Origin: an uncultured Pelagibacteraceae bacterium
GTDB taxonomy: Bacteria; Pseudomonadota; Alphaproteobacteria; Pelagibacterales; Pelagibacteraceae
Assembly: GCA_902607525.1 (NCBI GenBank)
Contig: CACLKK010000003.1
Location: forward strand, 1-47,569
Direction: 5' to 3'
DNA length: 47,569 nucleotides
Positions within the stretch are counted from its first letter, which is position 1. Each line of letters begins with the position of its first letter. The position numbers were made by a program, and so were the translations under genes. This document shows positions 1-47,569 of the stretch, in pieces. The notes below the pieces were generated by a model. That model searched no databases, had not been told where the DNA came from, and was given only the letters and a program-made list of their open reading frames with translations.

Positions 1-679
1 CAGCCTTTTCAGCTTTTGATACATACTTTATCATTAAATCGTAAGCTTCCTTGCAATCATTAGCAAAAGTAAATATTCCATGATTCATTAATATCAAACA
101 ATTTATATTTGGATTTTTTGAATAAATTTCATGTATTTTTTTTGCCAACATGAATCCAGGCATTACATAAGGAACAATACTAACTTTATTTCCAAATATC
201 TTTTTACAAAAATTTAATCCTCCAGGTCTATTAGTAACATTTAAAACTGCATCAGCATGCGTATGATCTACATATTTAAATGGTAAGAAAGCATGTAGAA
301 ATGTTTCCACAGAAGGATTAGGGGATTTAATATCAATAAGGTTTCTTTTTTGATAAGCAACCATGTCTTCATCTGATAGGTATTTTTTATTTTTTAGTGA
401 TAGCAAAGGTTCTAATTTGACTGCAGGAAGTCCAGGAGGCTCTATATCTGCCATATCCCATCCGCTTCCTTTTACACATAAAACTTTATATTTTTTACCA
501 TCTATGTCTTTTATAGTTGTTTTGACAGAAGTATTTCCTCCGCCATGCAAAACTAATTCTTTATTTCTTCCAAGAAGACGAGTCGTATAAACTCTAAGCG
601 CTAAATCAGCAGAAAACCCAAGTTTTTCGTACCTTTTTATATATTTTTTTGCAATTTTTTTTGACCAATTATTTTTCAA
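1..679 (-). CDS. Class II aldolase/adducin-type protein, probably aldolase-dehydrogenase (3' end missing)
   Basis: This gene runs off the left edge, so only its first 226 residues are visible. I translated the minus strand by hand; no ATG fits, and a TTG at 679 follows a GGAG motif, so TTG is the likely start. The N-terminus (LGFSADLALRVYTTRLLGR, then LHGGGNTSVK) is typical of proteins annotated as bifunctional rhamnulose-1-phosphate aldolase/short-chain dehydrogenase. A zinc-binding type motif VDHTHADAVLNVTN and a later MNHGIFTF are present, as expected of the class II aldolase fold. In the family this domain cleaves or forms sugar phosphates or related hydroxy-ketones, often followed by a Rossmann dehydrogenase domain; whether that second domain exists here lies outside the window. 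It diverges from the polyamine gene and shares an intergenic region with two palindromes. The substrate cannot be told from sequence. Confidence 0.8.
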   Translation of the reverse strand, partial: MKNNWSKKIAKKYIKRYEKLGFSADLALRVYTTRLLGRNKELVLHGGGNTSVKTTIKDIDGKKYKVLCVKGSGWDMADIEPPGLPAVKLEPLLSLKNKKYLSDEDMVAYQKRNLIDIKSPNPSVETFLHAFLPFKYVDHTHADAVLNVTNRPGGLNFCKKIFGNKVSIVPYVMPGFMLAKKIHEIYSKNPNINCLILMNHGIFTFANDCKEAYDLMIKYVSKAEKA

Positions 680-704
680 AACTAAACTCCATAAACTTAT
701 TAAC

Positions 705-740
705 AACTAATTTTTAGTTATTTAAAACTAATTTTTAGTT
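705..740. promoter_or_regulatory. Two identical 15-bp palindromes, probable operator
   Basis: AACTAATTTTTAGTT occurs at 705-719 and again at 726-740. Each copy is a perfect 6-3-6 inverted repeat, and the copies are 21 bp apart, about two helical turns. They sit in the 111-bp divergent region between the aldolase and the SpeD-SpeE gene. Same-face spacing of two dyads suggests cooperative binding of a dimeric repressor or activator; no regulator gene is in the window. That they act as an operator is inference. Confidence 0.5.
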
Positions 741-790
741 GTAAAAAATAAAATAACAAGCTAAAAAAAAAGTAGGGATTCGTTAATAAA

Positions 791-1834
791 ATGAAAAAAG
801 TTGGTGAACACGTAACAATAGATTTTTTAGGAGTAAAAAAGGATTATACTCCTGATTTTTACAATAAAGTCATATACAAAATAGCAAAAAAGGCAAGAAT
901 CGAGGTACTAAATATCTCTGAAAAGGTATTTAAACCGCAAGGGTACACCTGTGTAGCTCTTTTAGCTGAAAGTCATATGAGCTTTCATACTTTTCCAGAA
1001 AGAGGTGTAATTAGTTTTGACTTCTTTACATGTGGAAAAATATCTCCAACAACAGCTTTAGATATATTAAAAAGTGAAATTAAACATGAAAGAGCTGTCG
1101 TTCGAAGTTTTGATAGAAGTAATAAGGGTCTGTATGAAGATATATATAGTACACCAGGTCACCAGAAATTTTATATTGTTAATGATGTATTAGAAAATTT
1201 TGTATCAAAAGTTGGACAACATATCGAAATAATGAAACTTGAAGAATTTGGTAACGCTTTATTTATAGATAGTGAATTGCAAGTAGCAGAGAAAGATGAA
1301 AAAAAATATAGTGGTCAATTTGTTAATTCAGCACTTAGTCTATCCAAAGATAATTCTAGTGCAGCAATAATTGGAGGCGGAGACGGAGGCGTTGCAAGAG
1401 AATGTTTATCAAAAGGATTTGATTTAGTTGATTGGTACGAATTGGATCCCGAAGTCGTAAAAGTCTGTCAAAAACACCTCACAAAAATCTTCGGAGAAAT
1501 AAAAGCAAATAACAATGTCAAAACATATTTTGGAGATGCTTTTGAAAGTATTAAAAAAGTTAAAGATTCAAAATATGATAAAATTTTTGTAGATCTTAAT
1601 GATGATCAATTTTGCATAGATCTTGCTGCAAAAAATATGAAAAATTTAAAAAGGATTCTTAAACCGGGTGGAGTTATAACTGCTCAGGTTGGATGCCTAT
1701 CAAAAAAACCTAGACAAGTTAATAATTGGATGAAAGTGTTATCTACCCATTTTGGTAACTCAAAATTAGATGAAGTAGTAATACCAAGCTTCGATTGTCG
1801 TTGGAATTTCGCTTCATCCATCATGAATTCTTAG
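791..1834 (+). CDS. speD/speE: Fused S-adenosylmethionine decarboxylase-aminopropyltransferase (SpeD-SpeE)
   Basis: The 347-residue protein joins two polyamine enzymes. Residues 1 to about 125 are a prokaryotic AdoMet decarboxylase: E60-S61-H62 is the self-cleavage site giving the pyruvoyl group from S61, with H66 and C81 at the same offsets (+5, +20) as in SpeD of Thermotoga. Residues about 140-347 are an aminopropyltransferase with FGN, AEKDE, the AdoMet loop GGGDGG (195-200), ELDP (217-220) and D268/D271. It should make decarboxylated AdoMet and transfer its aminopropyl group to an amine, giving spermidine or a longer polyamine. The usual YHE motif after DE is YSG here, and the loop after the catalytic Asp is shorter than in SpeE. 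Those traits, and the order of domains, recall animal spermine synthase. A weak AGGGA lies 12 bp before the ATG. Confidence 0.9.
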   Translation: MKKVGEHVTIDFLGVKKDYTPDFYNKVIYKIAKKARIEVLNISEKVFKPQGYTCVALLAESHMSFHTFPERGVISFDFFTCGKISPTTALDILKSEIKHERAVVRSFDRSNKGLYEDIYSTPGHQKFYIVNDVLENFVSKVGQHIEIMKLEEFGNALFIDSELQVAEKDEKKYSGQFVNSALSLSKDNSSAAIIGGGDGGVARECLSKGFDLVDWYELDPEVVKVCQKHLTKIFGEIKANNNVKTYFGDAFESIKKVKDSKYDKIFVDLNDDQFCIDLAAKNMKNLKRILKPGGVITAQVGCLSKKPRQVNNWMKVLSTHFGNSKLDEVVIPSFDCRWNFASSIMNS

Positions 1835-1894
1835 ATAATTCAACTATTTAACGTAATAATTTTTCTGGAATATTCTTTTTTTTAACCCTACTAT

Positions 1895-1900
1895 TATAAT
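1895..1900 (+). promoter_or_regulatory. -10 box TATAAT of the amino-acid transporter
   Basis: A perfect TATAAT lies 18 bp before the ATG of the binding-protein gene and directly before a GGGGGA ribosome site (1911-1916). No good -35 hexamer is visible at 16-18 bp upstream (only T-rich sequence), so the call rests on the -10 match and the position. The leader would be about 12 nt. Confidence 0.45.
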
Positions 1901-1918
1901 TATTTATAAAGGGGGAAT

Positions 1919-2749
1919 ATGAAAAACATATTTAAATTTTTCTTATCTTCTATTGCTGCAATAGCGATATTTTTTTCAAGCGCACAAGCAGACAGTATAA
2001 GAATAGGAACAGAGGGTGCATACCCGCCGTGGAATGCAAAAGATGAATCAGGAAAATTAATTGGTTTTGAAGTTGAACTTGCTAATTGGCTTTGTATTTA
2101 TATGGAAGCTGATTGTACTTTAGTCGAGCAAGATTGGGATGGAATGATTCCTGGACTGATTATGAGAAAATACGATGCAATCATGGCCGGCATGTCAATC
2201 ACCGATGAGAGAATGAAGACAATTAATTTCTCACAAGGTTATGCTGACGAAGTTGCTTCTTTAGCAGTTATGAAAGGTTCATCTCTTGAAGGAATGGATA
2301 CTCCTAAAGCTATAAATTTATCTACTGGCGGAGGAGATGTTAAAAAAGCTTTAAAAACTTTAACAGCTGCGCTTGCAGGAAAAACTATTGGTGTACAAAC
2401 AGCAACGATCCACCAAAACTTTTTAGAGTCTGGAGATGTAGGTAGTGTTAAAGTTAGAACTTACAAAACTCAAGATGAAGTAAATTTAGATTTAGCTGCA
2501 GGAAGAATAGATGCGGCATTAGCTGCGGCAGTAGCATTTACTGATTATGCAGAAAAATCTGGAAAAGCAGTTGTTCTTGTAGGGCCAACTTTTTCTGGAG
2601 GAGCATTTGGTAATGGCGTTGGTGTAGGTATTAGAAAAGATGATACTGATTTATTAAAAAGATTTAACAAAGCTATTAATACTGCGAGAAAAACTGGAAA
2701 AATTAGCGAACTAGCCATTAAGTGGTTTGGCTTTGACGCTTCAATGTAA
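1919..2749 (+). CDS. Polar amino-acid ABC transporter, periplasmic binding protein
   Basis: The 276-residue protein is a family 3 (HisJ/LAO/OccT-type) solute-binding protein. It has a Sec signal peptide (hydrophobic run, then AQA at 22-24 before D25), so the mature form is periplasmic. The family pattern is clear: YPPW near residue 35, IGFEVELA (48-55), SITDERM with R98 (the usual carboxylate-binding Arg), and AGRIDAALA near 194-202 with the ligand-amine Asp. C59 and C66 could form the disulfide typical of cluster 3 proteins. It should capture an amino acid or opine-like ligand and deliver it to the two permeases downstream. A strong GGGGGA precedes the start. A hairpin separates it from the permeases, which fits higher expression of the binding protein. 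The ligand is not identifiable. Confidence 0.9.
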   Translation: MKNIFKFFLSSIAAIAIFFSSAQADSIRIGTEGAYPPWNAKDESGKLIGFEVELANWLCIYMEADCTLVEQDWDGMIPGLIMRKYDAIMAGMSITDERMKTINFSQGYADEVASLAVMKGSSLEGMDTPKAINLSTGGGDVKKALKTLTAALAGKTIGVQTATIHQNFLESGDVGSVKVRTYKTQDEVNLDLAAGRIDAALAAAVAFTDYAEKSGKAVVLVGPTFSGGAFGNGVGVGIRKDDTDLLKRFNKAINTARKTGKISELAIKWFGFDASM

Positions 2750-2758
2750 TAATTTAAT

Positions 2759-2793
2759 TTTTAAGGCGGTAGATTGATTCTATCGCCTTAAAA
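2759..2793 (+). promoter_or_regulatory. Intercistronic hairpin between binding protein and permease
   Basis: A 15-bp stem (2759-2773 with 2779-2793, one G-U pair) closes a 5-nt loop TTGAT. It fills most of the 47-bp gap and ends 3 nt before the permease ATG at 2797; no Shine-Dalgarno is visible there. Such structures after binding-protein genes protect the upstream mRNA from 3' exonucleases and lower translation of the permease (as at malE-malF). It lacks a U-run, so it is less likely a terminator. Confidence 0.75.
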
Positions 2794-2796
2794 TCT

Positions 2797-3489
2797 ATGG
2801 GACTTTTAGCATACGGTGATACTGGTTGGGGAGACGAACTTTTTTTTGCAACTCTCATGACTATAGCTGTAGCTGCTACAGCAATATTTATAGGTTTTTT
2901 TTTAGCAGCAATTTTTGCTACATTTAAACTTTCAAAAAATAGATTATTAAATTTAATTGGAAGTTTTTACACTACTGTTTTTAGAGGTGTACCAGAGCTT
3001 TTAGTAATCTACTTATTCTTTTTTGGAGGAAGTGGAGCGGTTATGTATGTAGCTAAAATATTTGGCTACAACGGGTACATTGAGGTTAATGCTTTTTTAA
3101 CAGGCGCTTTTTCAATAGGCATTATATCTGGTGCTTACTCAACAGAAGTATTTAGAGGAGCTATTCAATCAATTCATAAAGGACAATTCGAAGCTTCTGA
3201 GGTTTTGGGATTTAAAAAGAAGATTTATTACTACAAAATAATAATACCTCAAATGCTCAGATTGGCTTTGCCAAATATAAGTAATGTTTGGCAAATTACA
3301 TTAAAAGATACATCTCTAATTTCGGTTACTGGACTAGTTGAAATTATGAGACAATCTTATATTGCCGCAGGTTCTACTAGAGACCCACTATTTTTTTATT
3401 CTTTCGCAGCAGTTTTATATTTATTTCTGACTTTTCTTAGCATGAAGTTATTTAATAAATTAGAAAAACAATATAGCAGGGGGTACTAA
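2797..3489 (+). CDS. Amino-acid ABC transporter permease (HisQ/OccQ type)
   Basis: This 230-residue inner-membrane protein belongs to the His/Glu/Gln/Arg/opine permease family. The start LLAYGDTGWGDELFFATLMTI is the standard N-terminus of HisQ/OccQ proteins, which supports ATG 2797 despite the missing Shine-Dalgarno. About five membrane helices are visible. The EAA loop that contacts the ATPase is present (EASEVLGFKKKIYYYKIIIP, near residues 132-151), followed by KDTSL. It pairs with the next gene to form the heterodimeric channel. Translation is probably limited by the hairpin at 2759-2793. Confidence 0.88.
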   Translation: MGLLAYGDTGWGDELFFATLMTIAVAATAIFIGFFLAAIFATFKLSKNRLLNLIGSFYTTVFRGVPELLVIYLFFFGGSGAVMYVAKIFGYNGYIEVNAFLTGAFSIGIISGAYSTEVFRGAIQSIHKGQFEASEVLGFKKKIYYYKIIIPQMLRLALPNISNVWQITLKDTSLISVTGLVEIMRQSYIAAGSTRDPLFFYSFAAVLYLFLTFLSMKLFNKLEKQYSRGY

Positions 3490-3490
3490 A

Positions 3491-4165
3491 ATGGATTTGG
3501 ATTTTATGTTAGAGCATTTACCAAGATTATTAAAGGCAACAAAATTAACTATCCAACTAACTTTGTTATCACTTTTTTTTGGAATTTTCGTTGGTGTTTT
3601 TTTTGCAATATTAAGAACAAGCAAGAATAAAATTCTTTATTATACTTCGTACTATTATTCTTACATTTTAAGAGGAACTCCTTTGTTAGTTCAAATTTTT
3701 ATAATTTATTTTGGTCTAGGCCAAGTAGAGTGGATAAGGGAGTCTTTTCTTTGGATATTTTTAAAAGAACCTTATTCATGTGCAATTCTTGCGTTTACTT
3801 TAAATACTGGAGCTTATTCTTCAGAAATTTTTAGATCTGCTTTTGAAACCATAAACAGAGGTATAGTAGAGGCAGCTGAAGGATTGGGTATTAATAAAAT
3901 GCATACTTTTTTAAAAATAAAACTTCCTATTGCAATAAGACAATCGTTACCCGCTTATGGTAATGAAATGATTCTTATGTTAAAGGGAACATCTCTAGCA
4001 AGTACTGTTACGTTACTTGATCTTACAGGAGTTGCAAAACACATAATATCAACAACCTTTAGACCAGTAGAAGTATTTATTGTTGCTGGAAGTATTTATT
4101 TGTTAATGACTTTTATAATACACAATTTTATAAAATTTTTAGAAAAGAGATATAATTATAATTAA
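3491..4165 (+). CDS. Amino-acid ABC transporter permease (HisM/OccM type)
   Basis: The 224-residue second permease begins 1 nt after the first one stops; an AGGGGG ribosome site lies inside the end of the upstream gene, so the two are coupled. It shows RGTPLLVQIFIIYFGLG near residue 59-75, the EAA loop EAAEGLGINKMHTFLKIKLP and KGTSL, all typical of HisM/OccM. About five transmembrane helices are predicted by eye. No ATP-binding protein follows: the next gene is on the minus strand and its stop codon overlaps this one by 4 bp. The ATPase must be encoded elsewhere or shared. Confidence 0.88.
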   Translation: MDLDFMLEHLPRLLKATKLTIQLTLLSLFFGIFVGVFFAILRTSKNKILYYTSYYYSYILRGTPLLVQIFIIYFGLGQVEWIRESFLWIFLKEPYSCAILAFTLNTGAYSSEIFRSAFETINRGIVEAAEGLGINKMHTFLKIKLPIAIRQSLPAYGNEMILMLKGTSLASTVTLLDLTGVAKHIISTTFRPVEVFIVAGSIYLLMTFIIHNFIKFLEKRYNYN

Positions 4166-4563
4166 TAATCTGCGTACTCTTTTACTTCCCTTATATTAGA
4201 ACCTAATAAATCATTTATTTGAAACTTAATAATTGCTCTCTTGTCATTATTTAAATAAACCGACCTTGATAGCTCAATAAATTCTTTCCCAAAATTTTTA
4301 TTTTTCTCACAAATTCTAATTTTGTCTTCTATAATCCACAGATTTAAATTAACTTTTTTAATTTCATCAAAGAGCTCCTTAATATCTTTAGAATCCTCAA
4401 TATTTAAATTTTGGGCTTCTTTTAACAATTTATATTCCTTTTTAATTTCATCTTGCTTATCTTTGCTTTTAATCTTATCGATTTTGATTTCTAAAATGCT
4501 TATTTTATCTAATAATTCGCCAGGTGATATTTCAGATAGTATTTTTTTAGATTTGTTAGTCAT
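4162..4563 (-). CDS. DUF6165 family protein
   Basis: The 133-residue protein has no known activity. It matches the pattern I know for DUF6165: ISPGELLDKISILEIKIDKI at the N-terminus, LWIIEDKIRICE in the middle, then FIELSRSVYLNNDKRAIIKFQINDLLGS. It is mostly charged and helical, with no signal peptide or membrane segment, so it is probably cytosolic. Such genes are often found beside glycosyltransferases, and here it diverges from a GT9 gene 37 bp away. Its 3' end overlaps the permease gene by 4 bp. Any role in glycan assembly is only suggested by the neighbourhood. Confidence 0.75.
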   Translation of the reverse strand: MTNKSKKILSEISPGELLDKISILEIKIDKIKSKDKQDEIKKEYKLLKEAQNLNIEDSKDIKELFDEIKKVNLNLWIIEDKIRICEKNKNFGKEFIELSRSVYLNNDKRAIIKFQINDLLGSNIREVKEYADY

Positions 4564-4600
4564 TTGTGTGTTAAATTGATTTACTAGATTTAATTAACTG

Positions 4601-5539
4601 ATGTCAAATATTTTGATAATAAAACATGGTTCTCTTGGTGATATTTCTCAAATAAGTGGCGCTCTAAGAGATATCAGAGAAAATAATAATAATGAAAAAA
4701 TCTTTATTTTAACAACTTTGCCCTATGTAGAGTTGTTAAGCAAATGTCCTTATATTGATGGAGTATTAATAGACAAAAGACTTCCAAGATGGAATATTTT
4801 CTATCTTCTTAAATTAAGAAAGCTTTTAAAAAAGTTCAGTTTTGTGAAAATATATGATCTACAAAATTCTTCTAGAACGTCTTTTTATAGAAAATTTTTA
4901 TTAAATAGTCCCAAGTGGAGCAGCACAGAGACTACATTAATTAAAGGAGAAAAGAAAAGTGATTTTGATAATGAATCTGTTTTGGAAAGATTTAAAATTC
5001 AACTTGAAAAATCAAACATTAAAATAAATTTTACCTTGAAACCAGATTTTTCATGGGCTTGTGTAAATGTAGATAAAATAGTAAATAAATATTTTGGTAA
5101 AAAATTTATTTTACTTTTTCCTTTTTGCTCACCACTTCTTCAGCATAAAAAGTGGAAATATTATAACGAATTAATTAAAATAATTAGATCAAAACACTCT
5201 AGTATTGAAATTGCGATAGCTCCAGGACCTGATGAGATGGAAGAAGCAAAAAAAATAGAAGCAATACCAATAACGAATAAGGATGAACCATTAAATATTA
5301 TGGAACTAGCTGGTCTTATAAAGAAGTCAAGTTATGTCATAGCTAATGATACAGGACCCGCTCATATGGCAGCACATTTAGGGAAAAACGGTACCGTATT
5401 ATTTGGTTATCACACAACACCAAAAAAAGTTTCAATTGAAAATGAAAAATTTAAAGCTATTAGTTCAGAAAATTTAGACAATCTTACAGCAGAGCAAGTA
5501 TATTTAAAAATTCAAAGTAAACTTGAATTAATTAATTAA
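4601..5539 (+). CDS. Glycosyltransferase family 9 (heptosyltransferase-like)
   Basis: The 312-residue protein has the two-domain GT-B layout of ADP-heptose:LPS heptosyltransferases. The N-terminal loop IIKHGSLGDISQISGALRDI corresponds to the family's acceptor-side glycine motif, and the C-terminal VIANDTGPAHMAAHLGKNGTVLFG is the nucleotide-sugar site with the conserved D-T-G-x-x-H. It probably adds a sugar (heptose or another) to a lipopolysaccharide core on the cytoplasmic face of the inner membrane. No clear Shine-Dalgarno is seen. It diverges from the DUF6165 gene and converges on the next gene with a 12-bp overlap. The donor sugar cannot be told. Confidence 0.85.
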   Translation: MSNILIIKHGSLGDISQISGALRDIRENNNNEKIFILTTLPYVELLSKCPYIDGVLIDKRLPRWNIFYLLKLRKLLKKFSFVKIYDLQNSSRTSFYRKFLLNSPKWSSTETTLIKGEKKSDFDNESVLERFKIQLEKSNIKINFTLKPDFSWACVNVDKIVNKYFGKKFILLFPFCSPLLQHKKWKYYNELIKIIRSKHSSIEIAIAPGPDEMEEAKKIEAIPITNKDEPLNIMELAGLIKKSSYVIANDTGPAHMAAHLGKNGTVLFGYHTTPKKVSIENEKFKAISSENLDNLTAEQVYLKIQSKLELIN

Positions 5540-6625
5540 TTTTAAATAGTTTTTTACAACTTTACTCCAATAAAAATCTTTTGAAAATTCTTTTGCATTT
5601 TCTCCATATTTTATAAAATTTTCATTTTGAAAAAATTTTAATACAGAATCATAAATTGAATTTAAATCATTACCGTCACATATTAAGCCAGTTTTTTTGT
5701 GATCTATAGCGTCTGGTGCTCCCCCATCTTTTCCACCTATTGAACCAACTCCATAAGATGCTGCTTCTATAAAAGAAATTCCAAAGCCTTCAACAGATTT
5801 TTTTTCTATTCTTGAAGGCATTAAATACAGGTTTGATTCAGCAATTAAAGCGTTTTTAAAATTAAAATCAATATCTTTTAAAAAAGTTACCTCTTTTTCT
5901 AAATTTAATTCTTTACTTAGTTTTAGTAAATTTTCCTCTTCTTTGCCGGATCCAATTGATACGTATTTTATTTTTGGAAATTTAGGTTTTAAGTTTTTTA
6001 TGAGCATTAAAATTTTATCATGACCTTTTCTTTTATCTAGTCTTGATACAGTAATTATTTTTGGAAATGATTCTCCAAAAGTTTTTTCAGCTTTATTTTT
6101 TGATATGTTATCGATGTCTGAAGGCGTAGGTATTCCTGGAAAAATTACATTTATTTTAGATGGATCTATACCTACTTTAATTGCTAAATCTTTTGTAAAG
6201 TTTGAATTTGCTACAATAAAATCTGCATTGCTTGTACTTTTTATTATTCTTTTGTTTAATGAAGAACCTACTTCATGATTAATTTCTTTAGAATGTAACA
6301 GACAAATAGTTTTAACTTTTTTTAAATATTCTATTTTTACTAGTTCTAAACTTTTCCAATGATCCACTATTAAAGTTCTTATATTCGAATTGTTGCTTAT
6401 AAAATTATTGATTAAATTAGCTTTTCTATATTTTCTAAAAAGTTTAATGCCTCCAACTCTTTCAATATTCATAGTTGATTTTGCATCATAAACATTTGAA
6501 TTTGGAAAATTATAAGTAAAAACTTTTACAGGTCCATGATTTACTAAACTTTCTGATAATCCGCCCATTAACATTTGCATTCCTCCTACATCAGGGGGGA
6601 AGCTTCTTGTTACTATAAGAAACAT
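5528..6625 (-). CDS. Glycosyltransferase family 4 (GT-B)
   Basis: The 365-residue protein starts with SFPPDVGGMQMLM, the glycine loop of retaining GT4 enzymes. TVSRLDKRKGHDKILM (near residue 194) opens the C-terminal donor domain, and EGFGISFIEAASYG carries the E-x7-E motif that binds the nucleotide sugar. It likely acts on a cell-surface polysaccharide or lipid-linked glycan in the cytosol. Its ATG overlaps the stop of the upstream thioredoxin-like gene by one base (TAATG), so the two are translationally coupled. Sugar specificity is unknown. Confidence 0.88.
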   Translation of the reverse strand: MFLIVTRSFPPDVGGMQMLMGGLSESLVNHGPVKVFTYNFPNSNVYDAKSTMNIERVGGIKLFRKYRKANLINNFISNNSNIRTLIVDHWKSLELVKIEYLKKVKTICLLHSKEINHEVGSSLNKRIIKSTSNADFIVANSNFTKDLAIKVGIDPSKINVIFPGIPTPSDIDNISKNKAEKTFGESFPKIITVSRLDKRKGHDKILMLIKNLKPKFPKIKYVSIGSGKEEENLLKLSKELNLEKEVTFLKDIDFNFKNALIAESNLYLMPSRIEKKSVEGFGISFIEAASYGVGSIGGKDGGAPDAIDHKKTGLICDGNDLNSIYDSVLKFFQNENFIKYGENAKEFSKDFYWSKVVKNYLKLIN

Positions 6626-7176
6626 TATTTAAACCATTTGATACTACATCCCATGCTTGGGATCTGTTCTTGAGGACCTTTTCCAGTTTCTGCAATTAAT
6701 TTCATAGCTTTTCTCAATTCTGTATCTCCAGTGTGCACTGGTTTTAATTTTTTAGCTTCTAAAATTCTACCTCTATATTGCAATTCTGAGTTTTTGTTAT
6801 ACCCAAAAAAATCAGGCGTACAAACAGCTGAATATTTTTTTGCTATTTCTTGGCTTTCATCAAAAAGATATGGAAATGAAAAATTGTTTTCTGTTGAAAA
6901 TTTTTTCATATTTTCAAAAGAGTCTTCCGGGTAATTTTTAGTATCATTTGACATTATAGCTGCTGATTTTATACCAATACTTTCGAGATATTTAGCATCA
7001 TTAACGAGAAAACTTATAACTGCTTGGACATATGGGCAATGATTACAAATAAACATAATTAAATAACCATTTTCACCTTTTATATCATTTAAGTTTACTA
7101 ATTTATCGTCGGTTGATTGAAGACTAAAATCGTGAGATTTTTCTCCAAAGTTACAAATCGGTGTTGATACTGCCAT
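6625..7176 (-). CDS. Thioredoxin-fold, peroxiredoxin-like protein
   Basis: The 183-residue protein belongs to the group often labelled PRX-like/AhpC-TSA thioredoxin family. It has FSLQSTDDKLVNLNDIKG, then FICNHCPYVQA with C44 and C47, a third cysteine in AVCTPDFFGY near residue 118, and a C-terminal GCSIKW. There is no signal peptide, so it is cytosolic. The CNHC pair replaces the usual CxxC of thioredoxin or the TxxC of peroxiredoxin, so the chemistry may be thiol exchange or peroxide reduction; this is not settled for the family. It is coupled to the GT4 gene by a TAATG overlap. Confidence 0.82.
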   Translation of the reverse strand: MAVSTPICNFGEKSHDFSLQSTDDKLVNLNDIKGENGYLIMFICNHCPYVQAVISFLVNDAKYLESIGIKSAAIMSNDTKNYPEDSFENMKKFSTENNFSFPYLFDESQEIAKKYSAVCTPDFFGYNKNSELQYRGRILEAKKLKPVHTGDTELRKAMKLIAETGKGPQEQIPSMGCSIKWFK

Positions 7177-7216
7177 CTTTTATTTATAGATTAAAATTTA
7201 TTTAATATCTAGCCTA

Positions 7217-7831
7217 TTAAGGAATTAACCATTTTTTTTCAAGTTGTTTTTTGTTTAAATTGAAATAAGCACGTCTATGACCTTTGGCTGCCAAATATAA
7301 CCATTCTATAGATTTAATATAAGTTTCAATGACACAAAAATTTTTATATCCAATTTCACTTTCTTCTTTAGAATATTTTAAATCATCAACATCCTGAGTT
7401 AAACCTGAAGTAGGAGTTGGAAAATCTAATCCAGGAGCCTTATCTCCCAAATAACATTGTCGACTCATATGGGCTGTTTTTTTCCAAGAAGTTTCAGTAA
7501 AAGAATTTTGGTAGTTTATCTTGCAAATACCTGAAATTCTTAACTGAATTTTTTCATTTTTATCGTAGAATAGTAAAGTTGCCTCGGGGTTGATTTTTAA
7601 ATTTTTTATTTTGTTGGATCTTATATCACTATGAAACCATAATTTTTTTTCTTTTTCATCTATTCCTCTTAAAACAACAATTCTTCCATCAAATTTTTCT
7701 TTATTCCCACAAATGAAAACAGGTATATGAAACGGTGCATCTCTATTCTTTAATCCACTGCTTAACATTTCCCAAATTTTTTGATTAACTTTATCTAGAT
7801 CGTTGTAGTAGTCAGGTTTGTTTTTTTGCAC
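7217..7831 (-). CDS. Pyridoxamine 5'-phosphate oxidase-like flavin protein
   Basis: The 204-residue protein has the split-barrel FMN-binding fold: DGRIVVLRGID, LWFHSDIRSNKIKNLKINPEA and LRISGI are the usual PNPOx pattern, and a C-terminal IEWLYLAAKGHRRAYF occupies the place of the substrate-side RxHxR region of PdxH. It is closer to the uncharacterised PNPOx-like group than to true PdxH, because the classic PdxH C-terminus is not conserved. It starts with GTG at 7831, abutting the stop of the dehydrogenase gene upstream with no gap, so the two are co-transcribed. Substrate and whether it makes PLP are uncertain. Confidence 0.78.
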   Translation of the reverse strand: MQKNKPDYYNDLDKVNQKIWEMLSSGLKNRDAPFHIPVFICGNKEKFDGRIVVLRGIDEKEKKLWFHSDIRSNKIKNLKINPEATLLFYDKNEKIQLRISGICKINYQNSFTETSWKKTAHMSRQCYLGDKAPGLDFPTPTSGLTQDVDDLKYSKEESEIGYKNFCVIETYIKSIEWLYLAAKGHRRAYFNLNKKQLEKKWLIP

Positions 7832-8704
7832 TTATTTTTTTCTTAATCTTTTTATTAAACTAGAAGTATCCCACCTATTACCACCCATTTTTTGAATATC
7901 TTCATAATATTTATCTACAATTTCAGTAATAGGAAGCGGAGAATTATTTTTTTTACTTTCATCCATAGCGATTTTTAAATCTTTTCTCATCCAATCAACA
8001 GCAAAACCAAAATCAAATTTATCATCAATCATTGTTTTGTGTCTATTGTCCATCTGCCACGATTGAGCGGCTCCTTTTGATATTACATCAATAACGTCTT
8101 CCATTTTAAGACCAGCATTTAAACCAAAGTTTATACCTTCAGATAAACCCTGAACCAAGCCAGCGATGCATATTTGATTTACCATTTTTGCAAGTTGGCC
8201 ACTACCAGAAGGACCAAGAAGTTGAACTTTTTTACTGTAGCAATCAATAACACTTTTTGCTTTATCAAAATCTTTTTTGTCTCCACCAACCATAACAGTT
8301 AAAGCACCATTTTCTGCTCCCGCTTGTCCACCAGAGACAGGTGCATCTAAAAACCCAAAACCATGTGCTTTAGCATTTTTATGAAGTTCTTTAGCAACTT
8401 TTGCTGATGCTGTTGTGTTGTCTATATAAACGGAATCTTTTTTAATAGTATTAAAAATTCCTTTTTTTCCTATAGCAACTTCTTTTAGGTCATCGTCATT
8501 ACCAACACATGTAAAAACAAAATCAGAATCTTTTGCAGCATCCTCGGGAGTATCAGCAATTTTTCCCTTGTATTCTTTTATCCATTTTTCTGCTTTAGAT
8601 TTTGTTCTATTATAAACAGTTACATTGTGTCCTGCTTTTGATATATAACCAGCCATAGGGTAACCCATGACACCAAGACCAATGAAAGCAACTTTACAAG
8701 TCAT
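7832..8704 (-). CDS. NAD(P)-dependent beta-hydroxyacid dehydrogenase (3-hydroxyisobutyrate dehydrogenase family)
   Basis: The 290-residue enzyme opens with the Rossmann loop FIGLGVMGYPMA and the NADP-leaning YNRTKSKAEKW. DAPVSGGQAGAENGALTVMVGG is the substrate-binding signature of 3-hydroxyisobutyrate, tartronate semialdehyde and related reductases, and GQLAKMVNQ carries the catalytic lysine near residue 172. The family oxidises or reduces short beta-hydroxyacids in the cytosol, in valine breakdown or glyoxylate handling. Specificity cannot be assigned. Its start lies only 8 bp from that of the divergent MFS gene. Confidence 0.9.
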   Translation of the reverse strand: MTCKVAFIGLGVMGYPMAGYISKAGHNVTVYNRTKSKAEKWIKEYKGKIADTPEDAAKDSDFVFTCVGNDDDLKEVAIGKKGIFNTIKKDSVYIDNTTASAKVAKELHKNAKAHGFGFLDAPVSGGQAGAENGALTVMVGGDKKDFDKAKSVIDCYSKKVQLLGPSGSGQLAKMVNQICIAGLVQGLSEGINFGLNAGLKMEDVIDVISKGAAQSWQMDNRHKTMIDDKFDFGFAVDWMRKDLKIAMDESKKNNSPLPITEIVDKYYEDIQKMGGNRWDTSSLIKRLRKK

Positions 8705-8712
8705 ATTTTAAA

Positions 8713-9921
8713 ATGTTTAAAAGTTTAAGTTTAAAAGTAATTATATTTGGTTTTATATTTACATTTTTTTCAAGCTTTGGACAGAGTTTTTTTTTAGGAA
8801 TTTTTAATCCTAGCATTAGAAATGAATTATCAATAACTCATGGACAATTTGGTTCAATATACGCTTCAGCAACTTTATTAAGCAGTTTTATACTAATTTG
8901 GTTAGGAAAAAAAATAGATGATATTAATATAATTAAGTTTTCATTTTTAGTTATTTTACTACTGGCATTTTCATGTTTCTTTTTTTCAATAATATCCTCA
9001 ATACCTTTATTATTTATAGCAATTTTTTTAATGAGATTTTCTGGTCAGGGCATGATGTCTCATACAGCAACAACAACCATCTCAAGATATTTTACTAAGT
9101 CCAGGGGTAAAGCTCTAAGTACAGGCTGGTTTGGTTTATCGACTGCTGAATTTATTCTACCAGTATTAATGATCTATCTTTTAGCTATTACTAACTGGAA
9201 AAATATTTGGATAAGTGCATCAATAATAATAATTATTTTATTACCTTTGACGACATATTTCTTAGTAAAAAATCTTAATTTTGATTCTAGAGAAAACTCT
9301 GATGATAATGAATTCAACGAAGATAAAATTAAACATTGGAAAAGATTTGAAGTAATTAAGGATTATAGATTTTATATCGTCTGTGCAAATATGCTTGCTA
9401 TGCCTTCTATAGCAACAGGAACATTTGTTTATCAATCATTTATACTTTCATCTAAAAATTGGGGACCTTATGTTATAGCCCAATCTTTTATGGCTTATTC
9501 AATTCTTTCTGTGATAACTTTATTTTTTTCTGGTTTTTTAATAGACAAGTTTACAAGTAGAAAACTTTTAGTTTATATGAATATTCCTTTACTTTTAGCA
9601 GTATTGGTTTTGATTTTTTTTGATAGTCATATTTCTTCATTTTTTTTCTTAGGCCTAATTGGAATTACGAATGGTTTGTGCAATGTTCTAGGATCATCAA
9701 CGTGGGCAGAAATATATGGTGTTAGGTATATTGGATCTATAAAAGCCCTTACAACGGCCTTAATGGTATTTGCTACAGCTTTTGGTACTGCATTATTTGG
9801 AATTTTAATAGATGCTGGTTTTTCAATCGAGCAAATATCAATGTTTTCTGGAATATATATATTTGTATCCATATTTTCTTTATTTCTAATAAGAAAACGA
9901 ATAAATCCATTAATTATTTAA
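8713..9921 (+). CDS. Major facilitator superfamily transporter
   Basis: The 402-residue protein has about twelve hydrophobic segments in two halves separated by a charged loop near residues 193-215 (SRENSDDNEFNEDKIKHWKRFE), the usual MFS layout. The loop WLGKKIDD between helices 2 and 3 is the position of the MFS motif A, and LIDKFTSRK is its second-half copy. The substrate is unknown. The gene begins 8 bp from the divergent dehydrogenase start, so each promoter must lie inside the other's coding region. Confidence 0.85.
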   Translation: MFKSLSLKVIIFGFIFTFFSSFGQSFFLGIFNPSIRNELSITHGQFGSIYASATLLSSFILIWLGKKIDDINIIKFSFLVILLLAFSCFFFSIISSIPLLFIAIFLMRFSGQGMMSHTATTTISRYFTKSRGKALSTGWFGLSTAEFILPVLMIYLLAITNWKNIWISASIIIIILLPLTTYFLVKNLNFDSRENSDDNEFNEDKIKHWKRFEVIKDYRFYIVCANMLAMPSIATGTFVYQSFILSSKNWGPYVIAQSFMAYSILSVITLFFSGFLIDKFTSRKLLVYMNIPLLLAVLVLIFFDSHISSFFFLGLIGITNGLCNVLGSSTWAEIYGVRYIGSIKALTTALMVFATAFGTALFGILIDAGFSIEQISMFSGIYIFVSIFSLFLIRKRINPLII

Positions 9922-9968
9922 ATATAACTTGATTTTATAACTGCTTTTCATTACTTATTGCTCATCTT

Positions 9969-10436
9969 ATGGCTCGAATTACCGTTGAGGATTGTTTAGA
10001 AAAAATAGATAGTCAGTACGATCTAGTGTTACTAGCTAAAGAAAGAACCGCACAGCTTAACTCTGGAGAAAAACCTTTAGTACCAGAGGATAACGATAAA
10101 AATACAGTAATATCTTTGAGAGAAATAGGAGAAGGAAAAATTTCAATTAAAAATATTGAAGATTCAGCTATTAATAAATTAAGAAAAATACAAAGCCAAC
10201 CAGCAGAATTAGAGGATTTAGAAATAGAACAAGACGATGATTTCGATAAAATATATAAAGGAGAAATTTCAAAAAGTGGAGCTGCAATTTTACCTTCAAA
10301 AAGAATAAGAAAAATACCAGAAAAAATAACAACAGCATTAAAGGCAGAAGAGGAATTCGGGGAAAAAGATAAAGATAAAGAATCTGAAGAAGAAATTAAA
10401 AATGATACTCCTCAAGAAGAAAAGAAACCCGAGTAA
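9969..10436 (+). CDS. rpoZ: RNA polymerase omega subunit with acidic tail
   Basis: Residues 1-60 ([47 protein letters not shown]) are a standard RpoZ, which wraps the C-terminus of beta-prime and helps RNA polymerase assemble. The protein is 155 residues, against about 80-130 in most bacteria: residues about 80-155 form a low-complexity Asp/Glu/Lys tail ([14 protein letters not shown], later [16 protein letters not shown]). Longer acidic tails are known in alphaproteobacterial omega, but this one is at the long end. It lies 47 bp after the MFS gene and before dusA on the same strand. Confidence 0.92.
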
Positions 10437-10478
10437 TATATAATTCATTTCAAATACATTAAAAACAAAGGTTTGTTT

Positions 10479-11465
10479 ATGAAAAGAACAGTCTCTGTAG
10501 CGCCTATGATGGATTGTACAGATAGACATGATCGTTTTTTCTTACGTTTAATAAGCAAAAATGTAATGTTGTACTCAGAAATGGTAGCAACCAAATCTGC
10601 ACTTCATGGCGATCGAAAAAAAATATTATCTTTTAGCCAAGAAGAAAAACCCTTAGCGCTTCAGGTTGGTGGTTCAGATAAAAAAGAGTTATCTGAAGTT
10701 GCGAAGATAGCTGAGGATATGGGTTACGATGAAATTAATATTAATCTTGGCTGTCCTAGTAAAAAAGTTCAAAAAAATATGTTTGGAGCATGCTTGATGA
10801 AAGAGCCAGATTTAGTTTCTGAATGCATTAATGAAATGGTAAATTCTTGTAATATTCCAGTTACAGCCAAAACAAGAATTGGTTTTGATAATACAGAAGA
10901 TTTTAATTACTTGAATAACTTTATACTAAAAATGAAAAAAGCTGGATGTAAAACTTTTATATTACATGCGCGCAAAGCTATTCTAAAAGGGTTAACTCCA
11001 AAACAAAATTTAAATATTCCAAAATTAAATTATGAAATGGTTTATAGAATCAAAAAAGAAAATCCAGATTTAGAAATTATTATAAATGGAGGAATTTCTA
11101 AAATTGAAGAGATAAAAAAACATTTAAAAACATGTAATGGAGTTATGATAGGAAGAGCAATATATCAAAATCCATATTTTTTGGTAGATATAGAAAAAGA
11201 GATATTTAATGTAAGTAATAATCCAACTAGAGAAGATGTAGCAAAAGAACTTCTAGAGTATTTAGAAAAAGAAGTTAAATTAGGAACCAAAGTGAATCAT
11301 GTAATGAGACACACAGTTGGCCTATATCATGGTCAAATTGGTTCAAAAAACTGGAAAAGATACTTAAGTGATAACATGATGGCAAGAGACTCAGATTTTC
11401 AAAAAGCGAAACATATAATGACAATAGTACAAAATAATGAGAAAGTTAATCAAACAACTGCATGA
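10479..11465 (+). CDS. dusA: tRNA-dihydrouridine(20/20a) synthase DusA
   Basis: This flavin enzyme reduces uridine in the D-loop of tRNA. The protein (328 residues from ATG 10479) shows VAPMMDCTDRH, LYSEMVATKSALHGD, LQVGGSDK, NINLGCPSKKVQ with the catalytic cysteine followed by FGACLM, KTRIG, HARKAILKGLTPKQN and INGGI/MIGRAIYQNP. The DRHDR and AILKGLSPKQN-type motifs point to DusA rather than DusB or DusC. An AAAGG lies 8 bp before ATG 10479; a TTG two codons upstream (10473) is the less likely start. The last 4 bp overlap the TauE-type gene (ATGA). Confidence 0.92.
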   Translation: MKRTVSVAPMMDCTDRHDRFFLRLISKNVMLYSEMVATKSALHGDRKKILSFSQEEKPLALQVGGSDKKELSEVAKIAEDMGYDEININLGCPSKKVQKNMFGACLMKEPDLVSECINEMVNSCNIPVTAKTRIGFDNTEDFNYLNNFILKMKKAGCKTFILHARKAILKGLTPKQNLNIPKLNYEMVYRIKKENPDLEIIINGGISKIEEIKKHLKTCNGVMIGRAIYQNPYFLVDIEKEIFNVSNNPTREDVAKELLEYLEKEVKLGTKVNHVMRHTVGLYHGQIGSKNWKRYLSDNMMARDSDFQKAKHIMTIVQNNEKVNQTTA

Positions 11466-12295
11466 TTGAAAATTTAGATCTAAGTCAAATAATATTTATT
11501 TTGTTTGTAATGGCCTCATCAGCAACAGTAGTTGGGTTTATGGCTGGATTTTTTGGAATAGGTGGTGGCTTAATAATGGTTCCTATTCTTTTTTATATAT
11601 TTAGCTTTGTTGGTATAGAAAAAACATTTGTTATGCATATGGCTATAGGGACATCTTTTTTAATTATAGTTCCAAATTCAATTATATCAACATTAACACA
11701 TATGAAATTTAAGGCCGTTGAATTTAGCATTGTTAGAACCTTTGGAATTTTTGTTGTGATTGGTGTTGTCCTAGGAACTGTATTTGCAGTTAGCTTAAAA
11801 ACTTCTGGTTTGGTTTTATTTTTTTCTATTATGACTATAATTTTTGCTATTTATTTTCTGATAGAGAAAGAAAAAATTAATCCTACTCCTAAAAAAATAA
11901 ATTTAATTTATAAAGTTATTTGTGGTTTTTTATCTGGTTTTTTATCAGCCCCAATGGGGATAGGAGGGGGTGTATTTAATACTCCAATATTTAAAATGTT
12001 TGGTTATCCAATAAATGTGGCTATTGGCACCTCAGCTGCCATCGGATTTTTGATTTCTTTAATTGGAGCAATAGGTTTTGCGATTTCGGGTACCTATCTT
12101 AATATTAACGCTCCATTAAGTTTAGGATTTATTAACATTCCAACATTTTTAATTTTTATCCCTATCACCACATTTATGGCTAAGATTGGGGCAGAAACCG
12201 TTCATAAATTTAATAAAAGATTGATAGGAAGAATATTTGGTATTTATCTTTTTATTGTAGCTTGCTGGTTATTTCTTGAATATTTAAAATTATAA
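11462..12295 (+). CDS. TauE/SafE family sulfite or anion exporter
   Basis: The 277-residue inner-membrane protein has about eight helices and the internal duplication typical of TauE/SafE: GFFGIGGGLIMVPIL (near residue 29) and APMGIGGGVFNTPIFKMFG (near residue 162). Members export sulfite, sulfoacetate or other organic anions. Its ATG overlaps the dusA stop (ATGA), so it is translated with dusA, and serine-glyoxylate aminotransferase follows 33 bp later. A role in sulfonate breakdown is possible but nothing here proves it. Confidence 0.85.
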   Translation: MIENLDLSQIIFILFVMASSATVVGFMAGFFGIGGGLIMVPILFYIFSFVGIEKTFVMHMAIGTSFLIIVPNSIISTLTHMKFKAVEFSIVRTFGIFVVIGVVLGTVFAVSLKTSGLVLFFSIMTIIFAIYFLIEKEKINPTPKKINLIYKVICGFLSGFLSAPMGIGGGVFNTPIFKMFGYPINVAIGTSAAIGFLISLIGAIGFAISGTYLNINAPLSLGFINIPTFLIFIPITTFMAKIGAETVHKFNKRLIGRIFGIYLFIVACWLFLEYLKL

Positions 12296-12299
12296 TGCA

Positions 12300-12314
12300 A
12301 CCTTACTATAAGGT
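12300..12314 (+). promoter_or_regulatory. 15-bp palindrome before sgaA
   Basis: ACCTTA-CTA-TAAGGT is a perfect 6-3-6 inverted repeat in the 33-bp gap before the aminotransferase. The right arm includes AAGGT, the only Shine-Dalgarno-like sequence before the start, so as RNA it could form a small hairpin that hides the ribosome site; as DNA it could be an operator. Function is not shown. Confidence 0.35.
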
Positions 12315-12328
12315 GTAAAATTTATTTT

Positions 12329-13504
12329 ATGGCAAAATCAAATACTTACAAAGCTGGTAAACATTTCTTACAGGTTCCTGGACCGACAAATTTTCCTGAT
12401 AGAATTTTAAGAGCAATGGATCGTCCTGCTATGGATCATCGAGGTCCTCAATTTGCAGAATTATCAAAAAGAATCCTAGATAGAATTAAATTAATATTTA
12501 AATCAACAGATCCTGTTATAATTTGGCCAAGTTCAGGAACAGGAGCTATGGAAGCTTCTATAGTGAATACTTTAAGTGAAGGAGATAAAGTTTTGATGTT
12601 TGAAACTGGACACTTTGCTACTGAATGGTGTCAAGCCGCACGAAGATATAAAGTAAATGTAGATTTTGTTCCAGGTGATTGGCGTCATGGGGCAGACCCT
12701 AAAATTGTAGAAGAAAAATTGTTAGCTGATAAAAAACATGAGATTAAGGCTGTTATGGTTACTCATAACGAAACTTCCACTGGAATAATGAGCAGGGTAG
12801 AGGAAGTAAGAAAAGCAATCGATAGTGCAAAACATCCAGCATTATTTATGGTGGATACAATTTCTTCATTGGGATCCTATAATTATGATCATCAAAAATG
12901 GAAAGTAGATGTTTCCGTAGGGGGATCACAAAAAGGCTTAATGTTACCTCCAGGACTTTCTTTTAACGTTGTTAGTAAAAAAGCATTAGAAGCATCTAAA
13001 AGTTCAAAGCTTCCAAAATCCTATTGGCAATGGGAACAAATGTTGGAAAATAATAAAAATGGCTTTTATCCATACACGCCAGCCGTAAATATTATGTTCG
13101 GATTAAACGAAGCAATAAATATGCTAATGGAGGAAGGTTTGGAAAATGTTTTTGCGCGTCATGCTAGACATGCTGAAGCAACAAGAATAGCAGTTGAAGC
13201 TTGGGGTTTGGAAATACTTGCTAAAAATCCAAAGGAACGTTCAAATTCAATAACTGCAATTTTAATTCCAGAAGGTCACGATTCAGATAATTTAAGGAAA
13301 ATAGTTTTAGATAACTATGATATGTCCCTAGGTACTGGGCTTGCCAAAGTGAAAGGAAAAGTATTTCGAATTGGTCATCTTGGAGATTTTAATGATCTTA
13401 TGCTTGCAGGCACACTTGCGGGCGTTGAAATGGGTTTAAAACATTCAGGTATTCCCTTTAAACCGGGAGGAATAATGGCAGCACTAAATTTTCTTTCAAA
13501 GTAA
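12329..13504 (+). CDS. sgaA: Serine-glyoxylate aminotransferase
   Basis: The 391-residue PLP enzyme is a class V aminotransferase. FLQVPGPTNFPDRILRAMDRP at the N-terminus, MVDTISSLGS with D176 (holds the pyridine nitrogen) and SVGGSQKGLMLPPG with K202 (Schiff-base lysine) match serine-glyoxylate aminotransferase, which makes hydroxypyruvate and glycine from serine and glyoxylate. The SQKGLMLPPGL motif is shared with alanine-glyoxylate enzymes, so the amino donor could differ. It lies 33 bp after the TauE-type gene and converges on phosphomannomutase with a 14-bp gap. In SAR11 such enzymes fit one-carbon and glycine/serine metabolism. Confidence 0.88.
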   Translation: MAKSNTYKAGKHFLQVPGPTNFPDRILRAMDRPAMDHRGPQFAELSKRILDRIKLIFKSTDPVIIWPSSGTGAMEASIVNTLSEGDKVLMFETGHFATEWCQAARRYKVNVDFVPGDWRHGADPKIVEEKLLADKKHEIKAVMVTHNETSTGIMSRVEEVRKAIDSAKHPALFMVDTISSLGSYNYDHQKWKVDVSVGGSQKGLMLPPGLSFNVVSKKALEASKSSKLPKSYWQWEQMLENNKNGFYPYTPAVNIMFGLNEAINMLMEEGLENVFARHARHAEATRIAVEAWGLEILAKNPKERSNSITAILIPEGHDSDNLRKIVLDNYDMSLGTGLAKVKGKVFRIGHLGDFNDLMLAGTLAGVEMGLKHSGIPFKPGGIMAALNFLSK

Positions 13505-13518
13505 TTTTTTTTACTGAT

Positions 13519-14973
13519 TTATATTTTTTGATCGTACTCACCAACTTTACCAGTTTCTTTTAAAAGTTTATCAATAAATTCAAATATTTTCTTTTTTCTT
13601 TCATCTGAAGTAGGACTTTCTGTTACTACTACCAAAGAGGGTTTATTTGAAGATGCTCTAATTAACCCCCAAGAACCATCTTCTAAAGAAAAGCGTATTC
13701 CATTTACTGTTAAAATACTAATAATTTTTTTTCCATCAATTTTTATATTATCTCTTTTTAAAGATTCTATTTTTTTAACAAGGTTAGTAACAACATCATA
13801 TTTTTCTTCATCCTTACAAAAAGGTGCCATCGTAGGAGTTTGATATGTTGTTGGTAGTTCATTTACCAATTTTGAAATTTTTTTATTTTGTTTGTCTAAC
13901 AAATTACATACTTGGATTGCAGAATTTATGCCATCGTCATAACCATAACCAAGAGGTTTATTAAAAAAGAAATGGCCACTTTTTTCAAATCCTGCTAAAG
14001 CTTTAATTTCATTAACTTTTCTTTTAATATGTGAATGACCAGTTTTCCAATATATTGTTTCACATTTATTTTCTAATAAAATCTTATCTTTTTGAAATAA
14101 ACCAGTCGATTTTACATCTACAACAAATTTTTCATTTTTATGTTTCGTTGATAAGTTTCTTGCGATGAGTAAGCCAATTTTATCTGAAAAAATTTCATTT
14201 CCATTATCATCAATTACTCCAACTCTGTCTCCATCACCATCAAAACCAAAGCCAACATCTGCTTCATTTTCTTTTACAGTTTTACTTATTTCACGAAGCA
14301 TTTTTAAGTCTTCAGGATTAGGGTTATATTTAGGAAATGAGTGATCAAGATTACAATCAAGCTCTATTACATCACATCCAACTGCTCTTAAAATATTTGG
14401 AGCAAATACACCTGCCGTACCATTTCCACAAGCAACTACAACTTTAAGTTTTTTTTTAATTTTATTTTTTATTAAACTATTAATATATATATCTTTAAAA
14501 TTTTTAATTTCTTTATAAGATCCTTTCCCGTATTTGAATTTCTTATTTATTACTATTTTTTTTAATTCATTCATCTCCACGGGAGAGTGTGTTAGGCCCT
14601 TTTCAATGCCCATTTTGATTCCTGTCCAGCCATTTTCGTTGTGACTTGCTGTTACCATAGCGACCGCATCTGCTTTAAGGTTAAATTGAGCAAAGTAAGC
14701 TGTTGGAGATAAAGCCAAACCTATGTCTTCAATATTACATCCAGTTTCAAGCAAACCTTCTATAAGTTTTTGTTTTACTTCTTCGCTATAGGACCTGTAG
14801 TCATGTCCAACAATTACTCTTGGGGAATTATTAGTTTTTGATATAATTTGCGTACCAAAACCTCGGCCCACATTTTTAATTCCCCCTTTATTTATGTCTT
14901 TAGGATATAACCATCGTGCGTCGTACTCTCTAAAACCTAAAGGATTTATATGAATATCTTCTGATGTGGCCAT
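13519..14973 (-). CDS. Phosphomannomutase/phosphoglucomutase
   Basis: The 484-residue enzyme interconverts hexose 1- and 6-phosphates (mannose and probably glucose), feeding sugar nucleotides for surface glycans. Domain 1 has FREYDARWLYP and the phosphoserine loop TASHNENGWTG with S110; domain 2 has the metal loop DGDGDR (245-250); domain 3 has GFEKSGH; domain 4 has the phosphate-binding GIRFSLEDGSWGLIRASSNKP. All four domains are complete. FREYDIR-type starts are typical of the ManB/AlgC group. It is the only minus-strand gene between sgaA and nrdA, with its promoter in the 172-bp region shared with nrdA. Confidence 0.9.
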   Translation of the reverse strand: MATSEDIHINPLGFREYDARWLYPKDINKGGIKNVGRGFGTQIISKTNNSPRVIVGHDYRSYSEEVKQKLIEGLLETGCNIEDIGLALSPTAYFAQFNLKADAVAMVTASHNENGWTGIKMGIEKGLTHSPVEMNELKKIVINKKFKYGKGSYKEIKNFKDIYINSLIKNKIKKKLKVVVACGNGTAGVFAPNILRAVGCDVIELDCNLDHSFPKYNPNPEDLKMLREISKTVKENEADVGFGFDGDGDRVGVIDDNGNEIFSDKIGLLIARNLSTKHKNEKFVVDVKSTGLFQKDKILLENKCETIYWKTGHSHIKRKVNEIKALAGFEKSGHFFFNKPLGYGYDDGINSAIQVCNLLDKQNKKISKLVNELPTTYQTPTMAPFCKDEEKYDVVTNLVKKIESLKRDNIKIDGKKIISILTVNGIRFSLEDGSWGLIRASSNKPSLVVVTESPTSDERKKKIFEFIDKLLKETGKVGEYDQKI

Positions 14974-15095
14974 AATCCTTTATGTAATATTTTTTCTTTT
15001 TTAGCAGTATTTAAATTTTATCCTTGCTATTATAGCTATGTTCATATAATGTTCTATTGATTTGTTAAAACATGTAGTATATCTAAATATTGTGT

Positions 15096-15111
15096 ACACA
15101 ACATATAGTTG
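15096..15111 (+). promoter_or_regulatory. NrdR-box-like site upstream of nrdA
   Basis: ACACAACATATAGTTG matches the NrdR consensus (acaCwAtATATwGtgt) at 13 of 16 positions. It overlaps the perfect palindrome TTGTGTACACAA at 15090-15101. NrdR represses ribonucleotide reductase genes when bound to ATP/dATP, usually at two boxes about 31 bp apart; I could not find a convincing second box upstream, so the site may be single or degenerate. Its 3' end overlaps the likely -35 element. Confidence 0.5.
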
Positions 15112-15136
15112 TTTTTGCACAAAAATTTAATAAAAT
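15109..15136 (+). promoter_or_regulatory. Probable nrdA promoter
   Basis: TTGTTT (15109-15114), a 16-bp spacer and TAAAAT (15131-15136) form a fair sigma-70 type promoter. The -10 ends 9 bp before the nrdA ATG, so the transcript would be leaderless or nearly so. The -35 overlaps the NrdR-like site, which fits repression. In such AT-rich DNA chance matches are common. Confidence 0.35.
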
Positions 15137-15145
15137 AAACTAAAT

Positions 15146-17071
15146 ATGAATAAAAACCTATCATTAGCCATCGAGAAAGCTGTCGAAAAAATTAGCCCAA
15201 AGGATAGTTTCTCTATCGACAAGACAAGCAAAAAACCTGATTTATTTTCATTAACTTCACAAACTGAACTTTTTCAAAACGAAAAAGGTATAACCATAAA
15301 AATAGATAGATCTAAGGATGATAAACTAACCGATTTTGGTAAAGCTACTTTAAGCGATAGGTATTTAGGACAAAATGAATCTTACCAAGACTTATTCGCT
15401 CGTGTTGCGAGTATATATGCAGACAATAATTTACATGCCCAAAGAATTTATAATTACATAAGTGATTTATGGTTTATGCCAGCTACACCAATTTTGTCTA
15501 ATGGTGGTACAGAAAGAGGCCTACCTATTTCCTGTTTTTTAAATGAGGCTGGAGATAGCCTAAGTGGAATACTAGATTTATGGAGTGAGAATGTTTGGTT
15601 AGCAGCTAAAGGAGGAGGGATCGGAAGTTATTGGGGAAATCTTAGATCCATAGGAGAAAAAATAGGAAGAGTCGGAAAGACTTCAGGAATTATTCCATTT
15701 ATTAAAGTAATGGATTCATTAACTATGGCAATTAGCCAAGGTTCTTTAAGAAGAGGTTCTGCTGCTTGTTATTTGCCAATTGATCATCCTGAAATTGAAG
15801 AATTTATTGAAATGAGAAGACCAACAGGAGGAGATCCTAATAGAAGATCTTTAAATCTTCACCATGGAATTTTGGTTAGCGATGCTTTTATGAGAGCCGT
15901 TGAAACTAATTCACAATGGGCATTAAAAAGTCCTAAGGATGGAGTTGTTCAGTCTACCGTGTCAGCAAGAAATTTATGGATAAGACTGCTTACTGCAAGA
16001 GTTGAAACTGGCGAACCATATATTATTTTTGTTGATACAGTAAATAGACTTATTCCTCAGCATCATAAATTAGCTGGACTTAATGTAAAAACTTCTAATC
16101 TATGCAGCGAGATAACTTTGCCCACAGGGATAGACAAAGATGGAAAAGATAGAACAGCTGTTTGTTGTCTTTCTTCTTTGAATTTAGAGACATATGAAGA
16201 ATGGAAAGATCATCCAGAATTTATTGAAGATGTGATGAGGTTTTTAGATAACGTTCTAACGGATTTTATCGAAAAAGCACCAGAATCTTTCAATGATGCA
16301 AAATATTCAGCGAAAAGAGAAAGAAGTGTGGGTTTAGGGGTAATGGGTTTTCATTCATTTTTACAAAAAAATTCTGTTCCATTGGAATCTGTTATGAGTA
16401 AAAGCTGGAATAATAAAATTTTCAAACATATTCAAGCAAACGTAGATAAAGCTTCAAAAAAATTAGCTGAAGAGAGAGGCTCTTGTCCCGACGCAGAAGA
16501 ATATGGCTTTAAAGAAAGATTTTCTAACAAAACAGCAATAGCACCAACAGCTTCTATTTCAATCATTTGTGGAGGAGCTTCCCCTGGTGTTGAACCTGTT
16601 GCTGCTAATAGTTACACGCACAAGACACTTTCTGGATCCTATAATGTCAGAAACAAGTATTTGAAAGAGATACTAGAAAAATATGGAAAAAATGACGATA
16701 CCACATGGTCAACTATAACAACAAACCAGGGTTCAGTTTCTCACTTAGATTTTTTAACCGATCATGAGAAAGATGTATTCAAAACTGCCTTTGAATTAAA
16801 TCAAAAATGGATAATAGAGTTGGGCGCAGATAGAACGCCTTACGTTTCTCAAGCTCAATCAATCAATATTTTTTTACCAGCTGATGTTCATAAAAAAGAA
16901 CTGCACCAAATACATTTTCAAGCTTGGAAAAAAGGATTAAAAAGTTTGTATTACTGTAGATCTAAATCCATCCAGAGAGCGGAAAATATAAATAATGGCC
17001 TATCAACAGCTGCCACAATCGAAGAATCGAAAAAAGAACAAGATTATGAAGAATGTCTATCATGTCAGTAG
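15146..17071 (+). CDS. nrdA: Ribonucleotide reductase class I, alpha subunit, no ATP-cone
   Basis: The 641-residue subunit reduces ribonucleotides to deoxyribonucleotides. Catalytic residues are all visible: C130 (ISC, E. coli C225), N318-L319-C320-S321-E322 (NLCSE, with the thiyl C439), C340 (AVC, C462), Y602-Y603 of the radical path and the C-terminal redox pair C637/C640 (ECLSC). It is about 120 residues shorter than E. coli NrdA: only about 60 residues precede LTDFGKATLSDRYL and no ATP-cone (VxKRDG) motif is present, so the overall dATP on/off switch is probably absent. It is followed by nrdB, which starts inside its last codons. A possible NrdR site lies upstream. Confidence 0.93.
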   Translation: MNKNLSLAIEKAVEKISPKDSFSIDKTSKKPDLFSLTSQTELFQNEKGITIKIDRSKDDKLTDFGKATLSDRYLGQNESYQDLFARVASIYADNNLHAQRIYNYISDLWFMPATPILSNGGTERGLPISCFLNEAGDSLSGILDLWSENVWLAAKGGGIGSYWGNLRSIGEKIGRVGKTSGIIPFIKVMDSLTMAISQGSLRRGSAACYLPIDHPEIEEFIEMRRPTGGDPNRRSLNLHHGILVSDAFMRAVETNSQWALKSPKDGVVQSTVSARNLWIRLLTARVETGEPYIIFVDTVNRLIPQHHKLAGLNVKTSNLCSEITLPTGIDKDGKDRTAVCCLSSLNLETYEEWKDHPEFIEDVMRFLDNVLTDFIEKAPESFNDAKYSAKRERSVGLGVMGFHSFLQKNSVPLESVMSKSWNNKIFKHIQANVDKASKKLAEERGSCPDAEEYGFKERFSNKTAIAPTASISIICGGASPGVEPVAANSYTHKTLSGSYNVRNKYLKEILEKYGKNDDTTWSTITTNQGSVSHLDFLTDHEKDVFKTAFELNQKWIIELGADRTPYVSQAQSINIFLPADVHKKELHQIHFQAWKKGLKSLYYCRSKSIQRAENINNGLSTAATIEESKKEQDYEECLSCQ

Positions 17072-18066
17072 TTAAGCTAGAAAAAAGTAAAGATAATCAA
17101 AAGAAGTCTGGTTTACTGGTCGGAAATCCAGTTTATAAGCCATTTAGATACCCATGGTGTTATGATGCTTGGTTAACACAACAAAGAATTCATTGGCTTC
17201 CCGAAGAAGTTCCCTTGGGTGATGATGTTCGAGACTGGCAAAAGAATTTAAATCAAGCTGAAAAAAATTTGTTAACCCAAATATTTAGATTTTTTACACA
17301 AGCAGATGTCGAGGTAAGTAATTGTTACATAAGACATTACATGAATGTATTTAAGCCTACGGAAACTTTAATGATGATGTCCGCATTTGCTTCAATGGAA
17401 ACTGTTCATATTGCTGCTTATTCTCATCTATTAGATACAATAGGCATGCCGGAGTCAGAGTACTCTGCTTTTTTAAAATATAAAGAGATGAAAGATAAGT
17501 ATGATTATATGCAAGGCTTTGATGTAAAATCTAATCATGACATAGCTAAAACTATTGCTGTCTTTAGTGCATTCACAGAAGGTTTACAGCTCTTTGCAAG
17601 TTTTGCAATTTTATTGAATTTTCCAAGACAAAACAAAATGAAAGGAATGGGACAAATTGTTACTTGGTCTGTAAGAGATGAGACTCTTCATTGCAACTCA
17701 ATGATAAAATTATTTAGAACCTTTATTGATGAAAATCCTGACATATGGACAGAAAAACTTAAAAAAGAAATTTACGAAGCATGCAGAACAATTGTTTCTC
17801 ACGAAGATTCTTTTATAAATCTGGCATTTGAAATGGGTCCTATTCAAGGTCTTACTGCTGATGAAGTTAAACAATATATTCGTTGGATTGGAAATAGAAG
17901 ATTAATTCAACTTGGACTTGAACCAATATATCAAGTGGACAAAAATCCACTCACATGGCTAGACACAATGCTTAACGCGGTTGAACATATGAATTTCTTT
18001 GAAGGCAGAGCAACAGAATATTCTAAAGCCTCAACAAAAGGTACTTGGGCAGAGGCTTTTTCATAA
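17053..18066 (+). CDS. nrdB: Ribonucleotide reductase class I, beta subunit
   Basis: The 337-residue radical-generating subunit keeps every expected residue: metal ligands D85, E116-x-x-H119, E176 and E210-x-x-H213, and a tyrosine at E116+7 (Y123), matching the E. coli radical Tyr122 position. It is therefore a tyrosyl-radical enzyme, not one of the tyrosine-less types; the metal (Fe or Mn) cannot be read from sequence. The C-terminus (FFEGRATEYSKA) is standard. ATG 17053 overlaps the nrdA end by 19 bp; a second in-frame ATG at 17062 is an alternative. No ATP-cone is fused to this subunit either. Confidence 0.93.
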   Translation: MSIMSVVKLEKSKDNQKKSGLLVGNPVYKPFRYPWCYDAWLTQQRIHWLPEEVPLGDDVRDWQKNLNQAEKNLLTQIFRFFTQADVEVSNCYIRHYMNVFKPTETLMMMSAFASMETVHIAAYSHLLDTIGMPESEYSAFLKYKEMKDKYDYMQGFDVKSNHDIAKTIAVFSAFTEGLQLFASFAILLNFPRQNKMKGMGQIVTWSVRDETLHCNSMIKLFRTFIDENPDIWTEKLKKEIYEACRTIVSHEDSFINLAFEMGPIQGLTADEVKQYIRWIGNRRLIQLGLEPIYQVDKNPLTWLDTMLNAVEHMNFFEGRATEYSKASTKGTWAEAFS

Positions 18067-18125
18067 TTTATTCACTTCCTTAAATACATTTCTGTTAGTA
18101 AACTAATTTCTTGAAAGGAGATCTT

Positions 18126-18449
18126 ATGGCAACATTTTATGCATTGGGTAAATATACTGCTCAAGGATATCAAGGTTTCTGCAAAGATCCAAAATCAGAT
18201 AGAGCTCAAGCAGCTCGAACTGCAGCTGAAGCTGTTGGAGCTAAATTAGTTTCATATACTGGTTTAAGAGGACCTTATGATTTCTTAGCCGTATTTGAAG
18301 GAACTTTTGCACAAGGCGCTGGCGTTAAAATGGCAACGGAAGCTAGTGGTGCTCTTTGCGATATTGCAGTTTGTGAAGCAATTAACATTAATGAAGTTGC
18401 AGCAAATGCTGCAAAAATCGCAGCAGCTTATAAAGGTCCAGGAAAATAA
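18126..18449 (+). CDS. GYD domain protein
   Basis: The 107-residue protein matches the GYD family (ferredoxin-like fold, function unknown): MATFYALGKYTAQGYQGFCKDPKSDR, then GAKLVSYTGLRGPYDFLAVFEG. It is Ala-rich, with the second half AAxxAAAxIAAAY-like, and has no signal peptide or membrane segment. ATG 18126 follows AAAGGAG (18114-18120) at 5-bp spacing, the best Shine-Dalgarno in the window, so it may be a highly translated protein. A frame-extending TTG at 18111 is inside that ribosome site and is rejected. It ends 4 bp from the stop of the convergent prpC. Confidence 0.85.
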   Translation: MATFYALGKYTAQGYQGFCKDPKSDRAQAARTAAEAVGAKLVSYTGLRGPYDFLAVFEGTFAQGAGVKMATEASGALCDIAVCEAININEVAANAAKIAAAYKGPGK

Positions 18450-18453
18450 TTTT

Positions 18454-19578
18454 TTATCTTTGGTTGAGAAGCATTACTTTACGGTGCTTCTCTCCACTGT
18501 ATTTAGACAAAGGTCTAATTAATTTATTAGCCGCATGTTGTTCCATGATATGCGCTGACCAACCTGTTACTCGTGAAAGAACAAATATTGGAGTAAAGAA
18601 ATCTGTATCAAACCCCATCAAATGGTATGTAGGTCCAGTAGGGAAGTCAACATTGGGATGGATATCTTTTCTATTAATCATTACATTTTTAACTATGTCA
18701 TAAATTTTAAGAAATTTTTTATCATTTTTTATTTTAGAAACTTTTTTAAAGTATTTTTCCATAGTAGGCACTCTTGAATCACCTTTTTTATAAACTCTAT
18801 GACCAAAACCCATTACTACTTCTTTTTTATCAAGAGCACTATTTATCCATTTCAAAGCATTTTCAGGTTTTTTAATTTTATTCATCATGAGCATTACTGC
18901 TTCGTTTGCTCCACCATGCAAAGGACCCTTTAAACTTCCTATTGCGCCTGTAATTGCGCTATGAATATCAGACAAACTACTTGTAATCGTTCTTGCAGTA
19001 AAAGTTGAAACGTTGAAACTATGTTCGGCATAGAGAATTAAAGAAACATCAAAAGCCTTAATAATTTCTTTACTTGGCATTTTTCCAAAACACATATAGA
19101 AAAAGTTTTCAGAAAAACCCAAACCTTTTTTTGGTGGTATTACACTTTTACCTTTTCTTGTTCTAAAGAATGCAGCCATAGCAGTAGGAGTTTTTGCAAA
19201 TATTCTTATTGATTTTCTCATATTAGCTGCAGTAGAATTATTACTTGTATCTTTATCTTCAAGACCCATTACACTAACAACTGTCCTAGCTACATCCATC
19301 GGATGAGACTTTTTAGGCATATGCTTTACGATTTCTCTAAGATTTATTGTAATATTTCTATTTTCTTCTAACTCCCTTTTAAATTTTTTTAATTTAGCTT
19401 TATTAGGTAATTCTTTATTTAGTATTAGATAAGCAACTTCTTCAAAACTACAATTCTCACAGAGATCTTGAACAGCATATCCTCTATATGTAAGTGAATT
19501 TATATCAGGCATTACTTGGGAGATAGTTGTTTCATCAACAACTATTCCTAATAAACCTTTTTTTACATCATCGCTCAT
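18454..19578 (-). CDS. prpC: Citrate synthase family, probably 2-methylcitrate synthase
   Basis: The 374-residue enzyme condenses an acyl-CoA with oxaloacetate. The start KGLLGIVVDETTISQV and the length are those of the short PrpC-type enzymes rather than long GltA. Catalytic parts are present: GPLHGGANEAV (His), MGFGHRVYKKGDSR (His) and NVDFPTG (Asp). It lies 3 bp downstream of a prpB homologue, which supports 2-methylcitrate synthesis from propionyl-CoA. Citrate synthesis as a second activity is common in the group. prpD is not in the window. Confidence 0.85.
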   Translation of the reverse strand: MSDDVKKGLLGIVVDETTISQVMPDINSLTYRGYAVQDLCENCSFEEVAYLILNKELPNKAKLKKFKRELEENRNITINLREIVKHMPKKSHPMDVARTVVSVMGLEDKDTSNNSTAANMRKSIRIFAKTPTAMAAFFRTRKGKSVIPPKKGLGFSENFFYMCFGKMPSKEIIKAFDVSLILYAEHSFNVSTFTARTITSSLSDIHSAITGAIGSLKGPLHGGANEAVMLMMNKIKKPENALKWINSALDKKEVVMGFGHRVYKKGDSRVPTMEKYFKKVSKIKNDKKFLKIYDIVKNVMINRKDIHPNVDFPTGPTYHLMGFDTDFFTPIFVLSRVTGWSAHIMEQHAANKLIRPLSKYSGEKHRKVMLLNQR

Positions 19579-19581
19579 AAA

Positions 19582-20478
19582 TTATTCATGTCCATCAGTT
19601 TTAAAATCAGTAATTTTTTTATCTGGCCTATTATATTTTTCATATTCAACCAGTTCATAAAGTCTTTTACGGGTTTGCATTTTATCGATAATATTATTTT
19701 GATGTCCATCCTTAAAAATGACTTTTAATCCATCCTCAACGTTCTTCATTGCTAATCTTTGTGTTGTAACTGGATAAATAACAATATTGTAACCTAAATT
19801 TTCTAACTGATTTGCTGATAAAATTTTTGATTTACCAAATTCTGTCATATTAGCCAACAAATATGATTTTGAATTTTTTCTAATCTGTTCAAATTCATGT
19901 TCATTTTTCATAGCTTCTGGGAAGATGATATCAGCCCCCGCATCTTCATAAGCTTTAATTCTTTCAATAGTTTTATTTAATCCTTCTACTGTGTTAGCAT
20001 CAGTTCTTACTATTATTGTAAAATTTTCATCTTTTCTCGATTCAACACAAGTTTTTATTTTTTTTAACATTTCTTTAACTGAAATAATTTCTTTGTTATC
20101 TAAATGACCACATCTTTTTTCATCAATTTGGTCTTCTACATGGCAACCTGAAAGACCAAAGCTTTCAAATATCTCTACCGTTTTTTTACAATTTTTAAAT
20201 CCAGTGTCAGCGTCAGCAATAGAAGGCAAATCAGAAACTCTTGATATTTGTTTTGCTCTGTAGCTTACTTCTTTCAATGTAGTAAGACCTATATCAGGCA
20301 TACCTAGATCATTAGACATAACAGCACCAGAAATATAAATTCCATCAAAACCAATTTCAGTTATTAGTTTTGCAGTAAGAGGATTATAAGCTCCTGGAAA
20401 TTTTAATATCTTTTTTGTTTTTAATTTTTTTTTTAAATCTTTTCTTTTTTCAGAAGGATTTTTTTTTGTAAAATGCAT
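19582..20478 (-). CDS. prpB: Methylisocitrate lyase
   Basis: This lyase splits 2-methylisocitrate to pyruvate and succinate. From ATG 20478 it has 298 residues: MHFTKKNPSEKR, ISGAVMSNDLGMPDIGLTTL, the Mg-binding IADADTGF (D89, D91) and the catalytic EKRCGHL with C123, the same number as the catalytic Cys of E. coli PrpB. A TTG six codons upstream (20496) would overlap the LysE gene by 8 bp; ATG 20478 matches the family N-terminus better and leaves a 10-bp gap. The isocitrate lyase/PEP mutase superfamily includes other activities, but the prpC neighbour supports this one. Confidence 0.88.
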   Translation of the reverse strand: MHFTKKNPSEKRKDLKKKLKTKKILKFPGAYNPLTAKLITEIGFDGIYISGAVMSNDLGMPDIGLTTLKEVSYRAKQISRVSDLPSIADADTGFKNCKKTVEIFESFGLSGCHVEDQIDEKRCGHLDNKEIISVKEMLKKIKTCVESRKDENFTIIVRTDANTVEGLNKTIERIKAYEDAGADIIFPEAMKNEHEFEQIRKNSKSYLLANMTEFGKSKILSANQLENLGYNIVIYPVTTQRLAMKNVEDGLKVIFKDGHQNNIIDKMQTRKRLYELVEYEKYNRPDKKITDFKTDGHE

Positions 20479-20488
20479 ATCATAAATA

Positions 20489-21088
20489 TTAATCAATAAC
20501 GATTATAACAGCTGTAATAACTAATAATAAAGCTAATAAATATTCTATAATTTTTTTAATTTTAGTATCCTTAATTATCAACTTAATTGAAGATCCAAAA
20601 AGCGCCCATATACAAATAGAGGGAATACAAACAAATGGTGCAGTTCCTGCAACAAACATAGTAGCAACAATAAAATTTTCTTCATTTGGAAAAAAAGCAG
20701 TTGCAGCAGTTAATGCTACAACCCATGCTTTAGGATTAATAAATTGAAAAAGTGCAGCTTCATAAAATCTAAGAGGTCTTCCGCTTTCTTTGTCACTATC
20801 AGCTAAAGATCCGAGAATTTTCCATCCTAGATAAAGCAGATAAAAGAAACAGAGCCATTTAAGATAAAATTGAATGATTGGAAAATTTTGAAACAAAGCA
20901 CCCAAGCCAAAGCAAACCAAAGTTATTTGAATTACATGACCAAAGGGAATCCCAAACATATGAGGCATAGTTCTTTTAAAACCAAATTTAATACCTGAGG
21001 CAGTCAGCATCGCATTATTTGGTCCTGGTGTTGCAAACATTACAAAATAATAACTTGCAAGAGCAAAAAAAAGTTTAAATTCAATCAT
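20489..21088 (-). CDS. LysE family amino-acid exporter
   Basis: The 199-residue inner-membrane protein starts with six hydrophobic segments' worth of LysE/RhtB sequence, including TPGPNNAMLTASGIKFGFKRTMPHMFGIPFGH near the N-terminus, the family signature. Members export lysine, arginine, homoserine, threonine or similar compounds. ATG 21088 overlaps the stop of the upstream phosphatase gene by 8 bp (ATGATTGA); a longer TTG start at 21106 is less likely. The substrate is unknown. Confidence 0.87.
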   Translation of the reverse strand: MIEFKLFFALASYYFVMFATPGPNNAMLTASGIKFGFKRTMPHMFGIPFGHVIQITLVCFGLGALFQNFPIIQFYLKWLCFFYLLYLGWKILGSLADSDKESGRPLRFYEAALFQFINPKAWVVALTAATAFFPNEENFIVATMFVAGTAPFVCIPSICIWALFGSSIKLIIKDTKIKKIIEYLLALLLVITAVIIVID

Positions 21089-21770
21089 AAATATATTTTT
21101 CAACAATTTTTTCTAAATCAACAAAATCTTTTACTAAGTGATCATGGTAAATTTCATTGGATTTTTTTTCAGTGTATCCGTCATCAATCAAAACAAATGG
21201 TATATTAGCAGCTTTAGAAGCTTTTGAATCAGTCTCGCTGTCACCAACCATCAAAGTTTTTTTTACATTTCCTCCTATAATTTCAATAGTGTCAGTTAAG
21301 TGTTTAGGATTAGGTTTGTTGTAATTAAAAGTGTTGCCACCAGCAACATAGTCAAAATAATCATAGATTTTAATTTTTTTTAAAAGATCAATCGATAAAT
21401 GTTCTTGTTTATTTGTACAAACAGCCATACTGATGGATTTCTTTTTACACCAAGACAGAAAATTTTTTGTTCCATTTTTAAGTGTACTTTCCTCAGCTAT
21501 ATTTTTGCTATAGTAATCTATAAATTCTTTTGTCATCTCTTCTATCACATCATCAGTTTTTTTAATTTTTCCTGACATTTCCGCTAATTCATGCATAGAT
21601 CTGGTCAGCATTACTTTTGAACCTCTTCCTGCTAATTTTTTAATATCAGTAAGATTTCTTTCACCATAACCATACTTTTTCATAACATGATTGTGAGCTC
21701 GCATTAAATCTGGAGCAGAATTAACTAATGTTCCATCTAAATCAAATAAAATTGTAAATTTTTGACTCAT
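21081..21770 (-). CDS. gph: HAD hydrolase, phosphoglycolate phosphatase
   Basis: The 229-residue enzyme shows the HAD motifs in order: FDLDGTLVNSAPD (nucleophile D10, acid D12), VCTNK, the lysine of YNKPNPKHL and MVGDSETDSKAS (Mg ligands). DLMRAHNHVMKKYGY and GRGSKVML are features of Gph, which removes 2-phosphoglycolate produced by DNA repair. Other HAD phosphatases share these motifs, so the substrate is likely but not certain. It is the first gene of the minus-strand gph-lysE-prpB-prpC run. Confidence 0.83.
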   Translation of the reverse strand: MSQKFTILFDLDGTLVNSAPDLMRAHNHVMKKYGYGERNLTDIKKLAGRGSKVMLTRSMHELAEMSGKIKKTDDVIEEMTKEFIDYYSKNIAEESTLKNGTKNFLSWCKKKSISMAVCTNKQEHLSIDLLKKIKIYDYFDYVAGGNTFNYNKPNPKHLTDTIEIIGGNVKKTLMVGDSETDSKASKAANIPFVLIDDGYTEKKSNEIYHDHLVKDFVDLEKIVEKYIYD

Positions 21771-21815
21771 TTGTTAAGTATTAATAAGAAATATTTTGTG
21801 AGTTATTTCAAAGTT

Positions 21816-21821
21816 TATAAT
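21816..21821 (+). promoter_or_regulatory. -10 box TATAAT of the glmU/glmS operon
   Basis: A perfect TATAAT lies 19 bp before the GlmU-type ATG in the 70-bp divergent region. The best upstream partner is a T-rich TTTTGT (21794-21799, 16-bp spacer), a weak -35. The leader would be about 13 nt with AAAGAGAAA as the ribosome site. Confidence 0.42.
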
Positions 21822-21840
21822 AATGTAAAGAGAAATCTTG

Positions 21841-22479
21841 ATGACATCAACAAACAAAAAGAAAATAGCTTTAATAGAAAAGTATAAACAAGAAAAATTG
21901 AGAAATGAGGCTATGAAAATGGGAGTTACTATAAAATCCCCGGAAACTGTATTTTTGTCTAATGATACTAAATATGGAAAAAATGTAGTTATCAATCCAT
22001 ACGTTGTAATAGGAAAAAAAACAAAAATAGGAAATAATGTTGAAATTTTTCCCTTTACACATATCGAAAATGCAATTTTGGAAGACAAAGTGAATGTAGG
22101 TCCTTTTTCCAGAGTGCGACCAGGTTCTTTTTTATCAAAAGGTTCTAGAGTTGGAAATTTTGTTGAAGTTAAAAAAAGTAAAATTGGAAAAAATTCAAAA
22201 ATTAATCATTTATCTTATGTTGGTGACTCCACAGTAGGAAAAAATGTAAATATTGGAGCAGGAACCATTACTTGCAACTATGATGGAAAAAAGAAAAATA
22301 AAACTAAAATTTTGGATGGTGCTTTTATAGGCTCTAACAGTGCGCTGGTTGCACCAATAAAAATCGGAAAAAACTCTGTGGTAGGAGCCGGATCTACTTT
22401 AACTAGAAATGTAAAAAATAAATCGCTTTCGCTGACCAGATCAAATCAAGTTGAAATAAAAAATTATAAGAGAAAATAA
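21841..22479 (+). CDS. glmU: Stand-alone GlmU acetyltransferase domain (split GlmU)
   Basis: The 212-residue protein is only the C-terminal half of GlmU: a left-handed beta-helix of hexapeptide repeats that acetylates glucosamine-1-phosphate. It starts at the interdomain helix (RNEAMKMGVTIKSPETVFLS), where normal GlmU joins its uridylyltransferase. Acetyltransferase residues are kept: R93, K111, H123, Y126, N146-Y147 and K152 (E. coli R333, K351, H363, Y366, N386-Y387, K392). The roughly 230-residue uridylyltransferase is missing and no remnant lies upstream, where the divergent gph begins 70 bp away. ATG 21841 is chosen over a TTG at 21838. It overlaps glmS by one base (TAATG). Confidence 0.88.
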   Translation: MTSTNKKKIALIEKYKQEKLRNEAMKMGVTIKSPETVFLSNDTKYGKNVVINPYVVIGKKTKIGNNVEIFPFTHIENAILEDKVNVGPFSRVRPGSFLSKGSRVGNFVEVKKSKIGKNSKINHLSYVGDSTVGKNVNIGAGTITCNYDGKKKNKTKILDGAFIGSNSALVAPIKIGKNSVVGAGSTLTRNVKNKSLSLTRSNQVEIKNYKRK

Positions 22480-24299
22480 TGTGTGGGATAATTGGTATAG
22501 CTAGTAATAAATCTGTTACCCCAAATATCATTCAATCTCTTAAAAAACTTGAATATAGAGGATACGATTCAGCGGGGATAGCAACAATTGAAAGCGGTAA
22601 TTTAGACGAAAAAAAATGCCCAGGAAGAGTTGAAGATTTAGAAAAAATTTTACTCAAAAGACCATCACAAGGATTTATTGGTATTGGTCATGTTAGATGG
22701 GCAACACATGGTATACCGAATCAAGTAAATGCACACCCTCATTCTTCAGATGAAGTTTCTGTAGTTCATAATGGAATAATTGAAAACTCTAATGAATTAA
22801 AAAAAGATTTAGAAAAAAAGGGTTATAAATTTAAATCACAAACAGATACTGAAGTTATTACATTTCTTCTTACTGATTTTTTGAAGGATTTTGATTTAGT
22901 GATAGCTATTAATAAAACACTAAAAGCACTTAATGGAAGCTTTGCTTTAGGTATACTTTTTAAAAAATATAATGATATTGTTGTCGGAGCTAGAAGAGGG
23001 AGTCCGCTAGCAGTTGGTTATGGTCCTAATGAAAATTACCTAGGATCTGACTCTTACGCTTTAAAATCAATGACAAAAAAAATCACTTATTTAGATGACG
23101 GAGATGTATGTGTATTAACAAATAATAAAATAGATTTTTATAATTCTAAAAATAAAAAAATTAATAAAGAAGTTTTGATTCTTTCCGATGACAAACATAC
23201 TGCTGAAAAAGGTGATTATAAAGATTTTATGTCTAAAGAAATTAGTGAACAAAACATTACTTCCAAAAATTGTGTTAAAGAATATGTTGACCATTTAAGA
23301 AAAGATATAAATTTATATAATTTTCCTATAAAACCCAAAGATATTCAAAAAATCATTTTGATTGGATGTGGTACTGCCTATCACTCTTGTATTACAGCAA
23401 AATATTGGTTTGAAGAACTTACAAATATTCAAATTGATATAGATGTTGCGTCTGAATTTAGATACAGAAAAATTAAATTTAATAAAAAAAATTTATATGT
23501 TTTTGTTTCACAATCAGGAGAGACTGCCGATACATTTGCAGCTCTTGATATATGTAAAAAAAATAAAGTTAAAACATGCTCGATAGTAAATGTAGTTGAA
23601 AGTTCAATAGCCAGATCTTCAGATTTTGTATTACCTATTCATGCCGGTCCAGAAATAGGAGTTGCATCAACTAAGGCTTTCATAGGACAACTGTTGGTTC
23701 TATATATATTGGCTCTTAAAATTTCTGATATAAGAAAAGAAATATTAAAACCTGATTACGAAAAAAAAATTAATGATCTTAAAAAACTTCCAGATTTAAT
23801 TAAAAAAACATTAAATTATTGTCATAACAATACTCCAATTATTGCTAAAGATTTTTTAAAAGCGAAAGGAGCTATGTTTATAGGTAGAGGTATATCTTTT
23901 CCAATAGCATTGGAAGGCGCTTTAAAATTAAAAGAATTGTCCTATTTACATGCAGAAGGGTATCCAGCGGGCGAAATGAAACATGGACCTCTAGCTTTAA
24001 TTGAAGAAGGTTTACCAGTTGTAATTTTAGCACCCAGGGATAGATACTTTGAAAAAACAATTTCAAATATGCAAGAAGTTATTGCAAGAGGAGGTAAGGT
24101 AATTTTAATAACAAATGAAAATAGCAAAATCATAAGTGAAAATGTAAGATTTACATTAGAAATACCAATAACAAATGAAAATTTAACGCCGTTACTTATG
24201 ACAGTTCCACTGCAACTTTTGGCATATCACGTGGCAGCACTTAAAAATTGTGATATTGATAAACCTAGAAATTTAGCAAAATCAGTTACAGTAGAATAA
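22479..24299 (+). CDS. glmS: Glutamine-fructose-6-phosphate aminotransferase
   Basis: The 606-residue enzyme makes glucosamine-6-phosphate from fructose-6-phosphate and glutamine, the first step to UDP-GlcNAc. C2 of MCGIIGIA is the glutaminase nucleophile; RWATHG and HNGIIEN follow in the N-terminal domain. Two SIS domains carry GCGTAYHS, SQSGETADT and ASTKAF, and the protein ends in the conserved AKSVTVE. It is coupled to the acetyltransferase gene by a TAATG overlap, placing two steps of amino-sugar synthesis in one operon. Its 3' end overlaps pgl by 18 bp on the other strand. Confidence 0.97.
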   Translation: MCGIIGIASNKSVTPNIIQSLKKLEYRGYDSAGIATIESGNLDEKKCPGRVEDLEKILLKRPSQGFIGIGHVRWATHGIPNQVNAHPHSSDEVSVVHNGIIENSNELKKDLEKKGYKFKSQTDTEVITFLLTDFLKDFDLVIAINKTLKALNGSFALGILFKKYNDIVVGARRGSPLAVGYGPNENYLGSDSYALKSMTKKITYLDDGDVCVLTNNKIDFYNSKNKKINKEVLILSDDKHTAEKGDYKDFMSKEISEQNITSKNCVKEYVDHLRKDINLYNFPIKPKDIQKIILIGCGTAYHSCITAKYWFEELTNIQIDIDVASEFRYRKIKFNKKNLYVFVSQSGETADTFAALDICKKNKVKTCSIVNVVESSIARSSDFVLPIHAGPEIGVASTKAFIGQLLVLYILALKISDIRKEILKPDYEKKINDLKKLPDLIKKTLNYCHNNTPIIAKDFLKAKGAMFIGRGISFPIALEGALKLKELSYLHAEGYPAGEMKHGPLALIEEGLPVVILAPRDRYFEKTISNMQEVIARGGKVILITNENSKIISENVRFTLEIPITNENLTPLLMTVPLQLLAYHVAALKNCDIDKPRNLAKSVTVE

Positions 24300-24962
24300 A
24301 AAATTATTTTTTTTCCTTAAGAATGAGACTGGGTATTTAAAATTTTTATCTAAAAGAATTTTATTTATAATATTCAATTTCTTTCTTCCGGGAGCCCACA
24401 AAAAAATTGATTTACTATTGTTTAGACACTTTAAACTTAATGATATTCTAAAAAAATCTTTTCTTTTAACAAAAATAACATTTTTATTAGTTTTTTTTTT
24501 TACATTATTTTCAAACAAAGATGCGATATGACCATCGTTACCTAGACCTAATAATGTTAAATCAAAATTAACTTTTTTATTAAAAAAATAATTTTTTATT
24601 TTTTTTTCATAATTTAATACATTATTTTTTATTATTTTTTGATTTGTTGGAATTTTAAATATTTGTTTATTTGTAATTTTAATTTTATTCAATAAATATT
24701 TTTTGCACATTTTAATATTAGAATGTTTGGAATCTTCTTTTACATATCTTTCATCACTAATAAAAAAATCAATTTTTTGCCAAGATATTTTTTTATTTTT
24801 TGCAAGAGACTTATAAAGTTTTATTGGACTTTCTCCTCCAGTTAGCACTAAAGAAAATCTTCTTTTTCTACTATTTCTAATTTTACTTATAAATAATCTT
24901 ATAAATTTTCTAATTAAAAAATTTTCGTCCTTTTCATGAATAATTTTTCCAAATTTGGCCAT
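24282..24962 (-). CDS. pgl: 6-phosphogluconolactonase
   Basis: The 226-residue protein hydrolyses 6-phosphogluconolactone in the pentose phosphate or Entner-Doudoroff route. It shows LTGGESPIKLY, FISDERYV and LLGLGNDGHIASLF, the three conserved blocks of the DevB/SOL type lactonase. It is unusually rich in Lys and Asn, even for this window. No zwf or edd gene is adjacent. It converges on glmS with an 18-bp overlap and diverges from the DAHP synthase gene across 70 bp. Confidence 0.87.
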   Translation of the reverse strand: MAKFGKIIHEKDENFLIRKFIRLFISKIRNSRKRRFSLVLTGGESPIKLYKSLAKNKKISWQKIDFFISDERYVKEDSKHSNIKMCKKYLLNKIKITNKQIFKIPTNQKIIKNNVLNYEKKIKNYFFNKKVNFDLTLLGLGNDGHIASLFENNVKKKTNKNVIFVKRKDFFRISLSLKCLNNSKSIFLWAPGRKKLNIINKILLDKNFKYPVSFLRKKNNFLFYCN

Positions 24963-24989
24963 TTTATTACCTAAGTCGTATATTCTATC

Positions 24990-25018
24990 TTGGTTTTTTT
25001 AAGTGTATACCTTATATA
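24990..25018 (+). promoter_or_regulatory. Probable promoter of DAHP synthase
   Basis: TTGGTT (24990-24995), a 17-bp spacer and TATATA (25013-25018) fit a sigma-70 promoter, with a start about 8 nt before the ATG at 25033. A 7-bp inverted repeat, ACCTAAG (24969-24975) and CTTAGGT (25022-25028), flanks it and could be an operator or chance. Confidence 0.45.
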
Positions 25019-25032
25019 GACCTTAGGTTGAA

Positions 25033-26412
25033 ATGAAAAAATGGACATTAAATAGTTGGAAAAATTATCCAGTTAAGCACATCCCAAGTTATGAGGATGA
25101 GAAAGAACTAAACATGGTTTTGAAAAAGATAAGCTCATTCCCTCCTTTAGTTTTTGCTGGAGAAACAAGAGCGTTAAAAAAATCACTAGCCCAGGTTGCT
25201 GAGGGAAAAGCTTTTCTTTTGCAAGGCGGTGACTGTGCTGAAAGTTTTGCTGAATTTCATCCAGACAATATAAGAGACACTTTTAAAGTTATTTTGCAAA
25301 TGGCTTTAGTAATGACATTCTCAGCATCCTTACCAGTAATTAAAGTAGGAAGAATAGCTGGACAGTTTTCTAAACCAAGAAGTTCTCCCATTGAAGTTAA
25401 GAATGGAAAGGAACTTCCAACATATTTAGGAGACAATATAAATGGAATTGAATTTACCGAAAAAGCAAGAAAACCTGATCCAAAAAGATTATTCAAAGCT
25501 TATTCGCAGGCTGCTTCAACATTAAACTTACTAAGAGCACTTTCTCAAGGAGGCTTTGCTGATTTAAAAAAAATTCATTTATGGAATTTAGGATTTATAA
25601 AGAAAAGTCCTGAAGGGAAAAAATTTAAAGAGATTGAAGATAAAATAAGTGATGCACTATCTTTTATTGAAGCATGCGGTTTGCATCCAGATCATAATAG
25701 AAGATTAAGAACAGTGAATTTTTATACGTCGCACGAGGCTTTACTTTTACCTTTTGAACAATCTATGACAAGAATAGATTCAACTTCAGGAACACATCAT
25801 GATACATCAGCGCATTTCGTTTGGATCGGGGATAGAACTAGACAACCAGATGGTGGTCACGTAGAGTTTTGTAGAGGAATAGAAAATCCGCTTGGAATAA
25901 AATGTGGACCAACTTTAAAAGATAGCGAACTAGTTAAACTTTGTAATATTTTAAATCCAAAAAATGAGCCTGGAAGAATAACTTTAATATCAAGATTTGG
26001 TGCTGATAATGTTGAAAAACATTTACCAAAATTAATAAGATCAGTAAAAAAAGAAGGTCTCAATGTAGTATGGTCATGTGATCCAATGCATGGCAATACA
26101 ATTAAATCTGCTACAGGATTTAAAACGAGACCTTTTAATAACGTGGTAAAAGAAGTTAAAAGAGTATTCGGTGTTCACAAAGCAGAAGGAAGTTATGCTG
26201 GAGGTCTTCATATTGAAATGACAGGACAAAATGTTACCGAATGTACCGGTGGTGCCCAAAGAATATCAGAAAAAGATTTATCACACAGATATCACACCCA
26301 CTGCGATCCAAGACTTAATGCTAATCAAGCATTAGAGTTAGCATTCTTAATCTCAGATGAAATTAAGAAAAACTCCCAATATTCAAAGAATATTATTCAA
26401 GCAGTATCTTAA
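25033..26412 (+). CDS. aroG: 3-deoxy-7-phosphoheptulonate synthase, class II
   Basis: The 459-residue enzyme condenses phosphoenolpyruvate and erythrose-4-phosphate, the first step of aromatic amino-acid synthesis. It is the class II (plant/Mycobacterium) type: LLQGGDCAESF holds the metal-binding Cys, then KVGRIAGQFSKPRSS, FYTSHEALLLPFEQ, GPTLKDSEL, VWSCDPMHGNT and the HIEMTGQNVTECTGG block with catalytic and metal residues. Length and motifs are complete. It begins a plus-strand run with nadE 53 bp downstream, with a hairpin at its stop codon. It diverges from pgl. Confidence 0.96.
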   Translation: MKKWTLNSWKNYPVKHIPSYEDEKELNMVLKKISSFPPLVFAGETRALKKSLAQVAEGKAFLLQGGDCAESFAEFHPDNIRDTFKVILQMALVMTFSASLPVIKVGRIAGQFSKPRSSPIEVKNGKELPTYLGDNINGIEFTEKARKPDPKRLFKAYSQAASTLNLLRALSQGGFADLKKIHLWNLGFIKKSPEGKKFKEIEDKISDALSFIEACGLHPDHNRRLRTVNFYTSHEALLLPFEQSMTRIDSTSGTHHDTSAHFVWIGDRTRQPDGGHVEFCRGIENPLGIKCGPTLKDSELVKLCNILNPKNEPGRITLISRFGADNVEKHLPKLIRSVKKEGLNVVWSCDPMHGNTIKSATGFKTRPFNNVVKEVKRVFGVHKAEGSYAGGLHIEMTGQNVTECTGGAQRISEKDLSHRYHTHCDPRLNANQALELAFLISDEIKKNSQYSKNIIQAVS

Positions 26413-26436
26413 TAATTGAATTTTAATTATTAAGAT
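26406..26436 (+). terminator. AT-rich hairpin at the aroG stop codon
   Basis: A perfect 12-bp stem (26406-26417 with 26425-26436) around a 7-nt loop spans the aroG stop codon (26410-26412). It is followed by CTATTTT rather than a clean U-run, and the stem is almost all A-T, so it may be a weak terminator, an attenuator for nadE or a 3'-end stabiliser. No other terminator lies in the 53-bp gap. Confidence 0.45.
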
Positions 26437-26465
26437 CTATTTTAAGAAATAGGATATTAATATTT

Positions 26466-27206
26466 ATGCAAGCATCAGAAAGAATAAATTATATTAAAAA
26501 GTGGATACTAGACTATTGCAAATCCATGCCTAAAGAGGCAGAAACTTTGGTTGTGGGAATATCTGGTGGTATTGATTCTTCAGTTACAAGTACAATTTGT
26601 GCATTAACTGGAAAAAAAACAATAGTTCTTTCTATGCCTATAAATCAAATAAAAGAACAGCAAAACTTAAGTTTAAAACATGAAAATTGGCTAAAAAATA
26701 AATTTAAAAATGTAGAAAGTCATTTAGTTAACTTAGACAATGTATTTAAATCATTTAAATCTTCTTTAAGTAAATTTAACAACGAACATGGTCTAGCAAA
26801 TTCTAGAGCCAGATTAAGAATGACAACACTTTATCAAGTAGCAGCTTCAAATAATGGTATTGTTGTTGGGACAGGTAATAAAGTAGAAGATTTTGGGGTT
26901 GGGTTTTATACTAAATATGGAGATGGTGGGGTAGATATTTCACCGATCGCAGATTGCACAAAATCTCAAGTTTGGGAGATGGGAAATAATTTAGGTATAT
27001 TGAAAGAAATCATTGAAGCTCAACCAACAGATGGATTATGGGATGATGGTAGAACTGATGTGAATCAACTTGGTATGTCATATCAAGAATTAGAAGAAGC
27101 TATGATAGATCCATCAAACAAGAATCATAAAAAATATTTAGAAATAAGAAAAAGGAATTTGCATAAAATGAATTCTATTCCAGTATGCAAAATGAAAGAT
27201 GAATAA
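26466..27206 (+). CDS. nadE: NAD+ synthase, NH3-dependent
   Basis: The 246-residue enzyme amidates nicotinic acid adenine dinucleotide with ATP to make NAD+. SGGIDSS (33-39) is the ATP-pyrophosphatase P-loop; ANSRARLRMTTLY and VGTGNKVEDFGVGFYTKYGDGGVDISPIADCTKSQV are the NaAD-binding and metal motifs. There is no N-terminal nitrilase/glutaminase domain, so ammonia is the likely donor unless a partner subunit exists. Its last 8 bp overlap cysS. Confidence 0.93.
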   Translation: MQASERINYIKKWILDYCKSMPKEAETLVVGISGGIDSSVTSTICALTGKKTIVLSMPINQIKEQQNLSLKHENWLKNKFKNVESHLVNLDNVFKSFKSSLSKFNNEHGLANSRARLRMTTLYQVAASNNGIVVGTGNKVEDFGVGFYTKYGDGGVDISPIADCTKSQVWEMGNNLGILKEIIEAQPTDGLWDDGRTDVNQLGMSYQELEEAMIDPSNKNHKKYLEIRKRNLHKMNSIPVCKMKDE

Positions 27207-28557
27207 AAATTTAAATTTTTTTAATACACTGTCTAATAAAAAGGAAAAGTTCACTCCAATAACTAATGATAAGATCGGGATGTATGTATGTGGACCAACA
27301 GTTTATGATTTTCCACATATTGGAAATGCAAGACCTTTAGTAGTTTTTGATGTTTTATTTAGACTTTTACGAAGTCTTTATGGAAAAGATAAAGTAACCT
27401 ACGTAAGAAATATAACTGATATAGATGATAAAATTATAGAATCATCTAAAAAGCATAAGAAAAGTATAAAGGAGTTAACTGAAACTATAACTAAAAGTTT
27501 TCATGAAGACTGTAAATATTTAAAATGTTTAAATCCAACTTTTGAGCCCAAAGCCACTGAACATATTAAGGGAATGATAAATATGGTTTCAAATTTGTTA
27601 AAAAATAATCATGCTTATGAAAATGAAAAACATGTTTATTTTTCAGTTTCTTCATTTAAAAAATATGGAAGACTTTCAAATAAAAATTCTGATCAACTTG
27701 TTGCAGGATCAAGAGTAGAAGTTTCTAAATATAAAAAAGATCCACTTGATTTTGTGCTCTGGAAACCTTCAGAATCAGAAGATCCAGGATGGGACTCACC
27801 CTGGGGAAGAGGAAGACCTGGTTGGCATTTAGAATGTTCGGTTATGAGTGAAAAATTTCTAGGTCAGCAATTTGATATACATGGTGGTGGACTTGATCTT
27901 GTTTTTCCCCATCATGAAAATGAAATTGCACAATCTTGCTGTGCTAATAAAACTGAAAATTTTGCAAATTACTGGTTACATAATGGATTTGTTACTTTTG
28001 ATAAAGAAAAAATGTCAAAATCTATTGGGAATATTGTAACTATAAATAAACTTAGAAAGAACGTAAATGGTCAAGTAGTAAGACTAGCTCTTTTAAGTTC
28101 TCATTATAAGCAACCATTAGACTGGAATGAAAAATTAATCAATGAAAGTCAAAACACTTTAGATAAGTGGTACAGTCAATTTGAAAATATTAATCCTGAA
28201 GAATTGAACGATGATATACTTAAACCTCTTAAAGAAGATTTAAACACACCAGAGTACATAGCTAAATTACATTCTCTATTTGAAGATTCATCGAAAGGTA
28301 ACAAATCTTCCAAATTAAAATTTTTATCAGCTTGTAAACAAATTGGTTTGCTCGAAGAAGATAAACATTTATGGGAAAATTTTAAAAAAGAAAAATCAAA
28401 AGTTGATGAAAACTTTATTAATCAAAAAATTAAAGATAGAAATGAAGCTAGAAAAAAAGGAAATTATAAGCTGGCAGATGCTTTAAGAAAAGAATTGGAA
28501 GATAACGACGTGATTATTGAAGATAAACAAAATAAAACTACATGGAAATATAAATGA
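27199..28557 (+). CDS. cysS: Cysteinyl-tRNA synthetase
   Basis: The 452-residue class I synthetase charges tRNA-Cys. MYVCGPTVYDFPHIGNARP includes zinc ligand C31 and the HIGH-type motif HIGN (40-43). The second zinc cluster is in WHLECSVMS and GGGLDLVFPHHENEIAQS, and KMSKSIGN lies near residue 271. The C-terminal anticodon part ends in a usual RNEARKKGNYKLADALRKEL block. It overlaps nadE upstream by 8 bp and cimA downstream by 4 bp (ATGA), so all are translated from one message. Confidence 0.97.
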   Translation: MNKNLNFFNTLSNKKEKFTPITNDKIGMYVCGPTVYDFPHIGNARPLVVFDVLFRLLRSLYGKDKVTYVRNITDIDDKIIESSKKHKKSIKELTETITKSFHEDCKYLKCLNPTFEPKATEHIKGMINMVSNLLKNNHAYENEKHVYFSVSSFKKYGRLSNKNSDQLVAGSRVEVSKYKKDPLDFVLWKPSESEDPGWDSPWGRGRPGWHLECSVMSEKFLGQQFDIHGGGLDLVFPHHENEIAQSCCANKTENFANYWLHNGFVTFDKEKMSKSIGNIVTINKLRKNVNGQVVRLALLSSHYKQPLDWNEKLINESQNTLDKWYSQFENINPEELNDDILKPLKEDLNTPEYIAKLHSLFEDSSKGNKSSKLKFLSACKQIGLLEEDKHLWENFKKEKSKVDENFINQKIKDRNEARKKGNYKLADALRKELEDNDVIIEDKQNKTTWKYK

Positions 28558-30155
28558 GTAAAGAAAAAATATTTATTTTTGATACTACACTTAGAGATGG
28601 AGCTCAAACTGAAGGTGTTAATTTTTCTATTGATGATAAAAATAAAATAGCAAAAACTTTGTCAAATCTTGGAGTAGATTATTTAGAAGGTGGATGGCCT
28701 GGTGCCAATACTTTAGATACAACCTTTTTTAATAAACCTCCAAAGTTAGAAAATACAATTCTAACTGCTTTCGGTATGACAAAAAAAGCTGGAAGAAGTG
28801 CAGAAAATGATCCAGGGCTTTCAGCGCTATTAAACACTAATGCTCCTGCAATTTGCTTAGTTGGTAAGTCTTGGGATTTTCATGTTGATGTTGCTTTAGG
28901 CATTACGAAAGAAGAAAATTTAGAAAATATTAAGGAATCAGCAAAATTATTTATTAAAAATAAAAGAGAGTTTATGTTTGATGCAGAACATTTTTTTGAT
29001 GGATATAAAAAAAATCCAGATTACGCATTAGCATGCATAAAAACAGCTTTTGATGAAGGAGCTAGATGGATTGTTCTATGCGATACAAACGGAGGAACTT
29101 TACCTAATGAAATTGGAGAAATTGTTTTCAAAGTAAGCAAGCAAATCCCCGGAAAAAATCTTGGCATTCATGCACATAACGATACAGAAAATGCAGTGGC
29201 AAATTCTTTGACAGCTGTTTTAGCTGGAGTTCGTCAAGTACAAGGAACTATTAATGGACTTGGAGAAAGATGTGGAAATGCAAATTTAATATCCTTAATT
29301 CCTTCTCTAACGCTTAAAAAATCTTTTTCTGATAGTTTTGAAATTAAAATAAATAAAGATAAGGTTAAAAGCTTGACAGAATGTTCAAGATTATTGGATG
29401 AAATATTAAATAGAAAATCAAATAGGAGAGCTGCTTACGTAGGACCTTCGGCTTTTGCCCACAAAGGTGGACTACATGTTTCTGCAGTTTCAAAAGATCC
29501 AAAAACTTATGAACATATTGATCCTAGTTTAGTTGGAAACGTCAGAAATGTTATTGTTTCAGATCAAGCAGGTAAATCTAATATTATGTCCAGATTAAAT
29601 AAATATGGAATTAAAATAGATAAAAATGATCCTAAAGTTCAAGCGCTATTAACCGAAGTTAAAGACAGAGAGTTTATTGGTTATTCATATGATGGAGCCG
29701 ATGCTTCATTTGAATTGTTGGCTAGAAGACTTTTAGGAGAAATACCAAAATATTTAACGATTTCAAAATATGATGTTTCAGTTAAAAAAGAATCAAAAGA
29801 TAAAATTAATTCCCATGCAAAAGCCCACATTTTAGTTGATGGTAAAGAAATAGTTTGTGAAGGATCAGGAAATGGTCCGGTAAATGCACTGGATAATGCT
29901 ATAAGATCCAATGTAGATAAGGTTGGGAAATACTCAAAATATTTAAAAGATTTAAAACTGGTAGATTATAAAGTTAGAATTTTAAATACTGGAACAAATG
30001 CTACAACAAGAGTTTCTATTGAAAGTACTGATAGAGAAGGAAAAAGTTGGTTCACAATTGGCGTCTCTCCAAATATTATTGATGCTTCATTCAAGGCATT
30101 AATTGATAGTCTAGATTATAAACTTTATAAGGAAAAAGCTCCTGCAAATAATTAA
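28554..30155 (+). CDS. cimA: (R)-citramalate synthase
   Basis: The 533-residue enzyme makes citramalate from pyruvate and acetyl-CoA, the entry to threonine-independent isoleucine synthesis. It has the alpha-IPM synthase family start [54 protein letters not shown] and [12 protein letters not shown], followed by a C-terminal regulatory LeuA dimer domain. [30 protein letters not shown]-type sequence and the [17 protein letters not shown] region identify CimA rather than LeuA or homocitrate synthase. It overlaps cysS (ATGA) and trmJ (TAATG). Confidence 0.92.
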   Translation: [533 protein letters not shown]

Positions 30156-30880
30156 TGAGCTTAAACAATATTTATTTTATTTTAGTAAGACCGCAAATGG
30201 GTGAGAATATAGGTTCAGTAGCCCGAGCTATAAAAAATTTTAAAATTAAATATTTAAGAATAGTAAATCCAAGATGTAATTGGCCAAATCAAAAAGCTTT
30301 AGCTACATCAGTTGGGGCTAAAGATGTTTTAAAATCTGCTAAAATTTATGATTCAGTAGAAAAATCTATTGGGGATCTAGATATAATTTTTGCAAGCAGT
30401 TCAAGAATTAGAAAAATAAATAAAAAAATTATATCAGTTTCTAACTTGAAAACAAAAATTAAAAAAGGAAGTAAAGTAGGAATTCTCTTTGGCCCTGAGG
30501 CCTCAGGACTATCAAATAATGAAATTAGCTGTGCGGATTATTTGGTTAAAATTCCAAGCAATAAAAAATTTAGCTCACTTAATTTATCACATAGTGCAAT
30601 AATCTTTTGTTTTGAGCTTTTTCAACATTTTTCAAGACAAAAAAATGAATATACGACTGGTTATAAAAGTTCTCTAGCTAAAAAATCTGAAGTAAATAAA
30701 TTTTTAAATTTTATTATTGAAGGTTTAGACAAAAAAGGCTTTTTACAACCCGACCACAAGAGACAAAGCATGATTAGGAATATTCATAATATTTTTCATA
30801 GGTCAAATTTATCTGAACAGGAAATACGTATTTTGCTTGGGATTTTCTCAACTTTAAATGAATTTAACAAGAAAAGCTGA
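30155..30880 (+). CDS. trmJ: tRNA methyltransferase, TrmJ type (SPOUT family)
   Basis: The 241-residue protein is a trefoil-knot RNA ribose methylase. VRPQMGENIGSVARAIKNF, VGILFGPEASGLSNNEI and FSSLNLSHSAI are the three SpoU/TrmH motifs; the FGPE-x-x-GL and SLNLS combination and the extra C-terminal helical part (residues about 160-241) point to TrmJ, which 2'-O-methylates position 32 of tRNA. Other SpoU members methylate rRNA, so this is likely rather than certain. Its start overlaps the cimA stop by one base. Confidence 0.85.
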   Translation: MSLNNIYFILVRPQMGENIGSVARAIKNFKIKYLRIVNPRCNWPNQKALATSVGAKDVLKSAKIYDSVEKSIGDLDIIFASSSRIRKINKKIISVSNLKTKIKKGSKVGILFGPEASGLSNNEISCADYLVKIPSNKKFSSLNLSHSAIIFCFELFQHFSRQKNEYTTGYKSSLAKKSEVNKFLNFIIEGLDKKGFLQPDHKRQSMIRNIHNIFHRSNLSEQEIRILLGIFSTLNEFNKKS

Positions 30881-30881
30881 A

Positions 30882-30909
30882 TTGACAAAATGTTACCATT
30901 GTTTATAAA
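30882..30909 (+). promoter_or_regulatory. Strong rpsD promoter
   Basis: A perfect -35 TTGACA (30882-30887), a 16-bp spacer and -10 TATAAA (30904-30909) make the best promoter in the window. It begins one base after the trmJ stop codon. Transcription would start near 30916, leaving a leader of only about 10 nt before the rpsD ATG, which has no Shine-Dalgarno in that space. Confidence 0.75.
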
Positions 30910-30925
30910 TCACGTTGTATAAAAT

Positions 30926-31543
30926 ATGACAAAAAGATTATCATCCAAACATAAGGTCGACCGTAGACTTAAAACTAATTTATGGGGAAGACCAAAAAGC
31001 CCATTTAATTCTAGAAATTATAAACCAGGCCAACATGGAAAAAGTGCAAGAGGAAAAAACTCAGATTATGGTATTCAATTACAGGCCAAACAAAAATTAA
31101 AATTTTATTATGGAAATATGAACGAAAGACAGTTCAGAAATGTTTATCGTAAAGCTTTACAAAAAAAAGGTAATACTACTGAAAATTTTATAGGATTACT
31201 CGAAAGAAGATTGGATACAGTAATCTATAGAGCAAAATTTGCGATAACAGTTTTTGCAGCAAGACAATTAATTAATCACGGTCACGTCAAAATTAATGGT
31301 AAAAAAGTAAATATACCAAGCTATCTGGTGACAGAAAAAGATAGTATAGAAATAAAAGATAAATCAAAGGAATTAGTTATGGTAGCCGGTTCACTTGTAA
31401 GTAAAGAAAGAGAAATTCCTGATTATATTCAAATGGATGAAAAAAACAGAATAGCAAAACTGTTAAGGGTACCAAAATTTTCAGAAGTTCCTTATCCATC
31501 AATTATGGAACCAAATTTGGTAGTTGAGTATTATTCTAGATAA
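30926..31543 (+). CDS. rpsD: 30S ribosomal protein S4
   Basis: The 205-residue protein binds 16S rRNA early in small-subunit assembly and regulates its own operon in many bacteria. MTKRLSSKHKVDRRLKTNLWGRPKSP and RNYKPGQHG are the alphaproteobacterial-type N-terminus; LERRLDTVIYRAKFA and ARQLINHGHVKINGKKVNIPSYLV form the S4 RNA-binding domain. It has its own strong promoter with a very short leader, and it stands apart from the other ribosomal protein genes, as in several alphaproteobacteria. Confidence 0.98.
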   Translation: MTKRLSSKHKVDRRLKTNLWGRPKSPFNSRNYKPGQHGKSARGKNSDYGIQLQAKQKLKFYYGNMNERQFRNVYRKALQKKGNTTENFIGLLERRLDTVIYRAKFAITVFAARQLINHGHVKINGKKVNIPSYLVTEKDSIEIKDKSKELVMVAGSLVSKEREIPDYIQMDEKNRIAKLLRVPKFSEVPYPSIMEPNLVVEYYSR

Positions 31544-31554
31544 CAATTTTTGAT

Positions 31555-32172
31555 TTGATTAAAAGAACTTCCAAAACACATATAGACAAAATTTTAGAAG
31601 AAAATAATAAATGGAAAATTCTTGACCTCGGTTGTGGTTATAGAGCACATAAAAATGCATCTATAATAGCCGACTCTCAAGATTTTTCAAAATTTTATAA
31701 AGAAAGAAAATTTATTCAAATTAAAGAAAAAATTCTTCCATTCAAAGATAAAGAATTTGATTTTGTCATATCAAGTCATGTAATTGAACACGTAGAAGAT
31801 TTTGAGTTTTTTATTAAAGAATTAGAAAGAATTTCACCAAGAGGATATATCGAACTACCAACAAGACTTGGAGATAATTTAGTTTTTGAAAATATGAAAG
31901 ATCACATATGGTGGTTTAATTTTGATGATATTGATAATAAGCTTATAGCTTCAAAGAAAAATCAATTAATAGAACCATTTATTTCTGTATCTACTGCTAA
32001 ATATTTTGAGGAAATATTTAGAGAAAGCTTAGTCATCGAACTTACGTGGGAAGATAAAATAGAATATGTGATAAATAATGAAATTAGAAAAGATAAATTT
32101 GAAAAAACATCTTTTTTTAAAATATTTAAAAAATATTTAAGTAAAAAAATAAGAATGTTTTTTAAAAAGTAA
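31555..32172 (+). CDS. Class I SAM-dependent methyltransferase
   Basis: The 205-residue protein has the Rossmann AdoMet motif ILDLGCGYRAHKNA, an acidic IADSQDF, and FDFVISSHVIEHVEDFEFFIKELERISPRGYIELPTR, the Methyltransf_11 pattern seen in glycan-modifying methylases. It starts with TTG at 31555 (a stop codon lies 6 codons upstream and the first internal Met is near residue 112) and has no Shine-Dalgarno. It sits between rpsD and grxD, 1 bp from the grxD stop codon. The AT-rich content and gene type differ from its housekeeping neighbours, so it may be an insertion; the substrate is unknown. Confidence 0.8.
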   Translation: MIKRTSKTHIDKILEENNKWKILDLGCGYRAHKNASIIADSQDFSKFYKERKFIQIKEKILPFKDKEFDFVISSHVIEHVEDFEFFIKELERISPRGYIELPTRLGDNLVFENMKDHIWWFNFDDIDNKLIASKKNQLIEPFISVSTAKYFEEIFRESLVIELTWEDKIEYVINNEIRKDKFEKTSFFKIFKKYLSKKIRMFFKK

Positions 32173-32173
32173 G

Positions 32174-32509
32174 TTAATTATTTGCTGGTAAGATATTTTT
32201 TTCTTTTAATTTTGTTTGAAGATCACCTTTTTCAAACATTTCTTTAATAATATCGCAGCCACCTATAAATTCACCCTTTATATAAAGCTGAGGTATAGTA
32301 GGCCAATCACTATATTCTTTTATGCCTTCTCTAATTTCAGGATTTTCAAGAACATTAACACCAGTAAATTTTACAGCTAGATGTTTTAATACATTGGACA
32401 CAGCCATTGAAAAGCCGCATTGAGGGACCTCAGGCGTACCTTTCATAAACAAACATATTTGATTAGCGTTAATTAAGTCTGTTATTTTTTTTTTGGTTTC
32501 TTCTTTCAT
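32174..32509 (-). CDS. grxD: Monothiol glutaredoxin, Grx4 type
   Basis: The 111-residue protein carries MKGTPEVPQCGFSMAV with the single active cysteine C31 of the CGFS class, plus DWPTIPQLYIKGEFIGGCDII, the glutathione-binding part. CGFS glutaredoxins hold a [2Fe-2S] cluster with glutathione and pass it on in Fe-S assembly, often with a BolA protein. The BolA gene is directly upstream (3-bp gap), the usual functional pair. It is the last gene of the sfsA-to-grxD operon. Confidence 0.96.
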   Translation of the reverse strand: MKEETKKKITDLINANQICLFMKGTPEVPQCGFSMAVSNVLKHLAVKFTGVNVLENPEIREGIKEYSDWPTIPQLYIKGEFIGGCDIIKEMFEKGDLQTKLKEKNILPANN

Positions 32510-32512
32510 AAA

Positions 32513-32743
32513 TTATTTTTCTATCGTATTTAAAGCTAACGCATGCAACTCATTTCCCATTTTTCCCTTTAAAGACTTATATACCATTTTATGCTGTTCA
32601 ATTTTACTCCTACCATTGAAAATTTTTGATTTAATTGTCGCAGAATAGTGATTTTCATCTCCAGCTAAGTCTTGAATGCTTATTTCCGCATCAGGTATTG
32701 CTTCTTTGATTAAATTTTTTATTTCTTCAAGTTTTAAGCTCAT
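32513..32743 (-). CDS. BolA family protein
   Basis: The 76-residue protein has the BolA fold signature [34 protein letters not shown] and HALAL. The acidic N-terminal half with a DLAGDENH loop is nearer to the BolA2/IbaG group than to E. coli BolA. It probably forms a heterodimer with the CGFS glutaredoxin encoded next to it and shares an Fe-S cluster. Its start overlaps the purL stop by 4 bp (ATGA read on the minus strand). Confidence 0.93.
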
Positions 32744-34935
32744 ATACTTTCTCCAAAGTAGTTATGGAACCAATATTTATATAACTTTTCAATTTCATCT
32801 AAACTTGCTTTAAATTCATTTTTTACTTCCATATATTTTTCCTGAGTCTTTCCAATATTTTCAAAGTATATACTATTATCATTTAAAATTCTGCTTACTT
32901 TTTCTATATTTTCTTCCTTTACCTCAGCTATATATCTGCTTTGATCTTCACCAAACAAATATTCGTGAAGTTTTATATTAATTTTTGGCAGAGTAATCTT
33001 GGCTCCAATCTTACTAGGAAAACACATTTCTGATAAAGCAACTAAAATTCCACCTGAAGATATATCATGAACAGAATTAACAAGTTGTTTAGAAATAAGA
33101 TTTAATACTGTTAATCCATTATTTTTTTCATTAAATAAATTTATTTCGGGCGGAGGACCTTCTTTAAAGTCTAAAACTTCTCTAAAAAATTCACTTTGAT
33201 AAAGATGACCTGAGGTTTTTCCAATTATTAATATATGATTTCCAATTTCTTTAAAATTTTTAGTTACCATATTGTTCAAATTTTTAATTAAACCAACGCC
33301 TCCTATTGTGGGGGTGGGTGAGATAGACTTATTTTTTGTTTCATTATAGAAAGAAACATTCCCAGAAACGACAGGATAATCTAAATAGGTGCAAGCTTGA
33401 GTAATACCATCTATGGTTTCAACAAACTGTCCCATTATTTTTTCTTTTTCAGGATTTCCAAAGTTTAAACAATTAGTTATAGCTATAGGAGTAGAGCCTA
33501 CAGCAATAAGATTTCTCCAAGATTCGCAAACAACTTGTTTACCCCCAACTATGGGATTTGCTAAACAGTAGTGCGTAGAAGAATCAACAGTTAGTGCAAC
33601 ACCTTTATTTTTACCATGAATTCTAATCACCCCTGAATCTCCACCAGGCAATTGTATGCTATCACCCATTACTGTTTGGTCGTATTGTTCCCAAATCCAA
33701 TTTTTTTCAGAATTATTCGCACTAGATAAAACTATTTTTAAACTTTCATATAAATCTTTATTATAAAAATCTTTAGGAGGATCTATCTTTTTTGAATTTA
33801 TACTTTTTTTCCATTTTCTGTCGTATACAGGAGCATCTTTAGATAGAGAATTTAATGGTAAGTTAGCAACTTCTTTTTTATCAAAAATTAATACTAAATT
33901 TTTTGTATTAGTAGTTTTACCAATAACAGAAAAATCTAACCCCCACTTGGAGAAAATTTTTTCTGCATTTTTTTCTTTTCCCGAGTTAAGTATAAGCAAC
34001 ATTCTTTCTTGACTTTCAGATAACATCATTTCATATGGAGTCATGTTTTTCTCTCTGCATGGAACTTTATTCAAATTAATTTCAATTCCTATATTTCCTT
34101 TTGAGGCCATTTCAATACTTGAAGAAGTTAATCCTGCTGCTCCCATATCTTGAATAGAAATAATTGAATCATCTTTCATTAATTCTAGACACGCCTCTAG
34201 GAGAAGTTTTTCAGTAAATGGATCTCCAACTTGTACAGTTGGTTTTTTTTCTTCCGCATTATCATCAAACTCAGCTGAAGCCATACTTGCGCCATGTATG
34301 CCATCTCTGCCAGTTTTTGAACCAACATATATAACTGATTTGTTAATACCTTCTGCTTTTGAATAAAAAATTTTATTTTTTTTTGCTAAACCTACAGCCA
34401 TCGCATTAACTAAAATATTTTCATTATAAGAAGAATTAAATTTAACTTCCCCACCAATAGTAGGAACTCCTATGCAATTTCCATATCCTCCAATTCCAGA
34501 AACAACTCCGCTTAATAAATTTTTTGTTTTTGGGTGTGACGTATCTCCAAAATGAATTGAATTTAATGTAGCAATGGGTCTTGCTCCCATTGTAAATACA
34601 TCTCTTAAAATTCCCCCTACTCCAGTAGCAGCTCCTTGATAGGGTTCAATAAAAGAAGGATGATTATGACTCTCAATTTTAAAAACAAGAGCATCATTAT
34701 CTTCAATATCTATGACTCCAGCATTTTCACCAGGTCCTTGTATAACTTTAACGTTTTTTGTTGGTAGTGTTTTTAAATATTTTTTTGAAGATTTATAAGA
34801 ACAATGCTCATTCCACATAGCTGAAAATATTCCAAGTTCTAATAAATTTGGTTCTCTTCCTATTAGATGAATTATCTTTTTATATTCTTCAGAACTAATT
34901 CCATGTTTATTAATAATTTCGGTAGAAATTTTCAT
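32740..34935 (-). CDS. purL: Phosphoribosylformylglycinamidine synthase, large subunit
   Basis: The 731-residue protein is the small, three-component type of PurL, which uses ATP and glutamine-derived ammonia to convert FGAR to FGAM. It shows [49 protein letters not shown] and DMGAAGL, and in the second half CLNFGNPEK and GDSGVIRI-type sequence. It needs PurS and PurQ, which lie directly upstream in the same operon (3-bp gap to purQ), and it overlaps bolA downstream. Confidence 0.97.
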
Positions 34936-34938
34936 TTG

Positions 34939-35619
34939 TTAAGATTTAAGTAAACTTGTAAAAAGAATAGATCCGTCTTCTCCAGACAATATAGGATCAA
35001 TTAATCTTTCAGGATGGGGCATCATTCCTAAAATATTTTTTTTATCATTTAATATTCCTGCAATATTATTTGATGAGCCATTTGGATTTGAAATTTTTTC
35101 AACTTTGCCTTGACTATCACAATATTTAAAAGCAATTAAATTTCTATCTTCAAGTTTTTTTATTAGACTATCATCAGCAAAAAAATTTCCTTCATTATGA
35201 GCTATTGGTAGTTTAATAATATCTTTATTTTTATAATTTGAGCAAAATCTATTATCAGTATTAATTACTTTTAAAAAAACATTTTTTGATAAAAATTTAA
35301 GTTTTTTATTCCTTAATAAAACACCAGGCAAAAGTCCAGTTTCAATTAGTATTTGAAATCCATTACAAATACCAAGAACTAAACCACCTTTTTTTACATG
35401 CTCAATAATAGAGTTTATAATTTTTGATTTACTAGCTATACATCCTGTTCTTAAATAATCTCCATAAGAAAAACCACCAGGCAAAACTACCAAGTCACAT
35501 TTCGGTAGTATTGTTTCATTATGCCAAACCATTTGGTTCTTTATTTGAAATTTTTCAAGAGCAACAGCTACATCTCTATCACAATTGGATCCCGGAAAAA
35601 CAATTACTGAGGATTTCAT
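34939..35619 (-). CDS. purQ: FGAM synthase, glutaminase subunit
   Basis: The 226-residue class I glutamine amidotransferase releases ammonia for PurL. SVIVFPGSNCDRD opens it, VLPGGFSYGDYLRTG precedes the nucleophile cysteine in GICNGFQILIETGLLPG, and PHPER closes the triad. Its start overlaps the purS stop by one base, so PurS and PurQ are coupled. Confidence 0.97.
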   Translation of the reverse strand: MKSSVIVFPGSNCDRDVAVALEKFQIKNQMVWHNETILPKCDLVVLPGGFSYGDYLRTGCIASKSKIINSIIEHVKKGGLVLGICNGFQILIETGLLPGVLLRNKKLKFLSKNVFLKVINTDNRFCSNYKNKDIIKLPIAHNEGNFFADDSLIKKLEDRNLIAFKYCDSQGKVEKISNPNGSSNNIAGILNDKKNILGMMPHPERLIDPILSGEDGSILFTSLLKS

Positions 35620-35858
35620 TATTTATAATTTATGCTGTAGTCCTCTATTACAGTATTAGTTAAAAGTTTTTTAGAAATTTCTTCAATTATTTTTTTTGCT
35701 TTTACTTGATCATTTTCATTAAGTTCTATCTCAAAAAATTTTCCTTGCCTAACATCCTCAATATTTTCATATCCCAAATTTTTCAAAGTTTGTTTTACAA
35801 CTTTACCTTGGGGATCAAGCACATCTTTTTTCAAAGTGACTGTAACTGATATCTTCAA
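35619..35858 (-). CDS. purS: FGAM synthase, PurS subunit
   Basis: The 79-residue protein is the small third component that bridges PurL and PurQ. KISVTVTLKKDVLDPQGKVV and LGYENIEDVRQGKFFEIEL are its two conserved blocks. It lies 1 bp from purC and overlaps purQ by one base. Confidence 0.95.
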   Translation of the reverse strand: MKISVTVTLKKDVLDPQGKVVKQTLKNLGYENIEDVRQGKFFEIELNENDQVKAKKIIEEISKKLLTNTVIEDYSINYK

Positions 35859-35859
35859 T

Positions 35860-36645
35860 TTATTTTTTCTTTATGTTAACAGCTTTAGGTTTGCCAAATT
35901 TTACTGATGTTATGTTGGTTTCTTCATGAATTATTCCCAACCTTCTCGCTACTTCCTGGTAGGCTTGAATTATATTTCCTAAATCTTTTCTAAATCTGTC
36001 TTTATCTAATTTCTTTTCACTTACAACATCCCAGAGTCTGCATGTATCTGGACTTATTTCATCTGCAAGAATAATTTCTTTTTTTCCATCAATATTAGCC
36101 CGACCAAACTCTAATTTAAAATCAACAAGTTTAATTCCAACTCCTCTGAACATACCTTGCATGAAATCATTTATTCTTAAACAATGTTTTTTAATTAAAT
36201 CTAACTCAGCTGCAGTAGCCCAATTAAATTCAATTATGTGTTCTTTTGCAACGAGAGGATCACCAAGATCATCATTTTTATAACTATACTCAATTAGGGG
36301 CTTTGAAAGAATAGTTCCATCAGCAATTCCTAGTTTTTTTGTTAATGACCCTGTTGCAATATTTCTAACAATAAATTCTACAGGAAGTATTTCAGCAAGT
36401 TTTACCAATTGCTCTCTCATATTTAATCTTTTTATTAAATGAGTTTTTATTCCAATCTGATTAAGATTATTTAATATATGCTCAGAAATTCTATTATTTA
36501 AAACACCTTTTCCCTCTACTGTAGATTTTTTTAAATTATTGAATGCCGTTGCATCATCTTTAAAGTGTTGTATGGCAGTTCCTTTTTCAGGTCCTTCATA
36601 AAGGATTTTCGCTTTTCCTTCATAAAGTTTTTTTCCTTTATTCAT
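35860..36645 (-). CDS. purC: SAICAR synthetase
   Basis: The 261-residue enzyme joins aspartate to CAIR with ATP in purine synthesis. [44 protein letters not shown]-like sequence (here [13 protein letters not shown]), DFKLEFGR and [14 protein letters not shown] are the family motifs. The DUF1476 gene found before purC in many alphaproteobacteria is missing; purB ends 1 bp upstream. Confidence 0.97.
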
Positions 36646-36646
36646 T

Positions 36647-37939
36647 TTATTTAAAAACTCTTTTATATATCAAATTTATTCTTTTTGTATGATAACTCAT
36701 ATCAAACATTTTCATTAAATCTTTATTAGAAATTTTTTTATTAATCAATGAGTCTTTCGACAAACTTTCATAGAAAGTTATATTTTTTGACCACGCTTTT
36801 TGAGCATTTTTTTGAACCAATTCATAAGCTTTTTCTCTTGAAAAACCATGTTTTGTTAGTTCTATCATTACTCTTTGTGAAAATATTAACCCTTTCGTAA
36901 TATTAAGATTTTTTAACATTTTTTTTGGATAAACGTTTATATTTTTTAAAATATTTTTTAACCTGTCTAAAGCAAAATCTAACGTGATAGTAGAATCTGG
37001 ACCAATATTTCGCTCAACGCTAGAATGCGAAATATCTCTTTCGTGCCAAAGAGAAATATTTTCAAGAGATGGAGAGACATAGCTTCTTATCATTCTAGAT
37101 AGGCCAGTTAAATTTTCGCTTAGTATAGGATTTTTTTTATGCGGCATTGCTGATGAACCTTTTTGGTTTTTATCAAAAAACTCTTCTACTTCTTGTATTT
37201 CAGTTTTTTGTAAATTTCTTATTTCTGTAGCTACTCTCTCTATAGAAGCAGCAATAATGCCTAAAGTAGAGAAATAAAAAGCATGCCTATCTCTCGGAAC
37301 AATTTGCGTTGATATAGGCTCAACTTTTAAATTTAATTTTTTAGCAACATAAGCTTCAACTTTAGGATCAATATTTGCAAAAGTTCCGACAGCACCAGAA
37401 ATAGCACAGGTAGAAATTTCGTTAATTGCATTTTTTAATCTTTGTTTATTTCTTTTAAATTCTTCATAAAAGCTTGCCAATTTTAAACCAAAGGTAGTGG
37501 GTTCGGCATGAATGCCATGGCTTCTACCTATACAAATAGTGTTTTTATATTTTAAAGATTTATTTTTTAATACTTTTAAAAGTTCATCAATATCTTTGGC
37601 AATAATTTTGCCTGATTGTAATAGCTGGATATTGAAGCAGGTATCCAAAACATCCGATGAAGTCATGCCTTTATGAAGGTATCTTCCTTCTGCACCGACT
37701 TTTTCAGTAATCGAAGTCAGAAAAGCTATTACGTCATGATGAACTTTGCTTTCAATTTTATGAATTCTTTCTACGTTTATTTTTGCCCTTTTTTTAACTT
37801 TAGCAGCAACACCTTTAGGTATTACATTAAGTTTTTCCATAGCCTGAGCTGCAGCAATTTCTATTTCTAGCCAGATTTGATATTTATTTTTTTCTTCCCA
37901 AATTTTTTTAACTTCTTTTCTTGAATATCTCTGAATCAT
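36647..37939 (-). CDS. purB: Adenylosuccinate lyase
   Basis: The 430-residue lyase releases fumarate from SAICAR and from adenylosuccinate. [19 protein letters not shown] begins it; [29 protein letters not shown] and the signature [11 protein letters not shown], with the flexible catalytic serine loop, follow. It lies between map (4-bp overlap upstream) and purC (1-bp gap). Confidence 0.97.
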
Positions 37940-38712
37940 ATTAAATAGGGTGGTTGCTCATATTTTTTTTTTGATTTAGTAAATATTTCGTATCCATCAT
38001 TTGTTACTCCAACAGTATGTTCGAATTGTGCCGATAGATACTTATCTTTGGTAACTGCCGTCCAACCATCTTTTAATAATTTAGTATTATAAACACCTTC
38101 ATTAATCATTGGTTCAACAGTAAATATCATTCCAGTTTCTAATTTCATACCTTCACCTTTTTTTCCATAATGCAATATATTTGGAGTTTCGTGAAAAACT
38201 GTACCAATCCCATGTCCACAAAAATCTCTAACAACAGAAAAGCCTTTTTTTTCAACATAAGTTTGGATTGTTTCTCCAATATCTCCCAAATGAATTCCAT
38301 TTTTTATTATTGATATTGCTTTCATCATTGAATTATAAGTTGCTGAGACTAAATTTTTACTTTTTGTTGAAACTTCTCCAACAAAAAACATTCTACTAGT
38401 GTCTCCATGCCAACCATTAACAATAGCGGTAACATCAATATTTATTATATCTCCCTCATTTAAATATTTTTGTGTTGGAATACCGTGACAAACGACATGA
38501 TTAACTGATGTGCAACAGGATTTAGGAAATCCTCTGTAATATAGTGGAGCTGAATAACCACCGTTATCTTTTATAAACTCATAACAAATTTTATCCAATT
38601 TGTCTGTTGTTACTCCAGGTTTTACAAAAGCTGTAACCTCATCTAAAGTTTCCGCAGCCAAACTGCCTGCAATTTTTATTTGTTCAAAAGAATCTTTGTA
38701 ATTATTTTTCAT
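37936..38712 (-). CDS. map: Methionine aminopeptidase, type I
   Basis: The 258-residue metalloprotease removes N-terminal methionine from new proteins. Metal ligands D93, D104, H167, E200 and E231 and substrate-side H76 are all in their normal motifs (NIDVTAIVNGWHGDTSRMF, CGHGIGTVFHE, TVEPMI, FEHTVGVT). It overlaps sfsA by 11 bp and purB by 4 bp. Confidence 0.97.
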   Translation of the reverse strand: MKNNYKDSFEQIKIAGSLAAETLDEVTAFVKPGVTTDKLDKICYEFIKDNGGYSAPLYYRGFPKSCCTSVNHVVCHGIPTQKYLNEGDIINIDVTAIVNGWHGDTSRMFFVGEVSTKSKNLVSATYNSMMKAISIIKNGIHLGDIGETIQTYVEKKGFSVVRDFCGHGIGTVFHETPNILHYGKKGEGMKLETGMIFTVEPMINEGVYNTKLLKDGWTAVTKDKYLSAQFEHTVGVTNDGYEIFTKSKKKYEQPPYLI

Positions 38713-39397
38713 ATTTAATTTGATTATTAATTATTATCTCTTCATTGTTTAATTTACAATCATAACAAAGCATTTTTACCCCACTATTAAGAGCCTCATC
38801 AAAAGTATTTTTATACTCTTCATCAATATCTTTGGCAATTTTAAAAAATTTACAATCAACCCTTTGAATCAAATATAATATGTAGCTTTCATATCCTTTT
38901 TTTTTTGCATTTATAAGTTCTCTCAGATGTTTTGTGCCACGTGATGTAATAGCATCTGGAAATTCAGCAATATTATCTTCTCTTAATAGGGTTACATTTT
39001 TTACTTCCAAAAAACATTTTTCATTATCATTGGAAATTAAAAAATCAAACCTAGTACTTTCCGAAAATTTAACTTCAGGCTTAATATTAGTAAATTTTAT
39101 TAGATTTTTTATTTTTTTATTTCTTAGAGATTCTAAGACTATTTTATTAGTTAGATGAGTATTAATACCTACTGGTTTTTTATTTACCTCAATTATTTGA
39201 AGAGTATATTTTAATTTTCTTTTTGGATCTTTAGATTCAGAAAACCAAACATTATTACCTTTTTTTAATAAACCCATCATGGATCCAGAATTTGGACAAT
39301 GAGCAGTTATTATTTTATTTTTATACTCTATATCTACAAAAAATCTTTTGTATCTTTTTATTAAAGTTCCTTGTAATAATTTCTTATTAAATTTCAT
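38702..39397 (-). CDS. sfsA: SfsA family protein, probable DNA/RNA-binding nuclease
   Basis: The 231-residue protein matches SfsA: GTLIKRYKRFFVDIE, AHCPNSGSMMGLL, STRFDFL, CFLEVKNVTL, FPDAITSRGTKHLREL. The N-terminal part is an OB-like fold and the DFL/EVKN block is a restriction-endonuclease-like active site; it was named for a sugar fermentation phenotype, but its true role is unclear. It is the first gene of the operon running to grxD, 22 bp from the divergent cinA-type gene. Confidence 0.92.
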   Translation of the reverse strand: MKFNKKLLQGTLIKRYKRFFVDIEYKNKIITAHCPNSGSMMGLLKKGNNVWFSESKDPKRKLKYTLQIIEVNKKPVGINTHLTNKIVLESLRNKKIKNLIKFTNIKPEVKFSESTRFDFLISNDNEKCFLEVKNVTLLREDNIAEFPDAITSRGTKHLRELINAKKKGYESYILYLIQRVDCKFFKIAKDIDEEYKNTFDEALNSGVKMLCYDCKLNNEEIIINNQIKYEK

Positions 39398-39419
39398 CAG
39401 TTATGAGTATTATTTGAAT

Positions 39420-40172
39420 ATGAATAAAACTAAAGAAAAAGTAAATGCCGCAATTGTTATAATTGGTAATGAAATTCTATCAGGAAGAACACAAGATGTT
39501 AATGTAGTTACTATTTCTAAGTGGTTAAATGATCTTGGCGTCAAACTTGAAGAAGTGAGAGTTATACCTGATACAGAAGACTCAATTATTAATACTGTCA
39601 ATGAACTAAGAAAAATTTTTAAATACCTATTTACTACAGGCGGAATAGGACCTACTCATGATGATATTACTTCTAAGTCGATAGCAAAGGCATTCAACAT
39701 GGAATATGGATATCACGCCGAAGCATACAAAATTTTAGAAAAATATTATGGTAAAGATAAATTTAATACTGGTAGAAAAAAAATGGCTATGATGCCGACC
39801 AAAGCTTCTTTAATTTTAAATCCTTCAAGTGGAGCACCTGGTTTTAACGTTGATAATGTTTTTTGTTTACCAGGAGTTCCCTCAATACTTAAATCAATGT
39901 TGGGTGGTTTAAATAATAAAATAAAAGGAGGAAAAAAAATTTTAAATAAAACGATAAGCGCACAAACAGTAGAAAGTGAAATAGCAAAAGCTCTGGAGCA
40001 AGTACAAAATAAATTTAAAAAGGTTGAGATTGGAAGTTATCCTTTTTTTCGACAAGGAAAGATAGGTGTTTCTTTTGTTATTAGATCTACTGAAAAAAAA
40101 CAAATTGACTACTGTCATAAACAAATTGTAAATTTCTTAAAAGAAAAAAAAATTCAAATAATAGAGAGATAG
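39420..40172 (+). CDS. CinA N-terminal type molybdopterin-binding domain protein
   Basis: From ATG 39420 the protein has 250 residues. AAIVIIGNEILSGRTQDVN and the MPT-binding signature TTGGIGPTHDDIT identify the MoaB/MogA-like domain of the CinA/COG1058 family, which in full CinA acts as ADP-ribose or NMN-pathway pyrophosphatase with a C-terminal NMN deamidase. The deamidase domain is absent here. Nothing in the window makes molybdenum cofactor. A longer frame reaching 39348 overlaps sfsA and lacks the family start, so it is rejected. Confidence 0.85.
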   Translation: MNKTKEKVNAAIVIIGNEILSGRTQDVNVVTISKWLNDLGVKLEEVRVIPDTEDSIINTVNELRKIFKYLFTTGGIGPTHDDITSKSIAKAFNMEYGYHAEAYKILEKYYGKDKFNTGRKKMAMMPTKASLILNPSSGAPGFNVDNVFCLPGVPSILKSMLGGLNNKIKGGKKILNKTISAQTVESEIAKALEQVQNKFKKVEIGSYPFFRQGKIGVSFVIRSTEKKQIDYCHKQIVNFLKEKKIQIIER

Positions 40173-40177
40173 AATTT

Positions 40178-40600
40178 ATGCAGTATTATTTTGCTTATGG
40201 CAGCAACTTACATCATGAACAAATGCAACGAAGGTGTCCTAAATGCCGTTATATTAAAAAATATATTCTTAAAGATTTCCAATTAACCTTTAGAAGCAAA
40301 TATGGTGCTGCAGATATAGAAAAAAAAATTGGAAAAAAAGTTTATGGCGCACTATATATAATTTCAAAATGTGCTGAAAAAAGATTAGATATTTATGAAG
40401 AATATCCTACGTTATATAAAAAAATATATTTTAAATATAATGGAAAAAAAGTAATGACTTATACAATGTGTAAAAAAACAAAATTAGTTCCACCTACAAC
40501 GAGATATTTAAATATAATTAAACAAGGATATAAAGATTGTAAGCTTAATATTAAAAGTTTAAAAATTGCCTTGCAGCCAGTAGCACATCTTCAACGCTAA
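40178..40600 (+). CDS. Gamma-glutamylcyclotransferase-like (AIG2/GGCT) protein
   Basis: The 140-residue protein starts with YYFAYGSNLHHEQMQRRCP, the substrate-binding loop of the GGCT fold, and has the catalytic-type acid in LDIYEEYPTLYKK. Family members release 5-oxoproline from gamma-glutamyl peptides or amines, but many small bacterial ones are untested. It begins 6 bp after the CinA-type gene, likely in one message. Its last 50 bp overlap the convergent GT9 gene, the longest convergent overlap in the window. Confidence 0.83.
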   Translation: MQYYFAYGSNLHHEQMQRRCPKCRYIKKYILKDFQLTFRSKYGAADIEKKIGKKVYGALYIISKCAEKRLDIYEEYPTLYKKIYFKYNGKKVMTYTMCKKTKLVPPTTRYLNIIKQGYKDCKLNIKSLKIALQPVAHLQR

Positions 40601-41540
40601 TAGACGAAACTTCTTTTGAATTATTAATTTTTTTACTATCTAAAACTAAAGAGTTTTTATAGTCCGGAGCAAATTTTTCTGAATCAGTTGGTCCAAATAA
40701 TGAAATGATTGGAATTTTACCCAAAGCAAGCATATGCATTACTCCATTATCTATTGTAATTGCTAGATCTAATCTTTTTCCAAGACAAGTAACTAGAGCT
40801 GGTGACTTTAAACTTGTTTCGTGTTCAGGAAATAATGCTGATGGAATTGAATTTTTTATTTTATCTTTAAGTTCATGATATTTTTTTTCTATTAAAAAAA
40901 CAGGCGTTTTATTTTTTTTAACAAACTCTTTTGATAGTTCTAATATTTTATCTAAAGCCCATTGTTTTTTTCTATAAACATTACCTTGTGTAATTGAAAA
41001 ACCAATGTAATTATTGTTTGGCAAAAGTCTTTTAGATTCTTCGATAATATTTTTGTCAATTTTATTTAAATCAAAATCAATTAATTTACAATCTTTCTCA
41101 TACAGCAAGTTAATAGCATTCAAAATTGTATTATTAATTTTTTTTTCTTTTTTAATATTTAATTTAGGTTTGGAAAATTTGAAATTATAGCATGTTGATA
41201 TAAATGATTTATGAGGTAACATTTTTAAAATAAGAGTGTTTCTCATTTTGGATTGAAAGTCTAAAATAAGATCAAATCTTTCTATATTATTTTTTTTAAT
41301 TTTTTTATTTGCATATAAGGCATGCCACCATCTAAAACCAAAATACTTAATATCTAAATTTAAAGCTTGAATTTCACACTTAAAATCTTTTAAGGATGAA
41401 TTAAAATGATTTTCATGAGCCGAAAGGTAATAAAGTTTGGTATTATGAAATTCAGATTTCAATGTATCAATAATAGACATTAGTTGTATTGAGTCTCCAA
41501 CTCCACCACCAGAATTATATATAAGTATACGTTTTAACAT
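40551..41540 (-). CDS. Glycosyltransferase family 9 protein
   Basis: The 329-residue protein is a second heptosyltransferase-like enzyme, distinct from the one at 4601. ILIYNSGGGVGDSIQLMSII is the N-terminal glycine loop and LDLAITIDNGVMHMLALGKIPIISLFGPTDSEKFAP the C-terminal donor site, with N in place of the usual T in the DTG motif (DNG). It probably adds a sugar to lipopolysaccharide in the cytosol. It opens a patch of glycan-type genes. Confidence 0.83.
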   Translation of the reverse strand: MLKRILIYNSGGGVGDSIQLMSIIDTLKSEFHNTKLYYLSAHENHFNSSLKDFKCEIQALNLDIKYFGFRWWHALYANKKIKKNNIERFDLILDFQSKMRNTLILKMLPHKSFISTCYNFKFSKPKLNIKKEKKINNTILNAINLLYEKDCKLIDFDLNKIDKNIIEESKRLLPNNNYIGFSITQGNVYRKKQWALDKILELSKEFVKKNKTPVFLIEKKYHELKDKIKNSIPSALFPEHETSLKSPALVTCLGKRLDLAITIDNGVMHMLALGKIPIISLFGPTDSEKFAPDYKNSLVLDSKKINNSKEVSSISVEDVLLAARQFLNF

Positions 41541-41641
41541 TTATAAAAACACAAAGACTTGATTTTAATAAAAGATAATATTAGATGATACAAAAATAAC
41601 ATTTTTTATAAATAAAATATTTTAATACATTAGTTAAAAAC

Positions 41642-42514
41642 TTGCCAATTCTAAAAAAAATAACAGATATAATTAAAAAAAAAAAAGAAAGAGTAAGAAA
41701 ATTTTTTGGTATACGTTTAATCAAAAGTATACGAGATTTAATAATATTTCAGCAGAATACTGAATTGCAAAGAAAACGGTCTAATCCATTTAATTCTTAT
41801 GGGAAAAGGTGTTTTTCGCAAAATGATGAAGATGGTATTACTCTAGAAATTATAAAACGACTTGGAATAAAAAAAGGTGTTTTTGCCGAATTTGGTCCAG
41901 GTAATGGTACTGAAAATAATACGATAGTTTTAGCAGCATTAAAATGGAAAGGATTCTGGGTGGGTTCAGAAAATTTAGCATTTAAATATAATCCTTCACA
42001 AAACTTCCAGTTTTTAAAAGGGTGGGTAACAAAAGAAAATGTATTAAATTATTATAATGATGGAATTAAAAAATTAAACGAAAAAAAAATAGATATTTTA
42101 AGTTTGGATCTTGATGGAAATGATGTTTATATTCTTGAAGAGTTAATAAAAAAAATTACACACCCGAGTTTAATTATAGCAGAATATAATGCTAAGTTTC
42201 CGCCACCAATAAAATTCAAAATAAAATATGATCCCCAATTTGTATGGAGGGCTGATGACTATTTTGGAGCCTCTCTATCTGAATTTGCAAGCATGTTAGA
42301 AAAACACTCATACAAGCTTATATGTTGCAATTCTCACACAGGCTCAAATGCGTTTTTTGTAAAAAATGATTTTATAGACTTATTTAAAGAAGTTCCAAAA
42401 GAAATTGAAAAAATTTATATAGAACCGCACTATCAACTTTATGAAAGATATGGACACCCTCAATCAATTAAAACAATCGAGTTAATCTTTGAGGAGTTAG
42501 AAAAATTAAATTAA
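41642..42514 (+). CDS. FkbM-like, Rossmann-fold SAM-binding protein
   Basis: The 290-residue protein has FSQNDEDGITLEIIKRLG, then GVFAEFGPGNGTENNTIVLAALKWKGFWVGSE, and DILSLDLDGNDVYILEELI, which resemble the AdoMet loop, acidic strand and DxDG step of FkbM-type methyltransferases. It has no clear hydrophobic N-terminus but begins with a Lys-rich stretch. The start must be TTG 41642, because no ATG is in frame between the upstream stop (near 41609) and residue 200. It lies between a GT9 gene and a sulfotransferase. The acceptor is unknown and the methyltransferase call is tentative. Confidence 0.55.
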   Translation: MPILKKITDIIKKKKERVRKFFGIRLIKSIRDLIIFQQNTELQRKRSNPFNSYGKRCFSQNDEDGITLEIIKRLGIKKGVFAEFGPGNGTENNTIVLAALKWKGFWVGSENLAFKYNPSQNFQFLKGWVTKENVLNYYNDGIKKLNEKKIDILSLDLDGNDVYILEELIKKITHPSLIIAEYNAKFPPPIKFKIKYDPQFVWRADDYFGASLSEFASMLEKHSYKLICCNSHTGSNAFFVKNDFIDLFKEVPKEIEKIYIEPHYQLYERYGHPQSIKTIELIFEELEKLN

Positions 42515-42569
42515 AAATAAAATCTTTTAATTAGTTATAAAATTAATATTATATTTTTGAATAAAAAAA

Positions 42570-43460
42570 ATGATTAAAAAAATAGTAGTGTATCTCAGAC
42601 CAATAAGATACTTGATAAGACTATTTTTTTACTCACCAAAATATTTATTCAAAAAAGTCAATTCTGATCTTAAAAAAGATTTACATTCAAAAAAATTAAA
42701 TAAAAATTTTCATATTGTATGGTGTGCTGGTCTGTGGAAATCTGGGACAAGTCTAATCGAAGATATTTTAAAAGAACTGCCACTAGTTCAGGCTAACAAT
42801 TCATTTTTTCGAATTTATGATGATAGTAATTTAGATCATATTCATGGAATATCTGAAGAAATGTTTAGAAGGTTTCCAAGAAATAAATTAAGCTTTTTAA
42901 AAACACATACACATTTTAATGATCATTATATAAATATAGCAAATAAATATAATTCTAAAATAATAATTTCTTTACGAGATATAAGAGATACCGCAGTAAG
43001 CAGGTATAATCACATAATGAATGATAAAAAAAATCATCTGCATAAAATTTTAAAAAATTTAAATTTTAAAGAAGGTTTCATTAAGTGTGCAAAATTTGAA
43101 GATGATGCAAAATATTCTTATGAGTGGATAAAAGGATGGCAAAACTATTCAAAAAAAAATAATAATTGTTTAATTTTATGGTATGAAGAATTTATAAACG
43201 ATCCTAAAAATTATATTAAAAAAATTATAGATTATTTAGAATTTGATAATATTGATTTAGAAAAGTTACATCTAAAAATTGATTCGGATAAACAATTATT
43301 AAAAAAAAGAAGTTTAAAAGGAAATTTAAGTCAATTTGAACCTAAGACTTTTAATAAAGGAGAATTAGGTCAATGGAAAAAAGCTCTAGACAATGAAACT
43401 TTAGATGAATTTTATTCAATTTTGCCAGACGATATAAGTAAAGTTGAATTCAAAAATTAA
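42570..43460 (+). CDS. Sulfotransferase (PAPS-dependent)
   Basis: The 296-residue protein has the two PAPS-binding motifs: the 5'-phosphosulfate loop WKSGTSLIEDIL near residue 56 and the 3'-phosphate motif SLRDIRDTAVSRYNH near residue 134, plus LKTHTHF before them and LGQWKKAL near the C-terminus, in the place of the usual G-x-x-G-x-W-K motif. It should transfer sulfate from PAPS to a hydroxyl or amine, here most likely on a surface glycan given its neighbours. An N-terminal hydrophobic-basic stretch (RPIRYLIRLFFYSPKYLF) may associate with the membrane. Confidence 0.82.
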   Translation: MIKKIVVYLRPIRYLIRLFFYSPKYLFKKVNSDLKKDLHSKKLNKNFHIVWCAGLWKSGTSLIEDILKELPLVQANNSFFRIYDDSNLDHIHGISEEMFRRFPRNKLSFLKTHTHFNDHYINIANKYNSKIIISLRDIRDTAVSRYNHIMNDKKNHLHKILKNLNFKEGFIKCAKFEDDAKYSYEWIKGWQNYSKKNNNCLILWYEEFINDPKNYIKKIIDYLEFDNIDLEKLHLKIDSDKQLLKKRSLKGNLSQFEPKTFNKGELGQWKKALDNETLDEFYSILPDDISKVEFKN

Positions 43461-43488
43461 AGTCTACGAGGTAAAAAGTAGACTTTAA
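43457..43488 (+). terminator. Hairpin after the sulfotransferase gene
   Basis: An 11-bp stem (43457-43467 with 43478-43488) closes a 10-nt loop GAGGTAAAAA and overlaps the stop codon (43458-43460). No long T-run follows, so termination would be weak; it separates the sulfotransferase from the methyltransferase 96 bp downstream. Confidence 0.5.
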
Positions 43489-43555
43489 CATAATTAAGGA
43501 ATATAAGTTTAAAAAGAACAAAGGTTGCAATATATTCTATATAATCTATTAAAAA

Positions 43556-44206
43556 ATGTTCAACAAATCATACGATCAAAACCTTCAGACGTTATACGAC
43601 TCTAGAGAGGGAGATTTTGAGATTTTCTTTTTTAATTTAAATAGGTATTTAAAATATTTTAATATGAAAACTATTGAAAAAGATACAAAATTTTTAGATC
43701 TTGGATCCTCAGACAATTCATTGCAAAAAGCAATGTTAAAACATGACATAAAAATTAATTCGTTAAACGAGAAAAATTGTAATTTTGAAACAGATAAAAT
43801 AAACTTTGAAAATGATTATTTTGATTTTGTTTTAATGAAGGCTATAATTGAACACATCAACAATCCACAAAATATTTTAAATGAGATAAAAAGAGTTTTA
43901 AAAAAAGGAGGGACAATAATAATTACCACATCAAACTTGAATTTTGTACCTATCAAAAGTTTTTGGAACGACCCAACTCATGTACATCCATATAATGATA
44001 TTTCACTTAAAAATCTATTGAAAATTTTAGATTTCAAAAACATTTGTGTTAGACCTTTTGTATTCAACAAGCCATCTTTCTATTGGAAAATGCCTTTTTG
44101 GTTTGCGGCAAATATACCATTTAAAAATCACACATTTAAAAAGTTTCCTATTCCAAAATTTTTGAGGGGACAATCTACAGTTATGTTAGCCACTGCTAAC
44201 AAATGA
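43556..44206 (+). CDS. Class I SAM-dependent methyltransferase
   Basis: The 216-residue protein has FLDLGSSDNSLQ (AdoMet loop), FDFVLMKAIIEHINNPQNILNEIKRVLKKGGTIIITTSN and a C-terminal part rich in aromatic residues (FYWKMPFWFAANIPF) that could touch a membrane. The LKKGG-x-x-I pattern is that of Methyltransf_11 enzymes found in glycan clusters. The start at ATG 43556 has no obvious ribosome site. The acceptor is not known. Confidence 0.8.
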   Translation: MFNKSYDQNLQTLYDSREGDFEIFFFNLNRYLKYFNMKTIEKDTKFLDLGSSDNSLQKAMLKHDIKINSLNEKNCNFETDKINFENDYFDFVLMKAIIEHINNPQNILNEIKRVLKKGGTIIITTSNLNFVPIKSFWNDPTHVHPYNDISLKNLLKILDFKNICVRPFVFNKPSFYWKMPFWFAANIPFKNHTFKKFPIPKFLRGQSTVMLATANK

Positions 44207-44305
44207 AATTATTGAAGTGATAATTAGATAAAATTGTTAAATTTTCAATAAAATAAGGTCTAATTCATTCTACCAAAACAGAATTAAAGTGGTAAAATAA
44301 AAGTA

Positions 44306-45172
44306 ATGAAAAAGGTTATGAGCTCCTTGCTCATAAGTCTTTTTATTTGTTTTGGAGCATGGGCTAAGAGTTTAGAGCAGAAGAAAGTAGAACTTAAGAA
44401 GATTTACGAAGCAGGCGGGATAACAAAGTCTGAATATAATAAAGCACAAGATTTTTTAGAAAATTTTGAAGAAAAAACTAAAGAAAAAAAATCAAAACCC
44501 ACTTTTGATTTAAGTAACAATAAATCTAAAATAAAATCAATTCTCAAAAAAAAAGACAAATATAAAGAAAAAATTACATTAAAAAAGATAGAAGAGTTGG
44601 GTCAGATAATTAAATTTGATGACACATATTTTCCTGATGGAATGATTAAAGTATTTGGTAAAGGTTGTAATAATAGTTTTAAATGTAAAGCCCAAAAAGC
44701 TGGTGGATATATGGCTAAAACTTTTTCAAGAAGCAAATCTTATGGACAAAAAAATCCTGGTGGAATGATAAAAGCAATGGCGATGTTTGAAGTTTTTTAT
44801 GCATCAAAACTTTGGTATTCCAGAAAGTCTATAGAGAGATATAAAGAAAATAATTATAAAGAAGGTTTTTTTTCTAAGAAAAAAAAAGATGAAAATGAAA
44901 TTCGATCTTTGTTTGGTATTAACAAGGGGAGAAAAAGCATGCGAGAAGCTCTAGGCATGAATCTTGAAACTCCATCAAAAGAAGCAATTAAAAAATTTTG
45001 GTTACTTGGTCAATTTTTAGAACTTGGAACTGGCGTTAATAATAAAAAATTGGCTAAAGATTTAAAAGAAAGACAAAAATTACTAGAAACTTATAGAACT
45101 GAAATAGGCAGTTTAAAGAAAAAACTTCAAAATGATTTAGATACGGAGGAAAATGAAAAGTCAGTTGAATAA
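44306..45172 (+). CDS. Secreted protein with SHOCT-like N-terminus, unknown function
   Basis: The 288-residue protein starts with a signal peptide (VMSSLLISLFICFGAWA, then KS), so it should be periplasmic or outer-membrane associated. Residues about 24-55 (LEQKKVELKKIYEAGGITKSEYNKAQDFLE) resemble the short SHOCT helical motif. The middle has a KVFGKGCNNSFKCK pair of cysteines (118 and 124) and GGMIKAMAMFEVFYASKLW; the C-terminus is a charged coiled coil with many Lys/Glu. No known enzyme motif is visible. The next gene starts inside its last codons, so the two are coupled. Confidence 0.7.
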   Translation: MKKVMSSLLISLFICFGAWAKSLEQKKVELKKIYEAGGITKSEYNKAQDFLENFEEKTKEKKSKPTFDLSNNKSKIKSILKKKDKYKEKITLKKIEELGQIIKFDDTYFPDGMIKVFGKGCNNSFKCKAQKAGGYMAKTFSRSKSYGQKNPGGMIKAMAMFEVFYASKLWYSRKSIERYKENNYKEGFFSKKKKDENEIRSLFGINKGRKSMREALGMNLETPSKEAIKKFWLLGQFLELGTGVNNKKLAKDLKERQKLLETYRTEIGSLKKKLQNDLDTEENEKSVE

Positions 45173-47569
45173 TATTCTAATAGTTACACTTGTTATTTTA
45201 TTTTTTACTTTATCTAAATCTTATTCAATAGAGGACGTAACTGAATTTACAGATGCGATTAATGAGGCAAGGGAAGAGTTTAACAATAGTCCAGAAGCTT
45301 CGACAGAACAATCAAAAATTATTGATGAGGCTTTAAAAGAAATTGATAAAGCAACAGAGTATGTTCAAGAAGCCATCAATGCTGACAATACCGAAGATGC
45401 AATTAAAACTTTAGAGTTTATAGAAAAAACTATAGGTGATGTTCAAAGTATCATTCCTCAAGAATTTGGTTCTGATATGTCTAAAATTGATATTTCTGCA
45501 ATGGCAAAAGAAGATATGGAAATTATAACTGAAATAACAACAGAAATGAAAGTTGCTAAAGAAAAAAAAGAAAAAGATTTTATGTCAGATTTAGTTGAAA
45601 TTAATCTAAAAGGTTTTGATACAGCTTCGATTTCTGAAAAACTAAATAGTTTAGGAGTTAATACTATAAAACTCGATTTAGTTATAGATAAAGATAAAAA
45701 AATGGAGACGTGGACTAAAAAAGATTGGGCAGACTCATATACAGGCTCTATCTTAACATATGATGGCCAAGAAGTAGTTCCTGATAAAGAAATATCATGT
45801 AGGATGATAGAATTAGAGGAAAAGTTTCAAAAAAACACTCTTAATATTGAAAATAAAAGAATTGAGTTAGCCAGCCTCAGCACTCAATTAGATCCTTTAA
45901 ATAGTGAGTTACAAAGTTTAGATGAAAAAAAATCATTGTTAACTTCCCAGTATAATGCTGAAATTTCAAAATTAAGTACTGAAGATTTGTCTAGCTTAGA
46001 AACTCAAAAATCAATTGAGTTATCAGAAAAATTAAAAAATGAAATTGAAAATGTAACTAGCGAAGCTCTTAAAGCTGAACAACAATCTGCTTTATTAAAA
46101 ACAGAGATATCCTCACTTAACAAGAGTTTAAATGAACAGATATTGCAAAGTAATAAAATAAAAGAAGATATAAATAACTTAAATTCAAACAAATTAGAAT
46201 TAACTGAAACAATAGCTTTAAAAGCAGCACAACTTAATCAATTAAAAGGTCAAGGTTCCAACTTAAGTTCTAATTCTAATATTACTGAACTTACAGCTAA
46301 ATTAGAGGACTCTGAGAAATTAAAGAGTGAATTATCCAATTTACAGTCACAAATAGAAAATAAAAATTTAGCCGTTAATCAAAAAATTTCTCAAATAAAT
46401 AGTTTAAATACAGAACTTAACCCTCTTACAGATCAAATAAACGCATTGAATGAGAAGAAAGAAAATCTTCAAAAACAATATAATTCTGAATTAACAAATA
46501 TCGACAATTCATTTAATCTTGATGATTTAAGTAAATCAAAAGAATTAGCAGCAAATTTAAATAATGAGATTAACATTACCAGCAATAACATCAAAATTTT
46601 AGAAATAAATTCTTCTAAACTTGACACTGATATTAAAAAGTTAAATTTAGAAATCAATGTAGAAAAAGATGCTTTGAACCAATTGTCAATGAAAATTGTT
46701 TCATCACAAAAGGATTTGAATATAAAAAAAGATATTATAGAAGCTAAAGAATTAGAGCTAGAAAGATTATTAAACACTGATACAACAGATCTTGCTCAAA
46801 CTAATCAAGAGTTAAATCAACAGCTTAAAGAGGTATCTCTTCAAAAAGATTTTATTGAAGCTCAATTTGAAAAATCTATTGATAAAGAAGTAGAGGCGTT
46901 AGAGAGGTATTATTCTGCGCTTGGCGATATTAATAGTGAAAACTATGACCAACAAGCTGTATTTGCAATGAGAGAAGTGGGTGTAATTTTAGATGCTGAC
47001 CCAAGAAAAGCTAATGCATTTGAAATTGAAAAATATGCTACTTATGCAGGTCTTTCAAAGGATTTTATTCAAAGAGGTATTGATGCTGTAAATAATGACG
47101 ATTGGGATACACAAAAAAAAATTGTTAAAGAAATTTCAAAAGCATTAGCAAAGAATCCTAATTTTGTTGTAGATGTTCCTACCGAAGCTGAATTAAATGT
47201 AATGATAGCAGAAGAGAAAGCTCTTATGCAAGCAGTCGAGATTGTAAAAAAAGGTGATGAAGCAAAAAGACAGATCGACTCAATAATAAATGAAAAAACT
47301 AAACCTTATCAGGAATTATCACAACTAAACAAAATTCAAATTCAATCTGCTGCTCTTCGGATAGATTCTAAAGGTTTATCAGTTGCTATGAATTTGTCTC
47401 CAGAGGCAAAATTAGTTAATGAGCAATATAATGAAATAATAAATAACAATAATGAATTCAAATCATTAAAAAAAGAAATAGCAGATAAACAAAATCTGTT
47501 AGCTGCATCTAAAGAAGAAACAAGAAAAATTGTTTCAGAATACGATGCAATTTACAGTGAAAGATTAGA
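45153..47569 (+). CDS. Large secreted coiled-coil protein, C-terminus beyond window
   Basis: I read an unbroken frame of 805 codons from ATG 45153 to the window edge, so the protein is longer still. GGAGGA lies at 45145-45150, just before the ATG, which is inside the last 20 bp of the upstream gene. Residues 1-24 (NNILIVTLVILFFTLSKSYS) form a signal peptide. Residues about 30-210 are helical and acidic with one short mixed region (TWTKKDWADSYTGSILTYDGQ). Residues about 214-585 are a long coiled coil rich in Glu, Lys, Asn, Ser, Leu and Gln with almost no aromatics. Residues about 585-690 (YYSALGDINSENYDQQAVFAM, then DPRKANAFEIEKYATYAGLS) look globular. A second coiled coil follows. I recognise no family; a surface or periplasmic structural role is inference. 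Confidence 0.85.
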   Translation, partial: MKSQLNNILIVTLVILFFTLSKSYSIEDVTEFTDAINEAREEFNNSPEASTEQSKIIDEALKEIDKATEYVQEAINADNTEDAIKTLEFIEKTIGDVQSIIPQEFGSDMSKIDISAMAKEDMEIITEITTEMKVAKEKKEKDFMSDLVEINLKGFDTASISEKLNSLGVNTIKLDLVIDKDKKMETWTKKDWADSYTGSILTYDGQEVVPDKEISCRMIELEEKFQKNTLNIENKRIELASLSTQLDPLNSELQSLDEKKSLLTSQYNAEISKLSTEDLSSLETQKSIELSEKLKNEIENVTSEALKAEQQSALLKTEISSLNKSLNEQILQSNKIKEDINNLNSNKLELTETIALKAAQLNQLKGQGSNLSSNSNITELTAKLEDSEKLKSELSNLQSQIENKNLAVNQKISQINSLNTELNPLTDQINALNEKKENLQKQYNSELTNIDNSFNLDDLSKSKELAANLNNEINITSNNIKILEINSSKLDTDIKKLNLEINVEKDALNQLSMKIVSSQKDLNIKKDIIEAKELELERLLNTDTTDLAQTNQELNQQLKEVSLQKDFIEAQFEKSIDKEVEALERYYSALGDINSENYDQQAVFAMREVGVILDADPRKANAFEIEKYATYAGLSKDFIQRGIDAVNNDDWDTQKKIVKEISKALAKNPNFVVDVPTEAELNVMIAEEKALMQAVEIVKKGDEAKRQIDSIINEKTKPYQELSQLNKIQIQSAALRIDSKGLSVAMNLSPEAKLVNEQYNEIINNNNEFKSLKKEIADKQNLLAASKEETRKIVSEYDAIYSERL

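What the first reader, a model, noticed from the sequence alone, without database searches (positions are those of the whole stretch)
44306..47569. Coupled pair of secreted proteins: SHOCT-like protein and a giant coiled-coil protein
Both genes encode signal peptides, overlap by 20 bp and have strong translation signals (GGAGGA for the second). The second exceeds 805 residues, which is very large for a streamlined genome, and has a long aromatic-poor coiled coil with an internal globular segment. I recognise no family. Such a protein could be a periplasmic spacer, a surface filament or part of an envelope scaffold. This is the best candidate here for an undescribed system.
Basis: partly seen in the sequence, partly recalled or inferred. 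Interest (0 to 1): 0.6.

Follow-up and report, generated by a model that had tools for sequence, protein, structure and literature searches.

The report
SAR11 exported head-and-rod protein pair
Some of the ocean's most abundant bacteria (SAR11) carry an undescribed pair of exported proteins, a small all-helical one and a long rod-like one, which always occur together and were at least twice fused into one protein; the pair is real and conserved, but what it does is not yet known.

Summary
The window is a whole contig of a 58%-complete Pelagibacteraceae (SAR11) genome, and the second gene is cut by the contig end; complete relatives are 1417-1661 aa. Neither protein matches a curated family.

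Profiles of the small protein's core and of the giant's N-terminal head reveal a two-gene system found only in SAR11: in 37 of 397 sampled Pelagibacteraceae, and in none of about 240 other Alphaproteobacteria or 300 Pseudomonadota. Of 40 small genes, 37 have the partner directly downstream or fused to them; two others lie at contig ends, and one has a giant C-terminus directly upstream. Fusion arose at least twice, with no internal signal peptide. The two domains diverge in parallel (r=0.94).

The long partner is a conserved head plus an interchangeable, clade-specific tail of 135-1452 aa (coiled coil, Ala-rich, helical repeats, or Gly/Met-rich with collagen-like ends). Its cysteines come almost only as close pairs (78 of 80).

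The HTCC1062 member is SAR11_1162/1161; SAR11_1161, annotated SbcC, was reported 4.6-fold up under iron limitation.

Most likely this is an obligate exported complex whose long subunit is an envelope or surface rod. Function is inferred, not shown.

The parts
44306..45172 (+). Small exported partner, 288 aa: signal peptide (~1-20), SHOCT-like helix pair (~22-53), Lys-rich linker (~54-86), conserved all-helical core (87-278)
44564..45139 (+). Conserved core domain of the small partner (profile A3)
   Evidence: E=6e-89 in the window's genome; found in 37 of 397 family genomes
45145..45150 (+). GGAGGA purine run before the second start codon, inside the end of gene 1; spacing of 2 nt, not conserved in relatives
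45153..47567 (+). Long exported partner: 5' 805 codons of a gene truncated by the contig end (complete relatives 1417-1661 aa)
45225..45752 (+). Conserved N-terminal head domain of the long partner (profile A4), the only part shared by all clades
45783..46916 (+). Aromatic-poor coiled-coil rod (aa ~211-588) with an internal duplication (aa ~213-380 vs ~381-575)
   Evidence: the single-copy state is seen in L007-L012
46830..47229 (+).

Best explanation
The two genes encode an obligate exported complex. The small helical protein binds the conserved N-terminal head of the long protein after both cross the inner membrane by Sec. The rest of the long protein is a clade-specific rod or tail, here a coiled coil with a globular interruption, that works as a spacer, tether or fibre in the SAR11 envelope, either in the periplasm or at the surface. 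Shown here: the genes form one conserved, co-inherited unit that was fused at least twice, is under purifying selection, and was found only in SAR11 in these samples. Strongly inferred: export, from the leaders and from cysteines that occur almost only as close pairs. Inferred only: direct binding, the head as the docking site, and the structural role of the rod.
For: Pairing: of 40 small genes in 39 loci, 37 have the head directly downstream (27) or fused to them (10); of the other three, two lie at contig ends and one has a giant C-terminus directly upstream. In independent scans of the same 397 genomes, all 28 genomes with the head are among the 37 with the small gene (hypergeometric 1.7e-35). 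Fusions: 10 single-ORF forms need at least two changes on the tree, forced by well-supported branches; those read in full show no second signal peptide at the junction. Parallel divergence: r=0.94 against a maximum of 0.32 in 2000 permutations. NG86 dN/dS is 0.07-0.29 for small or fused genes and 0.03-0.34 for heads. In long proteins with at least two cysteines, 78 of 80 lie within 8 residues of another, against about 5 expected, which fits disulfide loops in an oxidising compartment. Modular tails: heads are homologous across clades, whereas most pairs of clades show no detectable tail similarity. Expression: SAR11_1161, the HTCC1062 member, was detected by mass spectrometry and was 4.59-fold more abundant 12 days into iron limitation (PMC2864753).
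Against: There is no direct evidence of interaction, location or filament formation. The model of the long protein is poor (mean pLDDT 62, head mostly below 50, only 7 sequences), so head docking has no structural support. Fusion and adjacency also fit a shared pathway without direct binding. No conserved outer-membrane exporter or anchor lies beside the pair, so surface display has no visible route. Several long proteins (L007, L057, L062, L072-L078) have no cysteines.
Confidence: 0.5

Rival explanations
1. The long protein is a surface-exposed, diversifying fibre or decoy facing phages, grazers or particles, with the small protein as export or anchoring partner.
For: Tails differ between clades while the head is conserved. 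The pair sits at many chromosomal sites, several in a variable stretch beyond sfsA/cinA/GGACT or beside nadK and rlmB/tuf, in the window next to glycosyltransferase, sulfotransferase and methyltransferase genes. SAR11_1162 opens hypervariable region HVR3 of HTCC1062 (PMC2217521). Distribution is patchy, about 9%.
Against: No outer-membrane exporter, barrel, lipobox or anchor is conserved with the pair. Within clades the tails are under purifying rather than diversifying selection (dN/dS 0-0.42).
Confidence: 0.25
2. The exported pair is a ligand- or metal-handling periplasmic protein, for example a stress-induced sponge, and the tails are binding arrays.
For: SAR11_1161 rises under iron limitation. 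One clade has tails of about 16% Met and 23% Gly, and Met-rich exported proteins can bind copper (general knowledge). The HTCC1062 pair lies next to SAR11_1163/1164, whose transcripts respond to iron and sulfur stress.
Against: The rise is one protein at one late time point. The clade in the window does not have Met-rich tails. No binding domain matches.
Confidence: 0.12
3. Polymorphic secreted toxin or anti-phage defence system: conserved trafficking head with swapped C-terminal effectors.
For: Conserved N-terminus with variable C-terminus; patchy distribution in variable regions.
Against: Most tails read in full end in low-complexity Ala-, Gly- or Pro-rich sequence rather than a compact domain. 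No immunity-like gene follows consistently. PADLOC hits fall only on coiled coils; PHROGs gave only a weak coiled-coil tape-measure match and unnamed families.
Confidence: 0.05
4. The long protein is an SbcC/SMC-type cytoplasmic ATPase, as SAR11_1161 is annotated.
For: An NCBIfam SMC model hits weakly at 2.1e-6, 25.8 bits against a cut-off of 567. The name sbcC is in the literature.
Against: Signal peptide; matches limited to the coiled coil; no Walker A pattern in 35 of 37 long or fused proteins, and only isolated matches in the other two; homologues of 317-321 aa are far too short.
Confidence: 0.02

Closest known systems
SAR11_1162 and SAR11_1161 of Ca. Pelagibacter ubique HTCC1062 (unknown; 'sbcC')
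   Same: Same two-gene unit: small core E=3e-77 and head E=7e-54, 4-nt overlap, leaders on both. Locus tags follow from gene order and from the 248- and 445-nt spacers quoted in PMC5069961.
   Different: Lacks the SHOCT-like segment; the tail is only 137 aa and ends in CPTC instead of a rod of more than 600 aa.
SHOCT domain (Pfam PF09851)
   Same: Two-helix segment after the signal peptide in the long-form small proteins; G370 passes the cut-off.
   Different: N-terminal here rather than C-terminal; absent from the short forms; only a minor part of the protein.
Periplasmic coiled-coil spacers such as TolA, and coiled-coil surface rods of other bacteria
   Same: Exported long helical rod (works-like comparison only).
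   Different: No TolA C-terminal domain or other known end domain, an obligate small partner, and tails that are not coiled coil in several clades.
SMC/SbcC/MukB coiled coils
   Same: Sequence-profile matches over the heptad region only.
   Different: Exported; no ATPase domains.

Membership tests
SMC/SbcC ATPases | ATPase head with Walker A and full-length family score | tested here: not met
   25.8 bits against a cut-off of 567; no Walker A pattern in the window protein, isolated matches in two of 37 members
SMC/SbcC ATPases | Cytoplasmic location (no export signal) | tested here: not met
   Hydrophobic leader with cleavage-like site in the window protein and leaders in all listed long partners; by eye, no SignalP
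TolA / Tol-Pal | TolA family domains | tested here: not met
   Only TolA_bind_tri at E=0.0087, below cut-off, on the coiled coil of L010; window protein none
S-layer or autotransporter proteins | SLH, RTX, YadA-anchor or autotransporter barrel domain | tested here: not met
   No such Pfam match in the window protein or in the other long homologues scanned; the window protein lacks its C-terminus
SHOCT-domain proteins | PF09851 match above cut-off | tested here: inconclusive
   Window protein: no match; relatives G020 22.6, L012 18.0, G370 27.9 bits against a cut-off of 27
Phage tail tape-measure proteins | PHROG family match and phage context | tested here: not met
   18-bit partial match on the coiled coil of L007 only; no relatives of the small protein in viral contigs or phage records
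Anti-phage systems (PADLOC) | Match of both components to a known system | tested here: not met
   Only coiled-coil matches to JetC, LmuB and DruC in L007; none for the small protein
Known folds (PDB) | Structural match of the small protein | tested here: inconclusive
   Foldseek best E 0.76; VIA-align best Z 5.5, usual for helical bundles; the long protein's model was too poor to search
This SAR11 pair family | Small core (A3) and head (A4) adjacent or fused | tested here: met

The most novel reading that the evidence does not exclude
SAR11 bacteria carry a lineage-specific modular export system in which a fixed head-plus-adaptor unit carries interchangeable rods (coiled coil, helical repeat, collagen-like), forming undescribed fibres or spacers of the envelope that vary between strains and help set surface properties or envelope architecture.
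Probability: 0.35. Interest if true: 0.75.

Novelty: categorically new. Interest (0 to 1): 0.55.

Why it matters
SAR11 genomes are highly streamlined, yet some keep a gene of 4-5 kb for an exported rod plus a dedicated partner. Neither protein belongs to a family named in Pfam, NCBIfam, PHROGs, PADLOC or the PDB sequences. The cultured member has been filed under a misleading name (SbcC) although it was detected and more abundant under iron stress, so the system can be tested in a cultured strain. 'Categorically new' refers to the protein families and their head/tail layout; a new mechanism has not been shown.

Tried and rejected
Pfam, NCBIfam, PHROGs and PADLOC scans of the pair gave essentially coiled-coil or sub-threshold noise. 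PDB sequence search gave no hit for the small core; the head gave a repeat protein and viral helical stalks, taken as helical-composition noise. Foldseek against PDB and viral models, and VIA-align, gave nothing convincing for the small protein. The model of a long relative (residues 1-1165 of L007) was too weak to use. No relatives of the small protein in viral contigs or phage records, so a phage origin is unsupported. No homologue in about 240 Alphaproteobacteria and 300 Pseudomonadota. The missing 3' part of the gene was sought in the same genome and not found. A universal third partner was looked for in the flanks and not seen; flanking genes follow the insertion site. A literature search for SAR11_1161/1162 found two papers.

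Full report
The observation. The two ORFs are as described: 44306-45172 and 45153-47567, same strand, 20-nt overlap, leaders on both. The window is the complete contig C3 of a 770,570-bp, 50-contig genome estimated 58% complete, so the second gene is cut by the assembly. Its remainder was not found elsewhere in the assembly. The GGAGGA run lies only 2 nt before the ATG and is not conserved.

Relatives. A scan of named genome contigs returned six relatives, all labelled Pelagibacteraceae, i.e. SAR11. Complete long partners are 1560, 1612, 1417, 1509 and 1661 aa. The window protein differs from them by a duplication in the coiled coil. Profiles of the small core (A3) and of the first ~180 mature residues of the long partner (A4) were then used on whole genomes. 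The small core occurs in 37 of 397 Pelagibacteraceae, and the head in 28 of the same 397, all of them among the 37 (hypergeometric 1.7e-35). The nine genomes with only the small core in that comparison are mostly distant members whose head falls under the E-value limit of the genome scan; where flanks were fetched (e.g. L073, L075, L077) the head is present next door at about 1e-10 to 1e-12. None of the other Alphaproteobacteria (about 240) or Pseudomonadota (about 300) sampled has the core.

Arrangement. Over 39 loci, 40 small genes were found. Thirty-seven have the head directly downstream (27 split) or fused (10). One split case, G253, has an interrupted small gene and a 204-nt gap. The other three are two contig ends (G259; G387, which also looks chimeric) and one case, G344, where a long-partner C-terminus precedes the small gene. 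The remaining split genes overlap by 1-41 nt (by the longest ORF; 20 nt in the window) or are 1-5 nt apart. The fused forms are of two kinds, 575-698 aa and 913-916 aa; the tree of the small core needs two changes, and well-supported branches force two. The fused proteins read in full carry one leader at the N-terminus and none at the junction. Distances in the two domains correlate at 0.94, against at most 0.32 in 2000 permutations; neighbouring genes are expected to share history, so this shows co-inheritance rather than contact. dN/dS is well under 1 for small gene, head and tail in eight pairs.

Anatomy. The small protein is modelled as all-helical: the core is mostly at pLDDT about 80-95, followed by a long C-terminal helix, with an N-terminal SHOCT-like segment and a low-confidence Lys-rich linker. 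No solved or viral structure resembles it convincingly. In the long protein only the head is shared by all clades. Behind it lie clade-specific tails: coiled coil with non-coiled inserts and an Ala-rich end (605-1452 aa, the 605 being the truncated window); short Ala/Glu-rich (135-137 aa); 531-542 aa in one fused type; 953-959 and 591-604 aa types; 197-218 aa in the other fused type; a 389-aa tail with a tandem repeat of 108 nt (36 residues); and 576-650 aa Gly/Ala/Met-rich tails, several with collagen-like Pro-Gly ends. Similarity between tails of different clades was limited to three pairs of clades. Cysteines in long proteins with two or more lie almost only in close pairs, often at the very C-terminus (PCGEPSC, CPTC, CTGNC). 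The window's fragment has a single Cys, at 216.

Sites. The pair occurs at many chromosomal places. Several members, the window's included, sit in a variable stretch beyond sfsA-cinA (window, G390, G214, G279, G245, G370, G186, G259) or beside nadK or rlmB-tuf (L010, G391, G344, G387). Others are at nadA (short forms), hemE (913-916 aa fusions), clpX, priA and elsewhere (representative names). In the window the neighbours are a family-9 glycosyltransferase, a sulfotransferase and a methyltransferase.

Link to the literature. G045 is a single contig of 1,308,759 bp, the size I recall for HTCC1062. In it the two genes beside the pair are separated from their neighbours by 248 and 445 nt (L047 coordinates), exactly the spacers given for SAR11_1163/1164 in PMC5069961. 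By gene order the pair is therefore SAR11_1162 and SAR11_1161. SAR11_1162 is listed as unknown, first gene of hypervariable region 3 (PMC2217521). SAR11_1161, under the name sbcC, 'ATPase involved in DNA repair', is among 17 proteins listed as more abundant under iron limitation, ratio 4.59, P 0.011, at day 28 (PMC2864753). The SbcC name is not supported here.

Mechanism. The safest statement is that the two products are parts of one exported unit. The most likely working model is head-adaptor docking with a rod or fibre as output; whether the rod stays in the periplasm or reaches the surface is open. My confidence: one exported unit about 0.85; the full model, with a structural rod in the envelope or at the surface, about 0.5.

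Noticed in passing
L047:5613-6572 (HTCC1062 SAR11_1161): Annotated in the literature as SbcC, ATPase involved in DNA repair; it is a 319-aa protein with a leader and no ATPase signature, so the annotation looks wrong.
   Followed up: yes
L077:6822-9272, L075:3624-6146, L072-L074, L076, L078: Long partners of one clade have tails of about 23% Gly and 16% Met, several with collagen-like Pro-Gly ends, odd for bacteria reported to depend on reduced sulfur sources.
   Followed up: partly
L077:9278-10312, L075:2592-3608, L072:3548-4558: In the Gly/Met clade a third gene with a leader, weakly like glycosyl hydrolase family 10 (below cut-off), follows the pair; a sulfatase gene lies nearby (Pfam match in L075; similar by eye in L072 and L073).
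   Followed up: partly
L048:11477-13793 (G344; same region as L012:2-2318): Reversed order: a long-partner C-terminus (548 aa, cut by the contig end) overlaps the start of a small gene by 44 nt; a normal pair follows after nadK and one more gene.
   Followed up: partly
L011:2-1696 / L063 (G387): The small gene is split, its N-terminal part on the opposite strand at the contig end and its C-terminal part before the giant; probably an amplification chimera of a single-cell assembly.
   Followed up: no
L070:5709-7484 (G253): Small gene interrupted by a stop codon beside an intact 329-aa partner; possible decay of one copy.
   Followed up: no
window 40551-44206: Variable stretch next to the pair: family-9 glycosyltransferase, a 290-aa ORF without a Pfam match, a sulfotransferase and a methyltransferase, likely surface glycan genes.
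   Followed up: partly
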